From Sialis fuliginosa (lineage: Eukaryota > Arthropoda > Insecta > Megaloptera > Sialidae): a stretch of DNA of 64,000 nt. Of this stretch, positions 1 through 64,000 are shown in pieces. Position 1 is the first letter of the stretch; each line of letters begins with the position of its first letter. The DNA is taken from assembly GCA_961205875.1 (NCBI GenBank), contig OY540817.1:19875001-19939000 (forward strand), given 5' to 3'. The notes beneath the pieces were generated by a model, which saw only the letters and a list, made by a program, of their open reading frames with translations, ran no database searches and was not told the origin of the DNA. The translations under genes and the position numbers were made by a program.

Positions 1-581
1 ATTTAAATTTATATACTAATTGTAAATTGTGATACTACAATAGATAAAATTGTTTTGTATGATAATTTTATTATGAATGTTATTATTCAACCTAACCTCT
101 AAATTAAAAAAAACACTTCTTTAAAACATAAATGTAATGTGTTATATTATACTTATAGGCAGTTGAATAATAATAAAATTTATCTTGATGAAGATTTTAT
201 CGTTTCATATACAAATTATGAATACATTTTTATTAATGTGGTTTTTTTTTAAATAGTTAAAAATTATTGAATTGAATTATACATTTTCAAAGTAACTGCC
301 CTGAGTATATACCATGCATTTATATTTATATATTAATTATAATTATTATAAAACTTACCAAAATATGTTCAAAATATTGCTCTAAAACTACAAGTGACAG
401 CTAATATTTTTACGTCAAAATTCACGTGGTACATATTTCAGTTGTACCACTCTCAAAAAAAAAAAAAAAACTACTAGTCAACAATTAAATTTAAAAAAAT
501 ATACTTTATAAACAATCGTTTATTAATAAAATATTTTACAACAATTTCATATGATACTTAAATACAATGTAGTTCTTTATT
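1..581. other. AT-rich 3' flank of BOP1, no gene seen
   Basis: Very AT-rich sequence with homopolymer runs. No ORF with recognisable content. On the minus strand an AATAAA-type signal lies about 60 bases past the BOP1 stop (near 518-525), a plausible polyadenylation site. Nothing else is supported here. Confidence 0.5.
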
Positions 582-3509
582 TTAAGTATAAAGACGAATT
601 GTTGTATCTGCTCCACAACTGAAGACCCAAGGTTGAATTGGGTGAAATTCCACGCCAAGAATTCCAAAATCGTTTCTTCGAGTGTGATTTTCTAGACGCT
701 TCAGCGGCACGATTAAAGGATTTTGTAACAGATCACTAAAAATATAAAATACAAAAATTATATTTAATTAGTTTAATACATAAATATTTATACACGTACT
801 TATAAACCATTCCGTGCGAAACAATTAAACTACAATCATCCGATCCAGAAGCAAATAAAGGATACCGTTTATGAAACGTAACTCCACGTACGGCCGTCCC
901 ATGTAATCTCAAAGTTTGGTACGGCTTTGTACTCAAATCAAGATCAAACCACAGTATTTTACGATCGTATGTCCCGACTAACAAATTATCTCCAGCCGGG
1001 TGTATAGACATCGAAGATATCCAACGAGAATTAGAAAACAGTTTCTTTTGTAGTTCTTGTTTGACTAAATCATATATTCTTACGTTCCGTTGTGTCTGAA
1101 AAATGAAATGAAATTTAAAAATTATATTTTGTCAAGGATTAAAAAAATATATTTACCGCAACAAACAAAAACGGTTTGATTGGATGGAACAAGACATGCT
1201 GTATTAGACCTTTGCTCTTCGTAAAAGGCAGCTGTGACCGGCGTTTACTCAACTGGCTGATAATAACAGATCTGTTCTGTCCATCAGGCATTACAGTCGC
1301 TAGGTAATCACCTCTACCGTGCCAAGTAACATGATTTATTTCTTTGAAGTGACGTATTATTATTCTTATTCCCTTACTCCACTCTTCACAATCATTTTTC
1401 AGGTTCTCCCATTGCACGGATGTACGTAATCTTTCAGTTACTAAAAAACAAATGCAAACAAAACATAAAATAACTGACCAACACACATAATTTATATTGT
1501 TTAAATAAAACTTACTAATTGCGTCTGATGTTGGTACTTCTGTCATTAAAACGTCTGTTTTTGAAGCGATAAGTTTATCACCAACTTGGGGATTAATTAA
1601 AAACAAGTTTTTATCAGATGCCACTGCTATCAGACACAAAGCTGTGTTCGGACACCATGCTATACTTCTTATTGTTCCACCAATGTTGAATGTTTTATAA
1701 CAGCGGCCAGTTGCAATTTCCCAAACTGAAAAAACACTTAAAAATGAATAACTCCACTAAATTAAATTTAAGATCATTAGCAGATTTGAAAAACACAAAA
1801 ATAATACATTTAGTTGTTTCCTATGATTGAAAAGAAAAACAAATAAAATAATATTGACTTACTTTTAACTGTACCATCATCAGAACCACTAGCAAGAAAT
1901 TGGCCCTTTGTTTCAATAGTGATACACCTGACCATATCAGTGTGACCTTCAAACACCATGGACTGTACCGTAGGAAACGGTTGTAAGTCTCTTGGACTTG
2001 GTAATTTTGGAACTAATTCTTCAGCGTCGATTGTTAAACGCATTTTTATAGCACGAGGACATAGATATAAATCTAAACAACGCAAGAAACGTTCTTTTAT
2101 GAACCGTGAATACGCTGGTACCTGTTGAGTGATAAAAAAAATATTAATAAATAAACTATATTAATTATTATTATAATTATTACCTGTCTTAAAGATTCAT
2201 ATTTCTGAGGTACAAAATGAAGCTTTCTCTTCCAAGGTGCGCTCTTGTACTTGTTCCATTCTTTAAGTTCCTTTTTATCAAACAAATACTCCTGAGGAGG
2301 ATTATAAGACTCGGCATGACCAGGCAAATGCCGTTTCGGTGCTGGTATATGCTTGTGTATTTGTCTCATGTGCTCATCGTTATTTTCACTCGTCCAAAGA
2401 TTGTAATACGAAGGTTCTGACTGAGCTTTCTGCTTGTGATATTCTGCACGTGTTTTCATCCAGCCCATTTTCAATGCGTGAACCATTTTTGATACTTTTC
2501 GTTCTTCGTTTTTGCTTGGTAAAAATGAACGCTTATGTTCAGGGAATTTTCTTATAGGCATTTTTTCTACTTCGGAAGTAAACCATTCTATCCATGGCTA
2601 TAAGAAATATATTATAATAATTTAAACTAAATTTAAAGAAGAGTAAGAACAAAACATAAACATAAGTCTATTTAAAAAATAAAAATACACTTACTGCATA
2701 ATCATCAAAAGCTGCGTCTGGTATTTTCTGAGATTGAATTCTTTTGATCAGTTGTATATCTTCATCAGTTAGCACAACATTCTGTCCTGTCTGAGGATCT
2801 TTAACAGTTTTCCAAAAGTCTGGATCTTCCATTTGTCTTAAGAAATTATCCAGTTGATCTCCACGTTCAGGTTTCAAAAGCTTCTCCCCATCCCAGTCGT
2901 ACCCGAGATGTGCATAGTCGTCATACCAGTGTAAAGGAATGTTTCCAACAGTATTTCTAATGTCTTCTTCATCCGAGGAATCTGAATGGTATTCATCTTT
3001 GTTTCTAATGACATTTTCCTACAAAGGATAATTTAAAACAATCATGAGTATTAAATACAAAACAAGATTCTATGTACAATTAAAAATTTAACTTTCTAAG
3101 ACTTTGCCTCAGTAAGCTTACCATTGTTTTTGAAGATTTTTTAACTATTTCTTTGTTTCCGTTTATAGAATTGATATTATCATTTTCATTGTCATCGGAA
3201 TTATCTTCGTCATTTTCATCAGAGTTATCTTTATCATTTTCATCGGAATCTTCATTTTTATCTTCACTGCTATCGTCATTAACATCATCCTCTTGGTCTT
3301 CTTCATCATCACTTTTCTCTTCCTCGTCCTCGCTGTCTATTTCTTCTTCTTTTTCATTATCAGATTCTTCCCAATCTGAATCTTCACTATCGTTTTCTAA
3401 ATTATATTCATCAGGCAATTCGCTAACCTAAAATATTTTATAAAATATCACTTACTTTTACTTTTAAAACTGTACTTCAACAATAAAAGCATTAACTTAC
3501 GAATTCCAT
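582..3509 (-). CDS. BOP1: BOP1 ribosome biogenesis protein (WD40, PeBoW complex)
   Basis: Nine coding exons: 3501-3509, 3122-3427, 2695-3018, 2184-2597, 1863-2121, 1516-1725, 1157-1440, 800-1095, 582-735. They join in phase to 751 residues, matching the usual BOP1 length of about 750. Residues ~12-95 are an Asp/Glu/Ser-rich acidic tract. Residues ~120-390 are the BOP1NT domain, with motifs such as [18 protein letters not shown] and [20 protein letters not shown]. From ~400 to the end are WD40 repeats, including GHTDMVRC...[12 protein letters not shown]. In the known family BOP1 forms the nucleolar PeBoW complex with PES1 and WDR12 for 28S/5.8S rRNA maturation and 60S assembly. The first exon encodes only Met-Glu-Phe and is easily missed; its ATG followed by GTAAGT fits the phase of exon 2. 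No frame breaks. The upstream neighbour (+) starts 1.4 kb away. Confidence 0.95.
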
Positions 3510-4897
3510 TTTTTAATTTATTTATCTAAGCTTCGGATTGCGTTATTGTATATACATATCATTAAATTTGCACTTATTTAATATTTTAATTATGTTAACC
3601 TCAAAAACACGTGAAACAATTTATTCAACACATGCGTTTACTGTCAAAAATGATATACTATGTTTACATGGTATATTTAATTTAACCTCTACGGTAGCAT
3701 GGATCATGCTACGGTAAACGTAGGTACTTTTTCGTCAAATGTCACGTGCATAGAACTAAACACATTAATTAATTAAATACCTATAATTATATTATATTAA
3801 TTATATTTACAGGACAATCCAGTCCCCGCCCCTGTCATTTCATTTATAATATAAAATGATTATATTTATATTTATTATTCTGTGGCTTATTCGGAAATTA
3901 TAATAATTTTATATATTTTTGTTTGGATATAATGTATCGAGGAATTGAGAATACCAAAGAACGAGTTAATTAAATATAAATGTACAAAGCCAAGCATTTT
4001 CTGTGATTACATATAAATAAAATTTTGTTGTAATTATAATAATTATAATTAAATTTAATAAATAATTTATGGCAATTACATACTTATTATTCTGTGTTAC
4101 ATACAAAAGGATAAAAGATAAGTATATTATCATAAAACCGATAAAATCGATAAAATCATCCAAAGGTGATTTATGGCAATTATTTATTAATTGTTGTGGT
4201 TCCCCGTTTAAATATGAATATCGGGGAACCCCAAAAATAATTTTCGTCAATGTCGAAATAGCAATGTTTAACTCATAAATAATTATTGTATATACGATTT
4301 ATAAACACTGATAAAGTTAACTATGAATAATAAATACGAGAAAGATTAATTTTAAAATATATATTTTTAATTAAAAAATGAAAAATTCGTATTGAATGAA
4401 ATAAAACAAAATTCAAAAAATCTAAGAGCTGATTTGTTAAAAAAAGTCACATGGTATTATTTTCAACCAATCAATATTTAGTATTCCAGTGGTTTTTAAA
4501 TAATACAAAGGTCACGGGCTTACAAAGTTTACATTCGCAATTTTCATTATTTTAGAATGAAAGAAAATATACATCTCTCTGTTTTACTGTCATTTCACTG
4601 TTGTTTCTATTTTAATGTTTATGTTATTATCTAAAGTATGATTGTTCGACACTATAGAACAGTTGATAACAAATATTAATCAGTAGAGATTTAATATAAT
4701 GAATGTTATTATACAAGTTTTATAAATAGGTATGAATTATTAAACTTATGTTCATATAAATATAAATAAATTATTATTATTATATTGTCATGATGAAAAA
4801 AGACAACTTTATCTACTAACATAAAATTGTTAGCTGTTGACAGTTTTTATCGTTTTTATTATTTATTTTTTGTTGAAATATAACATTACAGATTAAG
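3510..4897. other. Intergenic region between divergent genes
   Basis: About 1.4 kb between the BOP1 start (-) and the RING-finger gene (+), so it should hold both promoters. It is AT-rich, with a short hairpin-like stretch near 4195-4235 (ggttcccc ... ggggaacc). ORFs on both strands near 3966-4278 are low-complexity and overlap each other; none is supported. A splice-acceptor-like ttacag at about 4886-4891, just before the 4898 ATG, may mark the end of a 5' UTR intron. Confidence 0.5.
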
Positions 4898-5998
4898 ATG
4901 TCTTCCAATAAGGATCCACTACAGTGCCCTGTTTGCAAAAAATACTTGTCAGCTCCGATTAGACAATGCGAGGAGGGTCATAATTTCTGTGAAGTATGTG
5001 TCGATAATGAGAGCTCCTGTCCTACTTGTGACAGCTTGATTTTACCAAACCGCAATAAAATACTGGAAAAAATGATCGTTGAAGCGAAATATCCATGTAA
5101 ATTTGAAGCCAAAGGCTGTAAATATGTTATATCTTTAAATGTAAAAGCAGAACATGAAGATGAATGTTTCTTCCGTTCTTTTAAATGCGAGGGCAAGCTG
5201 TTCTGTAACTGGAAGTGTTCTTGGAAAGGGAATTATGATCAAATTAAAAACCATTTTGAAAATGAACATAAAAACCAAATGTCTTTAAATTTCAAAGGGA
5301 ATATTAAAATCGAATATCCCACTAAGAATTATACACGATTACAACTGATCCCAGCACACTATCAACTGTTTTGGTACAAAAATCGAGTAGATATATCAAA
5401 AAACAGAGCTTATTGGTCGTTCCAGTTTATTGGACCAAAAAAACAAGCATCGTATTTTTACTATGAACTAGAATTTTTCCAAGAAGACAATCCGATACGT
5501 AAACTAAAAATTACAGAACTCTGTGAGAGTGATATAAGCAATGTAAACGAGATATTCAAAACAGAAAAGTGTGTTGCTGTTTCACTTGAAGCACTGAATA
5601 CGTTCAGGGATAAAAATAACGAGATTGCTTTTCGGTATTGGATTCATAAAATCCCTAAGCCCAGTGAAAACAAAACTGTTCAAGATGTAAAGAGTACAGA
5701 CAGTATTAAGCACAGTTCAGAAGATAAAAAACCACAGCACGTGAACAGCGTTCCTCAAAATGTTAATCCGATGGGCGCTGTTCCTAAACAGAGATTTATG
5801 CCTTTAATGCAGATTCCCATGATTAGACCACTGATACAAGTGCCTCTACAGATGCCTCCAATTAGAATGCCTGATGTACAACAACCTCATCATTCGTATC
5901 CGAGGACAGTTCCAAATGGAGATAATTATTCTAATGATCGGCGTCCTCGATTCAGATCTTCAAGTCAAGGTCGTAAGCCAAGAAGGAAACAAAATTAG
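4898..5998 (+). CDS. RING-finger / SIAH-type E3 ubiquitin ligase-like protein
   Basis: Single uninterrupted exon of 366 residues. A RING domain occupies residues ~10-44 with Cys10, Cys13, Cys24, His28, Cys31, Cys34, Cys41 and Cys44, the same spacing as Seven-in-absentia proteins. It is followed by a SIAH-type zinc-finger region (residues ~65-125; CKFEAKGC ... ENEHKN) and a TRAF-like/sina substrate-binding region to ~255. SIAH proteins bind an E2 through the RING and ubiquitinate substrates recognised by the C-terminal domain. The last ~110 residues are unusual for SIAH: Pro/Met-rich (RFMPLMQIPMIRP), then a basic Arg/Ser tail. Full-length SIAH is about 280-320 residues, so this tail is an addition. 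The lack of coding introns beside heavily intron-split neighbours suggests a retro-duplicated member of an expanded insect family, but that is inference. It is not the conserved SIAH1 orthologue as far as I can judge. Confidence 0.85.
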   Translation: MSSNKDPLQCPVCKKYLSAPIRQCEEGHNFCEVCVDNESSCPTCDSLILPNRNKILEKMIVEAKYPCKFEAKGCKYVISLNVKAEHEDECFFRSFKCEGKLFCNWKCSWKGNYDQIKNHFENEHKNQMSLNFKGNIKIEYPTKNYTRLQLIPAHYQLFWYKNRVDISKNRAYWSFQFIGPKKQASYFYYELEFFQEDNPIRKLKITELCESDISNVNEIFKTEKCVAVSLEALNTFRDKNNEIAFRYWIHKIPKPSENKTVQDVKSTDSIKHSSEDKKPQHVNSVPQNVNPMGAVPKQRFMPLMQIPMIRPLIQVPLQMPPIRMPDVQQPHHSYPRTVPNGDNYSNDRRPRFRSSSQGRKPRRKQN

Positions 5999-6868
5999 TT
6001 TTTGTAAGAACTAAAAGTTTTACCAAAATATCTTTAACTAAGGGCAGATAAAAAAGAACCAATACCAAATTTAGGTTACATTCTTTTAATAAAATAGCTT
6101 TTGAATTTTCCACTACAGGAAAAATACAAGCATTAAACCCTTATTTGCCAATTATTTTATTATTATTTCTTATTAAAATATTATATTAGCAAAAATTGTT
6201 CAATTATATTAAATAATATTGAACTGAAATATTCAATTTTAATCCATTGGACATTAAAAAAATGTGAACCAATTTTATTTTGGAAATAGAATTATATATA
6301 ATTAATATATTTATACATTTTTATACCAAAAATATTAAGATATACCTAATATTCAAATTACGTAAAAATTTATATTTGTACTTTTTTATCAAACCAATAT
6401 TTACATTGTTTTGTATTTTGCTGCTATATTTAGAGGTATAAAATATATGTATCTAGATGTGCTATATACACTCGTCAACTAAATTAAAAGAATTTTTTTC
6501 CTATAAAGAAAACTTAAAAAAAAATAGAAAAAATTCCCTTTAATTTTTTTGGCGAATTGATTTACTAATAGTAAATTTTGTGATTAATATTAAATTGTAT
6601 GCAATATCGTGTTTATTAAATAAAATATATATTTGATATTATTTTGTTGTTTAAACTTCAATAACATGGAGCACTGTTTAAATTTAGGTACGGTGTTTTT
6701 ATAGACAATTAACTACAGACAGTTTTTTCAATGAATCATATATAAACTTCATGGGAAATAAAAGAATCTAGGAGGGGTCATTATCAATTAAAAAGGATGC
6801 AGAAAACGCTAAATAATTATCTGCACTAACTTTTTATCTTACTGTTTTTTTGCAGTTCGTTTGCAACC
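5999..6868. other. 3' flank of RING gene and upstream region of protease gene
   Basis: AT-rich, no supported ORF. AATAAAATA at about 6619-6627 could serve as the polyadenylation signal of the upstream gene. The last ~150 bases should contain the promoter and 5' UTR of the protease gene, but I see no distinctive motif. Confidence 0.4.
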
Positions 6869-8572
6869 ATGTCGAACATCAGATATAATTTTAACATTGT
6901 AATGTTAATTATTATAATTCAAATTGTTAATTCATTTGTTTTGATTGAAAACTTGAAAAGTAAAATAAATTTAATAAATATTGATAGTAATTAAAATTTA
7001 AATAAAATTTAAACAAATTGATTTCTTTTAGATAATGAAATAAGTTTTGATACTTTTTCTCACTCACGGATGAAAAGAACCATTTTTTTAACTAGAAAAG
7101 TATGTGTATTTTTATGTATTTAAGACAAAATGACCCGTATTATTAAAAATAAATAATTTACAGGGAAGTATTAAAACTTAATATAACTTTATTTTATTAT
7201 TTAAATATTTTAAACGTAGGTAGACATGACTTATCAAGAATGTATTGCGCCAGGAAACTTAATGGGACATTGCAAACATCAAGAATTTTGTGATTACAGT
7301 ATATATAAACAAAATCCGTTAAAAGTATTTTCACATTTATGCATTATTGAAAACAAGTAAGTTTTAAATTTTGCACAACAGCCAATATAAGTAACGTATT
7401 AGCCTAATTTATTTTTTAAAGGCATATTGGTGTTTGTTGTCCGGACAGTTTAATTAATTCTACAATTAATAGTGGACAGAATTTGATAGCTAATTTACCG
7501 GAAACAGGTGACGCATATGATTCAATAAACGAAAGAACTGATCTCTCAGAAAGCGAGTCAAGAGGTATATATTTTATTATTAAATATCTTATTAATGTTA
7601 ATTAAAATCTTTTATATCGTATTTAGGATGCGGCTTACCTACTACAGAAAGTCTCAAAGATGAGTCAACTGAATGGCCGTGGATAGCTGCAATATTACGT
7701 GACAAAGACGTATACTTCTGCGGTGGGGTTCTCATAACTGACAAACACATTTTAACTGCAGCCCATTGCACGTATTACTTCAATGCTAAAGAACTTACTG
7801 TTCGTCTAGGAGAATACAATTTAGATTTAAACAACGAAACACGTTCAAGGGACATTAACGTGACTGAAATCATACAGCATGCTGATTTCAGTTTTCCGAC
7901 TTATTTTAATGATATAGCTATATTGAAGATGGATCGAAGTACGAGTTTTAATTCTTATATCTGGCCTATTTGCTTGCCCCCTGCGGATGTCAAGCTCGAG
8001 AACGAAATGGGTTACGTTATTGGTTGGGGAATGAATTCTTTTGATGGGATCATTACGAATATTTTGATGGAAGTTTCGGTGCCTATTTGGAACCACAGTG
8101 CGTGTGTTGAAGCTTTTGCACAAAGGATAACTGTTAAGAATTTATGCGCGGCTGCTTTTGAAGGTGGCCGTGATTCTTGCAGGGTAATTATTCACAAGCC
8201 TAAATGACTAACTTGTTTTAATTATTAACTTACCATTAGGAAGATATTGTAATCGATCTGAAAATCAAAATAAAAAATTTCAACATATTTTAGATAGTCA
8301 TACCATGTTGGGAAGTTGGTTGTGTGGACCTCAAGGGTCGAACCCACGGCTTGTTTTAATTATTTTGAAGTTGATTCTAGATAAACACATTGATTTTAAT
8401 ATTGTTTTAGGGCGATTCAGGTGGTCCGTTGATGCACAAATTAAAAAATGGCCGTTGGGTGAGCATAGGAGTAGTATCTTGGGGTTTAGATTGTGGACAA
8501 CCAAAACAACCTGGAGTATACACAAAAGTCAACGAATATCTTGACTGGATCATGGAAAATACCATATCTTAA
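6869..8572 (+). CDS. CLIP-domain trypsin-like serine protease, activation motif missing
   Basis: Six exons: 6869-6959, 7032-7099, 7220-7356, 7422-7564, 7627-8183, 8411-8572, all phase-consistent, giving 385 residues. A hydrophobic N-terminus (~10-27) looks like a signal peptide. A CLIP domain has six Cys (~61, 71, 77, 94, 104, 105). The protease domain carries the triad His193 (TAAHC), Asp242 (NDIAIL) and Ser335 (GDSGGP), plus Asp329 in the S1-pocket position, predicting cleavage after Arg/Lys. Insect CLIP proteases are secreted zymogens acting in haemolymph cascades (melanisation, Toll, clotting). Oddly, the Arg-Ile-Val-Gly-Gly activation site expected between the linker Cys (CG at 148-149) and EWPWIAA (162-168) is absent. 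That stretch is only [10 protein letters not shown], within one exon, so it is not a missed exon. A protease that cannot be activated normally, a pseudoprotease-like regulator, or local sequence damage are the options. Confidence 0.88.
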
Positions 8573-9205
8573 ATACCTGATTATGTAATGACAAAATAAA
8601 TAAATAATTTTATCAGGGAAAATTTTAAAAATGTATTCTATAATTTTTACGAATTTATTTAGATAAGTTATATCAAATATTATAATCCTATTGCTTGTAT
8701 AAACGTACTAAAATTATTATTTAAGTATATCTGTCATTCAAAATGTAACGGTAAACAAAAATTAAATAAATATAAATAAAAATTAAATAATTTACTTAAT
8801 TTTTAACCATATACATACATCTATAAAACCATCAACAAATACATAAAAAAACAACAACCCAAACAAATATAAAAATAAAATGAAATTATACACATAAATT
8901 AACGTTTAAGATACTGATACCTACTATGTGAAGATTTAGCAATGTTAAATAATTAAATATAATAAAAATAAAAAAAACAACATAAAACAGGTCAAAAAAA
9001 TACCTTCTGGAGATTTCCTAAGGTAAAGATGCTCAGAACAAATTAATAAAAAAAATTGCTTCTCCTTTCAGTTTCTTCTTCAAGAAAATATTCACTAATA
9101 TTATTTGTCATTTATGATATATTTTAAGAGATTTATTAAAAACTGATTGCGCAACATTACAACAATGTTAAATCCTCACTTAAATTAAAATATCAACAAC
9201 AGGCA
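8573..9205. other. Convergent intergenic region (protease + / TMEM135 -)
   Basis: AT-rich 3' flanks of two converging genes. AAATAAATAAATAA near 8595-8610 is a plausible polyadenylation signal for the protease gene. No ORF or repeat with structure is seen. Confidence 0.5.
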
Positions 9206-10888
9206 CTAGATATTACATATTTTATGCCACTCGATTTTCGTGTTAGTTTTCTTCATCACTTCCTGCAACAGCCTTTCTGAATCGAGTCCAAACACTTCCA
9301 GAGGTTTCCTTGACATAGCCGCAACTCTCGCACCCGATATTGAGTGTAAGAACTTCCAGTAGCTAGGCCTTAAGCTTGTAGGTTCCAGTATAGCTGCGTG
9401 GAACAGTGTAGCAGTGCTTAAGGCATAAAGGAACACTGGGAAGTCAGCTATGCGTGGTAACTTTCCATGTCTAACGCCTAGCATATAAATTACTTGGAGC
9501 ATTTTCCAAACGACGTAGAGAGCGACTGTAGTGTCTGGGTAGAAGGTAAAGGCAGGCGCTGCAATCAGACCGGCTGGAAGAGCGTGCCAAGGTGAGTCCC
9601 GGCCTCGTAACCATCGTAGAATGCATGATGTTCCCTGTTTTGTAAATGAATTTGGTTAATATAATTAATTTAATATAATAAAACAAGTTATACTGACTCT
9701 GAAAATAGATGAATATCCAGCTAGGAAGAATGCTAAAGCATAAGTATCTTTATTTGTTAAGATTGTATGCAGGATACTTGGTTTACTCGGTATTCTTCTC
9801 GCACTAAGCAATAATTTTAATGCTAATTGTAATCCGAATCCTATAACAAATTGTCTACTTCCTCCCTAAAATATAATAATAAAAAAATTATAAGATGCAA
9901 TTTTTGACTAAAATACAAATTATTATTACCGCAAGCGTGTAATGTAAACATCCGTGCGGATGTGGGCAAGTCTGGTGGCGATAACTACGTTTAAGGGTCA
10001 TCACAAGCTGCCGGTAGTAGTGCAAAGCTTTGTTGGCTATGGAAGCACTTCTACTACCGGCTAAAAGTCGTGCTGGTTGTTCAGCAGCTACAGCACGTCC
10101 GTATTCTTCATATGGACCTACGACTAACCTAAAATAATATACATTTTCTGGCTAGATTCGGAATGATGATTTAATAGCTCATATATTACCTAAGTAAATC
10201 AAACATTGAATCATTTTTGCTCTCTGAATCTCGATGCAATCCAGTACGGAACAATGTTAATAATATAGCAGTACCTACACCGAACAGTAATGTACGGGCA
10301 TGAGGTATAGGTCGTACCATACCACGGGCTGCTGCCATCCTCCAGCAAGTCTCAGTTGCAACGTTTGCAACATACAGGCTCAATAAAGGTCTTCGAGATG
10401 GCCGTTCGATTAATATTGAGATAATACTGGATAGAAAAGATGGTATGAAAGACACTGTTAAAAAGTTGTAGTGTCCCATAGCTCGTCTGTAAATAATAAT
10501 ATTTAAAACAAATTTTATCACGTGTTTTTATACATATTTATTTATATTATACCTTAGCATACATAAAATCCATGTGTAACTAAATCCAGCCATTGTAAGG
10601 AATGCTGCAGATTGAAAAATACCTGCAACGGTACGTTTAATATCAGCTTTGCGAGGGATTCTTCCTCGCATCGCCAACGCCAACTGAAACCGTAAGGCCA
10701 TTAAAACATAACCGCAAATGAGTATTTCACAAGTAACTCACCAAATAAACTGTGACATATATCCGTAAGGAATCAGGAAAGCAATAAACAAGCAGCCCAG
10801 CATGGGCATCCAGGCAGCTGTCCGTCCATGGGTGCACATAATCCGCGCAAGTGGCAGATACCGTAGCAAACTTACTGTACCCGACCAT
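9206..10888 (-). CDS. TMEM135: Transmembrane protein 135 homologue
   Basis: Six exons: 10742-10888, 10553-10683, 10190-10486, 9930-10128, 9698-9865, 9206-9634, in phase, 456 residues against 458 in human TMEM135. The N-terminus aligns around HPWTDSC and SLRIYVTVYL, the middle around LIERPSRRPLLSLYVANVA, and the C-terminus around GTSCILRWLRG and LRPSYWKFL. Several hydrophobic segments indicate a multipass membrane protein. TMEM135 is known from peroxisomes and mitochondria, where it influences mitochondrial fission and lipid/cholesterol handling; the molecular activity is not settled. A conserved HPHGCLHYT segment in exon 4 matches the Cys/His-containing loop before the second half of the protein. 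The start codon was chosen because exon 1 aligns from its Met with the human N-terminus. No breaks seen. Confidence 0.95.
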
Positions 10889-11896
10889 TCTTGTTGATAT
10901 TTTTTACTAACAATACATTATAAATAATAATTTATGTTAATTATTCGTTTATTGTTCAATATTTAGTATTAATATTCATATCATTATAAAAATAACAGTA
11001 AGCACTTGAGCCTCGATTTGTCTGATAAATACGTTTTGTTACTTTGGAATGTTTCATACATAATAATCAATCATTGATAAGAAAATATCAATGAAGATGT
11101 TGATTACTTTTATTCAGTAATATGAATTTTCTCGCATTTGGTAAATAAACATTGTCTATTTTTTTACAATACCATTAGGTTATTTTTATTATAAATATGT
11201 AAATTGTACTGTCGGTTAAACGTTAGACTTGACTAACACATATTTATTGAAGACACTCATGCATTAACACATTTTTTTACATATGACGTATGTAAAAATT
11301 AAAATTGGTATAAAAACACAAATGACCTTTGTCAAAATAACAGCTGATATGTACATATACTGACATTCCAGAGATTCTTAAATTTTTGTTTAGTAATGAA
11401 AATAAAAAAGTATACATAATATATGTAATTGTATATTAGTTTTAAAATTAAAATACTAACATAATAAAATATAATTCATTAATAGATAAATGATAAATAA
11501 ATAATATAAATAATACGCACCCACACAACAATTGAAGAACCACTGGTTTAGAATTACTTTATAAAAACATGATTTCTTATTTATTTATTTTATAATTTAA
11601 ATAAAGATAATGTCAGTTATTTCTATATTTATATACAATTAAAATTAATAGATGGAACAATTTTAATTTTAACAATTCAAATATTTGTCATAAACTATTA
11701 TAAATAAAATTTTTAAATAAGTTTCCATGCAGGTGTGTTAACAATTCCTTACAAAATGATTATTAAAACTGTTGGTGCAAAGTATCAAAGATTAAGTTTT
11801 TTTACCACACAAAGAACAAGGTTTAATATTATATTATTTATACCGGTATTTGATTGGTATTATTTAATTTTTTTTTCAATATTGAAATGATCGAAA

Positions 11897-12285
11897 ATAA
11901 AACGGCCAAGTGCGTGTTGGGCACGATTATGATAGGGTTTCGTAGTCATTTAGATTTGTAAAAAAATAGTTATTTCAAAATTTTTCATAAACTATTTTTG
12001 CAAGTGTTCGATCAAAAGGTCTTAAAACATTTTTTGTTGCATTTTAGAAGACCTATCTAAAAACACCCCACTCGATGGATTAAGTGAAATTTTTTTTTTT
12101 AATATGGGAAGGGGGTCTAAAAAATGTTTTTTCAAAAATCTTATAATTTCTGGTTTTGGGTTATCAATCTACGTCCGTATATTAAATTTCATCTTAATCG
12201 GTATAAAATTTATATAGACAGACAGACGGACGGATAGAGCGAAATTATAAGGGTTCCATGTTTTCTACAGAACCCTAAAAACGCC
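11897..12285 (+). repeat. Insect dispersed repeat (GGCCAAGTGCG ... GGGTTCCAT type)
   Basis: Begins with aaaacggccaagtgcgtgtt, includes a cagacagacggacgg motif at about 12219-12236, and ends near aagggttccatgttttctac. This architecture is a familiar dispersed insect repeat. A second, truncated copy on the opposite strand lies at about 29546-29700. No coding capacity. Exact ends and class (SINE-like or MITE) cannot be set from two copies. Confidence 0.55.
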
Positions 12286-13052
12286 CTTATAGCATTTTAT
12301 CGCCTCTTTTGTTAATTATATAAGAAATATATGTAGGTACTTTCACCTGCATTAATGGTCTTGCAGTTTTCGTTTATCACAAACTTAGTAGGCTCCTCCC
12401 ATTTAATTATTATAATATTTAAATCATTTCTCCATGTATCAAACAAAGACAGATATTTTGAAATTCATTTGCTAGATAAAGAACAACTCTCGTTTATAGT
12501 ACTCATATATATTTGTGCAATTAAATTATTATGTAACCTATTGAAAATTGTATACGTAAATTTTGTGGCAATAAATATTTGATATTCCGAATTTTAGTAT
12601 TTAAATATATTAAACTTGATAGAAAAAGATAACCGATGATGTTTGTCTTTAAATTTGGAATCTGTTGTAAGCGATTCTAGCCTTTAGGGTGCCAGACGAG
12701 TTCTGCAGGCGACTGTACATTTTTACTGTTGTTTGAAGACCCTTGTCTTACGGGCCCCGAGGCAACCCCCCACTGCCTGTACGTAAATATGGCCCTGGTG
12801 TATATGTAATTAATCATAATAAATAAAAATAATGTCAATAATATTTTTTTAATTTTCGATATTATTATAATATATAATAAATATATATTGTATAAATGAC
12901 AATAAACAAATCAAGAAAATAATTTATAAACACGCGAATATAATATAGATAGATGTATATTTACATGCATTGGTGTCCGCAGAGTGGGGCAAACGGGGAA
13001 ACCCCCTCTTTTGCCCACCTGGAACCGAGTAAATTGACGTAATGCTGTTTTT

Positions 13053-13261
13053 CAGTGGTTCTTAAACTAGGATCCGCTGAACTTTTGCCGGGGGTCCGTG
13101 AAACATGTTTGGTATAAATGAAAGTATTTTTATATTTCTATTTACCACTGACTAATTAGTACATAACGACCTTCTTTGTGTTTCTATCCGGAAGAGGGGG
13201 TTCCTGAAAAATAATTATTCAAAAGGGGGCCCCCTAGACCATATAAGTTTAAGAACCGCTG
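13053..13261. mobile_element. hAT-type MITE (CAGTGGTTCTTAAACT termini)
   Basis: A 209-bp element with terminal inverted repeats cagtggttcttaaact and agtttaagaaccgctg, the classical hAT terminus. Flanks ctgttttt and ctgtattt form an 8-bp target duplication with one mismatch. No ORF, so non-autonomous. Confidence 0.8.
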
Positions 13262-13315
13262 CTGTATTTCAATTAATTTAATAGAAGTGTACTGATGTAA
13301 TTATTGGTCTACAGT

Positions 13316-13720
13316 CAGGCCCGGATTTACCATGCAGGCAGAGTAGGCAACTGCCTAGGGCGGTAAGAATTGAAGGGCGGCAAATTTTGGTGGAAACTTT
13401 GAAAAATTATTATATTCGTGGGAATTGAATTTGATTTTGATTCCATTATCGATGAGTTTGCCATCCGAAAATCGAGACGTAAAAATTTCAACCCATAAGC
13501 AATAATTTCTCTATACATGTAACTCAAGCAGGACTAAAAAAAGGTCTTTCAGTGTTTCCTAATGTAACTTTATAAAAATTTATAAAATTTGAAACCGACG
13601 CGACCCAAAAAAAAAAAGAGTTTTATTAAAAAAAAAGTTTTATTAAACTGTTAGTTTCGAGAGGGGGGGGGGCAATTTTCGTAACTGCCTAGGGGCGGCC
13701 AATTTCTAAATCCGGGCGTG
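13316..13720. mobile_element. hAT-type MITE (CAGGCCCGGATTTA termini), perfect TSD
   Basis: A 405-bp element with inverted termini caggcccggattta and taaatccgggcgtg. It is flanked by identical tctacagt at 13308-13315 and 13721-13728, an 8-bp hAT target duplication. Subterminal ggcaactgcctaggg and aactgcctagggg are also inverted. The perfect duplication argues for a fairly recent insertion. The ORF at 13327-13527 is accidental. Confidence 0.85.
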
Positions 13721-13980
13721 TCTACAGTCCACAAGCTTTACTCCCCCCTAGAAAATTTTCTGAGGGTGCCCATGCTTGCATGCATGTACGTAATATATGT
13801 AAGTCGTAAGTGCAATATTAAATATAATGTATGCATGCAATAATATTGTGTACTTCGATACGGTTTTATAAATTATTTCAACATCGATTTCTGTAGGTTA
13901 ATTATATTGTTCAAACAAGAATTCATAGATCAAGGTCTTTTAGTAACAATAAATGAAGATTCTTCATATGTTGTCATGTA

Positions 13981-15024
13981 CAGTGGCGTTGCTAAGAGGG
14001 ACATGGGGTGGGTCCGCCCCGAGTAACACCCTCAAAGCAGTGCCGGATTAAGAAAGCGCGGGGCCCGTAGCAGATGTTATAAAGAGGCCCTTGGTAGTAG
14101 CGTCACTAGGAGGGGGGTGTGAAACTCGGGGAGTAAATAACCTAACCGCCCCGCCCCTTTACTCACCCCTGGCTGATTTGATTTAGAATATACAATCCTT
14201 AAAAAAATTGATAAGTTAATAAAAAATTAAGGGATATTTTTTTGAACTCTTTTAACCCTTGGTAAAGAACGGAAAGGGATGATAAAATTTGTTGAAATTT
14301 TTATTCAAAAATTAGAAAGCGCAAACTTTTAAATGTGCTTTGTAACACGCAAATCAAATGAATTTTCGCGGAAATATAACTGTTTGAAAATTTGAATTTT
14401 TTGTTTTGCTTTTTTTTTAATTACCCCTTAATTTTTTTGAGGTGTGTATAATAAAACACCACTTTAACAAACAAAATTTTCTTGATTTGATTTGAGCAAA
14501 ATTTAGAAAAATCGATTAAAAAAATCAAAGATCGGAGATTCAAAAATCGATTTTTCGATTAAATCGAATCGAGATCGGAAACCCTAAATTTTAATTATTA
14601 ATTACTGTAGATTTGGACACCCCGTATCAACCATTGGACGGTAAGTAGTAAGTCCAATAAGAGATATTTTTCCGCAAAGTCGCGGGGCCCCCAGAGACGC
14701 GGGGCCCGTAGCATTTGCTACTCCTGCTACGTTGTTAATCCGGCCCTGCCTCAAAGGGGTTACACTCATCTCATATGTTAAAAAATATTTACTTCACTTT
14801 TTTTTGGTTAAAAATATGTAAAAAATTGAGCCATTTGATTTTTTTTGGTCATTGAAAGTCTATAAGGGGTGATAACCGTCCATTTTATTTAATAAAAAAT
14901 AGAGCCCGCTGATATTTTTTATGTTGTTAAAAATTCACGCCTAATGTACAAAAAAAAAAAAATTGGGGGGGGGGGGCACTCTTGATTTTCGCCCCGGATG
15001 TCACTCCCTCTAGCAACGCCATTG
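13981..15024. mobile_element. hAT-type element (CAGTGGCGTTGCTA termini) carrying a nested insertion
   Basis: Termini cagtggcgttgcta and tagcaacgccattg, flanked by gtcatgta and gttatgta (8-bp duplication, one mismatch). Total 1044 bp, of which ~719 bp is a later hAT insertion at 14038-14748 plus its duplication, so the original element was about 325 bp and non-autonomous. Confidence 0.85.
14038..14748. mobile_element. Nested hAT-type element (CAGTGCCGGATTAA termini), perfect TSD
   Basis: A 711-bp element with termini cagtgccggattaa and ttaatccggccctg, flanked by identical cctcaaag at 14030-14037 and 14749-14756. It lies inside the 13981-15024 element, so it inserted later. Another hAT-like stretch (tagcgtcactagg ... 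tcacccctggct, about 14099-14172) may be nested inside it. No transposase ORF remains. Confidence 0.85.
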
Positions 15025-15779
15025 GTTATGTATATTAATAAATTCTTCGTTAATGATTTTTCATTTTTGAAGTCGGAAAAATGGGATCCCAGTATATTTT
15101 TTCTGGTGGGATTTTTTAGCGGAGCAGTCTTTGCAACCAGGAATATTATTTGTCAAAAAAAATAATTATACGGCCTGAACTTAGTATTTGGTTTTCTATT
15201 TGACTCGGGGCAAAAAAAGTTTTCATGTCACTGTTATAGATTATTTATAATAATAATAATTTATTATATAACAACAATTGTTGACATTTTGATTGTTGTA
15301 AAATCTTTATTATTAGATTAAATTATATTTATAACTAATCACATTTTATTCTTGTTACAAAAAACATTAAAAATAAAATCAAACAATTCTTATGAATAAA
15401 TTACAGAACACAGATACATCGAGTTCTGAAGACGGATTAGATCTTTCGCCACGCATCATTTACTTAGGTTTTGTAACAATAAACATATGTGGAAAAACCG
15501 TTCTTCAGATCTGAATTGAATGAAACAAATAAAAAGATACACACATGACTATTACATACAACTGTAAACCTTATTGCATCACAGCTACACACATGTATCA
15601 TACAATCACGGTTAGACCATGTGCAGGAGATTCGAAAGTCACTCAAATTATTACCATATTTTAAAATTGATCAGAGAAGTTAAAGAAAATCGTATGTTGA
15701 TAAGAGCTCATAGATTTGGTACTTGGCATTTGCACATGGCAAGTGATGTGAAGTATATGATTTGATCAGCGCCAATGTG

Positions 15780-15965
15780 TGTAAAGTGTGTACTATTAAA
15801 ATGAAAATTATTTTGACCGGTCAATGTCGCCAACTGTGTTACAATTAGTTGAAGTATCACTGCTCTAAATTCCATAGATACTAGTACAGAATTAACAACC
15901 CATTTGAGAGTGCTTGCAAGCTACCAAATGCGGGCTCTTTTATAATACCGGATATTAGTGATCTA
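15780..15965 (+). repeat. Dispersed repeat, copy 1 (relative at 20370-20530)
   Basis: Shares gccaactgtgttacaattag, ctgctctaaattccat and a terminal ataataccggatatta with 20370-20530. Identity is interrupted by small indels. Class unknown; no terminal duplication was found. Confidence 0.55.
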
Positions 15966-16467
15966 TTCCAATTAATATAAAGTAACTTTTTGCCAAAGCA
16001 ATTAAAAGCAAATAATTCTAGAATCTTCAAATCTAAAAACCAAAATCTAATGTAACTTGTAAAGAACTTCCAAATCAATCCATAGCTAACATAAAGTGAA
16101 AGTATAAAGCATGGAGGCAGCAGTAATATATTATTTTACTCTTTCCCCTCCCACCTAAAGGTTATTCCAACAATGACCGCCACATTCGATTATTTAATTC
16201 ATAGGTAATATGAAATTCCATATCAGAACTTGTTACCAAATGTCAGCCGATAATAGCACAACCTGTAATTCGGCGCGGAGCAAATGGCTACAATTGGCAT
16301 TTGCATATTTTGATTGACTTATTTGCGCGCGTGTGTGTGTATGTATATTGTATGTGTATGCATTCGAATTAAAATTGTTTATTTGTGCACTAAGGATCAT
16401 TGAAGGAAATATGATGGTGTACATGAGTGGAATAAAATCAGTGCTAAAATAGTGTTAAAGTGGTGAA

Positions 16468-19400
16468 ATGTGCAGTTTTTTAAATATATTTAAAACTCTC
16501 ATTGTTGGTAAGTTTTCAAATGTTATTCATTGTTACCAACTTAAGCTGATTGTTGTAATTGAATCTTGTACAAAAGAAACCTATTTATAAACGAATTAAT
16601 ATAATACCTATGAAATGCATAAACAAATTTTGAACTTTGAACTTCCAAATAATATGAATATTATTATTTATATTTTTCTATTAACAATGCACATAAAAAT
16701 GGATGTTGATTTATTAATTATGTATTTTATTGGTTTTTATATAGGTTATGATATTTTTTCCTAATAAATTGATTACTAATCGTGTTTTCTAAGAATTCTT
16801 AAGAAATTAAATTAGTAGAAGCTAGAAGGTCAAATTTTACTTTTACAAATTTAATAAGAATGCATTGCTTGATAGTTATTTTTAGTTTTAAAATTATATA
16901 CCTATAATTTGCTATTATTGGGTTTTTACAATGGTCCTTGAACTATTAGGCGTTTCTGTGTAGAAGTAAAATCTTCTTCATTTAACCAAATTCATATCTG
17001 AGCCGTTCAGAAGCTTTTTTAAAAATATTTCTCGATTTTTAAATTTTGATATTTTTTTTATATTTTTCAGTATGGATATTTTTGTCAGGCAGAATTAGTG
17101 GAGGAGTTGTCCCCCCTCCTTGGGCAGACGTGAAGCAGAACCCTTGTGCCATTTTACCCCGCGGTTGGCAGCTGATTTATTGGGCGCCTCACAAAACATG
17201 TTACAGAATTTTCCAGGTAAAATTTAAAACACAATTTAGCTCATTTTTTACCTAATTCCGATTACACAGACCAGCATTGCCCAATAAACGTTTTTATTTG
17301 TTATATACTTCCCCCCATTATTTGCAAAAATTTGTATTTTATCCAGATTTTAATTTTTTAAAGATATAAAGACTATAACAAAAAATCGACTTTTAAATAT
17401 TTTAAAAGTTTTTCGTATAAGTTTTATAATAATATATTTAATATTGATGAATTATAACTTCTAGATAGGATTCCCGTGTGCCGATACAATGGAGTTAGTC
17501 CCTGGAGGTAAAACAGGGACGGTGGCTCAGTGTAGATGTCCCCCAGGTACTGCTTCGCTCGAGAAGGAAACGGTGTGCTACCCTCTGTTCGACAGAGGCC
17601 CTTGCTTGAAAGGGGAGCACTTAGCGCCCCTCCCGGACAAACCGGATGGGTCTAGAATTGCCGAATGTCGAAGGACCATAATTTGCCCTGATGATAATCA
17701 GGTAAAAAATATTTTGTGGATATGTTATGTCATTTTAAAATGGTAAAAATTTAAAATCGAGACATAATTTTGATGTATTTTTCAGAAATTGTGTTTTAAG
17801 AAAATTTGATGCCCTTTTTTATAGATAATTCAGTTATTTTAGAGATCGATACGCCGAAAAAAGCGCCTCCCTATTGTTAGCGAAGACTTTTTTTTTATGA
17901 AAACCTTTTTTTTGTCCACATGTCGGTCTTAACGCTTTTTAAAGATCTTCTACCCCATTTTGTCGCACCACTACTTTTATTTCTACCACTATTTTGCCAA
18001 CTCCTAGCTACGCCATTGATTTTATGGCATACGAATTAAAAAACAAAAAATTCCAAGTAATTTAATTGCAGTGTTTCCTCGTGCTAAATTATGAGATATA
18101 TCTTTGTAAGGAAATATTTTATTACAAAAATTGTAATGACCATTTTTATAGATAATTTAACAGTCTACAAAAAAGTATCTATACAATTTCCACGTAATAT
18201 GCGTCGTTTTTGAGATATTTTGAAAAAAAGTGGAACTTTGAAATCAGAGACCAAACATTTCTCTGCTTTCAGAAATCACATTGATTTAATTGAAAAAAAA
18301 AATGACAAATGAAGTGTTTTTGTACAATTCACGATACAATGACCGAAACGTTGGTCTTGAATAATAATATTAATTAATTATTAATGTTCCATCATATCAT
18401 ATTTTTGCAAAATTCAACTTCCTTCTTTGAAAATATTTAAATAATGCAAATAATGAATTTGAATAAAAATATCTATGTCAATTTTAAATACACGTTTCCT
18501 CAATTATATTGATAACTTATAGTACTAAATATATAGTTTAAATTCAATGGTATTTTAAATACATTTATTCTTATCAGAAATTAACTTTCTATCAGTTAGA
18601 GAAAATTAAATTTTCCTATTCGTCTTATAATAAAGAATCGAATAAATTACAGAAAAATGACAAACAGTTAGAGGGAAAGCCGTGACTTATTAATTAATAA
18701 TTACATTTTTATTACTTCTGGTTTGCAAGATCTTGTCTATTTAATGTTATAGTATAAATACTGAGTGATTGGGTTGTTTGATATTTTTAGCAAAAATCTT
18801 AAAAATTATGTACATATATAATTTTATAACTATTATATGTTTTACTTCCGTGATAGTTTCTAGATATTTCTGGGCTTTTAGTTGTAAGTCACGTCTTAAC
18901 TTTGATATGTTATTCAAATTTAAAAATCTATTGCTGCCACGAAATAAATTTAATAATAACATAATCACTTCCGCCTATGGGCACAAGATATTTTCTAAAG
19001 GAGTGGGACAAAAGTTTACAGTCCTTGTTGAATTGAAAATTATTCAACATTATTTTCAATTGAGATGTATTCAATAAATGAAAGTTGAAAATGTATAACA
19101 CAAAAGAAAAAGGAATTGATTACAGGCAGTCGCGCCGGAGCCAGAGGGGGGGCAATTGCCCCTCCAACATTTTTAGTGTGGGGTGGGGCAATGACTACTC
19201 CCCCCCCCCAATTTTGATCCTATTTTTTTAGGGTAGGTTTAAAGCAACGTGCAATTATAAAAATCTGTTTTCTGTAATTTTTTTACTCTTAAATTTTTTT
19301 TAATTTTTGTAAACTGAAAGAAAATTAAAAAGTAAGTATAGTGAAACTCGTTACTACGTTTTTTTTAAATTTTTTTTGGTCCGGCGCCACAGGTCATTTT

Positions 19401-22400
19401 AAATTCATAGGCGGGTGACGTCTTTCATAGCTACATGGTTTTTACCCTTTCACCTGTGATTGACAGTCCATTTAATTACGAATCACGCAATATTCTACAT
19501 GCAAGAATATTGTGCAAAAAAATTAATGGATAATTGTAATAAATAGCGAAAATTATTATATTTAGATATACTTTTTTTCTAAGGCGTTATTATGATTTTA
19601 CATAACAAAAATTTACGTATGTATGTAATTTTCTGAATTTAGAAAGCTGTTCAATAAGGCCCTCAGCGATAAAAACCTCCAGGTTAAAGGTACACCTATG
19701 TTAATTATCATATAATATCAATAAATCATTAAATTACCTTAAAAGTAAACAATAATGTATGGCGCTATTGTAATATAATACAATGCATTATAAAATCATT
19801 TATATGTGCATTTAAATTGATTATACTTTTCATCACCTTATTTTAAATAACAAACATTAATACATAATGTCCCGTAAGTCAGGACTCATAAGGAAAAATA
19901 ATAGTAAAAAAAATGTTACATAAGGAAAAAAAGTATTAGAATTCCCTACGGATCCTAACTTACGGGACACTCTGTATCTTCACAAAATTAATTAAAATAA
20001 ATACCTACTACCTTTTTTTAAAGGATTTCCAGCGGATTATTTCCAAAATAACGAATTTTCAGAAAAAAATGTTTCGGACAAAAGTTTCATGGTTTCTAGA
20101 GAGCTAAATATTGACATTATGAGTTGACCTTAAAAAACAAATATTGCGGGCCGCTAAGATGACCAAATTTGGTCGCTACCTCCAGATCTACTATTATTTT
20201 CGTCTTATGTCCGGTATTATAAAAGTGCTAGCAAATTTGCTAGCTAGCAAGCACTCTCAAATGAGGTATCAAACTTATATGACAGTTTTTTTGGAGTTTG
20301 TTGAAGACTTTGACAAGTTTCGCGCACGCGTTGTAGGTAAATACCAACGGTATTAAAACAGTGGTGATATTATAAAAATTATTTTGTACGGTCAAAGATG
20401 CCAACTGTGTTACAATTAGTTGAAGTGTCACTGCTCTAAATTCCATGACTAATCCATAGATACTAGTACAGTATTAATACCCCATTTGAAAGTATTTGCT
20501 AGCTCCTTTATAATACCGGATATTACATTAGTAATAAGTATTTTTAGTACATTATTCAACTCTCCAGTTTCACCAAAGTCTGTTATTTCTAACAGCCTTG
20601 TAAGTTTTCAAATGAAGTTTGAAAACTTACTATACTGGATATTTGACTCGAGCGAGATAGTGTGGACCGACCCTTACAAGATTGTGGGGGTTAAATATCG
20701 ATATTTGATTAAAACTTGGTATATTTTTTATTTTATTTAATAAATAAATATTTCTCCAGATATGGTGGGCCAAGGACGGTGAATGCTACGACCGTCTGTC
20801 GCGGGGGCCGTGCCCTAGAGGGCTGTTACTAACAGATACGGGATGCAGATGCGACGCGACGGACCCCGCGTTTTCTGGTCGGGTTTGGCGAGCTCGACGC
20901 AGACAACCTCGATATCAGCACCAGTGCTTCGAACCGTATACCCGGGGCCCGTGCACTGGAGCGGGGCACTTGTTTCTTCCAGGGGGATCGTGCGGATGCT
21001 CGCCGGATATGCCGCATTACCATCCGCATACTGATAGGTGTTATATGTTGGGTGAGTATGAAAAGGCCAAATATAGTTTACCTTACTTCTTGCTACACGA
21101 GGCTAGTTTTTCAAGCTAGGTATTTCTGGCGTCTATCTTGATTGACACAAGCTAGAGCGGTTTACACGAAGCTCAAATTTTGAGCCAGTATCATTTTTGA
21201 CAGCTCTTTATAATAAGTTGCTTTTGAATTGTGTATTTTATTTTTGATATCTTTACTAGTCATTTTTATGCCGAATGTTATTAATTTTTTGTAGTGATGA
21301 TTCACGCATATGGGCAAATCCACAGAACGTGGCCGCTTTGGGGAACGGCAATAGTGCGCGTGTGGGAATGTATATTACCCACCCATAAGTACACGAACTC
21401 AAAGTATACTTTATTGTGGATGTAAACATGGAGTTACAAGTCGATTGCTTGATTCATATAAAAACTGCAGCACAATTTGCATTGAAAAATCGGTTATTTT
21501 CACGTTTTCAGAATGGAACTTTTAAAAAAAGAAAAATTCATACCACCGCAATTTTCTCAGATTCAAACCAATGAATCTGAAATTTTTACTGGACATGTTT
21601 TTTGGTACAATGAACCTTTTCCCGGAGTTTCAAAGGCGCACATCTCTTACATTTCATATGCGCGATTGTTTTATCCAGCGAACGGCAATTTCAGCGTTTT
21701 TTATTTGGTTTATTTGCTGTAACTTTTGGAACATCCGAAGCACACTCCTAAAATTGAGACCAATTATTCTTCTCTTTGTTACGAAGATTTTGAGACGACA
21801 TAGAAGAGTGTGTGTTAATTCTCCATTTTGAAGAAGCATTTGAGTATTTTAATTTAAAGCTAATGCGGCCACGTTCTGTGGATTATATATACTTGTCTTT
21901 ATAATATGAAAAATTGGCGTTCCACAGACATTCTTCCTCACGATACAACTGTTCAAATTTTAAATTTACTTCGTTACTTAGTTTCGACATTTTTGACAGC
22001 GTCTCAGAAAATACAGAATGTGTCATCATACTACACTATCATGCACTATAGTCCTCGGTCCCGGCTTTAAATTTTGAAATAAAAAATACTCCTCTGAAAC
22101 TTCGTGAGTGAATTCATTTTGGCGTAACCTACAACTTTTTTATCTTCGAAAATTCTGAGAATTGGGGCGTTTTTGATGTGGCATGCGTCAAACATGTTTA
22201 GGGCGTAGGTCAGGGCAAAAGACCCTTGATTTTTGTAGGCCAGTATAACCATAATATTTTACTATTATTTATCTAGCAATTGTGCAAAAATCAATCGGTT
22301 ATTTATAAATTACATTACATCATAAATTTGTCATGTTGAGGGTGTAGGTAAATGCCCCAATATTTTTTTAATTAAAAGATTAAATTCTTGCTTCAGGTGA

Positions 22401-23423
22401 AGTTGGTCCATGTCCACGCGGGCATCGGTTTCAGCTTGTTGCCAACGGAACAAGAGCTGAGTGCTTATGCAAACCAGGTTACGTTTTTTGGATACCAGAT
22501 GGAGCCTGCTACAGGTAAATTATATGTTTTTTTTTTATTTGCAACTTTTTCTGTCAAATATACAATGGAAATTACTAAAAATGATTTGTGACAACAATAA
22601 AAATTTTATGTCACGAATTTTAATAAAATTGAAATATGTTGTTAAACTTGATGTAAAAATAGATATCCCACTAACAATTTTTCAAAATTTTGTTAATTTA
22701 AAAAAAAAAACAAATTAAAAAGAAAATGATTATTGCAAATATACTACTGGAAAAATGGGGTAACTGTGGTTTCTAGTCACTTAAACTAAAAATATACACC
22801 TTAACCACAATAAAACACTCGACAGGTGTTTTGACGTCACAAGAAACTGTTAGGCTCCTGATGAGGACTTATTGTGAAGTCGAAACACGTGTCGAGTGAC
22901 ATTGTTTTATTGTAGTTAAGGTGTATATTTTTAGTTTAAATTGCAAATATATGTTTAAAATGACTTGCGAATTTAAAAATAAAAACAATAAAATTTCAAG
23001 TGGTAAATACAAATTTTTGTATTTGTTTTACGATTTTATGCTCATGCATGTTGAGGCCCTTCTAGCTCGGGGTCCTGTATCATAGATACGTCTGCTATCG
23101 GTAGCTACGCCCCTGACCCCATTATCAATTTTTAACGGGTCTTTTTCAGATTATTTACTCAAGGCCCTTGTGAAGATGGCCAGTTCCTACTGAATTCAAC
23201 GACTTGCTTAGATGTGCCATGCGTCAAAGGAAGGCTTTACTTGCCGTCTCACGAGGCCTGCTACAGGATAGGCTCGCGAGGCCCCTGTCCCGTAGGCAGT
23301 GTTGTAGCTTTCGACCTCACCTCCAGGCCTTCGCTAGACGGGATCTCGTACAATGGCGTCTGTACAATGATTTCTGGGGTTTCCAATTCAAACCAGATTA
23401 CAACTGAATTGACGATACAGTGA
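16468..23423 (+). CDS. Secreted Cys-rich DUF4789-family protein
   Basis: Six exons: 16468-16507, 17071-17216, 17465-17701, 20760-21051, 22397-22514, 23150-23423, all in phase, 368 residues. The first two exons give a signal peptide (KTLIVVWIFLSG core at ~9-20), so the product is probably secreted. The mature part is Cys-rich with at least six spaced Gly-Pro-Cys units (RGPCLKG, RGPCPRG, RGPCTGA, VGPCPRG, QGPCEDG, RGPCPVG), the pattern of arthropod DUF4789 proteins; I assign no function. Exon 4 (20760-21051) is strikingly GC-rich compared with its AT-rich surroundings. Introns 3, 4 and 5 are long and hold transposon debris (19127-19393, 21318-21883, 22782-22938, hAT ends near 18005 and 23115). 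There is no break, so the gene appears intact. The last exon runs to TGA at 23421-23423; a shorter stop in another frame is a shadow. Confidence 0.87.
19127..19393. mobile_element. Probable degenerate hAT-like MITE in DUF4789 intron 3
   Basis: Near-inverted ends cagtcgcgccgga and tccggcgccacag, with subterminal G/C runs (gagggggggcaattgcccct). No target duplication could be matched, so class and ends are tentative. Confidence 0.35.
20370..20530 (+). repeat. Dispersed repeat, copy 2 (relative at 15780-15965)
   Basis: Contains gccaactgtgttacaattag and tataataccggatatta as in the copy at 15780-15965. An inverted fragment (ccggtattataaaagtgcta, 20211-20230) just upstream is the same terminus on the other strand, suggesting a larger inverted-repeat element. 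Confidence 0.5.
21318..21883. mobile_element. Inverted-repeat element in DUF4789 intron 4
   Basis: Perfect 19-bp inverted termini: atccacagaacgtggccgc at the left and gcggccacgttctgtggat at the right, 566 bp overall. No clear target duplication. ORFs inside (21513-21839, both strands) do not resemble a transposase I can name. Immediately upstream (21092-21170) is a diverged copy of the ctacacgaggctagtttttcaagc terminus found at 55426-56674. Confidence 0.6.
22782..22938. repeat. Hairpin repeat with hammerhead-like core motif
   Basis: A 157-bp inverted repeat: aaactaaaaatatacacctt at the left and aaggtgtatatttttagttt at the right, with arms continuing through acactcgac / gtcgagtg. The centre contains ctgatgag, a GAC/GTC mini-stem and gaaac, resembling the conserved core of a hammerhead ribozyme. 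Stem I is not convincing. It sits in intron 5 of the DUF4789 gene. Confidence 0.5.
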
Positions 23424-23544
23424 TATTTTTTTGTTTTTTTTTTTGTTGTAAATATTTTTTAGTGTGATAAATGAATAAAGATTTTATTTAATATTGTTTT
23501 TTAATTAATTAATACTGAACTTTTTTGTCTCAGGAATAGTAAAT

Positions 23545-23800
23545 GTGCGATGACACCAGTCTTGGCAAGGATCCCAGTAATGGAAAATTTTAATTAACAT
23601 TAGCAAGTGTCCATCACTGCGTGCTCATTACTGGAGAAAAAACATAAACAAAAAAGACTATAATTAAAAAAAAAAACTATATTTGCGGACTTAGAGTTAC
23701 TTGTTTTATTAGTAACATGAGTTCATGAGAATTACAAAAAATCAAGCCCATTAAACTTGTTCTTATAGCGGCCATAACTGGTGCCTTTACTTTATTTTTT
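23545..23800 (+). repeat. Dispersed repeat family A, partial copy
   Basis: Shares gcaagtgtccatcactg, actggagaaaaaacata, aacatgagttcatgagaatt and cttatagcggccataactgg with copies at 42115-42490 (+), 39430-40384 (+) and 30099-30599 (-). This copy lacks the terminal agtacctta. Confidence 0.65.
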
Positions 23801-24367
23801 TTAAGTAACTGAATTATTTAACTTTAGTTAGAGACATTTAAAATGTTACTAAAGTTATTTAGTTTAACTTTATGTTAGATAACAGAAATTTATCATTTTT
23901 AATTCAAGAATATTTTATTTATTTATATTTATAAAGATCGTTTATAATTATGTCAACACCATAAGGGCACTAGAAAAACTGCAATATTTCCAAAAACAAA
24001 ATGCAGCGGTTGATCTAATAATTTTCAAAGTCAATATAAAATGTAAATTAAATAATTTCGTATAATATAGACGTACATATTAATATATCACCCCCAACCT
24101 TGAAATTAATATAAACAAGTTTCCATGCAGTTTTTAATTGTTTTGTTTTATATTACAAACTGATAACATTTATTTTTGTACAGATAGGCCAAAATAAACG
24201 ATAATTTCACTTTATCAATAAATGTATTTGTTATTTCAACATAATACCATTTGTTTGGATCTTCTGAAATCTTCTACTTATAAAAGCAAACTGAAAATAC
24301 AGTACTGACGTACATATATTCAATCTTGCAATGCATAGAAATATTAAATATACATATTGTTATTATA

Positions 24368-25450
24368 CAGTGACGAAGGGTCCATGGAAGCAGTGCTACC
24401 CTTACTTTATGGGTAAATTAATACAAATCTGTGTTTTTAGTTAATAAATAATTTAAAAATATTATTAGAATATGCATTTTATATAATATGTTAATCAAAA
24501 ATATCATTTAATATTAATTTACACGCTCAATTATAAAACTATAATACCTCTACGTCTTATTTTCTTGTATTTTAGTCGATATTTGTATGACGAATTGAAG
24601 TTCACTGCAGGAAATTTCACTAAAAAATTTAGAATTTTTGATTTCGTTAAAAGTATGTTTATTGTATAGAAAATGACGTGAAAAGTTGTTTGTTTCAAAC
24701 CGCAGGTCTGTATCTCAAACCGTTCTTGAGATATAGCCTCTCAAAGTTTCAGTTTTTTCAAATTTTTGGAGAAAAAAGGCCATAACTTTTGAACGGGTGG
24801 TCGGAATTGATTTTAGTTGACGGATTTGGAATCAGCGTGTCAAAATCTATATAATGTGACATGTATAATACCTTAAAACTCGAAGAAAAAAAAATTTGCG
24901 AAAAATCGAAAAAATTCAAAGGGGTATACCTTAAAAAAATGTCGATTTTTGACCAAATTTTTTTTGTCTGATTTTAAAGTATAATACATGTCATTATATA
25001 GATTTTGACACGCTGATTTCAAATCCGTCAACTAAAATCAATTCCGACCACCCGTTCAAAAGTTATGGCCTTTTTTCTCCAAAAATTTGAAAAAACTAAA
25101 ACTTTGAGAGGCTATATCTCGAGAACGGTTTGAGATACAGACCTGCGGTTTGAAACATTCAACTTTTCACATCATTTTCTATACAATAAACATACTTTTA
25201 ACGAAATCAAAAATTCTAAATTTTTTAGTGAAATTTCCTGCAGTGAACTTCAACTCGTCATACAAATATCGACTAAAATACAAGAAAATAAGACATAGAA
25301 TCATTTAGTTACTATATAAATATATAAGAATTTATTTAAAAAAGTAAAAGCTTGAAGTAAAGCTGTTTCATAAATCGTTTTTTTGTTAATAGGGGGGAGA
25401 GGATTGACAAAATATGCTTCCCTTATTAAAAATTTCACGCCTCTCCACTG
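24368..25450. mobile_element. 1.08-kb palindromic hAT-type element, copy 1
   Basis: Ends cagtgacgaaggg and cctctccactg, flanked by ttattata (24360-24367) and ttattaca (25451-25458), an 8-bp duplication with one mismatch typical of hAT. Inside are two ~370-bp arms (about 24549-24922 and 24927-25299) that are near-perfect inverted copies; for example tcaaaccgttcttgagatat pairs with atatctcgagaacggtttga. The transcript would fold into a very long hairpin. No coding capacity. A second copy in the opposite orientation is at 40934-41945. Confidence 0.85.
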
Positions 25451-27987
25451 TTATTACATAAAAAGAATTAAATTTATTGTACAATTATTTAATATTTAAT
25501 GTTCATATACTGTTTATTTATCACATATGATAATCAAATTATAAAATCGGAAGTAGAATAAATATTGCATACAAAAATTATGCTGATTGCATTATTGTCT
25601 CAATGTGAAAGTAAAATATACATACAATGAGACATATATAAAAATTACGTAAACATATTTCGTAGTCGCTCTAGAAATTCAAAGTCCTGTATCATATGTC
25701 TGACATATTTAAATTTTAATAATAAATATACTACGTGTTGCTACATACCGTGGAAAATCTAACTGTAAGTGCATTACAAATACAAAGAAAATTATTGTTT
25801 TTTTTTCAGATATCTACAGACAAATATTTACTTCCTTTAATTTTGCAACAAACTTGTAAGTAATTTTAAGCTTGATCCAATTTTATTAGACTGAAATTAA
25901 ATTTATTCTCATACATATTTGATTTACTAATAAAAATTAAACAATTTACAAAAAACAATATGTATGCCCTGGATTACAAAGAAATAGAATAAGTATTTAC
26001 ATGATAATATGTTTGATTTTTTTGACTGATTTAAATATTTCCAAGTCGCGAATCTTGATGATTCATCGTAAACAAGTTAATTTTATAAAATTCGTTTGTT
26101 GACAAAAATTGCAAACAATTAAAAATTATGTTGTTTGTTGCCTATCTTTCTTTTTATGAATAAAAGACAGTAAAGACCGTTATATTAATTTATTTTATAT
26201 AGAATCACATTGAGTTGCGAAAGAATGAATTGCATTATTATACCGTTGAAGGAAGTGAGAAAAAGAACGAATATTTTTCAAGATAACCGAATCGATTCGT
26301 TCAAAAAGAAAGAATCAGTCATAAAATACATATTTTTACTTTGATTTTTGCTTTGATAAATAACTTACATTTGTCAAAAATGGTTGTACAGCAATAAAAA
26401 TAAATAAAAATCCTTTATTTGATTTGACCAAAAAAATTTATCAAGTCCTGTAGAACCTCTCAAATTTGACACATTTTTGAAATTTTTTTTCGGCGTTTCA
26501 TCTTCAAAAAAATGGGTATTAAATTTTTTAACAAAGGATTCGAAAAAATGTTCAAACTTTAAAACTGTTCTACGACCATTTTTCACGGAGATGCAGCCAT
26601 TCAAAAATATCTAAAAATATTGAAAAAATTGAGTGAGTTTAATGAAATTTTTTTACTCTTGTTCTGCAAGATCCCAGTTTATTATCTAAAATTTTAAAAC
26701 TAACATAACTTTTAAATTTTAAAGATAAGAGAATAGAGAATAATTATTATTTAAGATCACCGATTTGTTCGAATTTGTTTTAATTAAATGTGAAAGTAAA
26801 AACTGGTGTATTTTCGTACATGCTCCGCTATGTTTATTTATATTTAGGTTGAATCGGGTCAAATGGTTGTCCCAGCCTTCATCTCTCACCAATATCAAGG
26901 TCACGGTAATGCATTGTAAATACGATAAAGATGTATTTGTTTACAGGAGGGGACGGATTCATGATAATTATTGTTTATTTTGTATGTGTTTGACCTAGGT
27001 ACATATTTAGACTAAACTAGCGGATTACTGAACCGATTTCAATACGATTTTCACCAATAGTTAGATAATTTTTCTGTGCTTGTTTGTGGCTATTAATATT
27101 TTATAAAAATCTAAGATTTAACATCAAAAGACTAAAAAAATCTTTATCAAGTCGTGTTTTGTTTTCATGATGTCACAGCATACAACTGTAATTTATATAA
27201 AAACCACAGAATAAAGAAAAACATAGTAGCCATTGAATCACTATGATCACGCCTCTTTCAAATATTTTGTCGAACAATTGGATGATTTTTGATACATGTT
27301 AGCAATTATATATTTTGAAATATATTGATTGAAAATTGAAATATAAAGAAACATTTCATTTCCAAACTGAATTTTTTTATGTGCGATAAACGTGTATTTT
27401 TATTTTAATAAAAAAGTATTTTACAAGAAATTTTACGTATTGAAATAAAAAATAATCAGGAGTTAAATTTCTGAAAATCGTTTTAAAGAAAATGATTGTT
27501 ATAAGAGGAAGACATTCATAAAATGTAATATTTTTAACAATAAGTCTAACGTTTTGATGAGACTAATAATATGTGAATGAGGAAACCATCCCCCCTACTT
27601 AAGGAGATTAATTTCGGAAAAATATTTCTTATTGGGTATAAATTTCATTGAAATTCGTCGATTAGTTTTTAAAATTTATTTGAAAATGTAGTTAAATTAT
27701 AAAATAGATTCAAATTTATTTATACAAATACAATTTATTAATTTACTTACATATCTCTAAAACTATCCATCTGATCAACTTAAAATTTTCACAGAATATT
27801 TTCAATTCAAGAAAATGAAAAAAAATAATCAATTTTCTAAAATCCGACTAGACCTAACTGTTTAATAAACGGTTCTAATATAACATAACCAATATCAACA
27901 ATCCTGCCCCAGAGAGATTAAACGTCATTATCTCCAACTTCAACACGTGCAAATTTGAATTAGCTTTCACAATCAGTCGCGGTTAAG

Positions 27988-30900
27988 ATGCTGAAGAACA
28001 CAATTGTCTGGTACAGCTACATTCTGTATTACAGCATTGTTGTGTGTCTATCTATGCTCATTGACTGGATTAAACACCCCACGACATGCGTGTGGAAAAT
28101 TAACCGGATATGCAAGGCACCGGAAGCCCTTTCTGATCCGGTGTACGGGGAACACAGATATGTAACACTTAAGGTAAGGCGATTATTTGTAATTTTTTAT
28201 TAATATATTTTATTTATATTAAAAATGGGCGTGACTGTGTCGGGATGCACAGTCGTGGGATTGACGTGAATACGTGGAAGTGGGGGTTAAATAAAACATT
28301 TGAATTTTTATAAAATAGACACAAAATGTTTCCGTAAACTTCTAAATAAATAAATATATAACTAGCATTGTATAATATAGTTCTTATGATTTGTACGAAC
28401 ATAAAAAAAATTAATTAATTAATTAATATTTACAAGCGAGATCGTGGAAGTATGAAATTTACTTTTTATTTTTTTATTCAATTTAAAAAACATTAATCAA
28501 ACGTTAGGTCGTAGAGAATACATGTTAATTAGAGATTGGAAAAATAGTTGTTATTTTCAATGAAATAGTTACGGAAAATAGTTTTTTTTACGATTTGATA
28601 ATAATTAGTGCAAACGAAGCAGTAGAAAGTGTCGCAAAAAATAGTTGGAAAGGTAGTTGCAAACAGTTGATTTCAAATTGTGTTCAATCAAACCAGTTTT
28701 CTGAAAACGGTGGAGATATGTAATAAAAATTACAATAAATGCATTTTTACGTAATAGTTGAAAAACTATTTTTCCAATCTCTAATATACTTTTTCAATTT
28801 AATTTATTAATATTTACAAGCGCAATCGTGGACATACAAAATTTTTTATTTATAATATTAAATTTATCAGTCATTAAAACTGGTTAAATCCTTTGATTTT
28901 TACTTGTACCTAGTAGATCTAATCGTGATCTATAATTTGAGACCAAAACCTGCGTGGTAGCTGCTCTGAGTGTCGAGATATACTGATTTTAAATTTACAC
29001 TAGCGCGCAAAATTGATCTCTGCGCGTTACACCAAAACTCTAGACGTTATTCACGTCAAAATACACTATACAATACTGTATTTACTCACGGTTTAATTTA
29101 ATTTACGAAAATATCGTGAGAGGGTGAACCCCACAATATTTCTTTAATTACAGCACTAGAATTAATTCATTCAGTTTAAAAAAAAAGAAAACATGTTTTT
29201 GAAAAGTAATTAATAATACTATTGGTTCGATTTAAACATTTTGTTACTTATCTAATTACATTTTAAAATCGATATGCAAGTTTCTAATATATGTACATAA
29301 GTGTAATAATGATTTTATTAGTATAATATACATCATAGCATTAAAACGCTCTCACTTAATTTCGTAATCAGGGTTCATATGAAGTGAATTAATATACACA
29401 TTTAAATAACTGATGCGTACTATTAAAATTAAAATAATAACATTTCAGAATATTATGTATGTATGTACATGATGAGGTATTACTTAATTTATTATACAGG
29501 GATTGTGTATTCATTTAGTTTTTTATATATATATATATTGGCCTCATTTTTAGGGTTCCGTAGAAAACTAGGAACCCTTATAGTTTCGCCATGTCCGTCC
29601 TCAAAAATTTTAAGCCGATTAAGATGAAATTTGGTATACGGACAAAGACTGATAACTCAAAAACAGAAATGATAAGATTTAAAAAAAAAAAAAAATTTTA
29701 GCAATTAAATTAAATAGTTTATGAAGTTGGTGCCAAGTCAATAAAAAACTTTTTTAAGAAAAAAAAAAAAGAAAATCGACTTCGAAAACTGTTAAATTTA
29801 ATTGTTATGTACCTTTCAGTGTTTTTAGAGATTTTTTTGAAAAGTTTTTTTAACTATCATATAAATTTGTTTTGCGTAAAAAATGTTTTTTATTTTTTAT
29901 TCCAGAATATAAAGATGCATTATGTTGAAAAAGGGGACAACAGGAAACCGTTAATGCTTTTTATTCATGGCTTTCCAGAGTTCTGGTATTCGTGGCGTCA
30001 CCAGATCAAAGAATTTTCAAAAGATTACTGGTAAATAAAACTACAAAATAGACATTTCTAAAAAACACAAAAGTGTTTAATTTATACGAATATCTATAAG
30101 GTACTGGCACTAGTTATGGCCGCTATAAGAACAAGGTTTACTGTTTTTGTGATTGACGAAGTTCTTTTTTGTAATTCTCATAAACTCATGTTACTAATGA
30201 AACAAGTAACTCTTTATTTAATCAATTTAATTACCGTTTATTTTGTTTATGTTTTTTCTCCAGTAATGAATAAAGTAAAACCAGTAATGAGCACGCAGTG
30301 ATGTACACTTTTTTTCATGATAAGTACTACGACACAAAAAATATAAAAGAAAGAATCGTCAAATTTGAAATCATTTAAAACAGTTTCTATGATAATATAA
30401 TAATTAATAAATAAATTATACTAATAATTATACTAATATTGGCCGATTGTCATCAAATGACGTTGTAAGACAGTTAAATGTATATAGATTAATATTCAGA
30501 AATGGTAGTAATCAAATATCAACAAATATTTTTAATTTAGTACATTTAATTAAATAATAGCCAATTCTGGGGTCATATCCAAGACTGGTGCTAGTACCTT
30601 ATATATTTTATAATTGTTTAAACAATGTTTATTACAGGGTAGTTGCTCCTGATCTGCGAGGGTATGGTGAAAGTGAAAAACCACATGGTCGTAAGAATTA
30701 CACTCTACCAATTCTTGTTGAAGATATAAAAGATCTTTTGGATTCTTTAGGTAAGTTTTATGTTTATATTTGCAATTTATTTGACAAATTAAGATACCGG
30801 TTAGGTAAATGTCTACATAGAATCTATTTTATAATCAATAATATGCATAATTCATTATAAAAAAATAAAATAAACATTACTTTTTTTCATTATACTTGCG

Positions 30901-33760
30901 CAATTACATTATTTTATTGCACGGGTAAAATATGTAGATAAAGTTAGTTTAATATTATATATTATCTACATGTTTGCATGCATATACCTATAATTTTGAA
31001 TTGTTATAAAAGTTTATTATATAGATAAAAAAAAAACAAGGACGTTTAAAAGTTTACTGACACTGTTGTTTATAAAATAAATAAATTTAAATTAGCTTTC
31101 TTTACGTACCTATATCATTTTCTTGGCAAGTAATATTAAAACTGGTTTAATATTATGTTTTAGGAAATCCTAATTTAACTATAATAAAACTGTTAATGGG
31201 TGCAGTGGCATACCAAGAAAAAATCGAGGGGGGCAATTTATTTTGTAATTGTATTTTTTGTTAAATTAAATTAAAAAATGAGTATTTGTTAAAATTTTCA
31301 TTTTTTTATAAAAAATACACAAATTATTTTGCCACAAAAATATTTTTTTTATATAACTGTATTTTGTCAATCAAAAAGCTCTTTTGATAAGTTTGCGTAA
31401 AATGCAATTTTTAAGATATTTGGCTTTTAAAAAAATAGCTAAAAAATTAAATAATTATAAAAAATTAAAATTGTAAAATCCTATATTGTAAACTCGTGAA
31501 AATCCTCGAGGTTGACCTGAAAAGTGATTTTTTTATTTTTGGAATGATCCTTAAATAATATATATAGACAAATTCGGGAGAGGAGGGATCTAGACTTAAT
31601 GTTAATGTTGTTAATTAATAATAATTTTCAGGAGTAAATCCACGTAAGAAATGCATTATTGTCGCTCACGACTGGGGCGGCGTAATTGCGTGGGCGTTCT
31701 TAGATGAATACGCACATTTAGTTTCCAAGTATGTTATATTGAACAGTACAACTTCGGAGCATTGGAGAAAACTGCTGTGGACAGACAACGAGCAATTCAA
31801 AATGGGATGGTCAGTATTTTTTTTAAATAGATTTCAATTATAGTAAGTCAAAAATATGAAACATCCCACGTCCTAATTGTCGAAATTTAAATTGACATTT
31901 AAGATTCCTGAAAAATTAGATAGAAGAGAAGTGCCATAGCCACTTATTATAACTGATATCTCTATATATTAATACGTGAAAATCGAAAATTGTCGTATTT
32001 TTTTTTAGTATTTATTATAAAAATAGGTGAATGAAACTTATACTATTCTAAAGGTACTGTGCACAAAAAAATCTAGTTAAGGCAGGTAAAATATAGTTAA
32101 CATACACACATGAATTCCCCTCTCGCTGTTTGTTTATTTCCTCTCGCATCGTTCAACAGCATAGCAATACTCCTAGCACCACCAAGCGGCAAAATAAATA
32201 GTTTTGGGGTTTTGTCAAACGTAGAGAATTCGCGTTCAATTGCAGTGTTTTTATTTGAAAATTTTGCCACAAGTCTTGTGTTCCCGTACTTAGACAATAA
32301 GAAAACAAAAACTAGGTGAAGGGAAAAGCGAAAAAAAAAACAAGTAATAAAACAACCTTAAAGAAGTTAAAAAAAAGAATGAGAAAGAAAAAAAAATGCC
32401 ACAAGAAGTAATTGATTAATTTTTGTTTTAGGTATGTGCTGTTTTTCCAAATGCCGATTTTACCAGAGTTATATTTCCGCTTTAGAGATATGATAGTATT
32501 TGAAAAATACTTAAATTCTAAAAATATCACAGAAGAGGATATTTTATGCTATAAGTATACCTTTTCTCAACCAGGTAAATTTGCAATTACAAGCCTGAGT
32601 TCTAGTGATAAGAATTATGTTTATAATAACTTTGATTTATTATGTCTACTAAAAAACATTTAATATAAACATATAATTCTTATCTCTTGAAACGTAAATA
32701 ATAATAAAAATTATATCTATAACTGTTAATCTATATATACTGTATATAAATTGAAACAAGCAAATATCTCGAAAACTATATCGACCATTTTTTAAGAAAA
32801 TTGGAATAATTTCAACACCTTATAATTTTCTAAATACAACACAAAAAAATTGTTTTCTGCAAAAAATAGTTTGGTATTATTGCGATATTACATCAAACAT
32901 TTACAAAATTGTAGGATGTTTCAAAACTCTTAACCTAATTTTTTTCAAAATTTCATATACATATATTTTCGAATTGCCTATTCAATTCTATTACACTATC
33001 AAAGAAATATGATAAAATTTCTTTGATCAATGAAATATGACAGTGTAATAAGTTTACTTTTATAATATTTACCTTCATAATATTTCTATGATCATAGTTA
33101 ATGACAGTCTCTTATATTTGATCAAAGTTTTTTAACTACCAAGTTATCACTGACAGTTACAGTTACATAATTATTAATATATGAATATCAACAAAATCCA
33201 GTATTATATGATAATCTTCTTATTGATTATAAAAACCACAATACACGGTAGTAAATTTAAACCTCGATCGCGTCAATTGACGAACATCCACGCACTGATA
33301 ATCAAAAGGCACCAAAAAAGAAGAAAATATCCCTAGATAATATTGAGAAAATATTATCAAATATTTTATGCAGTGTAATAGAACAAAATCTCGTATTTTA
33401 TCAAAGAAATATGATCAAATCTTTGACATATTTATTTGATAGTGTAATAGAGTTATTTGAAGATTTTAATAAACCATTTCAGGGGCAATATCTCCACCAA
33501 TTAACTACTACCGCAACGTCACGTCTAAAATAAAGAAAACGAAGCGTGCCCTCGAGGAAACAGCGCCTCCTGGTTTATACATTTTTGGAGAGAACGACAT
33601 GGCCCTCAGTCTGAAGCTGATGGACATCGTCGCCGAGAGCGTACATAACTTGAAAAAGGTCATCATCCAAGGCGCTAGTCATTTTGTTCAGCAGGACGCG
33701 CCTCAACAAGTAAACAAAGAAATAAGAAAATTTCTCGATGATCTATTTCTAACTACTTGA
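27988..33760 (+). CDS. Membrane-anchored alpha/beta-hydrolase epoxide hydrolase (EPHX4-like)
   Basis: Six exons: 27988-28173, 29906-30030, 30638-30750, 31632-31809, 32432-32574, 33483-33760, all in phase, 340 residues. An N-terminal hydrophobic segment (~8-26, YILYYSIVVCLSML) should anchor it in the ER membrane. The alpha/beta-hydrolase core shows the oxyanion motif HGFP (~83-86), nucleophile Asp155 in AHDWGG, a lid with INYYRN, probable acid Asp287 in GENDMA, and base His315 in GASHF. Epoxide hydrolases open epoxides to diols through an ester intermediate on the Asp. The family match is to EPHX3/4-like enzymes rather than the microsomal juvenile hormone epoxide hydrolases, so substrate is unknown (lipid epoxides or xenobiotics are possible). 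Introns hold a small inverted repeat, a GGTTCCGTAG-type repeat, a mariner-like element and an hAT end near 31204. No frame breaks. Confidence 0.92.
28529..28784. mobile_element. 256-bp inverted-repeat MITE in epoxide hydrolase intron 1
   Basis: Termini ttagagattggaaaaatagtt and aactatttttccaatctctaa are inverted over about 20 bases. No unambiguous target duplication (flanks are AT-rich). Non-coding; family unassigned. Confidence 0.55.
29546..29700 (-). repeat. Insect dispersed repeat (GGTTCCGTAG type), truncated
   Basis: Starts tagggttccgtagaaaact, then tagtttcgccatgtccgtcc and ttaagccgattaagatgaaa, the reverse complement of the end of the repeat at 11897-12285. Lies in epoxide hydrolase intron 1. 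Confidence 0.6.
30099..30599 (-). mobile_element. Dispersed repeat family A, most complete copy (mariner-like termini)
   Basis: Inverted ends aggtactggcactagt and actggtgctagtacct flanked by TA on each side, consistent with a Tc1/mariner-type MITE of 501 bp. The interior is the reverse complement of the copies at 23545, 39430 and 42115. It lies in epoxide hydrolase intron 2. An ORF at 30116-30301 is repeat sequence, not a gene. Confidence 0.7.
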
Positions 33761-35110
33761 TTTTTTTTAAATAAAATTTTAAACTACCTTTAAAATGATA
33801 AGACTTACTATTAGTTATTTTCCCCGTGATATATGTTGTTATAAATTTATAAATAATAGATTTGTTGTTATTAATTTAATCAATTTTTTGTATTCAGTTA
33901 TAATAAAAAAAAGTAATATACAAAATTAAAATAAAGTATATAGTATATTTATTTGTTAGTAATATGTGTTCACAATATATTGTTTCTGTGTTCAAATGTG
34001 ATACCTACTATGTATTTAAAATTATATTTTTATTAAAAATATAAGATATATATTAATAAAAAATAAAATATTTTAATATACTGTATGTTCATTTGAAAAA
34101 CTATTATTCTGTGGATGTTTTAAAAAAAAATCTATGTAATATAATTTTCGAAACTTTGTTACATAAAAACAAACATTTTTTGGCCTTGTAGTTTTTCTCT
34201 AAAATTGTTGGTTTCCGAGTAAAAAAATCATAAAAGTTATTTTGTTAATATCTTGGAAATCTGAATTTGTGCTATTTTTTATATAGAATAAGATACTGTA
34301 ATAAAAAAATATAAGTATCCATTTGAAAAAAAAACGTTTTTACTTCCTCGCAATATCGAAGATACGAGAAACTTTGTGATCGTTTTAAAATGAAACAAAA
34401 AAAATATTCTCCGATTTCAAAATTTTAAATTGATCTTTCCGCTTCACGTCAAGACAAACACTTTGTTCCGTGTCTGTCTGTCTGTCTTTGTGTGTGTGTC
34501 TGTCCCGTAAATCCTTGTCACACGCATAAATCATAAACCACTGAATCGATATTAATGAAACTTGGTTGGATAATTGGGTTTGGCTTGAGGACGGTCCCAT
34601 TTCAAAATCGTGTGTAAGGGGGAGGGGTGACATCCCAAAATATTTATTTTTTCAAGATATTTCAAGAACGACACAAGTTTCGTGAAAATTTTATAGAATC
34701 TTTTTTGTAGAGCATTCAATTTCCTATAATATAAGTCTACAACGTTTATTGTAAAATATTCCCTTACAAAAATTTATCTCAATTTTCCGAATTAATATTT
34801 TTTAGTAAAATTGTATAAATATTAAATGGCAATTTATCTGAATTAAAATTGTTCAATAATTAACTACCTTTGGTGAATTAAGCACGAGGAAGCACTGTGC
34901 ATTTACTTACCAAATGTGGTTTTTTTAAAATAATTATACGCATTTGTCCGAATTCGAAAAAGAAGAAGAAAAACAATACAACTATTTAATTTTTATTATG
35001 ATTAAATATTAATAAGTACACAAATGTGCAAAAATATACATACATATAAAATATGTAAGAAATTATTTGTACCATATAAATTTTTCCCCAATTCTTGAAA
35101 CACTCTTTCA
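33761..35110. other. Convergent intergenic region (epoxide hydrolase + / LRRC56 -)
   Basis: AT-rich, with a (ctgt)n/(gt)n microsatellite-like stretch at about 34468-34503 and a mostly low-complexity remainder. No supported gene. AATAAAATTTT just after the epoxide hydrolase stop (about 33770) could be its polyadenylation signal. Confidence 0.5.
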
Positions 35111-37956
35111 TTAATTACTATTTCTATTTGGCTGTAGAGTTTTACATTCTTCTGACGAAGTTGGTAAAATCGAATCTTCACATTTTAGTTTGTTTATTTC
35201 TGTTTCTAAATCATCTAAAATTCGATATACATATATTTTTCAATTTTCAAAAATCACCTTACGTAATTAAACAGTACCGGCTTTAGGGGGGACGAACCAG
35301 GGCGACCGCCCGGGGCGCCGGGCCAGGTGGGGTGGCGCACAATGGAACATAAGTCACTTTTTTGGTTCAAAATCAGTGTAATTTTTGATTAAACTTTTTT
35401 TTATCTTTAAATTTTTTGCGATCAGTTAAACCCGATTAAGCAAAAAATATAGCTAAATATAAACAATGTTAATTTGTAAAAAAAATCGATTATTTGTAGC
35501 TGCTAACTAACAAATACTTATTCAGTAACCCAGAAAACTATTTATAAGGTATTAGCTGAGATACTAACTAATCAACTTATTTGTTGATTTATCAATTTTA
35601 ATTTGTTCATAATAGGGCAAGGAGGTCTCGACGGTCTTAGGGCATTTGATAGTCTTAAAGTTAATGATGTAAGCTATATTTTGAAAAAAGTTTAAGTCTG
35701 TAGGATCGCACCAAGCTGAGATATATTTGTTAATTTATCAATTTTAATTGACATTTTCAGTGTTTTTTTAACATTTTTTTAGGGGTTGAGAGGGCGGAAA
35801 AATAAATCTTGCTCAGGGCGCCAGATTTGCTAAGGCCGGCACTGGTAATTAACGATATTGCAAACTTACCAATTTGATCAACAAGGCAAGAGGGCCTGGC
35901 ACTGGAAGGCCTCTTAATTAGAGACAATGGCAACATGTTCGAAGGGCGTACAGAACTGTCAATTGCACTGACAGCTCGCCCTTTAACTGGACAATCTAAA
36001 GGAGGTAGGGTAATGATATTTCTTCTTTTATACGGATTCTAAATATCAAAATAAATACATTACAAATAGCAGGATCAGCCGCATTTTTATGTTTACCTGT
36101 AAAGCATTCAAAACTGTACTCTGCGAAACATCCGGGAAGGAGTTCAAACTACTTTCTTTAAGTGTTGTTAAATTCTTCTTTTGTGAATTAGTGCATTTTC
36201 TTACATTATTAATACTCTGTTCAGTTCTACAAGTATTTTCCATTTCCTTTACAGATATCGCGTAGCTTTCTTCGGAAAATATGATTAGTAAAAAAGTACA
36301 TTTATTAAATCAGTTTAAGTAAATTATTAAGTATCTAAATATTGTCGAGAAGAAGAAATAAAACTGTCCCAAAATTTCAGACTCATAGATCAAGCCTGTG
36401 GACGGCGCAAACCGAGTCTTTTTTCCATTTGATTAACATGGGAAAAATTACTTTTTTACTTATGCGTGAATATTATAATTAACTTTTGATCCAAAGCTAA
36501 AACATAGGCTAATGGAACCAAAAAAAAAAAAAAAAAACTCTAATATACATATAATTGGAAGACACTCTCCTGCCAGTGGCGTAACCACGGATTTTTTTGA
36601 GGGGGGGTAAAAGAATATAAAAAAAAGTTTACCAATTATTTTCAAATAAATAAATTAAAAAAGAATCGGTCAGGTTGCAGAAAAAAAATCGATTCATATT
36701 TATTAAAATATAATTTACCATCATATGGAGTAGCATCCAAGACACTAAGGTGTGGTATTTGTAACTTAACTGCTGTTCGATAGTCAAGTGATTCAGCCAC
36801 ATTGTTGTCTTCCAGTAAAAGATGCCGTAAATCGGGACATATCGACAAGAATCCAATACCCTCAATACTACTTACATTATTCCTATGAAAAAACGATTTA
36901 CTTATAGCATATCATAAAAATCAATTTTTTTAAATAAGTTACTTTATGACCTAAAATAAATCCTTGCCGAAGGATTGTCCTGTAGTTCAATTTTAAGAGG
37001 TGCTGCAAAAGGGGATCCGTTTCCCATTTTAATAACTTTGAAAAATAATTCTTTATTACTAAAGTTGGTATTACTGATTCATGATAATGGATAAAAAAAA
37101 TCAAGGACGTCATTTTGTAGAGAATAAAATTATTTTCTAATAATGCCAGTTGTCGGCTGGGTCATTCTTTTTCCGATAGCTCAGTAGTAAAGTTATATAT
37201 TGCTATTTAATTGATATTTGTAGAATATTGACGTTAAAATGTTGATTTTTGTTTAAAACGCTTATAAATTTTAACTCATTGCATTTACACCTATATCTCT
37301 CTGAACTATTTTTATAGAGAATTAAATGTTCTACAAAATTAGCATTTAACTTATTTTTATAGAAACAATAGTTTAGCCGTGAGAGCTTTTTAAATGTACA
37401 ATTTAATACATAAATCACTTTGAATGCCTACAAAATGATGTTCTTAAAAATTCAGTTAAATGAAACGGGACTCCCCCCTTGCGGCACCTCTTAAAATTGA
37501 ACTACAGAGTAATCCTTCGGCGGAGATTTATTTTAGGTTAAAAAATAACGTATTTCGTAATGAGAAATTTTTTTTTACAGGACTCATATCGTACCTTCTC
37601 AAATCTAACACCTGCAGATCCGGAAGAGACACGAGCGGACTGACATCCGCGATCGCATTATCAGGCGCGTAGAGCTCGCGCAGTCCCGGCAGTCCGAACG
37701 CTCCGTCTAGCGTCGCCAGACCGCACGAGGCGATGCGCAGCACGCGCAGACACGCCATGTCGCAGCCCAGCTCGCGCAGGCTCGGCACCACGCCGCCCGA
37801 CAGATCAAGTTCGCGCAGTCGGGGCGCGTACGCGCAGATGCGCTGCAGACTCACTTCGTGGAAGTGTACGCGCAGACGAAGGCTCTCGACCGTGCGCAGC
37901 TCCTCGTCCTGCGCGGCATCTGTCTTTGGTAGTGGACGGTTATTATTTATTTGCAT
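35111..37956 (-). CDS. LRRC56: LRRC56-like leucine-rich repeat protein (axonemal dynein assembly)
   Basis: Five exons: 37595-37956, 36719-36882, 36097-36269, 35870-36038, 35111-35214, phase-consistent, 323 residues. Residues ~20-170 contain leucine-rich repeats (LRELDLSGG, LRVLRIASCGL, LRELYAPDNAI, LQVLDLRRNNV, LRHLLLEDNNV) ending in an LRR cap (YRTAVKLQIPHLSVLD). Their order and the shared LQVLDL and CGL...LDG phrases match vertebrate LRRC56. The rest is basic/Ser-rich and weakly conserved. LRRC56/ODA8 is a cytosolic factor needed for assembly or transport of outer dynein arms with IFT, so in an insect it would serve sperm flagella or chordotonal cilia. The protein is shorter than human LRRC56 (~540), mainly at the C-terminus. 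Exon 1 is GC-rich, unlike the flanks. Exons 3-5 rest on splice phase and open frames rather than strong homology. Introns contain a hAT MITE and a 600-bp inverted-repeat element. Confidence 0.82.
35272..35844. mobile_element. hAT-type MITE in last LRRC56 intron
   Basis: Ends cagtaccggctttagg and ctaaggccggcactg. The 8-mer gtaattaa occurs at 35263-35270 and 35845-35852, separated from the left end by one extra a, consistent with an hAT target duplication. Internal gggcgccgggcc and cagggcgccag are G/C-rich subterminal inverted parts. Confidence 0.75.
36574..36612. mobile_element. Solo hAT terminus fragment in LRRC56 intron 2
   Basis: cagtggcgtaaccacggatt followed by a G run matches an hAT left terminus, but no partner end or target duplication is found nearby. 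It is a truncated remnant. Confidence 0.45.
36947..37546. repeat. 600-bp inverted-repeat element in LRRC56 intron 1
   Basis: About 85-bp near-inverted arms: gacctaaaataaatcc ... caattttaagaggtgctgc (36950-37010) against gcggcacctcttaaaattg ... gatttattttaggtt (37480-37543). The middle is AT-rich and non-coding. Probably a MITE; target duplication not resolved. Confidence 0.6.
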
Positions 37957-38810
37957 TTTTAATCAAAATTAAAAAAGGGCGAGTCCAGACTAACCGCTAC
38001 TTTTAATGGCTTTTTTGTTTTATTTATTTTTTGCGTAAAAAGTTCGCCTGAATGGTAAGAAACAATGAGAAAGAACACCTTTTCCATTATTACATATAAT
38101 TTTAAAAATCACAACTTCAAGCGAAGAATTAAAAATTATCTATAACAATAGGCATGATGCCTAATTTTTAAAAACTATTTTATGATGATCTTACGTGTCT
38201 CTTATTTCCAAAAAAATGCTTATTTCTGCAGGAAATAAAGATTTAATCACAAAAATTGACCCTTTTAAAACTAATTTTGAATTTGACGTCAAAACGCTCG
38301 CAGGTGTCATGGCGCATTTTTGACGTCACGTCTATGTAAACACTCCTTGTCAACTATAATAAATCCTTATTCCATCGCTAATGCATCTCGGTTTTATTTT
38401 TGGTAACACAAAACTGAGCAAATTGATAATTTAAAACCACAAAATAATTTATAAACAGTGCAGATATTAATGAAACAAAAATGACGTTTACGTAGCCGTG
38501 ACGTCATCCACTCTGACTGGTGTTTTATCAAACATGGCGGATTGCTGTATTTTGCGTTTTTATTTTAACAAAAATCATATTAATCTCGCTTTTAATATAA
38601 TAATAAATACATTTTTTAGAATCTTTTTAACCTATTTCATTATTTAAAATCATAATTTCAGTGATAACAATCATTAAAAATAGATAAACATACAATCTAG
38701 CTTCATTTTTATGTTTACATCTGCCTATATTAATAAGGTCACAGTATACAAAAAAACAAAACATAAATGGAAAAGAGTTTTTGCAGATTTACCTGACTTA
38801 ATAATTTAGC
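37957..38810. other. Upstream region of LRRC56 and 3' flank of the 38.8-kb ORF
   Basis: Non-coding. Contains several tgacgtca-like motifs: tttgacgtcaaaacg (~38282-38296), tttttgacgtcacg (~38318-38331) and cgtgacgtcatcc (~38496-38508). These are CRE-like palindromes that could be promoter elements. No ORF with recognisable content. Confidence 0.45.
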
Positions 38811-39164
38811 TTAAATAGCCTTCCGAAATTTGTAACGCCCGTTACAGGTACTCATGAGTATTCCTGTCTGTTTTTTCTTTTTAACCACGGCATTACTAAC
38901 AATAAAAACATGATCATTTACCAAAATCTGTTTCAATGTTTTTGGAACAGGCAAATCAATCGGGGAATACGTAAGCAGTCCCGAATTCGAAACAAAATCG
39001 AATTCATCATCATCTTCTATATCAGGTGACAAGTTCAGTGGTACACCACCGTCGGCATTTTGATGAGGAGGTGGTGAAAATGGTGGAGGAGTTCCCACTG
39101 GTTCCAGACTTAAAGAATGGTCGGAATCTGTTTCAAAAGGAATGTCCTTATTCAATGGTGCCAT
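38811..39164 (-). CDS. Hypothetical 117-residue acidic/Pro-rich protein
   Basis: Complete ORF from ATG to TAA with non-repetitive composition. Residues ~10-35 are Ser/Pro-rich (GTPPPFSPPP), ~48-58 acidic (DIEDDDEFDF), and ~70-117 basic and better folded-looking (PKTLKQILVNDHVFIVSN, then KKKKQ). I do not recognise a family. It may be a real single-exon gene or the coding exon of a longer spliced gene; no upstream exon could be joined. CRE-like motifs lie downstream of its stop rather than upstream. It is one of few long ORFs outside known genes without low-complexity bias, which is why it is kept. Confidence 0.45.
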   Translation of the reverse strand: MAPLNKDIPFETDSDHSLSLEPVGTPPPFSPPPHQNADGGVPLNLSPDIEDDDEFDFVSNSGLLTYSPIDLPVPKTLKQILVNDHVFIVSNAVVKKKKQTGILMSTCNGRYKFRKAI

Positions 39165-39429
39165 AATCTAAAAACAATGAGTGGCTGAAATAAATCCAGT
39201 AACTAATAGCATTATTACAGATTTCAGGCCATTTTATTGTAAACAAGACTTAAGTCACAAAAACCGAGATAAGACCTACCAAATTACTTCTAACTTACCT
39301 CAAAACCGAAAAATAGATCAGAGTGCAAGGGTACTTAATAAAAAATGAGTTATATTAAGTCACCAAAAAAGGACTCTATATACCACTCAATCTGCAATTA
39401 CTGAATCATAATCTATCGACACTTAACTC

Positions 39430-40384
39430 TAAAACAGCTTAACATGTTTACAATCGGCCAATGGGTGTCAAAATGGTAGACATTTAAACTAATTATAAGG
39501 GTAATATTAATTAATTAATATTAATATTATTACATTGTTTCAGATTTTACGATTCTTTATTTTATAACTTTTTTGTGTTATTGTTGTTATCATTTTGTAA
39601 TCATTAGTAAGTGTCCATCACTGGATACCCCTTACTGGTTTTACTTTATCCATTACTGGAGAAAAAACATACACAAAATAAAAAGCTAAAAACTAAAAAC
39701 TATATATTGCAGACATTGGTAATTAAATTGATTTAATAAAAAGATAATTATTTTATTAGTAACAATCAGGGGCGCCGACTCCATGGGGCTTAAGGGGCTC
39801 AATCCCCCCCAATATTACCGTCGGGGGGGCTGAGCCCCCCCAATAAATGATGAATATTTAAGTTTATACATTAAGATTTAATGGATTATTTTATAGGTTG
39901 CCAATATGTTAGTGAGTACCTATATTTTGTAAAATAATGTTGTCATTATGAAAAATTATTAGAATTATAGAGATTTTTGGAAAGTTCATCGTATAGGCAA
40001 GTGAAATATATAAAATATAAAAATTTATTTCGTACACAAATAAAGGCGCAATAAAACGTAATGAAGTTCATTTGCATAATTGTATATATATTAATAGTCG
40101 ATCATATAGTATACAAATTAATTAGGTCAGGTCTGTATTAAGGAAAAATTGTTAATGAAAAAAGCTTCTTACGTCAACTTTCTTGCGGGGGTGGGGGGAG
40201 GGGGGTACACGGTATTATTATTTTGTCTTATATAAGGGAAAAGGGAGCCCAAAAAAATTGAACCCCCCCAATATTTTTAACTAGTCGGCGCCCCTGGTAA
40301 CAATTACAAAAAAGAAACTCCAAAATCAACCCCAAAAAACTGTATATCTATCTTTTAAAAGGGCCAAGACTGGTGCCAGTACCT
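39430..40384 (+). repeat. Dispersed repeat family A, copy interrupted by a hAT MITE
   Basis: Shares atcggccaatgggtgtcaaa, aagtgtccatcactgg and the right end ctggtgccagtacct (followed by ta) with the other family A copies. It is split by the hAT element at 39767-40296. The left boundary is approximate. Confidence 0.6.
39767..40296. mobile_element. hAT-type MITE (CAGGGGCGCCGACT termini), perfect TSD, nested
   Basis: A 530-bp element with inverted ends caggggcgccgact and agtcggcgcccctg, flanked by identical gtaacaat at 39759-39766 and 40297-40304. It sits inside the family A repeat, at a position that is uninterrupted in the copies at 23.7 kb and 42.4 kb. Subterminal aatccccccc / gggggg stretches extend the inverted repeat. 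Non-coding. Confidence 0.88.
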
Positions 40385-40933
40385 TACGCAAAAGCAATCA
40401 AACATAGAACAGAGTACAATAATTATTATAAATTAAATAAATACTGACAGTTCGATAAATAAAAATGGTTTATACTTTACATACCTTTCATGCAATAAAT
40501 TTGTAATAAAACAGTAGAAATTGCATTACCAATATCAATTACATGTATATTAATTAATATTTCTATAATATTATACGAGTTTACACAATGAATGACAATC
40601 ACGGCTGAAATAATGACACGGATATTTAATAATACGTTACCATGCCAACCGGTAACAACGACGTGGAACGTGACGTCATAAATAAACAAATATTAAACGA
40701 TGATATTGATTCCCATATCTATATGCATAATAATTTACTGTTTTATTTTCTTCTAACCTTACACCTTATGTTACATATTATTTTATTTTTAACCAAAATG
40801 TGTCTGTAACACGAAGGTTTTAGTTATTATGATAGCTTTGCATTTACGTAATGCAGGTATTCCTCGACTTACGACCAAATTTATTTTCTTCAGAACTTCT
40901 TAAATTCCTCATTAACTTTATTGTACAATAAAT

Positions 40934-41945
40934 CAGTGGCGAGGCGTGAAATTTTTAAAAGGGAAGCATATTTTGTCAATCCCCCCCCCCTCCTATTAAC
41001 AAAAAAAAATAGTTATGAATCAGCTAAATGATTCTATATCTTATTTTCTTGTATTTTAGTCGATATTTCTATGACGAGTTGAAGAAATTTCACTAAAAAA
41101 TTTCGAATTTTTGATTTCGTTAAAAGTATGTTTATTGTATAGAAAATGATGTGAAAAGTTGAATGTTTCAAACCGCAGGTCTGTATCTCAAACCGTTCTC
41201 GAGATATAGCCTCTCAAAGTTTCAGATTTATCAAAATTTTGAAGAAAAATGGCCATAACTTTTGAACAGGTGGTCGGAATTGATTTTAGTTGACGGATTT
41301 GGAATCAGCATGTCAAAATCTATATAATGACATGTATAATACCTTAAAACTCGGAAAAAATTTTTTTGCGAAAAATCAAAAAAATTCAAAGGGGTATACC
41401 TTAAAAAAATGTCGATTTTGGACCAAAATTTTTTTGTCGGATTTAAAAGTATTATACATGTCATTATATAGATTTTGACACGCTGATTTCAAATCCGTCA
41501 ACTAAAATCAATTCCGACCACACGTTCAAAAGTTATGATCTTTTTTCTCCAAAAATTTGAAAAAACTGAAACTTTGAGAGGCTATATCTCAAGAACGGTT
41601 TGAGATACAGACCTGCGGTTTGAAACAAACAACTTTTCACGTCATTTTCTATACAATAAACATACTTTTAACGAAATCAAAAATTCGAAATTTTTTAGTG
41701 AAAATTTCTGCAGTCAACTTCAACTCGTCATACAAATATCGACTAAAATACAAGAAAATAAGACGTAGAGGTATTATAGTTTTATAATTGAACGTGTAAA
41801 TTAATATTAAATGTTATTTTTGACTTTTGGTTAAAATGTTTGGGTTGCGCATAAAGATGAATATTATAATAATATTTTTAAATTATTTAATAACTGAAAA
41901 CACAGATTTTTATTAATTTACCCATAAAGAAAGGGAAGCAGACTG
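40934..41945. mobile_element. Palindromic hAT-type element, copy 2 (opposite orientation)
   Basis: Ends cagtggcgaggcgtg and ggaagcagactg, the same element as 24368-25450 but reversed. The outer flanks caataaat and cgataaac are a poor 8-bp duplication (two mismatches). The ~360-bp arms (about 41030-41395 and 41400-41770) keep the inverted pairing (gacggatttggaatcagc with gctgatttcaaatccgtc). Confidence 0.8.
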
Positions 41946-42114
41946 CGATAAACCTCAAACACAAATCATAAAATAAATCAAATTCAACAATGGAATAAAA
42001 TAACAACAATCAACAATTATTTGTCAACAATAGAACTATTGAAATATTTTTAATTAAATGTACTGAATTAGAAATATGTGTTCATATTTGATTACATTTA
42101 ACTGTCGTAGAGCG

Positions 42115-42490
42115 TGATTTGATGACAATCGGCCAATAGGTGTCAAAATGGTGGACATTTAAACTAATTGTTAGTATAATTTATTTATTATTATAGCAAC
42201 TGCTTTACATTGTTTCAAATTTGACGATTCTTTCTTTTATATCTTTTGTGTCGTAGTACTTATCATTTTGTAATCATTAGCAAGTGTCCATCACTTGCTC
42301 TTTACTGGTTTTACTTTATCCAGTATTGGAGAAAAAAACACAAACAAAATAAAAGGCTATAATTTAAAAAACAAACTTGTTACTTGTTTTATTAGTAACA
42401 TGAGTTCATGAGAATTACAAAAAATATGCCCATTAATCAAAAAAACCGAAAACTTGCTCTTATAGCGGCGATAACTGGTGCCTTAACCTT
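42115..42490 (+). repeat. Dispersed repeat family A, copy upstream of IR76b-1
   Basis: Contains atcggccaataggtgtcaaa, gcaagtgtccatcact, aacatgagttcatgagaatt and cttatagcggcgataactgg, colinear with 23545-23800. The ORF starting at 42408 is within and after this repeat. Confidence 0.65.
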
Positions 42491-43010
42491 ATCTTTTATT
42501 AGTTTGTCAAAAATGTGTTTTAATAAATTAAGAATCACGTACACTGTCAGGATTACGTATAAGAAAGTCCCATGGCAAATATTTTACTATATTAATAATA
42601 ATAATAATAATAAAATATTATTTATATCTAGCCCAGGTCAGCTATTTAATAAAATGAACTTGACATAGATAAAACGTGATTTATTATTGATAAGAATTAA
42701 TTTGGGGTGGCATGTTTAGGGTATTTTGACGCACAAATATGATACATGTACAGCAATTATTTAAAAATAAATGAACATGTCACTCTAAATATGCATAAAT
42801 GGTTGAAATTCAATAATTCATTTACTTTATGTGAATAATAGATAGAGTAATGTATTGATATAGTTAAATAATAATAGTTATGAATATAATATTTACAAAT
42901 TCATGATAAATTGATAATTGATTTTATTGGTAAAGAGAATTAATAAAAATATGAATACTTAATTGACTTAAAGAAAATATGATCACAATGAAAATATTAA
43001 CTATCTAATT

Positions 43011-46000
43011 ATGGCCAATTTAAATAATTATTTAAATTTTAATAATAAATCAATAACAAAAGAAGAACAAAATTGTAAGTAGTTATTAATATATTAGTTT
43101 TTTCTAGGCCTAAATTTAGGTACTATTTTCTTTTAAAGTTATCGCCCAAAGTACGAAGTGTTATATATCATTTTAAAGATTTTTTTACTAACTTCCTTTA
43201 TTTCTTTGAACATTTTTCATAAAATTTAATTTTCACCTATTTTAAGGTGATTAAAAAAAGATGTCGAAAAATTTTATTTTTATGAGTTCAAACTCGACCT
43301 CAGTGCAATTAAATAATTGTGTTTTCAGATACCATATATGGTTACTTAAATAATTCGGATTTCAAAGAAAATATTAAAAACATAACATTACGTATTGCAA
43401 CGTTACAGGTAAATTAAAATTTTAAATATGGCAGATTTCGAATTAATTTTCATAATGAATTAATCTTCCAAAACAGAACTATCCATTGAGTTATGCTATA
43501 AAAACAAAAGATGACACATGGGAAGGTAAAGGGGTAGCGTTTGAACTATTAAAGATTTTACAAGAGATGTTTAAGTTTAACTTCACTGTTGTTGTTCCGG
43601 AAGATGTGAATAGTTTGGGGGTACCTGATTCAGGAATATATGGACTTTTTCAAAGAGAAGTAAGTTTAGAATAGAATGTAGATATCTAGGAATATCTCAT
43701 TATTTTACATTTGCTTTGTATTTGAAAAAATATTCTTGTTGGCTTCTTTTATTCGACCAATATTTTAAAATAAATATATAACTCTTCATATAATAACATT
43801 CCATATTTTCAACCAAATAAAAGCAATTATAATTTTACTGCAAGTACAATACACAGTTGACTCTCGATAATTTAAAACTCAAGGGGCCAGAGAAAAAGTT
43901 CAATTTACCGAAAATTCAAAATAATAAGAGTTCAAATATTCGGATCAGGCAGAGTGTTGACGAAAGAACCCCATCCCGGTAATGGACGAAGCGATGTTCA
44001 TTCGAAAGCATTTATTACGGACAAAATCTCGCATTATGAACGCTTGAGCAAAACTTTTCCCAACCATCCGCAAGAGCAGAATTCTTACAGTGACTCAAAA
44101 TCACAAGTGTCAGTGATTACGTGTATGACAAAGGCTCTTCGAAAATAAGTATGGATATAGAATCAGCAGCGATAAAAGGATTCTTTGAATTTCAAGTAAC
44201 TGGTAAGAATTTGAAGATTCCAATTATTAGAACAAAAGTTCAGCATCAAACTCACTCAGTTGATAAGCAACATATCTGACGTACTTGATGGGCATGGAAT
44301 AGTATGCAGCGTGCCAGATTCGATTAACAATTTTAGATCGTATTCTAGGAAATATGTAGAGAAATTAAGAAGAAATTAAGAGTTCAAATAACCAAGAGCA
44401 AGTTACGAAAAAATTCAAATAAACAAGAGTTTGACTGAAAGTACGTACATATGTACAACGTGGTCTTTATTTAAAAAGTAATACATATAATATGTTCAGT
44501 TCGTACATACACTTATGAAAAATAAGTTTGAAAGAAGACTAAAAAATCAATTATGTACATAACAATGTACGTAAACAAAAGACAAGTATGTGCATGATCA
44601 TACATAATTAAACGAATTACAGAAGTGATTCAAACAAGCGCGAATCCAGAGGGGGTCATGGGGGACATGCCCCCCCCCCCCAAATCTCAAAAAATTAAAT
44701 AAATAAACACTTATTAAACACTAAAATAACTTTTTTGTCACAGAGTCACAGAGCATGACCCCCCCAAATTGTAAACTTAAATTCAACAGACTTCAAATTA
44801 TAGAGAGTTGGAGAGCACTGACTTTAAATTTAAAGTCAGTGCCGTTACTTCAAATTACCGAAGGGACGATGATACTCGTACATGGATTTTTTTTCAATTT
44901 ATCGAGTGTTTTTCAAGAGGCCGAAAAAAACTTCATATTATTGAGAGATTCAAATTATCGAGAGTCGACTGTATGAGTCTTTTTAAGTTTTGGAACCAAT
45001 CCATTATTTTTCCATATTATAACCTAACCTTGTGAAATAGGATTAGATGAAATTCAATTTAGGGGAATAGTAAATAATAAAATGAAAAATGTATTTCGAT
45101 ATTCTCTCCACATGTTTTAAGATTGTAAAAATTTATTCAGGAAGTAGATCTAGCAGCTGCCTTCTTGCCGAAATTACTCTACAGACAGTCCATCCTGCGA
45201 TATTCAACTGATTTAGACACAGGATACTGGATGATTCTCTTCAAACGTCCTGTACAGTCCATATTAACAAGTGGCCTCCTGCAACCATTTGAACTGCCCG
45301 TCTGGTTACTGATACTACTAACACTTGTAGTCTTTGGGCCTGTTATGTACCTCATAATCAAACAAAGAAAGCGCATCATACCTGAAGCGACAAACAATCA
45401 TAGTTATCCACTGTCTTCTTGCTACTGGCATTTATATGGAGGGCTGCTGAGGCAAAGCTCAGTTCTTGAACCAATATCAGGTATCGTAATTAAGAATGTA
45501 TAGGAAAATTACATTAGTATAAACCTATTTGTGCACGTCTACCGTAGTGATAGGATAGAAAAGAAATTAATGCCACATAATGTTGATGTGAACTTATTTC
45601 AACAAAATCTTCGTGTTGAAAAGAGGGTGGTATCTTTGTTTATAATTGTATATATGGTAAAACTTCTGTTGAGTTCTGTCCGGATGGGTAGATACAATAG
45701 CCCAAGATAGTCGTTTATTGTTGATGTGAAACAAAAATTATTAGATTTAGATAAACAAGGTGAAAGGTTCCTATCACAGAAAAAATTATTTGTAATTTTG
45801 TTTGATAAACATATTGTTTTACATTTCCAAATTTGGTGACCTCATATATAATTGCACAGTTTACTGATCTAACGTTCAGATTAGCCTATGAAATTGTGCA
45901 GACATATGCAATATGAAACAAAAAACATCACTGTTATAAAAAAAAAACATTTGGCAACCAAAACAAAGAAAAACATTGTCATATCTAATTTTTGTTTAAT

Positions 46001-48656
46001 ATAACTATAACTTGGACATTAAATTAATTCGTGTTAATGCCTATGAAACTGTGCAGACATGCAATATGAAGCAAAATGCATCACTGTTAAAGGGGTTGTC
46101 TAGTGTCCTGATCTAGTCAACGTGATAACAATTAAAGACATTTTTTTGTTCTAAGAAATCGGAATGTCGAAATTGTGCCACAATGTCGACTGTGTCAAAA
46201 AAAAACAATTGTTTCGACGTAATTTTTTTTAAGTCTAAGAGTGTGCTAATAAAATCCGGAAAACCGTTCCTCAATATCATGTGTAGTTTTTTCATAAATA
46301 GCCTCAAAATTTTGGCGTGAAGGTAGACGACCCCCTTAATTCGAGGTTTTGAGCATTCTTGTTGATAAAAATAAATTAAGAAAACTGAAATTGCACAATA
46401 ATTAACACAAATGTTACTATTTTAGATCCCTCTCGGCTAATATTTGCAACATGGTGGATCTTCATTACTATCATAACAGCCATGTACACAGCAAACTTGA
46501 TCGCATTTCTCAAAAGTACAAGTTACGTTCTGCCAATTAACAGTCCAATAGATATTGTCGACAAGAAATACCACTGGGTGACGCAGAAAGGTAATCTCGT
46601 AGAGGAGATGGTCACGAATAAGAGATACGGTGAATTGAATTACTTGAATGCTGATTACGGCTTGTTCACTAATGAGGGAAATGAAACAATTTTGAAACAT
46701 TGGGTGCTTGAAGAAAATTATTTGTACATCAAAGATCAACCAGGTATAGAATTATTTAAGGATAATAATTTATTCTTAATATATATATCTGTCCGTTAGT
46801 GCACTTATAACTCGAGAACCATAAACTAATCGTGTTTGTACTTAATTAATTCAACTAATTTTACAAAACACCTAAACAATAATTCCGCGTAGTCCACGCT
46901 AGCGAAGCCACCGGCACAGCTAGTATATGTATATTTAAAGAAAATTAAAAACTGTCTTTTCTACTGTAATATAATTTATAATTATGTGAAATTTCACTGG
47001 AAGTTAATTTATAAACAAAAAGCACCAGCAAAATTAAAACAAAATTTAAATTCGGTTAACTAACCGAAAATATATTGACAAACATATAATATGAAATCAA
47101 ATAATTTCAACCAGATCAAATAAAAAAGTCAATTGTACAATAATGTAACTTAACTTTTTTAGGGATGAACCACGTGCTACTAGAAAGTTACAAGCAAAGA
47201 GCAGAAGAAGGTATAGATGAGAAAAACAGATGCCAATTTGCTTTGATTCCATGGCCATTACTGAGGATGCCTAGAGCGTTCGCATATTCTAATAATTTTA
47301 CGTGGAAATATGAGTTTGACACAATGTATGTAAATTTGGATCAACAATATTTAATTGTTTCAATAATTATTATATGGCTGTCAATACGTTAGATGCGTCA
47401 TATTAATACGTATAACGTATTTTCTCAATTTGCAACAATAAAATTTTAAACATAAAACGGTTGCAATAATTAAAATTAATTCGAATATTTTTATATTTGA
47501 TTATTGGCAACATTTTCCGTATAGATCAGTTAAATATTTAATTGTTAAATAATATTTAACAATGTTGATAGAATAGAATAGATTTAAATCAAAAAATAAT
47601 TTGTGTACACATATGCAAAATGAATTAAATAAAGCATTATATTTCTCTATTCATTGATAGCTCTGGAACGTTTTTCATAAATAGTGTTATTTTTAACGGT
47701 CATGTAATTTGAACTTGGTCCTCTATATTTTTTTTAATCTACATATATAAATGATCTGCACAATAACAGACATCATTCTAACACCTTTCTATATGTAGAT
47801 TATATCACAATTTTATTTAAAAAAAAAAAAGAATTGAATGATACTGATTGTATTTTGCAAAAATAATGTGTTTTTTTTTTAAATGGCTAAATGCAAATAA
47901 AATATTGAAATTCAAGAAGAAAATAATAACTATGGTGATTGCAATGTTATGTATTCTGAGGAAACTTGATCCATCAATGGTATTTCTGGATGTTATAATT
48001 GATATTAAAAAAAAATCAAAATAAATGTATGTAGTATCCATGAAAGCAATTTTTATTCAGGTGTATTTCCTTTAAAACTTTTTCTGATGTTTTCTCTATA
48101 TTAATACACAAATTTGTGTTAATTTATTACGATTTACGAATGTAGTAAGAGAACGCTAGTTAATTTTTTTTTACATTTGCAATCGATGTATTTATTTTTT
48201 AGGTTAAGAAGAATGGTAGAATCGGGAATAGTGGAACACTTAATAAAAGAAAACCTTCCAAAAGCTCCTATATGTCCTCTTGACTTAAATACGGATGAAA
48301 ACCTAACAAATTGGGATCTACTGACTACATACCTGACTCTCATAGCTGGAATTGTCATCTCGGTGTTAACACTGTTAATCGAATTACTCTTTCGACGGTC
48401 GAAGTATTTAATATGGTTCCACCGGCCAAAAGATGAAGAAAATCAAGAAGACAAAAATTTTGAAAAAGATATTTCATCTTTACCGCCGCCTCCTTCTTAT
48501 AATTCGTTGTTTCGGAAACCTTTAACAGGAAGTAATATGTGGAAGAAAATAACTTTTAATGGAAGAGAATATTGGGAAAGAAAATCTAAAAGTGGATTGA
48601 ATTTGTTGCCGATAAGAGCGCCATCTGCCCTGTTGTTTCAATATACGATAAAATGA
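43011..48656 (+). CDS. Ionotropic receptor IR76b-type, divergent tandem copy 1
   Basis: Seven exons: 43011-43074, 43329-43408, 43477-43659, 45141-45480, 46426-46743, 47163-47325, 48203-48656, all in phase, 533 residues. Family layout: S1 ligand-binding half (LRIATLQNYPLSYA ... FKFNFTVVVPED), then VDLAAAFLP, M1 (LPVWLLILLTLVVFGPVMYL), pore region, M3 (FATWWIFITIITAMYTANLIAF), S2, M4 (~440-465) and a cytoplasmic tail with PPPPSYNSLF. IR76b is a co-receptor that forms cation channels with tuning IRs in olfactory and gustatory dendrites. The exon structure equals the downstream copy, with one extra intron (46744-47162). The M3 motif is changed: TANLIAFLK where the other copy has TANLTAFLT. No signal peptide is seen; the first Met is a best guess and a 5' exon may be missing. 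No stops or frameshifts. Intron 3 holds a pogo-like element. Confidence 0.82.
43852..44971. mobile_element. pogo/Tigger-like element in IR76b-1 intron 3
   Basis: Ends cacagttgactctcgataat and attatcgagagtcgactg, flanked by TA on both sides; this terminus is characteristic of pogo/Tigger elements of the Tc1/mariner superfamily. The interior is decayed: an internal TIR-like sequence (aacaagagtttgactgaa, ~44425-44443) and a GC-run insertion (~44644-44760, with cccccccccc) show rearrangement. A 64-residue ORF at 43954-44148 may be transposase residue but I cannot assign it. Confidence 0.65.
45885..46092 (+). repeat. Diverged direct repeat in IR76b-1 intron 4
   Basis: gcctatgaaattgtgcagac (45894-) and gcctatgaaactgtgcagac (46039-), each followed by catgcaatatgaa-like text and catcactgtta. 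Period ~146 bases. Class unknown. Confidence 0.5.
46840..46924 (+). repeat. Possible Helitron-like 3' end in IR76b-1 intron 5
   Basis: ccgcgtagtccacgctagcgaagccaccggcacagctagta-type ending, familiar from insect repeats that end in CTAG before T. The hairpin is weak and no 5' TC end was found, so the assignment is tentative. Confidence 0.3.
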
Positions 48657-49696
48657 TTTGTATTATTTACTTATATTATTTACAATATAATATAAATTAT
48701 ATATTTTCGGACTATGTACAATTTCTTTAAAATAAAAAAATAATTAATATAAAACGTAATAGAAGAAAAATATATTTAATACTTTTACGAAAATATTGAT
48801 TTTAAAATATGGAATGCATTACGGAATATTCATATTATCAAACGATAAAAGGAAAAATAGAAAAAACAGAAGTGATAAAATATATTGAAAAAAAAAGTAT
48901 TTCGAAACTGCAAATATTCAACTTGGCCCACCTAGTATTACCTCAATTCTGGTATTATAAATGTTATTTATAATAAATTTGAATATACTTATACTTTTTC
49001 TTTGACCGAACTAAATTTCCAATATTATTTTATTTGAGAATGTCTGATATATATTAATTAATTAATTAAAAATAATTGTGCTACTTTCGTAATTATGTAC
49101 CATCTAATTAAGAAAAACAAAGTACCATTGAATTAAACATACATATCTATCAAAATAAAAATCAAGATGATGGTGACAGATTATTATATGCAGTGAAATT
49201 GGATAAATAAATACACAGGTCATTTCAAAAACTTTTTAAACAAACACGCACGAACGTATTGGTCAGGATCACAGTCGCCTAACGTAATTTTTCTGTATCA
49301 AAAATATGGCAACGAATCAACTTGTATATACCAGTACATTTTGAAAACACGGTGTCAGCGAGAGTTAATTAAGTTACAAATATTTTTTTATTCTTGACAT
49401 TAGACAACAAAAGAAATAGAGCGAAATCTATTAAAATTAAAAAATATTAAGTATAATATACAATAGCTAATCTCAAATCAAAAAAATAGATATAAATAAT
49501 GATTTTCGCATCATTTTTAATGTACTTATTATTTTAATACTAAAATTACACCGAAGTTTCACATCAGACAACCACTGCAAATATTTAATTATTCATTATA
49601 TTCACTTGTTTGAAGAATACACAACCAGAAGAACTGACATGCGCTTCAGGGATGGTTCATAATTATGAGTATAACATTGATAAAGAATGAATAATC
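48657..49696. other. Intergenic spacer between the two IR76b copies
   Basis: About 1 kb, AT-rich, no ORF of interest and no clear repeat. It should hold the 3' UTR of copy 1 and the promoter of copy 2. The tandem copies are in the same orientation. Confidence 0.5.
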
Positions 49697-52600
49697 ATGT
49701 TAACGTTTATATATTGGCTGTTATACAGCACAAGCGCTTGGGGTACATTCTACCGTTGAATTTAGTGTTCAAGTAGGGAAATATAAAACGATATGTAACG
49801 TATTTATTTGAAAAAAAATTAATCAATTGTTTAAATTGAATTAATTACATAGAGTTTTCCATGAAGGTGTATTATAAAATAATTCGTCGAATCGAATAAA
49901 TATTTTACAAATATTAATTCAATGTGGAGAAAAAATAAACGTTTCAGTTTCAATAATGGACACAATGTTAATGGATTTGTGTTTAAATCTTACCCAGTGT
50001 TCACAAGAAATAGAATATGGAAATATCACAACATGTAAGATTTTACATTGCCTACATATTATATTAAAGTCTGCGTATTTAGGGGTAAAATTAATTATGA
50101 ACCTCATATTTTTCAAAACTATAATGTAATATTTTCAGAGAAAATCACCTCACATAAAAATAGATACCAAAGTATTTTAAAACAAAAATCGAGTTTGATA
50201 CGTATAATTAATATTAATGTAATAATTAAAATAAAACATTGTTTTATTGTAAGCTATTTTTGTTGTTAAATTAATAATGGAACAAATAAAAAAATTGGTT
50301 AACTAGTTCCATTAAAAAATACCTATTTAAAAGTGTATTTTAATAACAATTCATAAAAATAAATTAATTTAAAAAAATAGTTAAATTTCTTGCAGATAAA
50401 GCGGTTACATTTTAATAAAAACATTATGAATATGTATATTCACATTTTTATCAACAATAAAATACTTTGTCAATAGCAGCATAATGTTTACTTTCTGTTG
50501 TTGTAAAATAATGATAAATACATTGTTGCAAAATCAATATTTATTTACAATAAACACAGTAACAAATGAATTATGCCAACTCAAAACAGTAGCGCAGATA
50601 AGTTTTTTTTTTAAAGATTATCGAATAAACTTTTTTTAATAGTACATGCAATGAAAAGAAAAATTTGCCCTGTTTTTGTAACATTACGATGAAATTTGGT
50701 ACCCATATTTAAAATAACTGAAAGTAAGATTTACACACAAAATTTGGACTAAAGGATTTTAAACTATTTTTTTGTTCCTCAAAAACTTTATGTACTACAA
50801 GATTATCATTTTTAGTACCACCGCCTGTGCACTTAAACATATCCACAAGATTTTCCCATTTGCAAGACGAAATTCGGGGAAAAACATTACGAATAGCTAC
50901 TCTTCAGGTTAGTTTTAATGAAAAATTGCAAATATTAATGCCATAAGATTTAAAAAAAAGATTTATAGAAATTGGAAGATAAAAATTTCATTATTTTAGC
51001 CATTGTTCCAAAACATTTTATTTATTTAATTGTTGCAGTTTTCTGTTTAACTATATTAATTGTTGAGTTGCAAATGAATTTTTTTAGTAGCTTGACTTAT
51101 TTGAATATCAATCCAGTAATGTGATTTTAAAACTTTCTTTATAGAACATTTTATTTATTTAATTGTTGCTGTTTTTTGTTTAACTATATTTATTGTTGAG
51201 TTGCAAATGAGTTTTTTTTTAGTGACTCGACTTATTTGAATATAAGTCCAGTAAAGTGATTCTAAAACTTCCCTTCTAGAACTTTCCTTTGAACTATGCA
51301 GAGCAACAGCAAGATGGAAGCTGGATCGGTAAAGGCATCGCTTTTACTTTCGTCAATTTCCTCCAACAGAAATATAAATTTCAGTACACAGTTATAGTCC
51401 CACAAGATAACCAACTAGGTACAGACACAACTGGAATCATAGGACTTCTTAACAATGGGGTAAATTCAACTTAAAACAATTGAAAAAAAAAAAAAAATTA
51501 TGAACAGAATGAGACGAATAAATATGTATCATATTAAAGATAAACTTAATAATAATAAATTTATTTTGTTAAAAAATACTTAATGCGTAAGGAATGTAAA
51601 TTATTTATACAAATATGAAGTTTTAATAAATAAAAATACTTATTTGTACAAAGATGAAGAAAAAATCCTAAATAAATTTTTGTGTACGATTTTTAAAAAT
51701 AACCTTGTTAAAATAAATCATACTTATTTAAAACATTTTTTTTATTCGATATAAAATAAACAAAGACCTCATACACGAAATGGAAAAATAGTTTCCCGAT
51801 TTTAAATTATATAAAAAAAAACCTCACAAATTCTTGCTTGCTTACAAAATGATAATATTATCAATTATTATTTTATTTATTTGTAGATTTTTTGTCCTTC
51901 GAGCCGGATCGAAACGATATTTTATGAACAAATCGAAAAACAAATAATTTCTTTTTGTTCAGGAAGCAGATTTGGCAGCCGCATTTCTACCAGTTTTAAC
52001 ATTCGCAAGACAATACGTGACTTATTCTGCCAACTTAGACGTTGGCCGTTGGGTGGTCCTACTCAAACGACCGGAACAATCCGCTTCAAATACCGGCCTT
52101 CTGGCGCCATTCACATTATCTGTATGGCTACTTACTTTACTGTCACTCATCGCCGTGGGGCCGATAATGTACTTGTTCGTCGTTCTCAGAGCGAAACTTA
52201 TAAAGAATGACCCTACTAATAAAGTGTTCTCCCTGCCTTCTTGTTTCTGGTTTGTTTATGGCGCATTATTAAAGCAAGGATCGGTAATTAATCCGTTATC
52301 AGGTAAGTTGCAAAATCAAATAGTGAAAAGTATCTTAAGTATGACGAATTGTCTAGAAAAAAATAATAACAATGGCAAAAATAGAAATTAAATATGGTTT
52401 CGGTTTCTCTGAAGAAACTATTAAATTATTTCGGTATAATTTGTTGTGTGGTTCTTTCTAAGATAAAATAATAAAATTATTTGATCAAATTTGTTCAATT
52501 AAAGAAATGAAAAAAACTATTTCAAGAAAACGCCATAAAAAATAATTGAATAACTGTTATTTAAACTCGGCTACATATGTGTATATAGAAAAGTATGATA

Positions 52601-55324
52601 AATTATTGTGTAGACATTTTAAATAAATTATTAATTCCCTTGGTATGACAGAACTATAGCCTGCATAAAATGACGGTAATGTATTTATGATGATACAATC
52701 TAACGTTTTTTGTTGGGACAAATTATGTCAAGTTTAATAAGGCAGCAATATTATTGATGCTACATGTAACTACAGTTGTCTGTCATTATTATGAATATTT
52801 TAATCATTAAATACATTAAAGAATAAGTAATGCAGCTAATAATAAATAATAATGATGTTTTTTACCAGTTACGTATCCAAAGGGATAAACTGAGACACAC
52901 CTTTTTGCTATATTAAAATAATTTATTGCATTTCGAAAAATTATTAAGATTCAGAATTAAGATATTCAAAATCTGAGAAAGAAGTATACAGACTTGCGAC
53001 GTCTTTGTCGTTTAAATAGTATTAATTTTAATTAAATTCTCGCAAATTTCGCTGAGACAAAAGTTAGTACACTATCTGGAAAAGAAAGGACAATTTGAGA
53101 AACAAATGAATTTTTCTCCAAAGTTAAAAAAAAAAGAATTATTTTCCAAAATTGAAAAATCAAAACAGATCAATTATTATATAAACTGATAATATAAATT
53201 ATCTGTGTTGTAACAATGTATCTTTTATGAAATGGTTCAAAACACACCATTTTATTTCATTTTCATTTTAACAGAAGTTTTTCATTTTTATCATACAACT
53301 CAGCATATAAATACCATATATTCAATATTTTTCAAAGAAACTAATTAGAAATTAGAATACATTCCATACCATTCCAATTCCAGATTCATCAAGAATCATG
53401 TTTGCCACCTGGTGGATATTTATAACAATACTAACAGCCTTTTATACGGCAAATTTGACCGCATTTCTTACCCTTTCCAAATTCACTTTACCAATCGACA
53501 AACCGTCCGATATTGTGACCAAAAAGTACCACTGGGTCGCCCAACGTGGTCTAGCTATCCAAGAAGTCACAACAAACCCACTAGAAGAGTTAAATTACTT
53601 TGACATCAACTACGGCATGTTCTTAAGCGACTCGGATGAAATCATTTTAAACGATTGGGTTCTCCAAAAGAACTACATGTACATCAGAGATCGACCAGGC
53701 GTTGATTATGTTATGTACAAGGACTACCAGAAGAAGGCACGGCAAGGGATCCAGGAGAAAGATCGGTGTACTTATGTAATAACTCCTTGGGCACTTTTGA
53801 TCAGACCAAGAGCGTTCGCTTATGCAAAGACGTTTAATTGGACGAGTCTATTCAACCCAGTGTAAGTAAAATGGATTTAACTTTTATTCGATAAGGGAAA
53901 ATAATATATAAAAAATGATCAGCAGATATTTGAATTTCTAATCTTTGGGTAGATACTAAGAAGGTTCTACATTGGGCAGGAGTAATTTTAAGAAAATGTT
54001 TCAACTGCAAATACTTTTTTTTTGCTCTACACTTTGTATATTTCTCTCTTACAAATTATAATGACCTCTTTTTTGGCTCTACACTTTTCACTTTTGTATA
54101 TATTTTTTCTACTTGCAATTTTTCAACTAGTTTTCATTTTTGGAACTGCAGAAGCAAGCTACACACTAAAATAACCCCTAACATTGGGCATCAGACTTCG
54201 GTCAGTTTAACAAACGAAATTATTTTTTTCAAATACCAAATGAAAACAACAGAAATTTTATTAAAAATATAGTTTTCGAAGGATACTATTTTTCGTTCAA
54301 AAATTGGACGTTTCATTATTAAAAATAAACACTTCATGAATTTTTCCATTATTTTTTAAGAATGCAAATATCTATTAAAATCAAAAATGAAAACCCTTAA
54401 TTAATAATCTTCGTTATTATTACAATAATAGAAGATATTAAATATTTCATGTGATTTCCAAAATTGTTAAAATATAGAAATCTTATTTGGTTTATGGCAT
54501 ACATATACAGCTCTATATTTTCTATTAAATAAATACAAAAACTACTGTTATTGTTAATTATTAACCACGTCAAAAACAAAACATAACTTGGAATACGATT
54601 TTTTTTGTGCAGTGAAATTATGATAATTATTTTTGCATGTCAGTTTAACAAACGAAATTATTTTTAAAAAATACCAGATGAAAACAAGAGAACTTTTACT
54701 AAAAAATATAGTTTTCGAAAAATACTATTTTCGTTCAATAACTGGACGTTTCATTATTAAAAATAAACACTCCGTGAAATTTTCCATTATTTTTTAAGTA
54801 TGCAAATGTCTACAAAAATTAAAAACGGAAAAAATCTTCACTTTGGAAAATATACATAACATTAAAGTTATGTTTTTTCTTACAGACTAAGATCAATGGT
54901 AGAATCAGGCATAGTGGAGCATCTCGTTCGAACAGACTTACCGGACACTGAAATATGTCCAATGGACCTCAAAGAATCAGGGCAGAAGCTCCGCAACCGC
55001 GACCTGTTTACAACGTACATGGTCGTAGTAGCGGGATTCTTTGTCTCAACTGTGGCATTCATCGGTGAAGTCATATACAGACACCGGAACAATATAACAA
55101 GTTGTTTTTCGAAAAGAAATCAAGATAAAGAAACTGAGAAGGTACCACCGTTGCCCCCGCCTCCGTACCATACGATATTCCACAGCTCATATGTCAATAG
55201 TTCTGGTTGGAAGAAACAAATCATCAATGGGAGAGATTATTGGGTGACGAGGCCTGGGAATAGAGATAGGAGATTGATTCCAGTTCGGACACCTTCTGCT
55301 TTACTGTTTCAATATACGAATTGA
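49697..55324 (+). CDS. IR76b: Ionotropic receptor IR76b (canonical-looking copy 2)
   Basis: Exons: 49697-49742 (tentative signal-peptide exon), 49948-50034, 50816-50907, 51280-51459, 51963-52302, 53384-53861, 54886-55324; all phases agree, 553 residues (535 if translation starts at the Met at 49956). Exon 1 encodes MLTFIYWLLYSTSAW, a good signal peptide, but its donor GTACAT is weak. S1: LRIATLQNFPLNYAEQ ... FQYTVIVPQDN; then DLAAAFLP; M1 around SVWLLTLLSLIAVGPIMYLF; M3 FATWWIFITILTAFYTANLTAFLTL, the conserved IR76b signature; S2; M4 (TTYMVVVAGFFVSTVAFIGEV); and a tail with PPLPPPPYHTIF. As an IR co-receptor it should work with tuning IRs for amines, amino acids, acids or salt in sensory neurons. 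The last ~90 coding bases are repeated twice downstream (55340-55424 and 56697-56779). Introns contain duplicated segments. Confidence 0.9.
51009..51281 (+). repeat. Tandem duplication including a 3' splice site, IR76b-2 intron 3
   Basis: Two ~136-bp units (about 51009-51145 and 51146-51281), both containing attttatttatttaattgtt, ttgttgagttgcaaatga and a terminal aaaacttt/cttctag acceptor followed by aac. Only the second acceptor leads into the coding exon at 51280. Confidence 0.7.
54200..54835 (+). repeat. Diverged direct duplication in last intron of IR76b-2
   Basis: Segments ~54200-54390 and ~54640-54830 share gtcagtttaacaaacgaaat, atatagttttcgaa, ggacgtttcattattaaaaa and tttccattattttttaag. 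The copies are ~440 bases apart and do not encode protein. Confidence 0.7.
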
Positions 55325-56785
55325 AAGATATTTGAGATTATTGGGTGACGAGGCATGGGAATGGAGATAGGAGATTGATTTCAGTACGGACACCTTCTGT
55401 TTTACTGTTTCAATATACGAATTGATGCCCGGCCTACACGAGGCTAGTTTTTCAAGCTAACAAGGGGAAGCAACAGCACGGTTAATGAGAATTTCAATGA
55501 GTTTGTGGTATGTCAAACTAGAGCAAAAATAAAAAGACACGTGTCCAACAATTTGATCTCATAGGCCTTAATTACAAAGATAATTAACTTTGAAAATTTG
55601 TGTATTCAATATAACCGTGTATTATGTTCGCTCGAAATATAAGTGTGTTGGCCCTACGGTCAACGCGCTGGCGTCTCGCCTGGTTTTAAGATTTTGATTT
55701 TAATTTTTATTTACAATTATTTTTTATTTTTTTGTACACATTACCTCTCCCACTTGCGTAAAAATCGATAAATTAGACATAAATAAAACATATATTATTA
55801 TTGACAATGAAAATATTGATATATACGCCAGTACATAATTATTAATTTGTTTTAAAGTAAATTTAATTTATTATTGACACAACTCATTAGTTTTTAATTA
55901 ATAAATTTAAAAGTTTTAATAAAAAACAAACTTGAAAGAAACCACAAACATCTATTCTCAATAATAATATATGTTTTATTTATGTCTAATTTATCGATTT
56001 TTACGCAAGTGGGAGAGGTAATGTGTACAAAAAAATAAAAAATAATTGTAAATAAAAATTAAAATCAAAATCTTAAACCAGGCGAGATGCCAGCGCGTTG
56101 ACCGTAGGGCCAACACACTTATATTTCGAGCGAACATAATACATGGTTATATTGAATACACAAATTTTTAAAGTTAATTATCTTTGTAATTAAGGCCTAT
56201 GAGATCAAATTGTTGGACACGTGTCTTTTTATTTTTGCTCTAGTTTGACATACCACAAGCTCATTGAAATTCTCATTAACCGTGCTGTTGCTTCCTCTTG
56301 TAAGATAGCAAGCTAGTAACTCTATCCCCGTGTAAACTAAACTAGCTTTGTTTTTAAGCTAGTAAGCTGGCATCTCAAGCCAGGATAATTTAATAGGATC
56401 GGAATTAAAATGAATACTCAAGAAATTAAAAATTTAAGGGCGACTTATTGCCAAGAGCTGTCAAAAATTGAAAAATCAACCAGATCCGGAGCAGGTGTTA
56501 ATTAAGAGTATAAACTTAGAATGAATTGGTTTGAGGAATGTTACTTGTGCAATGATACTGTCTCAATATTCAAGCATCGTGTATACCGCTCTAGCTTGTG
56601 TCAATCCAAGATAGTAAGCCAGGATAGACGCCGCAAATACTAGCTTGAAAAACTAGCCACGTGTAGACCGGGCATGAAAGATGTTTGAGAGATTATTGGG
56701 TGACGAGGCTTGGGAATGGAGATAGGAGATTGATTCTAAAACGGACACCTTCTGCTTTACTGTTTCAATATACAAATTGAAAGAT
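55236..56785 (+). pseudogene. Two extra copies of the IR76b-2 last-exon end (tandem ~101-bp units)
   Basis: The end of the last coding exon (attattgggtgacgaggc ... ctgctttactgtttcaata) is repeated at 55336-55424 and at 56692-56780, each ending in the same terminal Phe-Gln-Tyr-Thr-Asn-like codons and a stop. The spacing of the first two units is 101 bp. The second and third units are separated by a 1249-bp transposon (55426-56674). They lie after the functional stop, so they are 3' UTR or dead sequence. Confidence 0.85.
55426..56674. mobile_element. 1.25-kb palindromic element, 3-bp TSD, PIF/Harbinger-like
   Basis: Termini tgcccggcctacacg and cgtgtagaccgggca, with continuing inverted arms: aggctagtttttcaagct against agcttgaaaaactagcc, and a ~330-bp internal pair (about 55465-55795 and 55970-56300; e.g. 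ttggccctacggtcaacgcg against cgcgttgaccgtagggccaa). Flanked by TGA at 55423-55425 and 56675-56677. The duplicated host unit at 55320 shows the empty site (gaattgaaagat), confirming the 3-bp duplication. No transposase. A degenerate relative is at 21092-21170. Confidence 0.8.
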
Positions 56786-58713
56786 ATTTGTAAATTTTTC
56801 AGTAACAGTTGAGAAATAATTAGATATTTGTTACATGACTTATTGTAATTTTGTATTCTTTTATTGTATATTTAATTTAATAGTAATTACATCTTATGTA
56901 AACGTAAAATAGTAAAGAATGTAAAAAGGTAATAGAATACATAGTAACTGATTATGGAATGTGGAATATACCAATAAATAAATAATTGAATGTTTTAATT
57001 GAATGTAAATAATTATGATTAATTTCACCTATCGCCCAATTTAATATTAGTTGTTTCTTACAATTGGCTATAGTAAAATGAAAAAAAAAATTGATTTTTT
57101 TACAAGTACCAACGCTTAATTATACCTCGACAACTTGCTAGAAAATTGGTTCAGAGCCCAAACTGCCCTTGAATGTGCGAGATGATATACAAAAAAAATG
57201 ACATTTTCGGCGATTTTTGAACATATCTTGCCCAGGGCGCCAAACTTACTAAAAAACTTACAAAAAACCATTTGTAGGAAATAAAGTATAAGGATCTTTT
57301 TTGTAATAATTAAGAGATATAAGAGAATAAAATTTTTAGCATGAGTGGAATCGATAGGGACTTTCGACATTTTATTTATAACGATGTTTTATCTTTACCA
57401 ATTTTTAACTCGATGCGAATTTTTCTTAGGTTTGGACTTTTTTGTCTGTTTTGGCTGGATTATTATATCCACATCCTGTCGTCAATTTACTAACCATTAA
57501 CAAGGATTATTATTATTATTTATGAAAAATAATTGCATCTTATCATCTGTAAAAAAAAACTCGGATTATTTCTACGACTTATAATTTTAAGATAAAGGAA
57601 AACTAACGAAATGTGGTCAAGAATCAAGATATAAAAAAATGTCTATTTAACCGGAAAAACAACAAAAAATAAAATAATAAAAATTATAATTTCTGATAGT
57701 AATTATTCATAAAAAAAGGTAGGTCTTAAATTCAAATACTGGCAAAAAATAAGCGTCTTCCTAAAAATGAGTCTGCTGAAAATGAAATAACTGTTTGGTT
57801 ATATTATCTAATTTTACTCGATAAAAAATAATATTTAAAAATTGTTTTGTGTATGATCTGTTGTAGGAAAAAAGATACGAAAATTCATATATATTTGAGA
57901 AGTGCCTTTTTATTGAAACTATATTTTTGCACGAGCAATAAAAGCTAGAACCATTTGAATAAGATGTTTTATTTTATAGTTATATTAGTTTTGCTGTAAT
58001 TTCTGTTAGATAAAGTTACCATACTCCAGATTGAATAGGAAACTTTTGTAAACATATAAAATACCTACATCAATCTAGGAAATGTATTTTAACGAAAATG
58101 CAATGTGTATTTCTGCTATAAAACAAATAGAATATGGTGAACTTGAATTAAAATTTTAACCAATATTATACAAGCAGAAAATAAATGATATTCAAATCAA
58201 ATCTAGTTTCACAAAAAAAGAAAAGATAAAGTTAAAAATCTGTTGCACAAGTTAAAAAAATGTAAAACTTTTTAAAAATATATAAAATGCCTACATCAAT
58301 CTAGGAAATCTATTTTAACGAAATTGCAATGTGTATTTCTATAAAACAAACAAGAATATGGTGAAAGAATTATAATTTTAACCAATATTATACAAAAGCA
58401 GAAAATAAATGATATTGAAATCAAACCTAGTTTTACAAAAAAAAAAGAAAAGATAAAGCTACTTTGTTGCATAAATTAAAAAAATAAAAATAATTAGAAG
58501 AAATAGGTCCATACTTCAGTAATACTTGTTTACTTAAAAATAACAAGTTGATAAAATAATATTTAAACAATTTGAAACAACCAAAATCATCACTTAAAAA
58601 AAAAATCTTCTCATCAAATTATGACAACGAAACCAATCTAGTTTTCACATATACAAACATAGAAACACTTTATTGAACCTAAAAAATATATACATGATTC
58701 AAAATGCACAATA
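56786..58713. other. 3' flank of SIL1 and IR76b-2, repeats, no gene
   Basis: AT-rich. The stretch at 57110-57250 contains cttgcccagggcgccaaact, resembling the interior of the hAT MITE at 35272-35844. A tandem duplication occupies 58035-58490. The ORF at 57116-57370 (-) is in repeat-like sequence and is not supported. Confidence 0.5.
58035..58490 (+). repeat. Diverged tandem duplication downstream of SIL1
   Basis: Two units of roughly 230 bp (about 58045-58262 and 58275-58490) share cctacatcaatctaggaaat, gcaatgtgtatttct, ttaaccaatattatacaa and agaaaataaatgatatt. Non-coding. Confidence 0.75.
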
Positions 58714-60467
58714 CTACAATTCATCTTGAACCTTCGAAACCACAGAATCGGATATATTTCTAATCACATCTTTCAGATATGTGAAATATAAATCCGCGTC
58801 AACACTAACACTTTTATTACTAGCATCGCTTTCCTTTAATTCAACTTGAGAAAGATTATCGTAACGCCGTAAATATTTTTTAAACAATATTCTGAAATCT
58901 TGTGAACTATAATGAGAATCACAAACGCGGCTTGATTCTTTGATCAATAAAAACAAATCCTCGATGTAACTATGATCATCCGAAGATAGTTTTTTGATTA
59001 AAGCTTTTTGTATTTCAATACACCATCCGTCATTTTCAAATCTAGTCTTTAAGAACTTAAAGACATTTTCAGAATGAACATTCCTTATTTGATTTTCACC
59101 AAAATACGCATTGTTGTCAACAAAAAGATCCAACAAAAAAATAAATATTTTGCGAGTCAGTTTTTCATCTTCATATAAGTTTATGAAATCTTTAATTTTA
59201 TCAAACCCTCCTGATTGTAAGAATTCCCACTGTGCTGTTGGAAACCGCCTCATTAAACTTATCAACGCTGAAAATGAAGTAGTTTTCAAATTCATAGAAT
59301 CAGATTCCAACAGTTTCAATAAAATCGGAATTATTTTTGCCTCATATGCTTGGATTTGAACTTTAGGATTATGCTGAACAGATGCGATAAACAACCTCAG
59401 TGCTTCAACTTGTAAAATTTCTTCAGGTAATAACAATGCAGGAAATATGATATTTTTCAAACCATCCATTTTCATAAATTCTTGAGCATTGTCTAATTGA
59501 TGAGTCAAATATTCTAAATCTATTAAAATGGCTGTAAATTCTTCAGTATTGTTGATCCCTTTTTGTTCATTTAATGTTCTGAACCGTTTAAAAAGATCGG
59601 CCATTATTTCAAAGTCGGATTTCACCGTTAAATTCAACATTCCGAATTCTCGTTTTAATTCTTCGTAACTACGAAACTTTGCCTTCACCTCTTCATGTTT
59701 TGTATTTTCTGGAGCTTTGTTTAATCCCTCTTCTATTAGTTTTTTTATTTGTTCATTGTTATCTTCTTGTACTTCAACAATTGCATTTTCCGATTGTGGT
59801 TTTTCATCATCTAAGAACTTTGCTTCTGTTATTTTTGTTTGAAAATTGTGCCTAATGTGAAGACCAGCAGGTAAATGTTGACCTGAAAATAAAAGATGAC
59901 AAATTAATATTAAAAATAAATATAGTACAAACCCAAGATTTATTTTAGTATTTTGCTTTCTAAATTATAAAAAATTATTTATTCAAAATTCAAATGCAAT
60001 AAGTACTAACTTTAGAAGGTAAATTCGTTGACGAAAAACTTCACTGATACATAATCCTAGGTCCTAGATCCACAACACACTAATCAAAAATTTCTTTATA
60101 AAATAATTTTATTCTTAAAACTCAACAATTATTTTTGATTATTCATAGCTTGATCATAACGAATTAATTTGAATATTGATTATTGAACTGTTGGTTTAAT
60201 AATTAACTTAAAAATCATTTTAAAACCACATAGAGCGATATTTATTTAATTTTAATATTACATAACCTCACTTTAGAATAATTTATTGCAATTTGTCATA
60301 AGTTTATTAATTAATATTAACAATTAATTTTAAAAATGCATACCTTTTTCTACGACTTTCCATTCTTTGGTAGGTTCGAATTTACTTCTGCTATTGGATT
60401 CTCTACTACAATAACCAATGCAACCAATGGATATAAATATCGTAAATAAAATTAATTTAAAAATCAT
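58714..60467 (-). CDS. SIL1: SIL1, nucleotide exchange factor for ER Hsp70 (BiP)
   Basis: Two exons, 60344-60467 and 58714-59882, joined in phase, 430 residues (human SIL1 461). Residues 1-20 (MIFKLILFTIFISIGCIGYC) are a signal peptide. The start of exon 2 (QHLPAGLHIRHNFQTKITEAKF) and the RSYEELKREF region match the SIL1 N-terminal segment. The remainder is an armadillo-like helical repeat domain (~105-400; LEYLTHQLDNAQEF, GLKNIIFPALL, LKTTSFSALISLM). The C-terminus is QDEL, a KDEL-type ER-retrieval signal. SIL1 binds the ATPase domain of BiP/GRP78 and promotes ADP release during protein folding. It is divergently paired with SVOP across a 309-bp interval that contains an ERSE-II-like site, which fits unfolded-protein-response control. 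Confidence 0.94.
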
Positions 60468-60776
60468 TTTAATAGTTTCACTTTGCAATCAAATTATATT
60501 TGACAACAAGAATAATTACATTATAATTATGTATTCAAAAAAACGTACATGCCGCAAACACATTAACGAATTTTACTACTAATGAAATCAGAAATCAGAA
60601 AAATACATGCAACAAATAAATACAATTTCAATTTTGTATGCAATAGCCAATCAGAGTACAGCAACGTCAGAAAAAAAATAAGGAACACGTGAACCAATAG
60701 GAAACCAACAAATTTTTTATTCAAGAACTGTCATTTTTAAATATTAACATTTTTCATTTGCAACAATTATTACAAA
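60468..60776. promoter_or_regulatory. Shared SIL1/SVOP divergent promoter region
   Basis: A 309-bp gap between the SIL1 start (-) and the proposed SVOP first exon (+). Contains CCAAT boxes at about 60648-60652 and 60694-60698, an E-box cacgtg at 60686-60691, and aacgtcag (reverse of ctgacgtt) at about 60663-60670. Probably bidirectional; no clear TATA assignment. Confidence 0.5.
60687..60698 (-). promoter_or_regulatory. ERSE-II-like ER-stress element upstream of SIL1
   Basis: On the SIL1 strand the site reads ATTGGTTCACGT. The mammalian ERSE-II consensus is ATTGGNCCACG(T), so this has one mismatch. It lies about 220 bases upstream of the SIL1 start codon. Function in this insect is inference. 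Confidence 0.4.
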
Positions 60777-63589
60777 ATGCCTTGTTGCTGTAAAGAATTA
60801 TGTAAAAAAATCGTGTGCAAAAAAAAGAAAAAGCTAAAAGATCAACCTGAAATTACAGAGTACATATATGCACGTATTAGTTATTTAAAAATTTGAATGC
60901 ATTTTGATATTCTTTTAAATTTATTAGAATTAATAATTTATTCACAGTAATATTTTAACGATAATTTAAACTAAAATAAATATTCAATGCTGTGGATGTC
61001 AGGGTTTTTATCTAAAATATTTATTTACCTGTTGCTTATATAGACTCACCTGTATTACAACAATGCTTTGTATACTGCATACCTTTCTAATGTATTCCCA
61101 AAAATAATTTCGTATGACGTTTACTTATGTCATAATTACCGTTATGAATAAATATGTTATTCTAAAAAATGGTATTATTATAAATAAATATTTATATACA
61201 TAGTTATATTTAAAATAAGGTATGGGAGTAAACAGAATACATCTTTAAATTTATATATTTAATAATTTCTTTGATGACCATCACTAAAGAATCTGTCTTA
61301 AAATAATTATGAATAAAATAACTTAAAAACTAAAATTTAGTTAAAATCTTATAAGACTGAATTACATTCACTTTATATTTTAATGTGACACATTTTAGAA
61401 AGATGACTTCCAAACGGAATAGTGGGTACCAAGATCTAAATGGAACCAACAGAAGTGAACCATCTGAACATTCAGGACCTACAGTTCAAGAAATTGAAAT
61501 GACTACAGTATCAGTAGTACCTGATGGTAAATTTAATAAATTTAAAAAAAGGAAAATATAATTACATTATTTTTTCATTTATTTTTTAGATACATTTACA
61601 GTAACACAAGCAGTAAATGCACTAGGTTTCGGTTGGTTCCAAGTTAAATTATCGCTGTGGACAGGGTTATGCTGGATGGCAGATAGCATGGAGATGACGA
61701 TTCTTTCGATATTATCACCTGCGTTACATTGTCAATGGAATATAACTAGATACCAACAAGCGTTAACTACTACAATAGTTTTCTTAGGGATGATGCTCAG
61801 TTCAACGTTTTGGGGAAATTTGAGTGATAAATATGGGCGTAAACAAGTAATTATTATCTTATTAGTTTCAGTAAAATAATCAGTTTTAAAATGAACTTCT
61901 TACAGGCACTGGGGCTGTGTTCTCTATTACTGTTTTACTATGGACTTTTGAGTTCTTTCGCACCAAACTTTACTTGGATACTGATTTTACGTGGTTTGGT
62001 TGGATTCGCAATCGGCTGTGTTCCACAATCGTATGTATTATATAAAATTTTACCTGTTTTAAATGTGTTACAAGTTTTTTTATGCTTTATTTTTGCACTT
62101 GTTTGCTATGATTTTGTGTTTGTTTTTCTTTTGTAGTGTTACGCTATATGCCGAATTTTTGCCTAGAAAACAGCGTGCAAAGTGTGTTGTATTATTAGAT
62201 GTAAGTGTTTGTAAATTTTATACTATATAATGGGGTACTATTGCATCTATAAAGTTTTTCCGTTTGCTACATATAATTCTGAATAATTTCTTACGTTTTG
62301 CAGTGTTTCTGGGCATTAGGAGCATGCCTCGAGGTTTGTTTAGCTTTGATAGTGATGCCAACTTTAGGTTGGCAATGGTTACTAGCATTGTCTACGACAC
62401 CGTTACTATTATTTGCTCTAGTATGTCCGGTTAGTAATTAATCAAATATCTTTTTACTTTGTTACATTACTATTATTATTTTATTATTTCCAGTGGTTAC
62501 CTGAATCAGTTCGTTTCCATGTAGCAAGTGGTCAAACAGATAAGGCGCTAGCAACTTTAGAAAAAGTGAGTAATATTTTATACTTCAAAATTTTTTAATT
62601 AACGTTCTTAATTATTTTAGGTTGCTAAAGATAATAAGAAACCAATGTTACTCGGTCGATTGGTTGTCGAGCAATCATTTACAACATCAATTAATGATCG
62701 GGGACGTTTTCAAGACCTTCTAAGGCCTGTGTTGAGAAAGACATCATTGCTACTGTGGTTCATATGGTAAGCGATAAAAACATTGCAAGCTGATGAAAAT
62801 TTACTCAATTATTTTATTTTAGGATGTCGTGTGCATTTTGTTATTACGGTCTAGTATTAATGACAACAGAACTTTTTGAAGCGTCAACCACTTCTTCATC
62901 TTGTGCCACAACCGATGCTGTATCTAGAGCCTTAATGGAATCATGTTCTGCTAACTGTCACCCGTTGCAAACTACTGACTACATGGATCTCTTGTGGACG
63001 ACGTTAGCTGAATTCCCAGGAATATTCGCGACAATTTTTGTAATTGAGCGGTTCGGAAGAAAGTACACAATGTCGGTTCAGTTCGTTATTTTCGCGATAT
63101 GTATATGTTTTCTCATGATTTGTACAGAAAAGTAAGTGGCCATTATTTATAACGATTTACTGGAATATTTTTACTTAAAATTGCATTTTTCAGGAGAGCT
63201 GTATTGACAATAATGCTATTTATTGCTCGTGCTATAATAGCAGGAGTATTTCAAGCTGCGTACGTTTACACGCCTGAAGTTTACCCGACATCTTTACGAG
63301 CTGTAGGCGTCGGGTCTTGCAGCGCCATGGCTAGATTTGGTGCTATGGTTACTCCATACGTTGCACAGGTTGGTGTTAAATTATTTCACTTTTACAGTAC
63401 TCAACTAATTCGTAATGTAATTCTTTACAGGTTCTTTTGAAATCATCAATAGTAACCGCAATATCTGTCTATGCTTGCGCTGCTTTATTAGCGGCAGTTG
63501 CATGCCTTGCATTACCTATAGAAACAACTGGAAAGGACATGGGCGAAACTGTTCACAAAACTCAAAAAGAAATTAACGATCGGACTTGA
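60777..63589 (+). CDS. SVOP: SVOP-like major facilitator transporter (synaptic vesicle 2-related)
   Basis: Exons: 60777-60859 (proposed first exon), 61399-61526, 61590-61846, 61906-62030, 62137-62200, 62304-62429, 62494-62565, 62621-62766, 62823-63131, 63194-63368, 63431-63589; phases all agree, 547 residues, close to human SVOP (548). Starting instead at Met 61403 gives 518. The proposed first exon encodes [19 protein letters not shown], a Cys/Lys-rich tail that could be palmitoylated; its donor (GTACAT) is weak. Family marks: [26 protein letters not shown] after TM2, [34 protein letters not shown], and twelve predicted membrane segments. SVOP is an SV2-related vesicle membrane transporter in neurons; its substrate is uncertain, though organic cations/anions and nucleotides have been discussed. 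The last-exon end is duplicated at 63630-63735. Confidence 0.9.
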
Positions 63590-64000
63590 TTAAAAACTTA
63601 CTCAGTATTTCTTGCAAAACTAAATTAATGCTTTATTGGCAGCAGTCGCATGCCTTGCATTACCTATAGAGACAACGGGAAAGGTCATAGGCGAGACTGT
63701 TTACAAAACTCAGTATTTCTTGCAAAACTAAATTAATTGTATGTACTTACCTGTATTTATTTGTGTTATTTATATTATTTATTTTAAAAGACTTTATAAT
63801 ATGAACAAATTAATATATATATTTTTTTTACTGTTCAGTGCTATTTTTAAAAAAAAGCACTAACTTTTTTATTTTTATGCTTTTGCGTTTTATAACCAAA
63901 GAAATGTTTATTTGCGTAATTTTTTATATGCCTGCTTAATATTAATTGTGTTATAATATATTTTGTACAGTTTTTTATATTGTTTATATACAGAAATATT
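63590..64000. other. 3' flank of SVOP with a partial copy of its last exon
   Basis: Begins with the duplicated exon end described separately, then AT-rich sequence. AATAAA-like signals are not clear before the window ends. Confidence 0.5.
63630..63735 (+). pseudogene. Partial tandem duplicate of SVOP last exon
   Basis: gctttattggcagcagtcgc (63630-) repeats gctttattagcggcagttgc (63482-) with a 148-bp period, followed by catgccttgcattacctata and ggcgagactgtttacaaaac. About 40 bases covering the end of the coding region are missing from the copy. It lies after the SVOP stop and is probably 3' UTR. Confidence 0.75.

What the first reader, a model, noticed from the sequence alone, without database searches (positions are those of the whole stretch)
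43011..55324. Tandem duplication of the IR76b co-receptor
Two head-to-tail genes both have the IR76b architecture, with the same intron positions and phases through most of the length (340-nt S1/M1 exon in both). Established: IR76b is usually a conserved single-copy insect co-receptor. The downstream copy keeps the canonical M3 text (FYTANLTAFLTLSKFTLPI); the upstream copy is clearly diverged yet open throughout. A second co-receptor could change IR channel composition or expression domain.
Basis: partly seen in the sequence, partly recalled or inferred. Interest (0 to 1): 0.78.

Follow-up and report, generated by a model that had tools for sequence, protein, structure and literature searches.

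The report
Duplicated IR76b co-receptor with altered pore
An insect related to lacewings carries two side-by-side copies of a taste and smell co-receptor gene that most insects have once, and the first copy has kept its outer parts but changed its channel pore, so it may work as a different kind of subunit.

Summary
Two intact head-to-tail IR76b genes, U (43011-48656) and D (49956-55324), lie in a genome that falls next to Chrysoperla in the trees. Both give stop-free GT-AG models (533, 535 aa) with matching intron phases; U has one extra intron. A whole-genome search with D finds no third copy, only two 90-nt fragments of D's 3' end; the same search with U did not complete. Full-length trees join U and D (99/99; 100/99 with outgroups), so the duplication is lineage-specific. 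Duplicated IR76b is already reported in Agrilus, Rhyzopertha and Pieris rapae.

What stands out is where U changed. Its ligand-binding domain evolved at about twice the family median, its pore loop and M3 gate at about 15 times (1.18 against 0.08; D 0.00). U lost the M3 motif found in 147 of 148 fetched IR76b proteins, including the threonine that I infer underlies IR76b's sodium leak. I read U as a maintained subunit with an altered pore; an ordinary second co-receptor looks less likely. Function and expression are untested.

The parts
43011..43074 (+). U (upstream IR76b paralogue) exon 1, tentative
   Evidence: ATG plus GTAAGT donor, phase 1 as in D; lacks the hydrophobic N-terminus of the family
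43329..43408 (+). U exon 2
   Evidence: GT-AG, phase 1 to 0
43477..43659 (+). U exon 3 (ligand-binding half S1)
   Evidence: GT-AG, IR76b profile 46 bits
45141..45480 (+). U exon 4 (end of S1, M1, pore loop), 340 nt
   Evidence: IR76b profile 134 bits; same length and phases as D exon 4
46426..46743 (+). U exon 5 (M3 gate and S2); carries MYTANLIAFLK in place of FYTANLTAFLT
   Evidence: IR76b profile 114 bits; motif count
46744..47162 (+). extra phase-1 intron of U, absent from D
47163..47325 (+). U exon 6 (S2)
   Evidence: IR76b profile 49 bits
48203..48656 (+). U exon 7 (end of S2, M4, C-terminus with IR76b signature, stop)
   Evidence: IR76b profile 123 bits; stop TGA; AATAAA at 48731
49956..50034 (+). 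D (canonical IR76b) exon 1
   Evidence: LCLN block aligned with other IR76b
50816..50907 (+). D exon 2
51280..51459 (+). D exon 3 (S1)
   Evidence: IR76b profile 55 bits
51963..52302 (+). D exon 4 (end of S1, M1, pore loop), 340 nt
   Evidence: IR76b profile 174 bits
53384..53861 (+). D exon 5 (M3 gate and S2), canonical FYTANLTAFLT
   Evidence: IR76b profile 235 bits
54886..55324 (+). D exon 6 (end of S2, M4, C-terminus, stop)
   Evidence: IR76b profile 166 bits
55332..55425 (+). second copy of D's last ~100 nt, downstream of D's stop
56687..56790 (+). third copy of D's last ~100 nt, separated from the second by an inverted-repeat element
   Evidence: 93% identity to 55231-55334; also found

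Best explanation
IR76b was duplicated in tandem in a neuropterid lineage after it split from the Chrysoperla lineage. D stayed the ordinary IR76b co-receptor. U was kept as a full-length subunit with the IR76b ligand-binding domain and C-terminus, so it can probably still assemble with IR25a and tuning IRs, but its pore loop and M3 gate were rewritten. The most likely way it works is as an altered-pore or regulatory subunit. In complexes where it replaces D it would remove or reduce the constitutive sodium leak of IR76b and change which ions pass or how the gate opens. Shown: the duplication, its placement, intact coding, and concentration of change in the pore. Inferred: protein production, assembly, loss of leak, and a regulatory role.
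For: U+D are sister at 99/99 and 100/99, and at 99/98 with the pre-M1 to M3 columns removed. All 3 of D's departures at conserved sites are also departures in U (hypergeometric p 0.009; Chrysoperla departs at one of them too). U departs at 20 of 91 columns conserved at 95% or more in 139 other IR76b; the next most deviant protein has 14 and the median is 0. Of the 20, 13 lie among the 31 conserved pore-loop/M3 columns (p 0.0014) and none among the 11 C-terminal or 11 S1 ones. On a fixed tree the pore branch of U is 1.16 against 0.00 for D and a median tip of 0.07; in the ligand-binding domain it is 0.69 against 0.26 and 0.36. With the divergent ant Monomorium added the pore values are 1.18, 0.00 and 0.08 (Monomorium 0.78), the ligand-binding values 0.67, 0.26 and 0.35 (Monomorium 1.31; U third of 30). 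U has I and K where 147 of 148 fetched IR76b have T and T (the other, P0060, lacks the segment). A review states that a T-to-A change in TM3 attenuates IR76b's constitutive sodium current (PMC7882480, passages read). U against D gives dN 0.43 with dS 1.47, or undefined by another method, which fits long-term constraint.
Against: No expression evidence. U's N-terminus is less hydrophobic than all 142 compared, so exon 1 may be wrong or membrane targeting may be changed. Pore-versus-ligand-binding excess judged by U-unique against D-unique sites reaches p < 0.05 with only 3 of 6 outgroups (0.062, 0.25, 0.048, 0.021, 0.33, 0.049). U is also fast outside the pore as a whole (0.92-0.95 against a median of 0.38-0.40). 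Monomorium, itself a fast row, also has a raised pore rate (0.78), so such change is not wholly confined to U. No U orthologue from another species was found, so dN/dS on the U branch itself could not be measured. The regulatory function is an inference from residues, and so is the identification of the review's threonine with the NLT residue.
Confidence: 0.5

Rival explanations
1. U is an ordinary second IR76b co-receptor (subfunctionalised), doing the same job as D in other neurons.
For: Full-length, intact, same architecture, same C-terminal signature; duplicates are reported in two beetles and Pieris rapae.
Against: Loss of pore and gate residues otherwise nearly invariant in the IR76b proteins fetched; about 15-fold pore acceleration. 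The five firefly proteins all keep the M3 motif, though Lamprigera departs at two pore-loop sites, one of them K to R as in U.
Confidence: 0.17
2. U is turning into a tuning (ligand-specific) IR that partners with IR25a and D.
For: Fast overall evolution (Tajima p 6e-7 against D with Chrysoperla as outgroup; p 0.0035 or less with the 4 other outgroups); a tuning IR need not keep the IR76b pore.
Against: Tuning divergence is expected mainly in the ligand-binding domain, but here that domain is only about twice the median rate while the pore is about 15 times.
Confidence: 0.17
3. U is a relaxed, dying gene whose reading frame has not yet been broken.
For: Longest IR76b branch (1.3, 1.5; only the ant Monomorium is longer, 1.83 against 1.33); unusual pore; uncertain exon 1.
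Against: 533 codons and six introns intact over a divergence with near-saturated dS; the 11 conserved C-terminal and 11 S1 columns are all kept; second codon positions differ half as often as third (0.28 against 0.59).
Confidence: 0.13
4. U is an ancient IR lineage outside IR76b, or joins D only by convergence or conversion.
For: In the short-region tree with distant outgroups, U as basal to all IR76b was not rejected (p-AU 0.159).
Against: Full-length tests reject it: p-AU 0.0005 outside the other Holometabola, 0.016 outside the other Neuropteroidea, 0.025 outside D+Chrysoperla, and 0.044 basal to all IR76b with outgroups. These groups were named after a first quick tree had shown U+D.
Confidence: 0.03

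Closest known systems
Insect IR76b (Drosophila Ir76b and orthologues)
   Same: Whole architecture, profile score, C-terminal signature NGRxYW...PSALLFQY, and placement in the tree
   Different: U lacks FYTANLTAFLT (147 of 148 fetched proteins) and WFVYGxxxKQG (135 of 148); it has MYTANLIAFLK and WHLYGGLLRQS
IR76b duplicates in Rhyzopertha dominica, Agrilus planipennis and Pieris rapae
   Same: Duplicated IR76b co-receptor, reported in print (PMC8956072, PMC6720082, PMC10210156; passages read)
   Different: Other insect orders; the Pieris pair is over 90% identical; the passages read say nothing about pore change
Firefly IR76b copies (Abscondita FQR65_LT14765/14766; Photinus; Lamprigera)
   Different: Separate clade and origin; all five keep FYTANLTAFLT, while Lamprigera departs at two pore-loop sites

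Membership tests
IR76b | Groups with insect IR76b and not with other IRs or iGluRs | tested here: met
   U+D 100/99, all IR76b apart from 4 own-genome outgroups 99/98; U basal to all IR76b rejected at p 0.044 there, but not in the short-region tree, p 0.159
IR76b | No amino-terminal domain; S1-M1-pore-M3-S2-M4-CTD in about 500-660 aa | tested here: met
   533 and 535 aa, against 504-662 aa in the 139 comparison proteins; Lig_chan above cut-off in both; the ligand-binding Pfam is below its cut-off of 30 bits in both, 21.1 in U and 29.8 in D
IR76b | C-terminal NGR[DE]YW ... PSALLFQY block | tested here: met
   Present in U and D; 11 of 11 conserved CTD columns kept in U
IR76b | Pore and gate signature FYTANLTAFLT and WFVYGxxxKQG | tested here: not met
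   Met in D, not in U. U is therefore filed as a diverged IR76b paralogue by descent, not as a functional IR76b
IR76b co-receptor function | Co-expressed with and required by tuning IRs; sodium leak when expressed alone | not testable with these tools
   No RNA-seq or electrophysiology on hand

The most novel reading that the evidence does not exclude
U is an IR co-receptor that evolved by rewriting its pore while keeping its ligand-binding and assembly parts: a naturally leak-free or non-conducting IR76b that sets the ion flow of IR channels in some neurons. [quoted passage not shown]
Probability: 0.3. Interest if true: 0.75.

Novelty: new variant of a known kind. Interest (0 to 1): 0.5.

Why it matters
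How IR co-receptors contribute to the pore is, as far as I know, an open question. IR76b conducts sodium on its own, yet it also works as a partner subunit. A natural paralogue whose excess change lies in the pore and gate could separate these two roles and gives a ready test: swap U's pore into D, or replace Ir76b with U, and see which functions survive. It also shows that a usually single-copy co-receptor can be duplicated and reshaped.

Tried and rejected
Haplotype duplicate: rejected, because the copies are 46-47% identical as proteins. Third IR76b copy: none at the places of the 33 PF00060 matches of the own genome (the 30 outside the window lie in loci examined) nor in the whole-genome search with D; the same search with U was busy. 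Compensating frameshifts across M3: I looked by eye at the U and D exon 5 DNA printed, and it aligns without gaps; no formal test. U orthologue in Chrysoperla: not found, but this is not evidence of absence, because neither the search with U nor the alignment search returned even Chrysoperla's known IR76b, which was itself a row of the query alignment. Ancestral state of U's extra intron: not decidable, since only proteins of relatives were at hand. Species name: not determined; the nearest named relative in the trees is Chrysoperla (Neuroptera), so Neuropterida is inferred. In-print check for neuropterid IR76b duplication: the listings (30 of 33 papers; 35 of 37; 25 of 271; 15 of 132; 30 of 51; 10 of 573) showed no such title or abstract; these are partial listings and most of the papers were not opened. 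The passages of PMC11302349 and PMC13205551 mention IR76b without naming a duplication.

Rows dropped: one search left out 9 of the 148 fetched proteins as partial, fused or odd (P0009, P0020, P0060, P0064, P0070, P0072-P0075). Trees used chosen rows of the 148, plus U and D: 46, 29, 28, 26, 27, 28. The fast ant row Monomorium (P0071) is but was left out; one search was run to put it back into the rate comparison, and U's pore remains the fastest (1.18 against 0.78). The D search matched 297 proteins, of which 120 were listed.
Full report
WHAT IS THERE. Two genes lie head to tail on the + strand with 1.3 kb between them. U has 7 exons and 533 codons, D has 6 exons and 535 codons; every intron is GT-AG and neither has a stop inside. 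U has one more intron (46744-47162). Pfam finds the ligand-gated channel domain in both; the ligand-binding model stays below its cut-off in both. Against a profile of 139 other IR76b proteins plus D, U scores 546 bits and D 710 (D's score is flattered by its presence in the profile).

COPY NUMBER. The window is C9:19875001-19939000 of a 392-Mb assembly in 20 contigs. A search of that assembly with D finds the exons of D and U, two 90-nt fragments of D's own 3' end just downstream, and then only weak matches to other receptors, best E 2.9e-12. So two IR76b genes are seen. The same search with U did not complete.

WHERE IT COMES FROM. D's best hit is Chrysoperla carnea IR76b at 51% (order Neuroptera); U's closest match is D. 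A quick tree of 48 rows joined U and D at 98, then Chrysoperla at 82. The careful full-length tree of 30 rows joins U and D at 99/99, then Chrysoperla at 89/88, with beetles as their sister. Placing U outside D+Chrysoperla, outside the other Neuropteroidea, or outside the other Holometabola is rejected at p 0.025, 0.016 and 0.0005. With four own-genome receptors as outgroup the same shape returns (100/99, then 95/88), and U basal to all IR76b is rejected at p 0.044; without the pre-M1 to M3 columns U+D still stand at 99/98. Against this, a shorter-region tree with more and longer outgroups left U and D unresolved within IR76b and did not reject a basal U (p 0.159). The outgroup names (IR25a-like, IR8a-like, IR93a-like, NMDA) are my labels from recalled motifs. 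D's branch (0.40) and the U+D stem (0.39) suggest a duplication roughly half way between the split from Chrysoperla and now; this is a rough inference.

WHERE U CHANGED. Of 91 columns conserved in at least 95% of 139 other IR76b, U departs at 20 and D at 3; the next most deviant protein has 14 and the median is 0. U's departures fall before M1 (A150I, G152T, A157Q), in the pore loop (F206H, V207L, K213R, G215S), in M3 and its exit (L239I, F242M, T248I, T252K, L253S, S254T, F256Y, T257V), and at five other sites (L228I before M3, three in S2, one in M4). By my region limits 13 of 20 lie in pore loop to M3, which holds 31 of the 91 columns (p 0.0014). Identity tells the same story: in pore loop to M3, D and Chrysoperla share 88% but U and D only 63%, whereas in the ligand-binding halves U-D (46%, 50%) is like D-Chrysoperla (45%, 48%). 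With the topology fixed, U's branch is 1.16 in the pore (D 0.00, median tip 0.07; 20% of the whole tree) and 0.69 in the ligand-binding domain (D 0.26, median 0.36; 4% of the tree). That comparison had left out the fast ant row Monomorium; with it the pore values are U 1.18, Monomorium 0.78, median 0.08, and the ligand-binding values Monomorium 1.31, U 0.67, median 0.35. So U still has the fastest pore, and of these two fast rows only U has a pore faster than its ligand-binding domain, but Monomorium's pore is raised too. Over all non-pore columns U is about 2.3-2.5 times the median. A cruder count of U-unique against D-unique sites, pore against ligand-binding domain, gives p under 0.05 with 3 of 6 outgroups. 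FYTANLTAFLT is in 147 of 148 fetched proteins; the one without it (P0060) lacks the segment. WFVYGxxxKQG is in 135 of 148.

HOW IT MAY WORK. A review states that IR76b is a constitutively open sodium channel in HEK293T cells, and that a threonine-to-alanine change in TM3 attenuates the current and blocks low-salt responses (PMC7882480, passages read; the primary paper is not held). GluD1 has alanine where IR76b has the T of NLTAF (aligned), so I infer that this is the residue; U has isoleucine there and lysine four residues on. From recalled AMPA-receptor structures both positions line the closed gate. U also has R for K at the site that I take, from the same alignment and recall, as the Q/R-site equivalent, and S for the glycine two residues on. 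A leaky pore of the D kind is therefore unlikely. Since the ligand-binding domain and C-terminus are kept, I favour a subunit that still joins IR complexes and changes their pore. None of this has been measured.

IS U ALIVE? dN between U and D is 0.43-0.45 and dS is 1.47 by one method and undefined by another, so near saturation; codon positions differ at 42%, 28% and 59%. A neutral copy would not be expected to hold 533 open codons and six introns over that span. Weak points: no expression data, no U orthologue elsewhere, and exon 1 without the usual hydrophobic stretch (below all 142 compared).

WHAT IS KNOWN. IR76b duplicates are reported in Agrilus planipennis (PMC6720082), Rhyzopertha dominica (PMC8956072) and Pieris rapae (PMC10210156), and one gene in Diabrotica (PMC9840275); passages read only. 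Fireflies carry an independent old duplication; their five proteins keep the M3 motif, though Lamprigera departs at two pore-loop sites, one of them K to R as in U. Searches listed no paper on IR76b duplicates in Neuropterida; these were partial listings. So the duplication is a further case of a known event, and the pore rewriting is the part that I did not see reported.

Noticed in passing
window 55231-56790: The last ~100 nt of D, stop codon included, are repeated twice downstream (55332-55425, 56687-56790); the second and third copies are separated by an element of about 1.25 kb with inverted ends (38 nt, 92%) whose 352-nt inner arms are 97.7% alike.
   Followed up: partly
window 43853-44972: A 1.1-kb element with terminal inverted repeats sits in U's third intron; it looks pogo/Tigger-like by eye.
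   Followed up: partly
window 58044-58490: Tandem pair of a unit of about 224 nt; its matching pieces are 82-97% alike.
   Followed up: no
window 58714-59964, - strand: A 416-aa uninterrupted stop-to-stop reading frame, SIL1-like by eye (recalled); no Pfam match.
   Followed up: partly
window 61361-63440, + strand: Reading frames that look by eye like exons of an SV2/organic-cation-type transporter.
   Followed up: no
proteins P0012, P0020, P0080, P0081, P0100: Fireflies share an old IR76b duplication of their own; the two Abscondita proteins have consecutive locus tags.
   Followed up: partly
protein P0071 (Monomorium pharaonis): This ant IR76b is the second most deviant at conserved sites (14) and also has a raised pore rate (0.78 against a median of 0.08); other ants were not examined.
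   Followed up: partly
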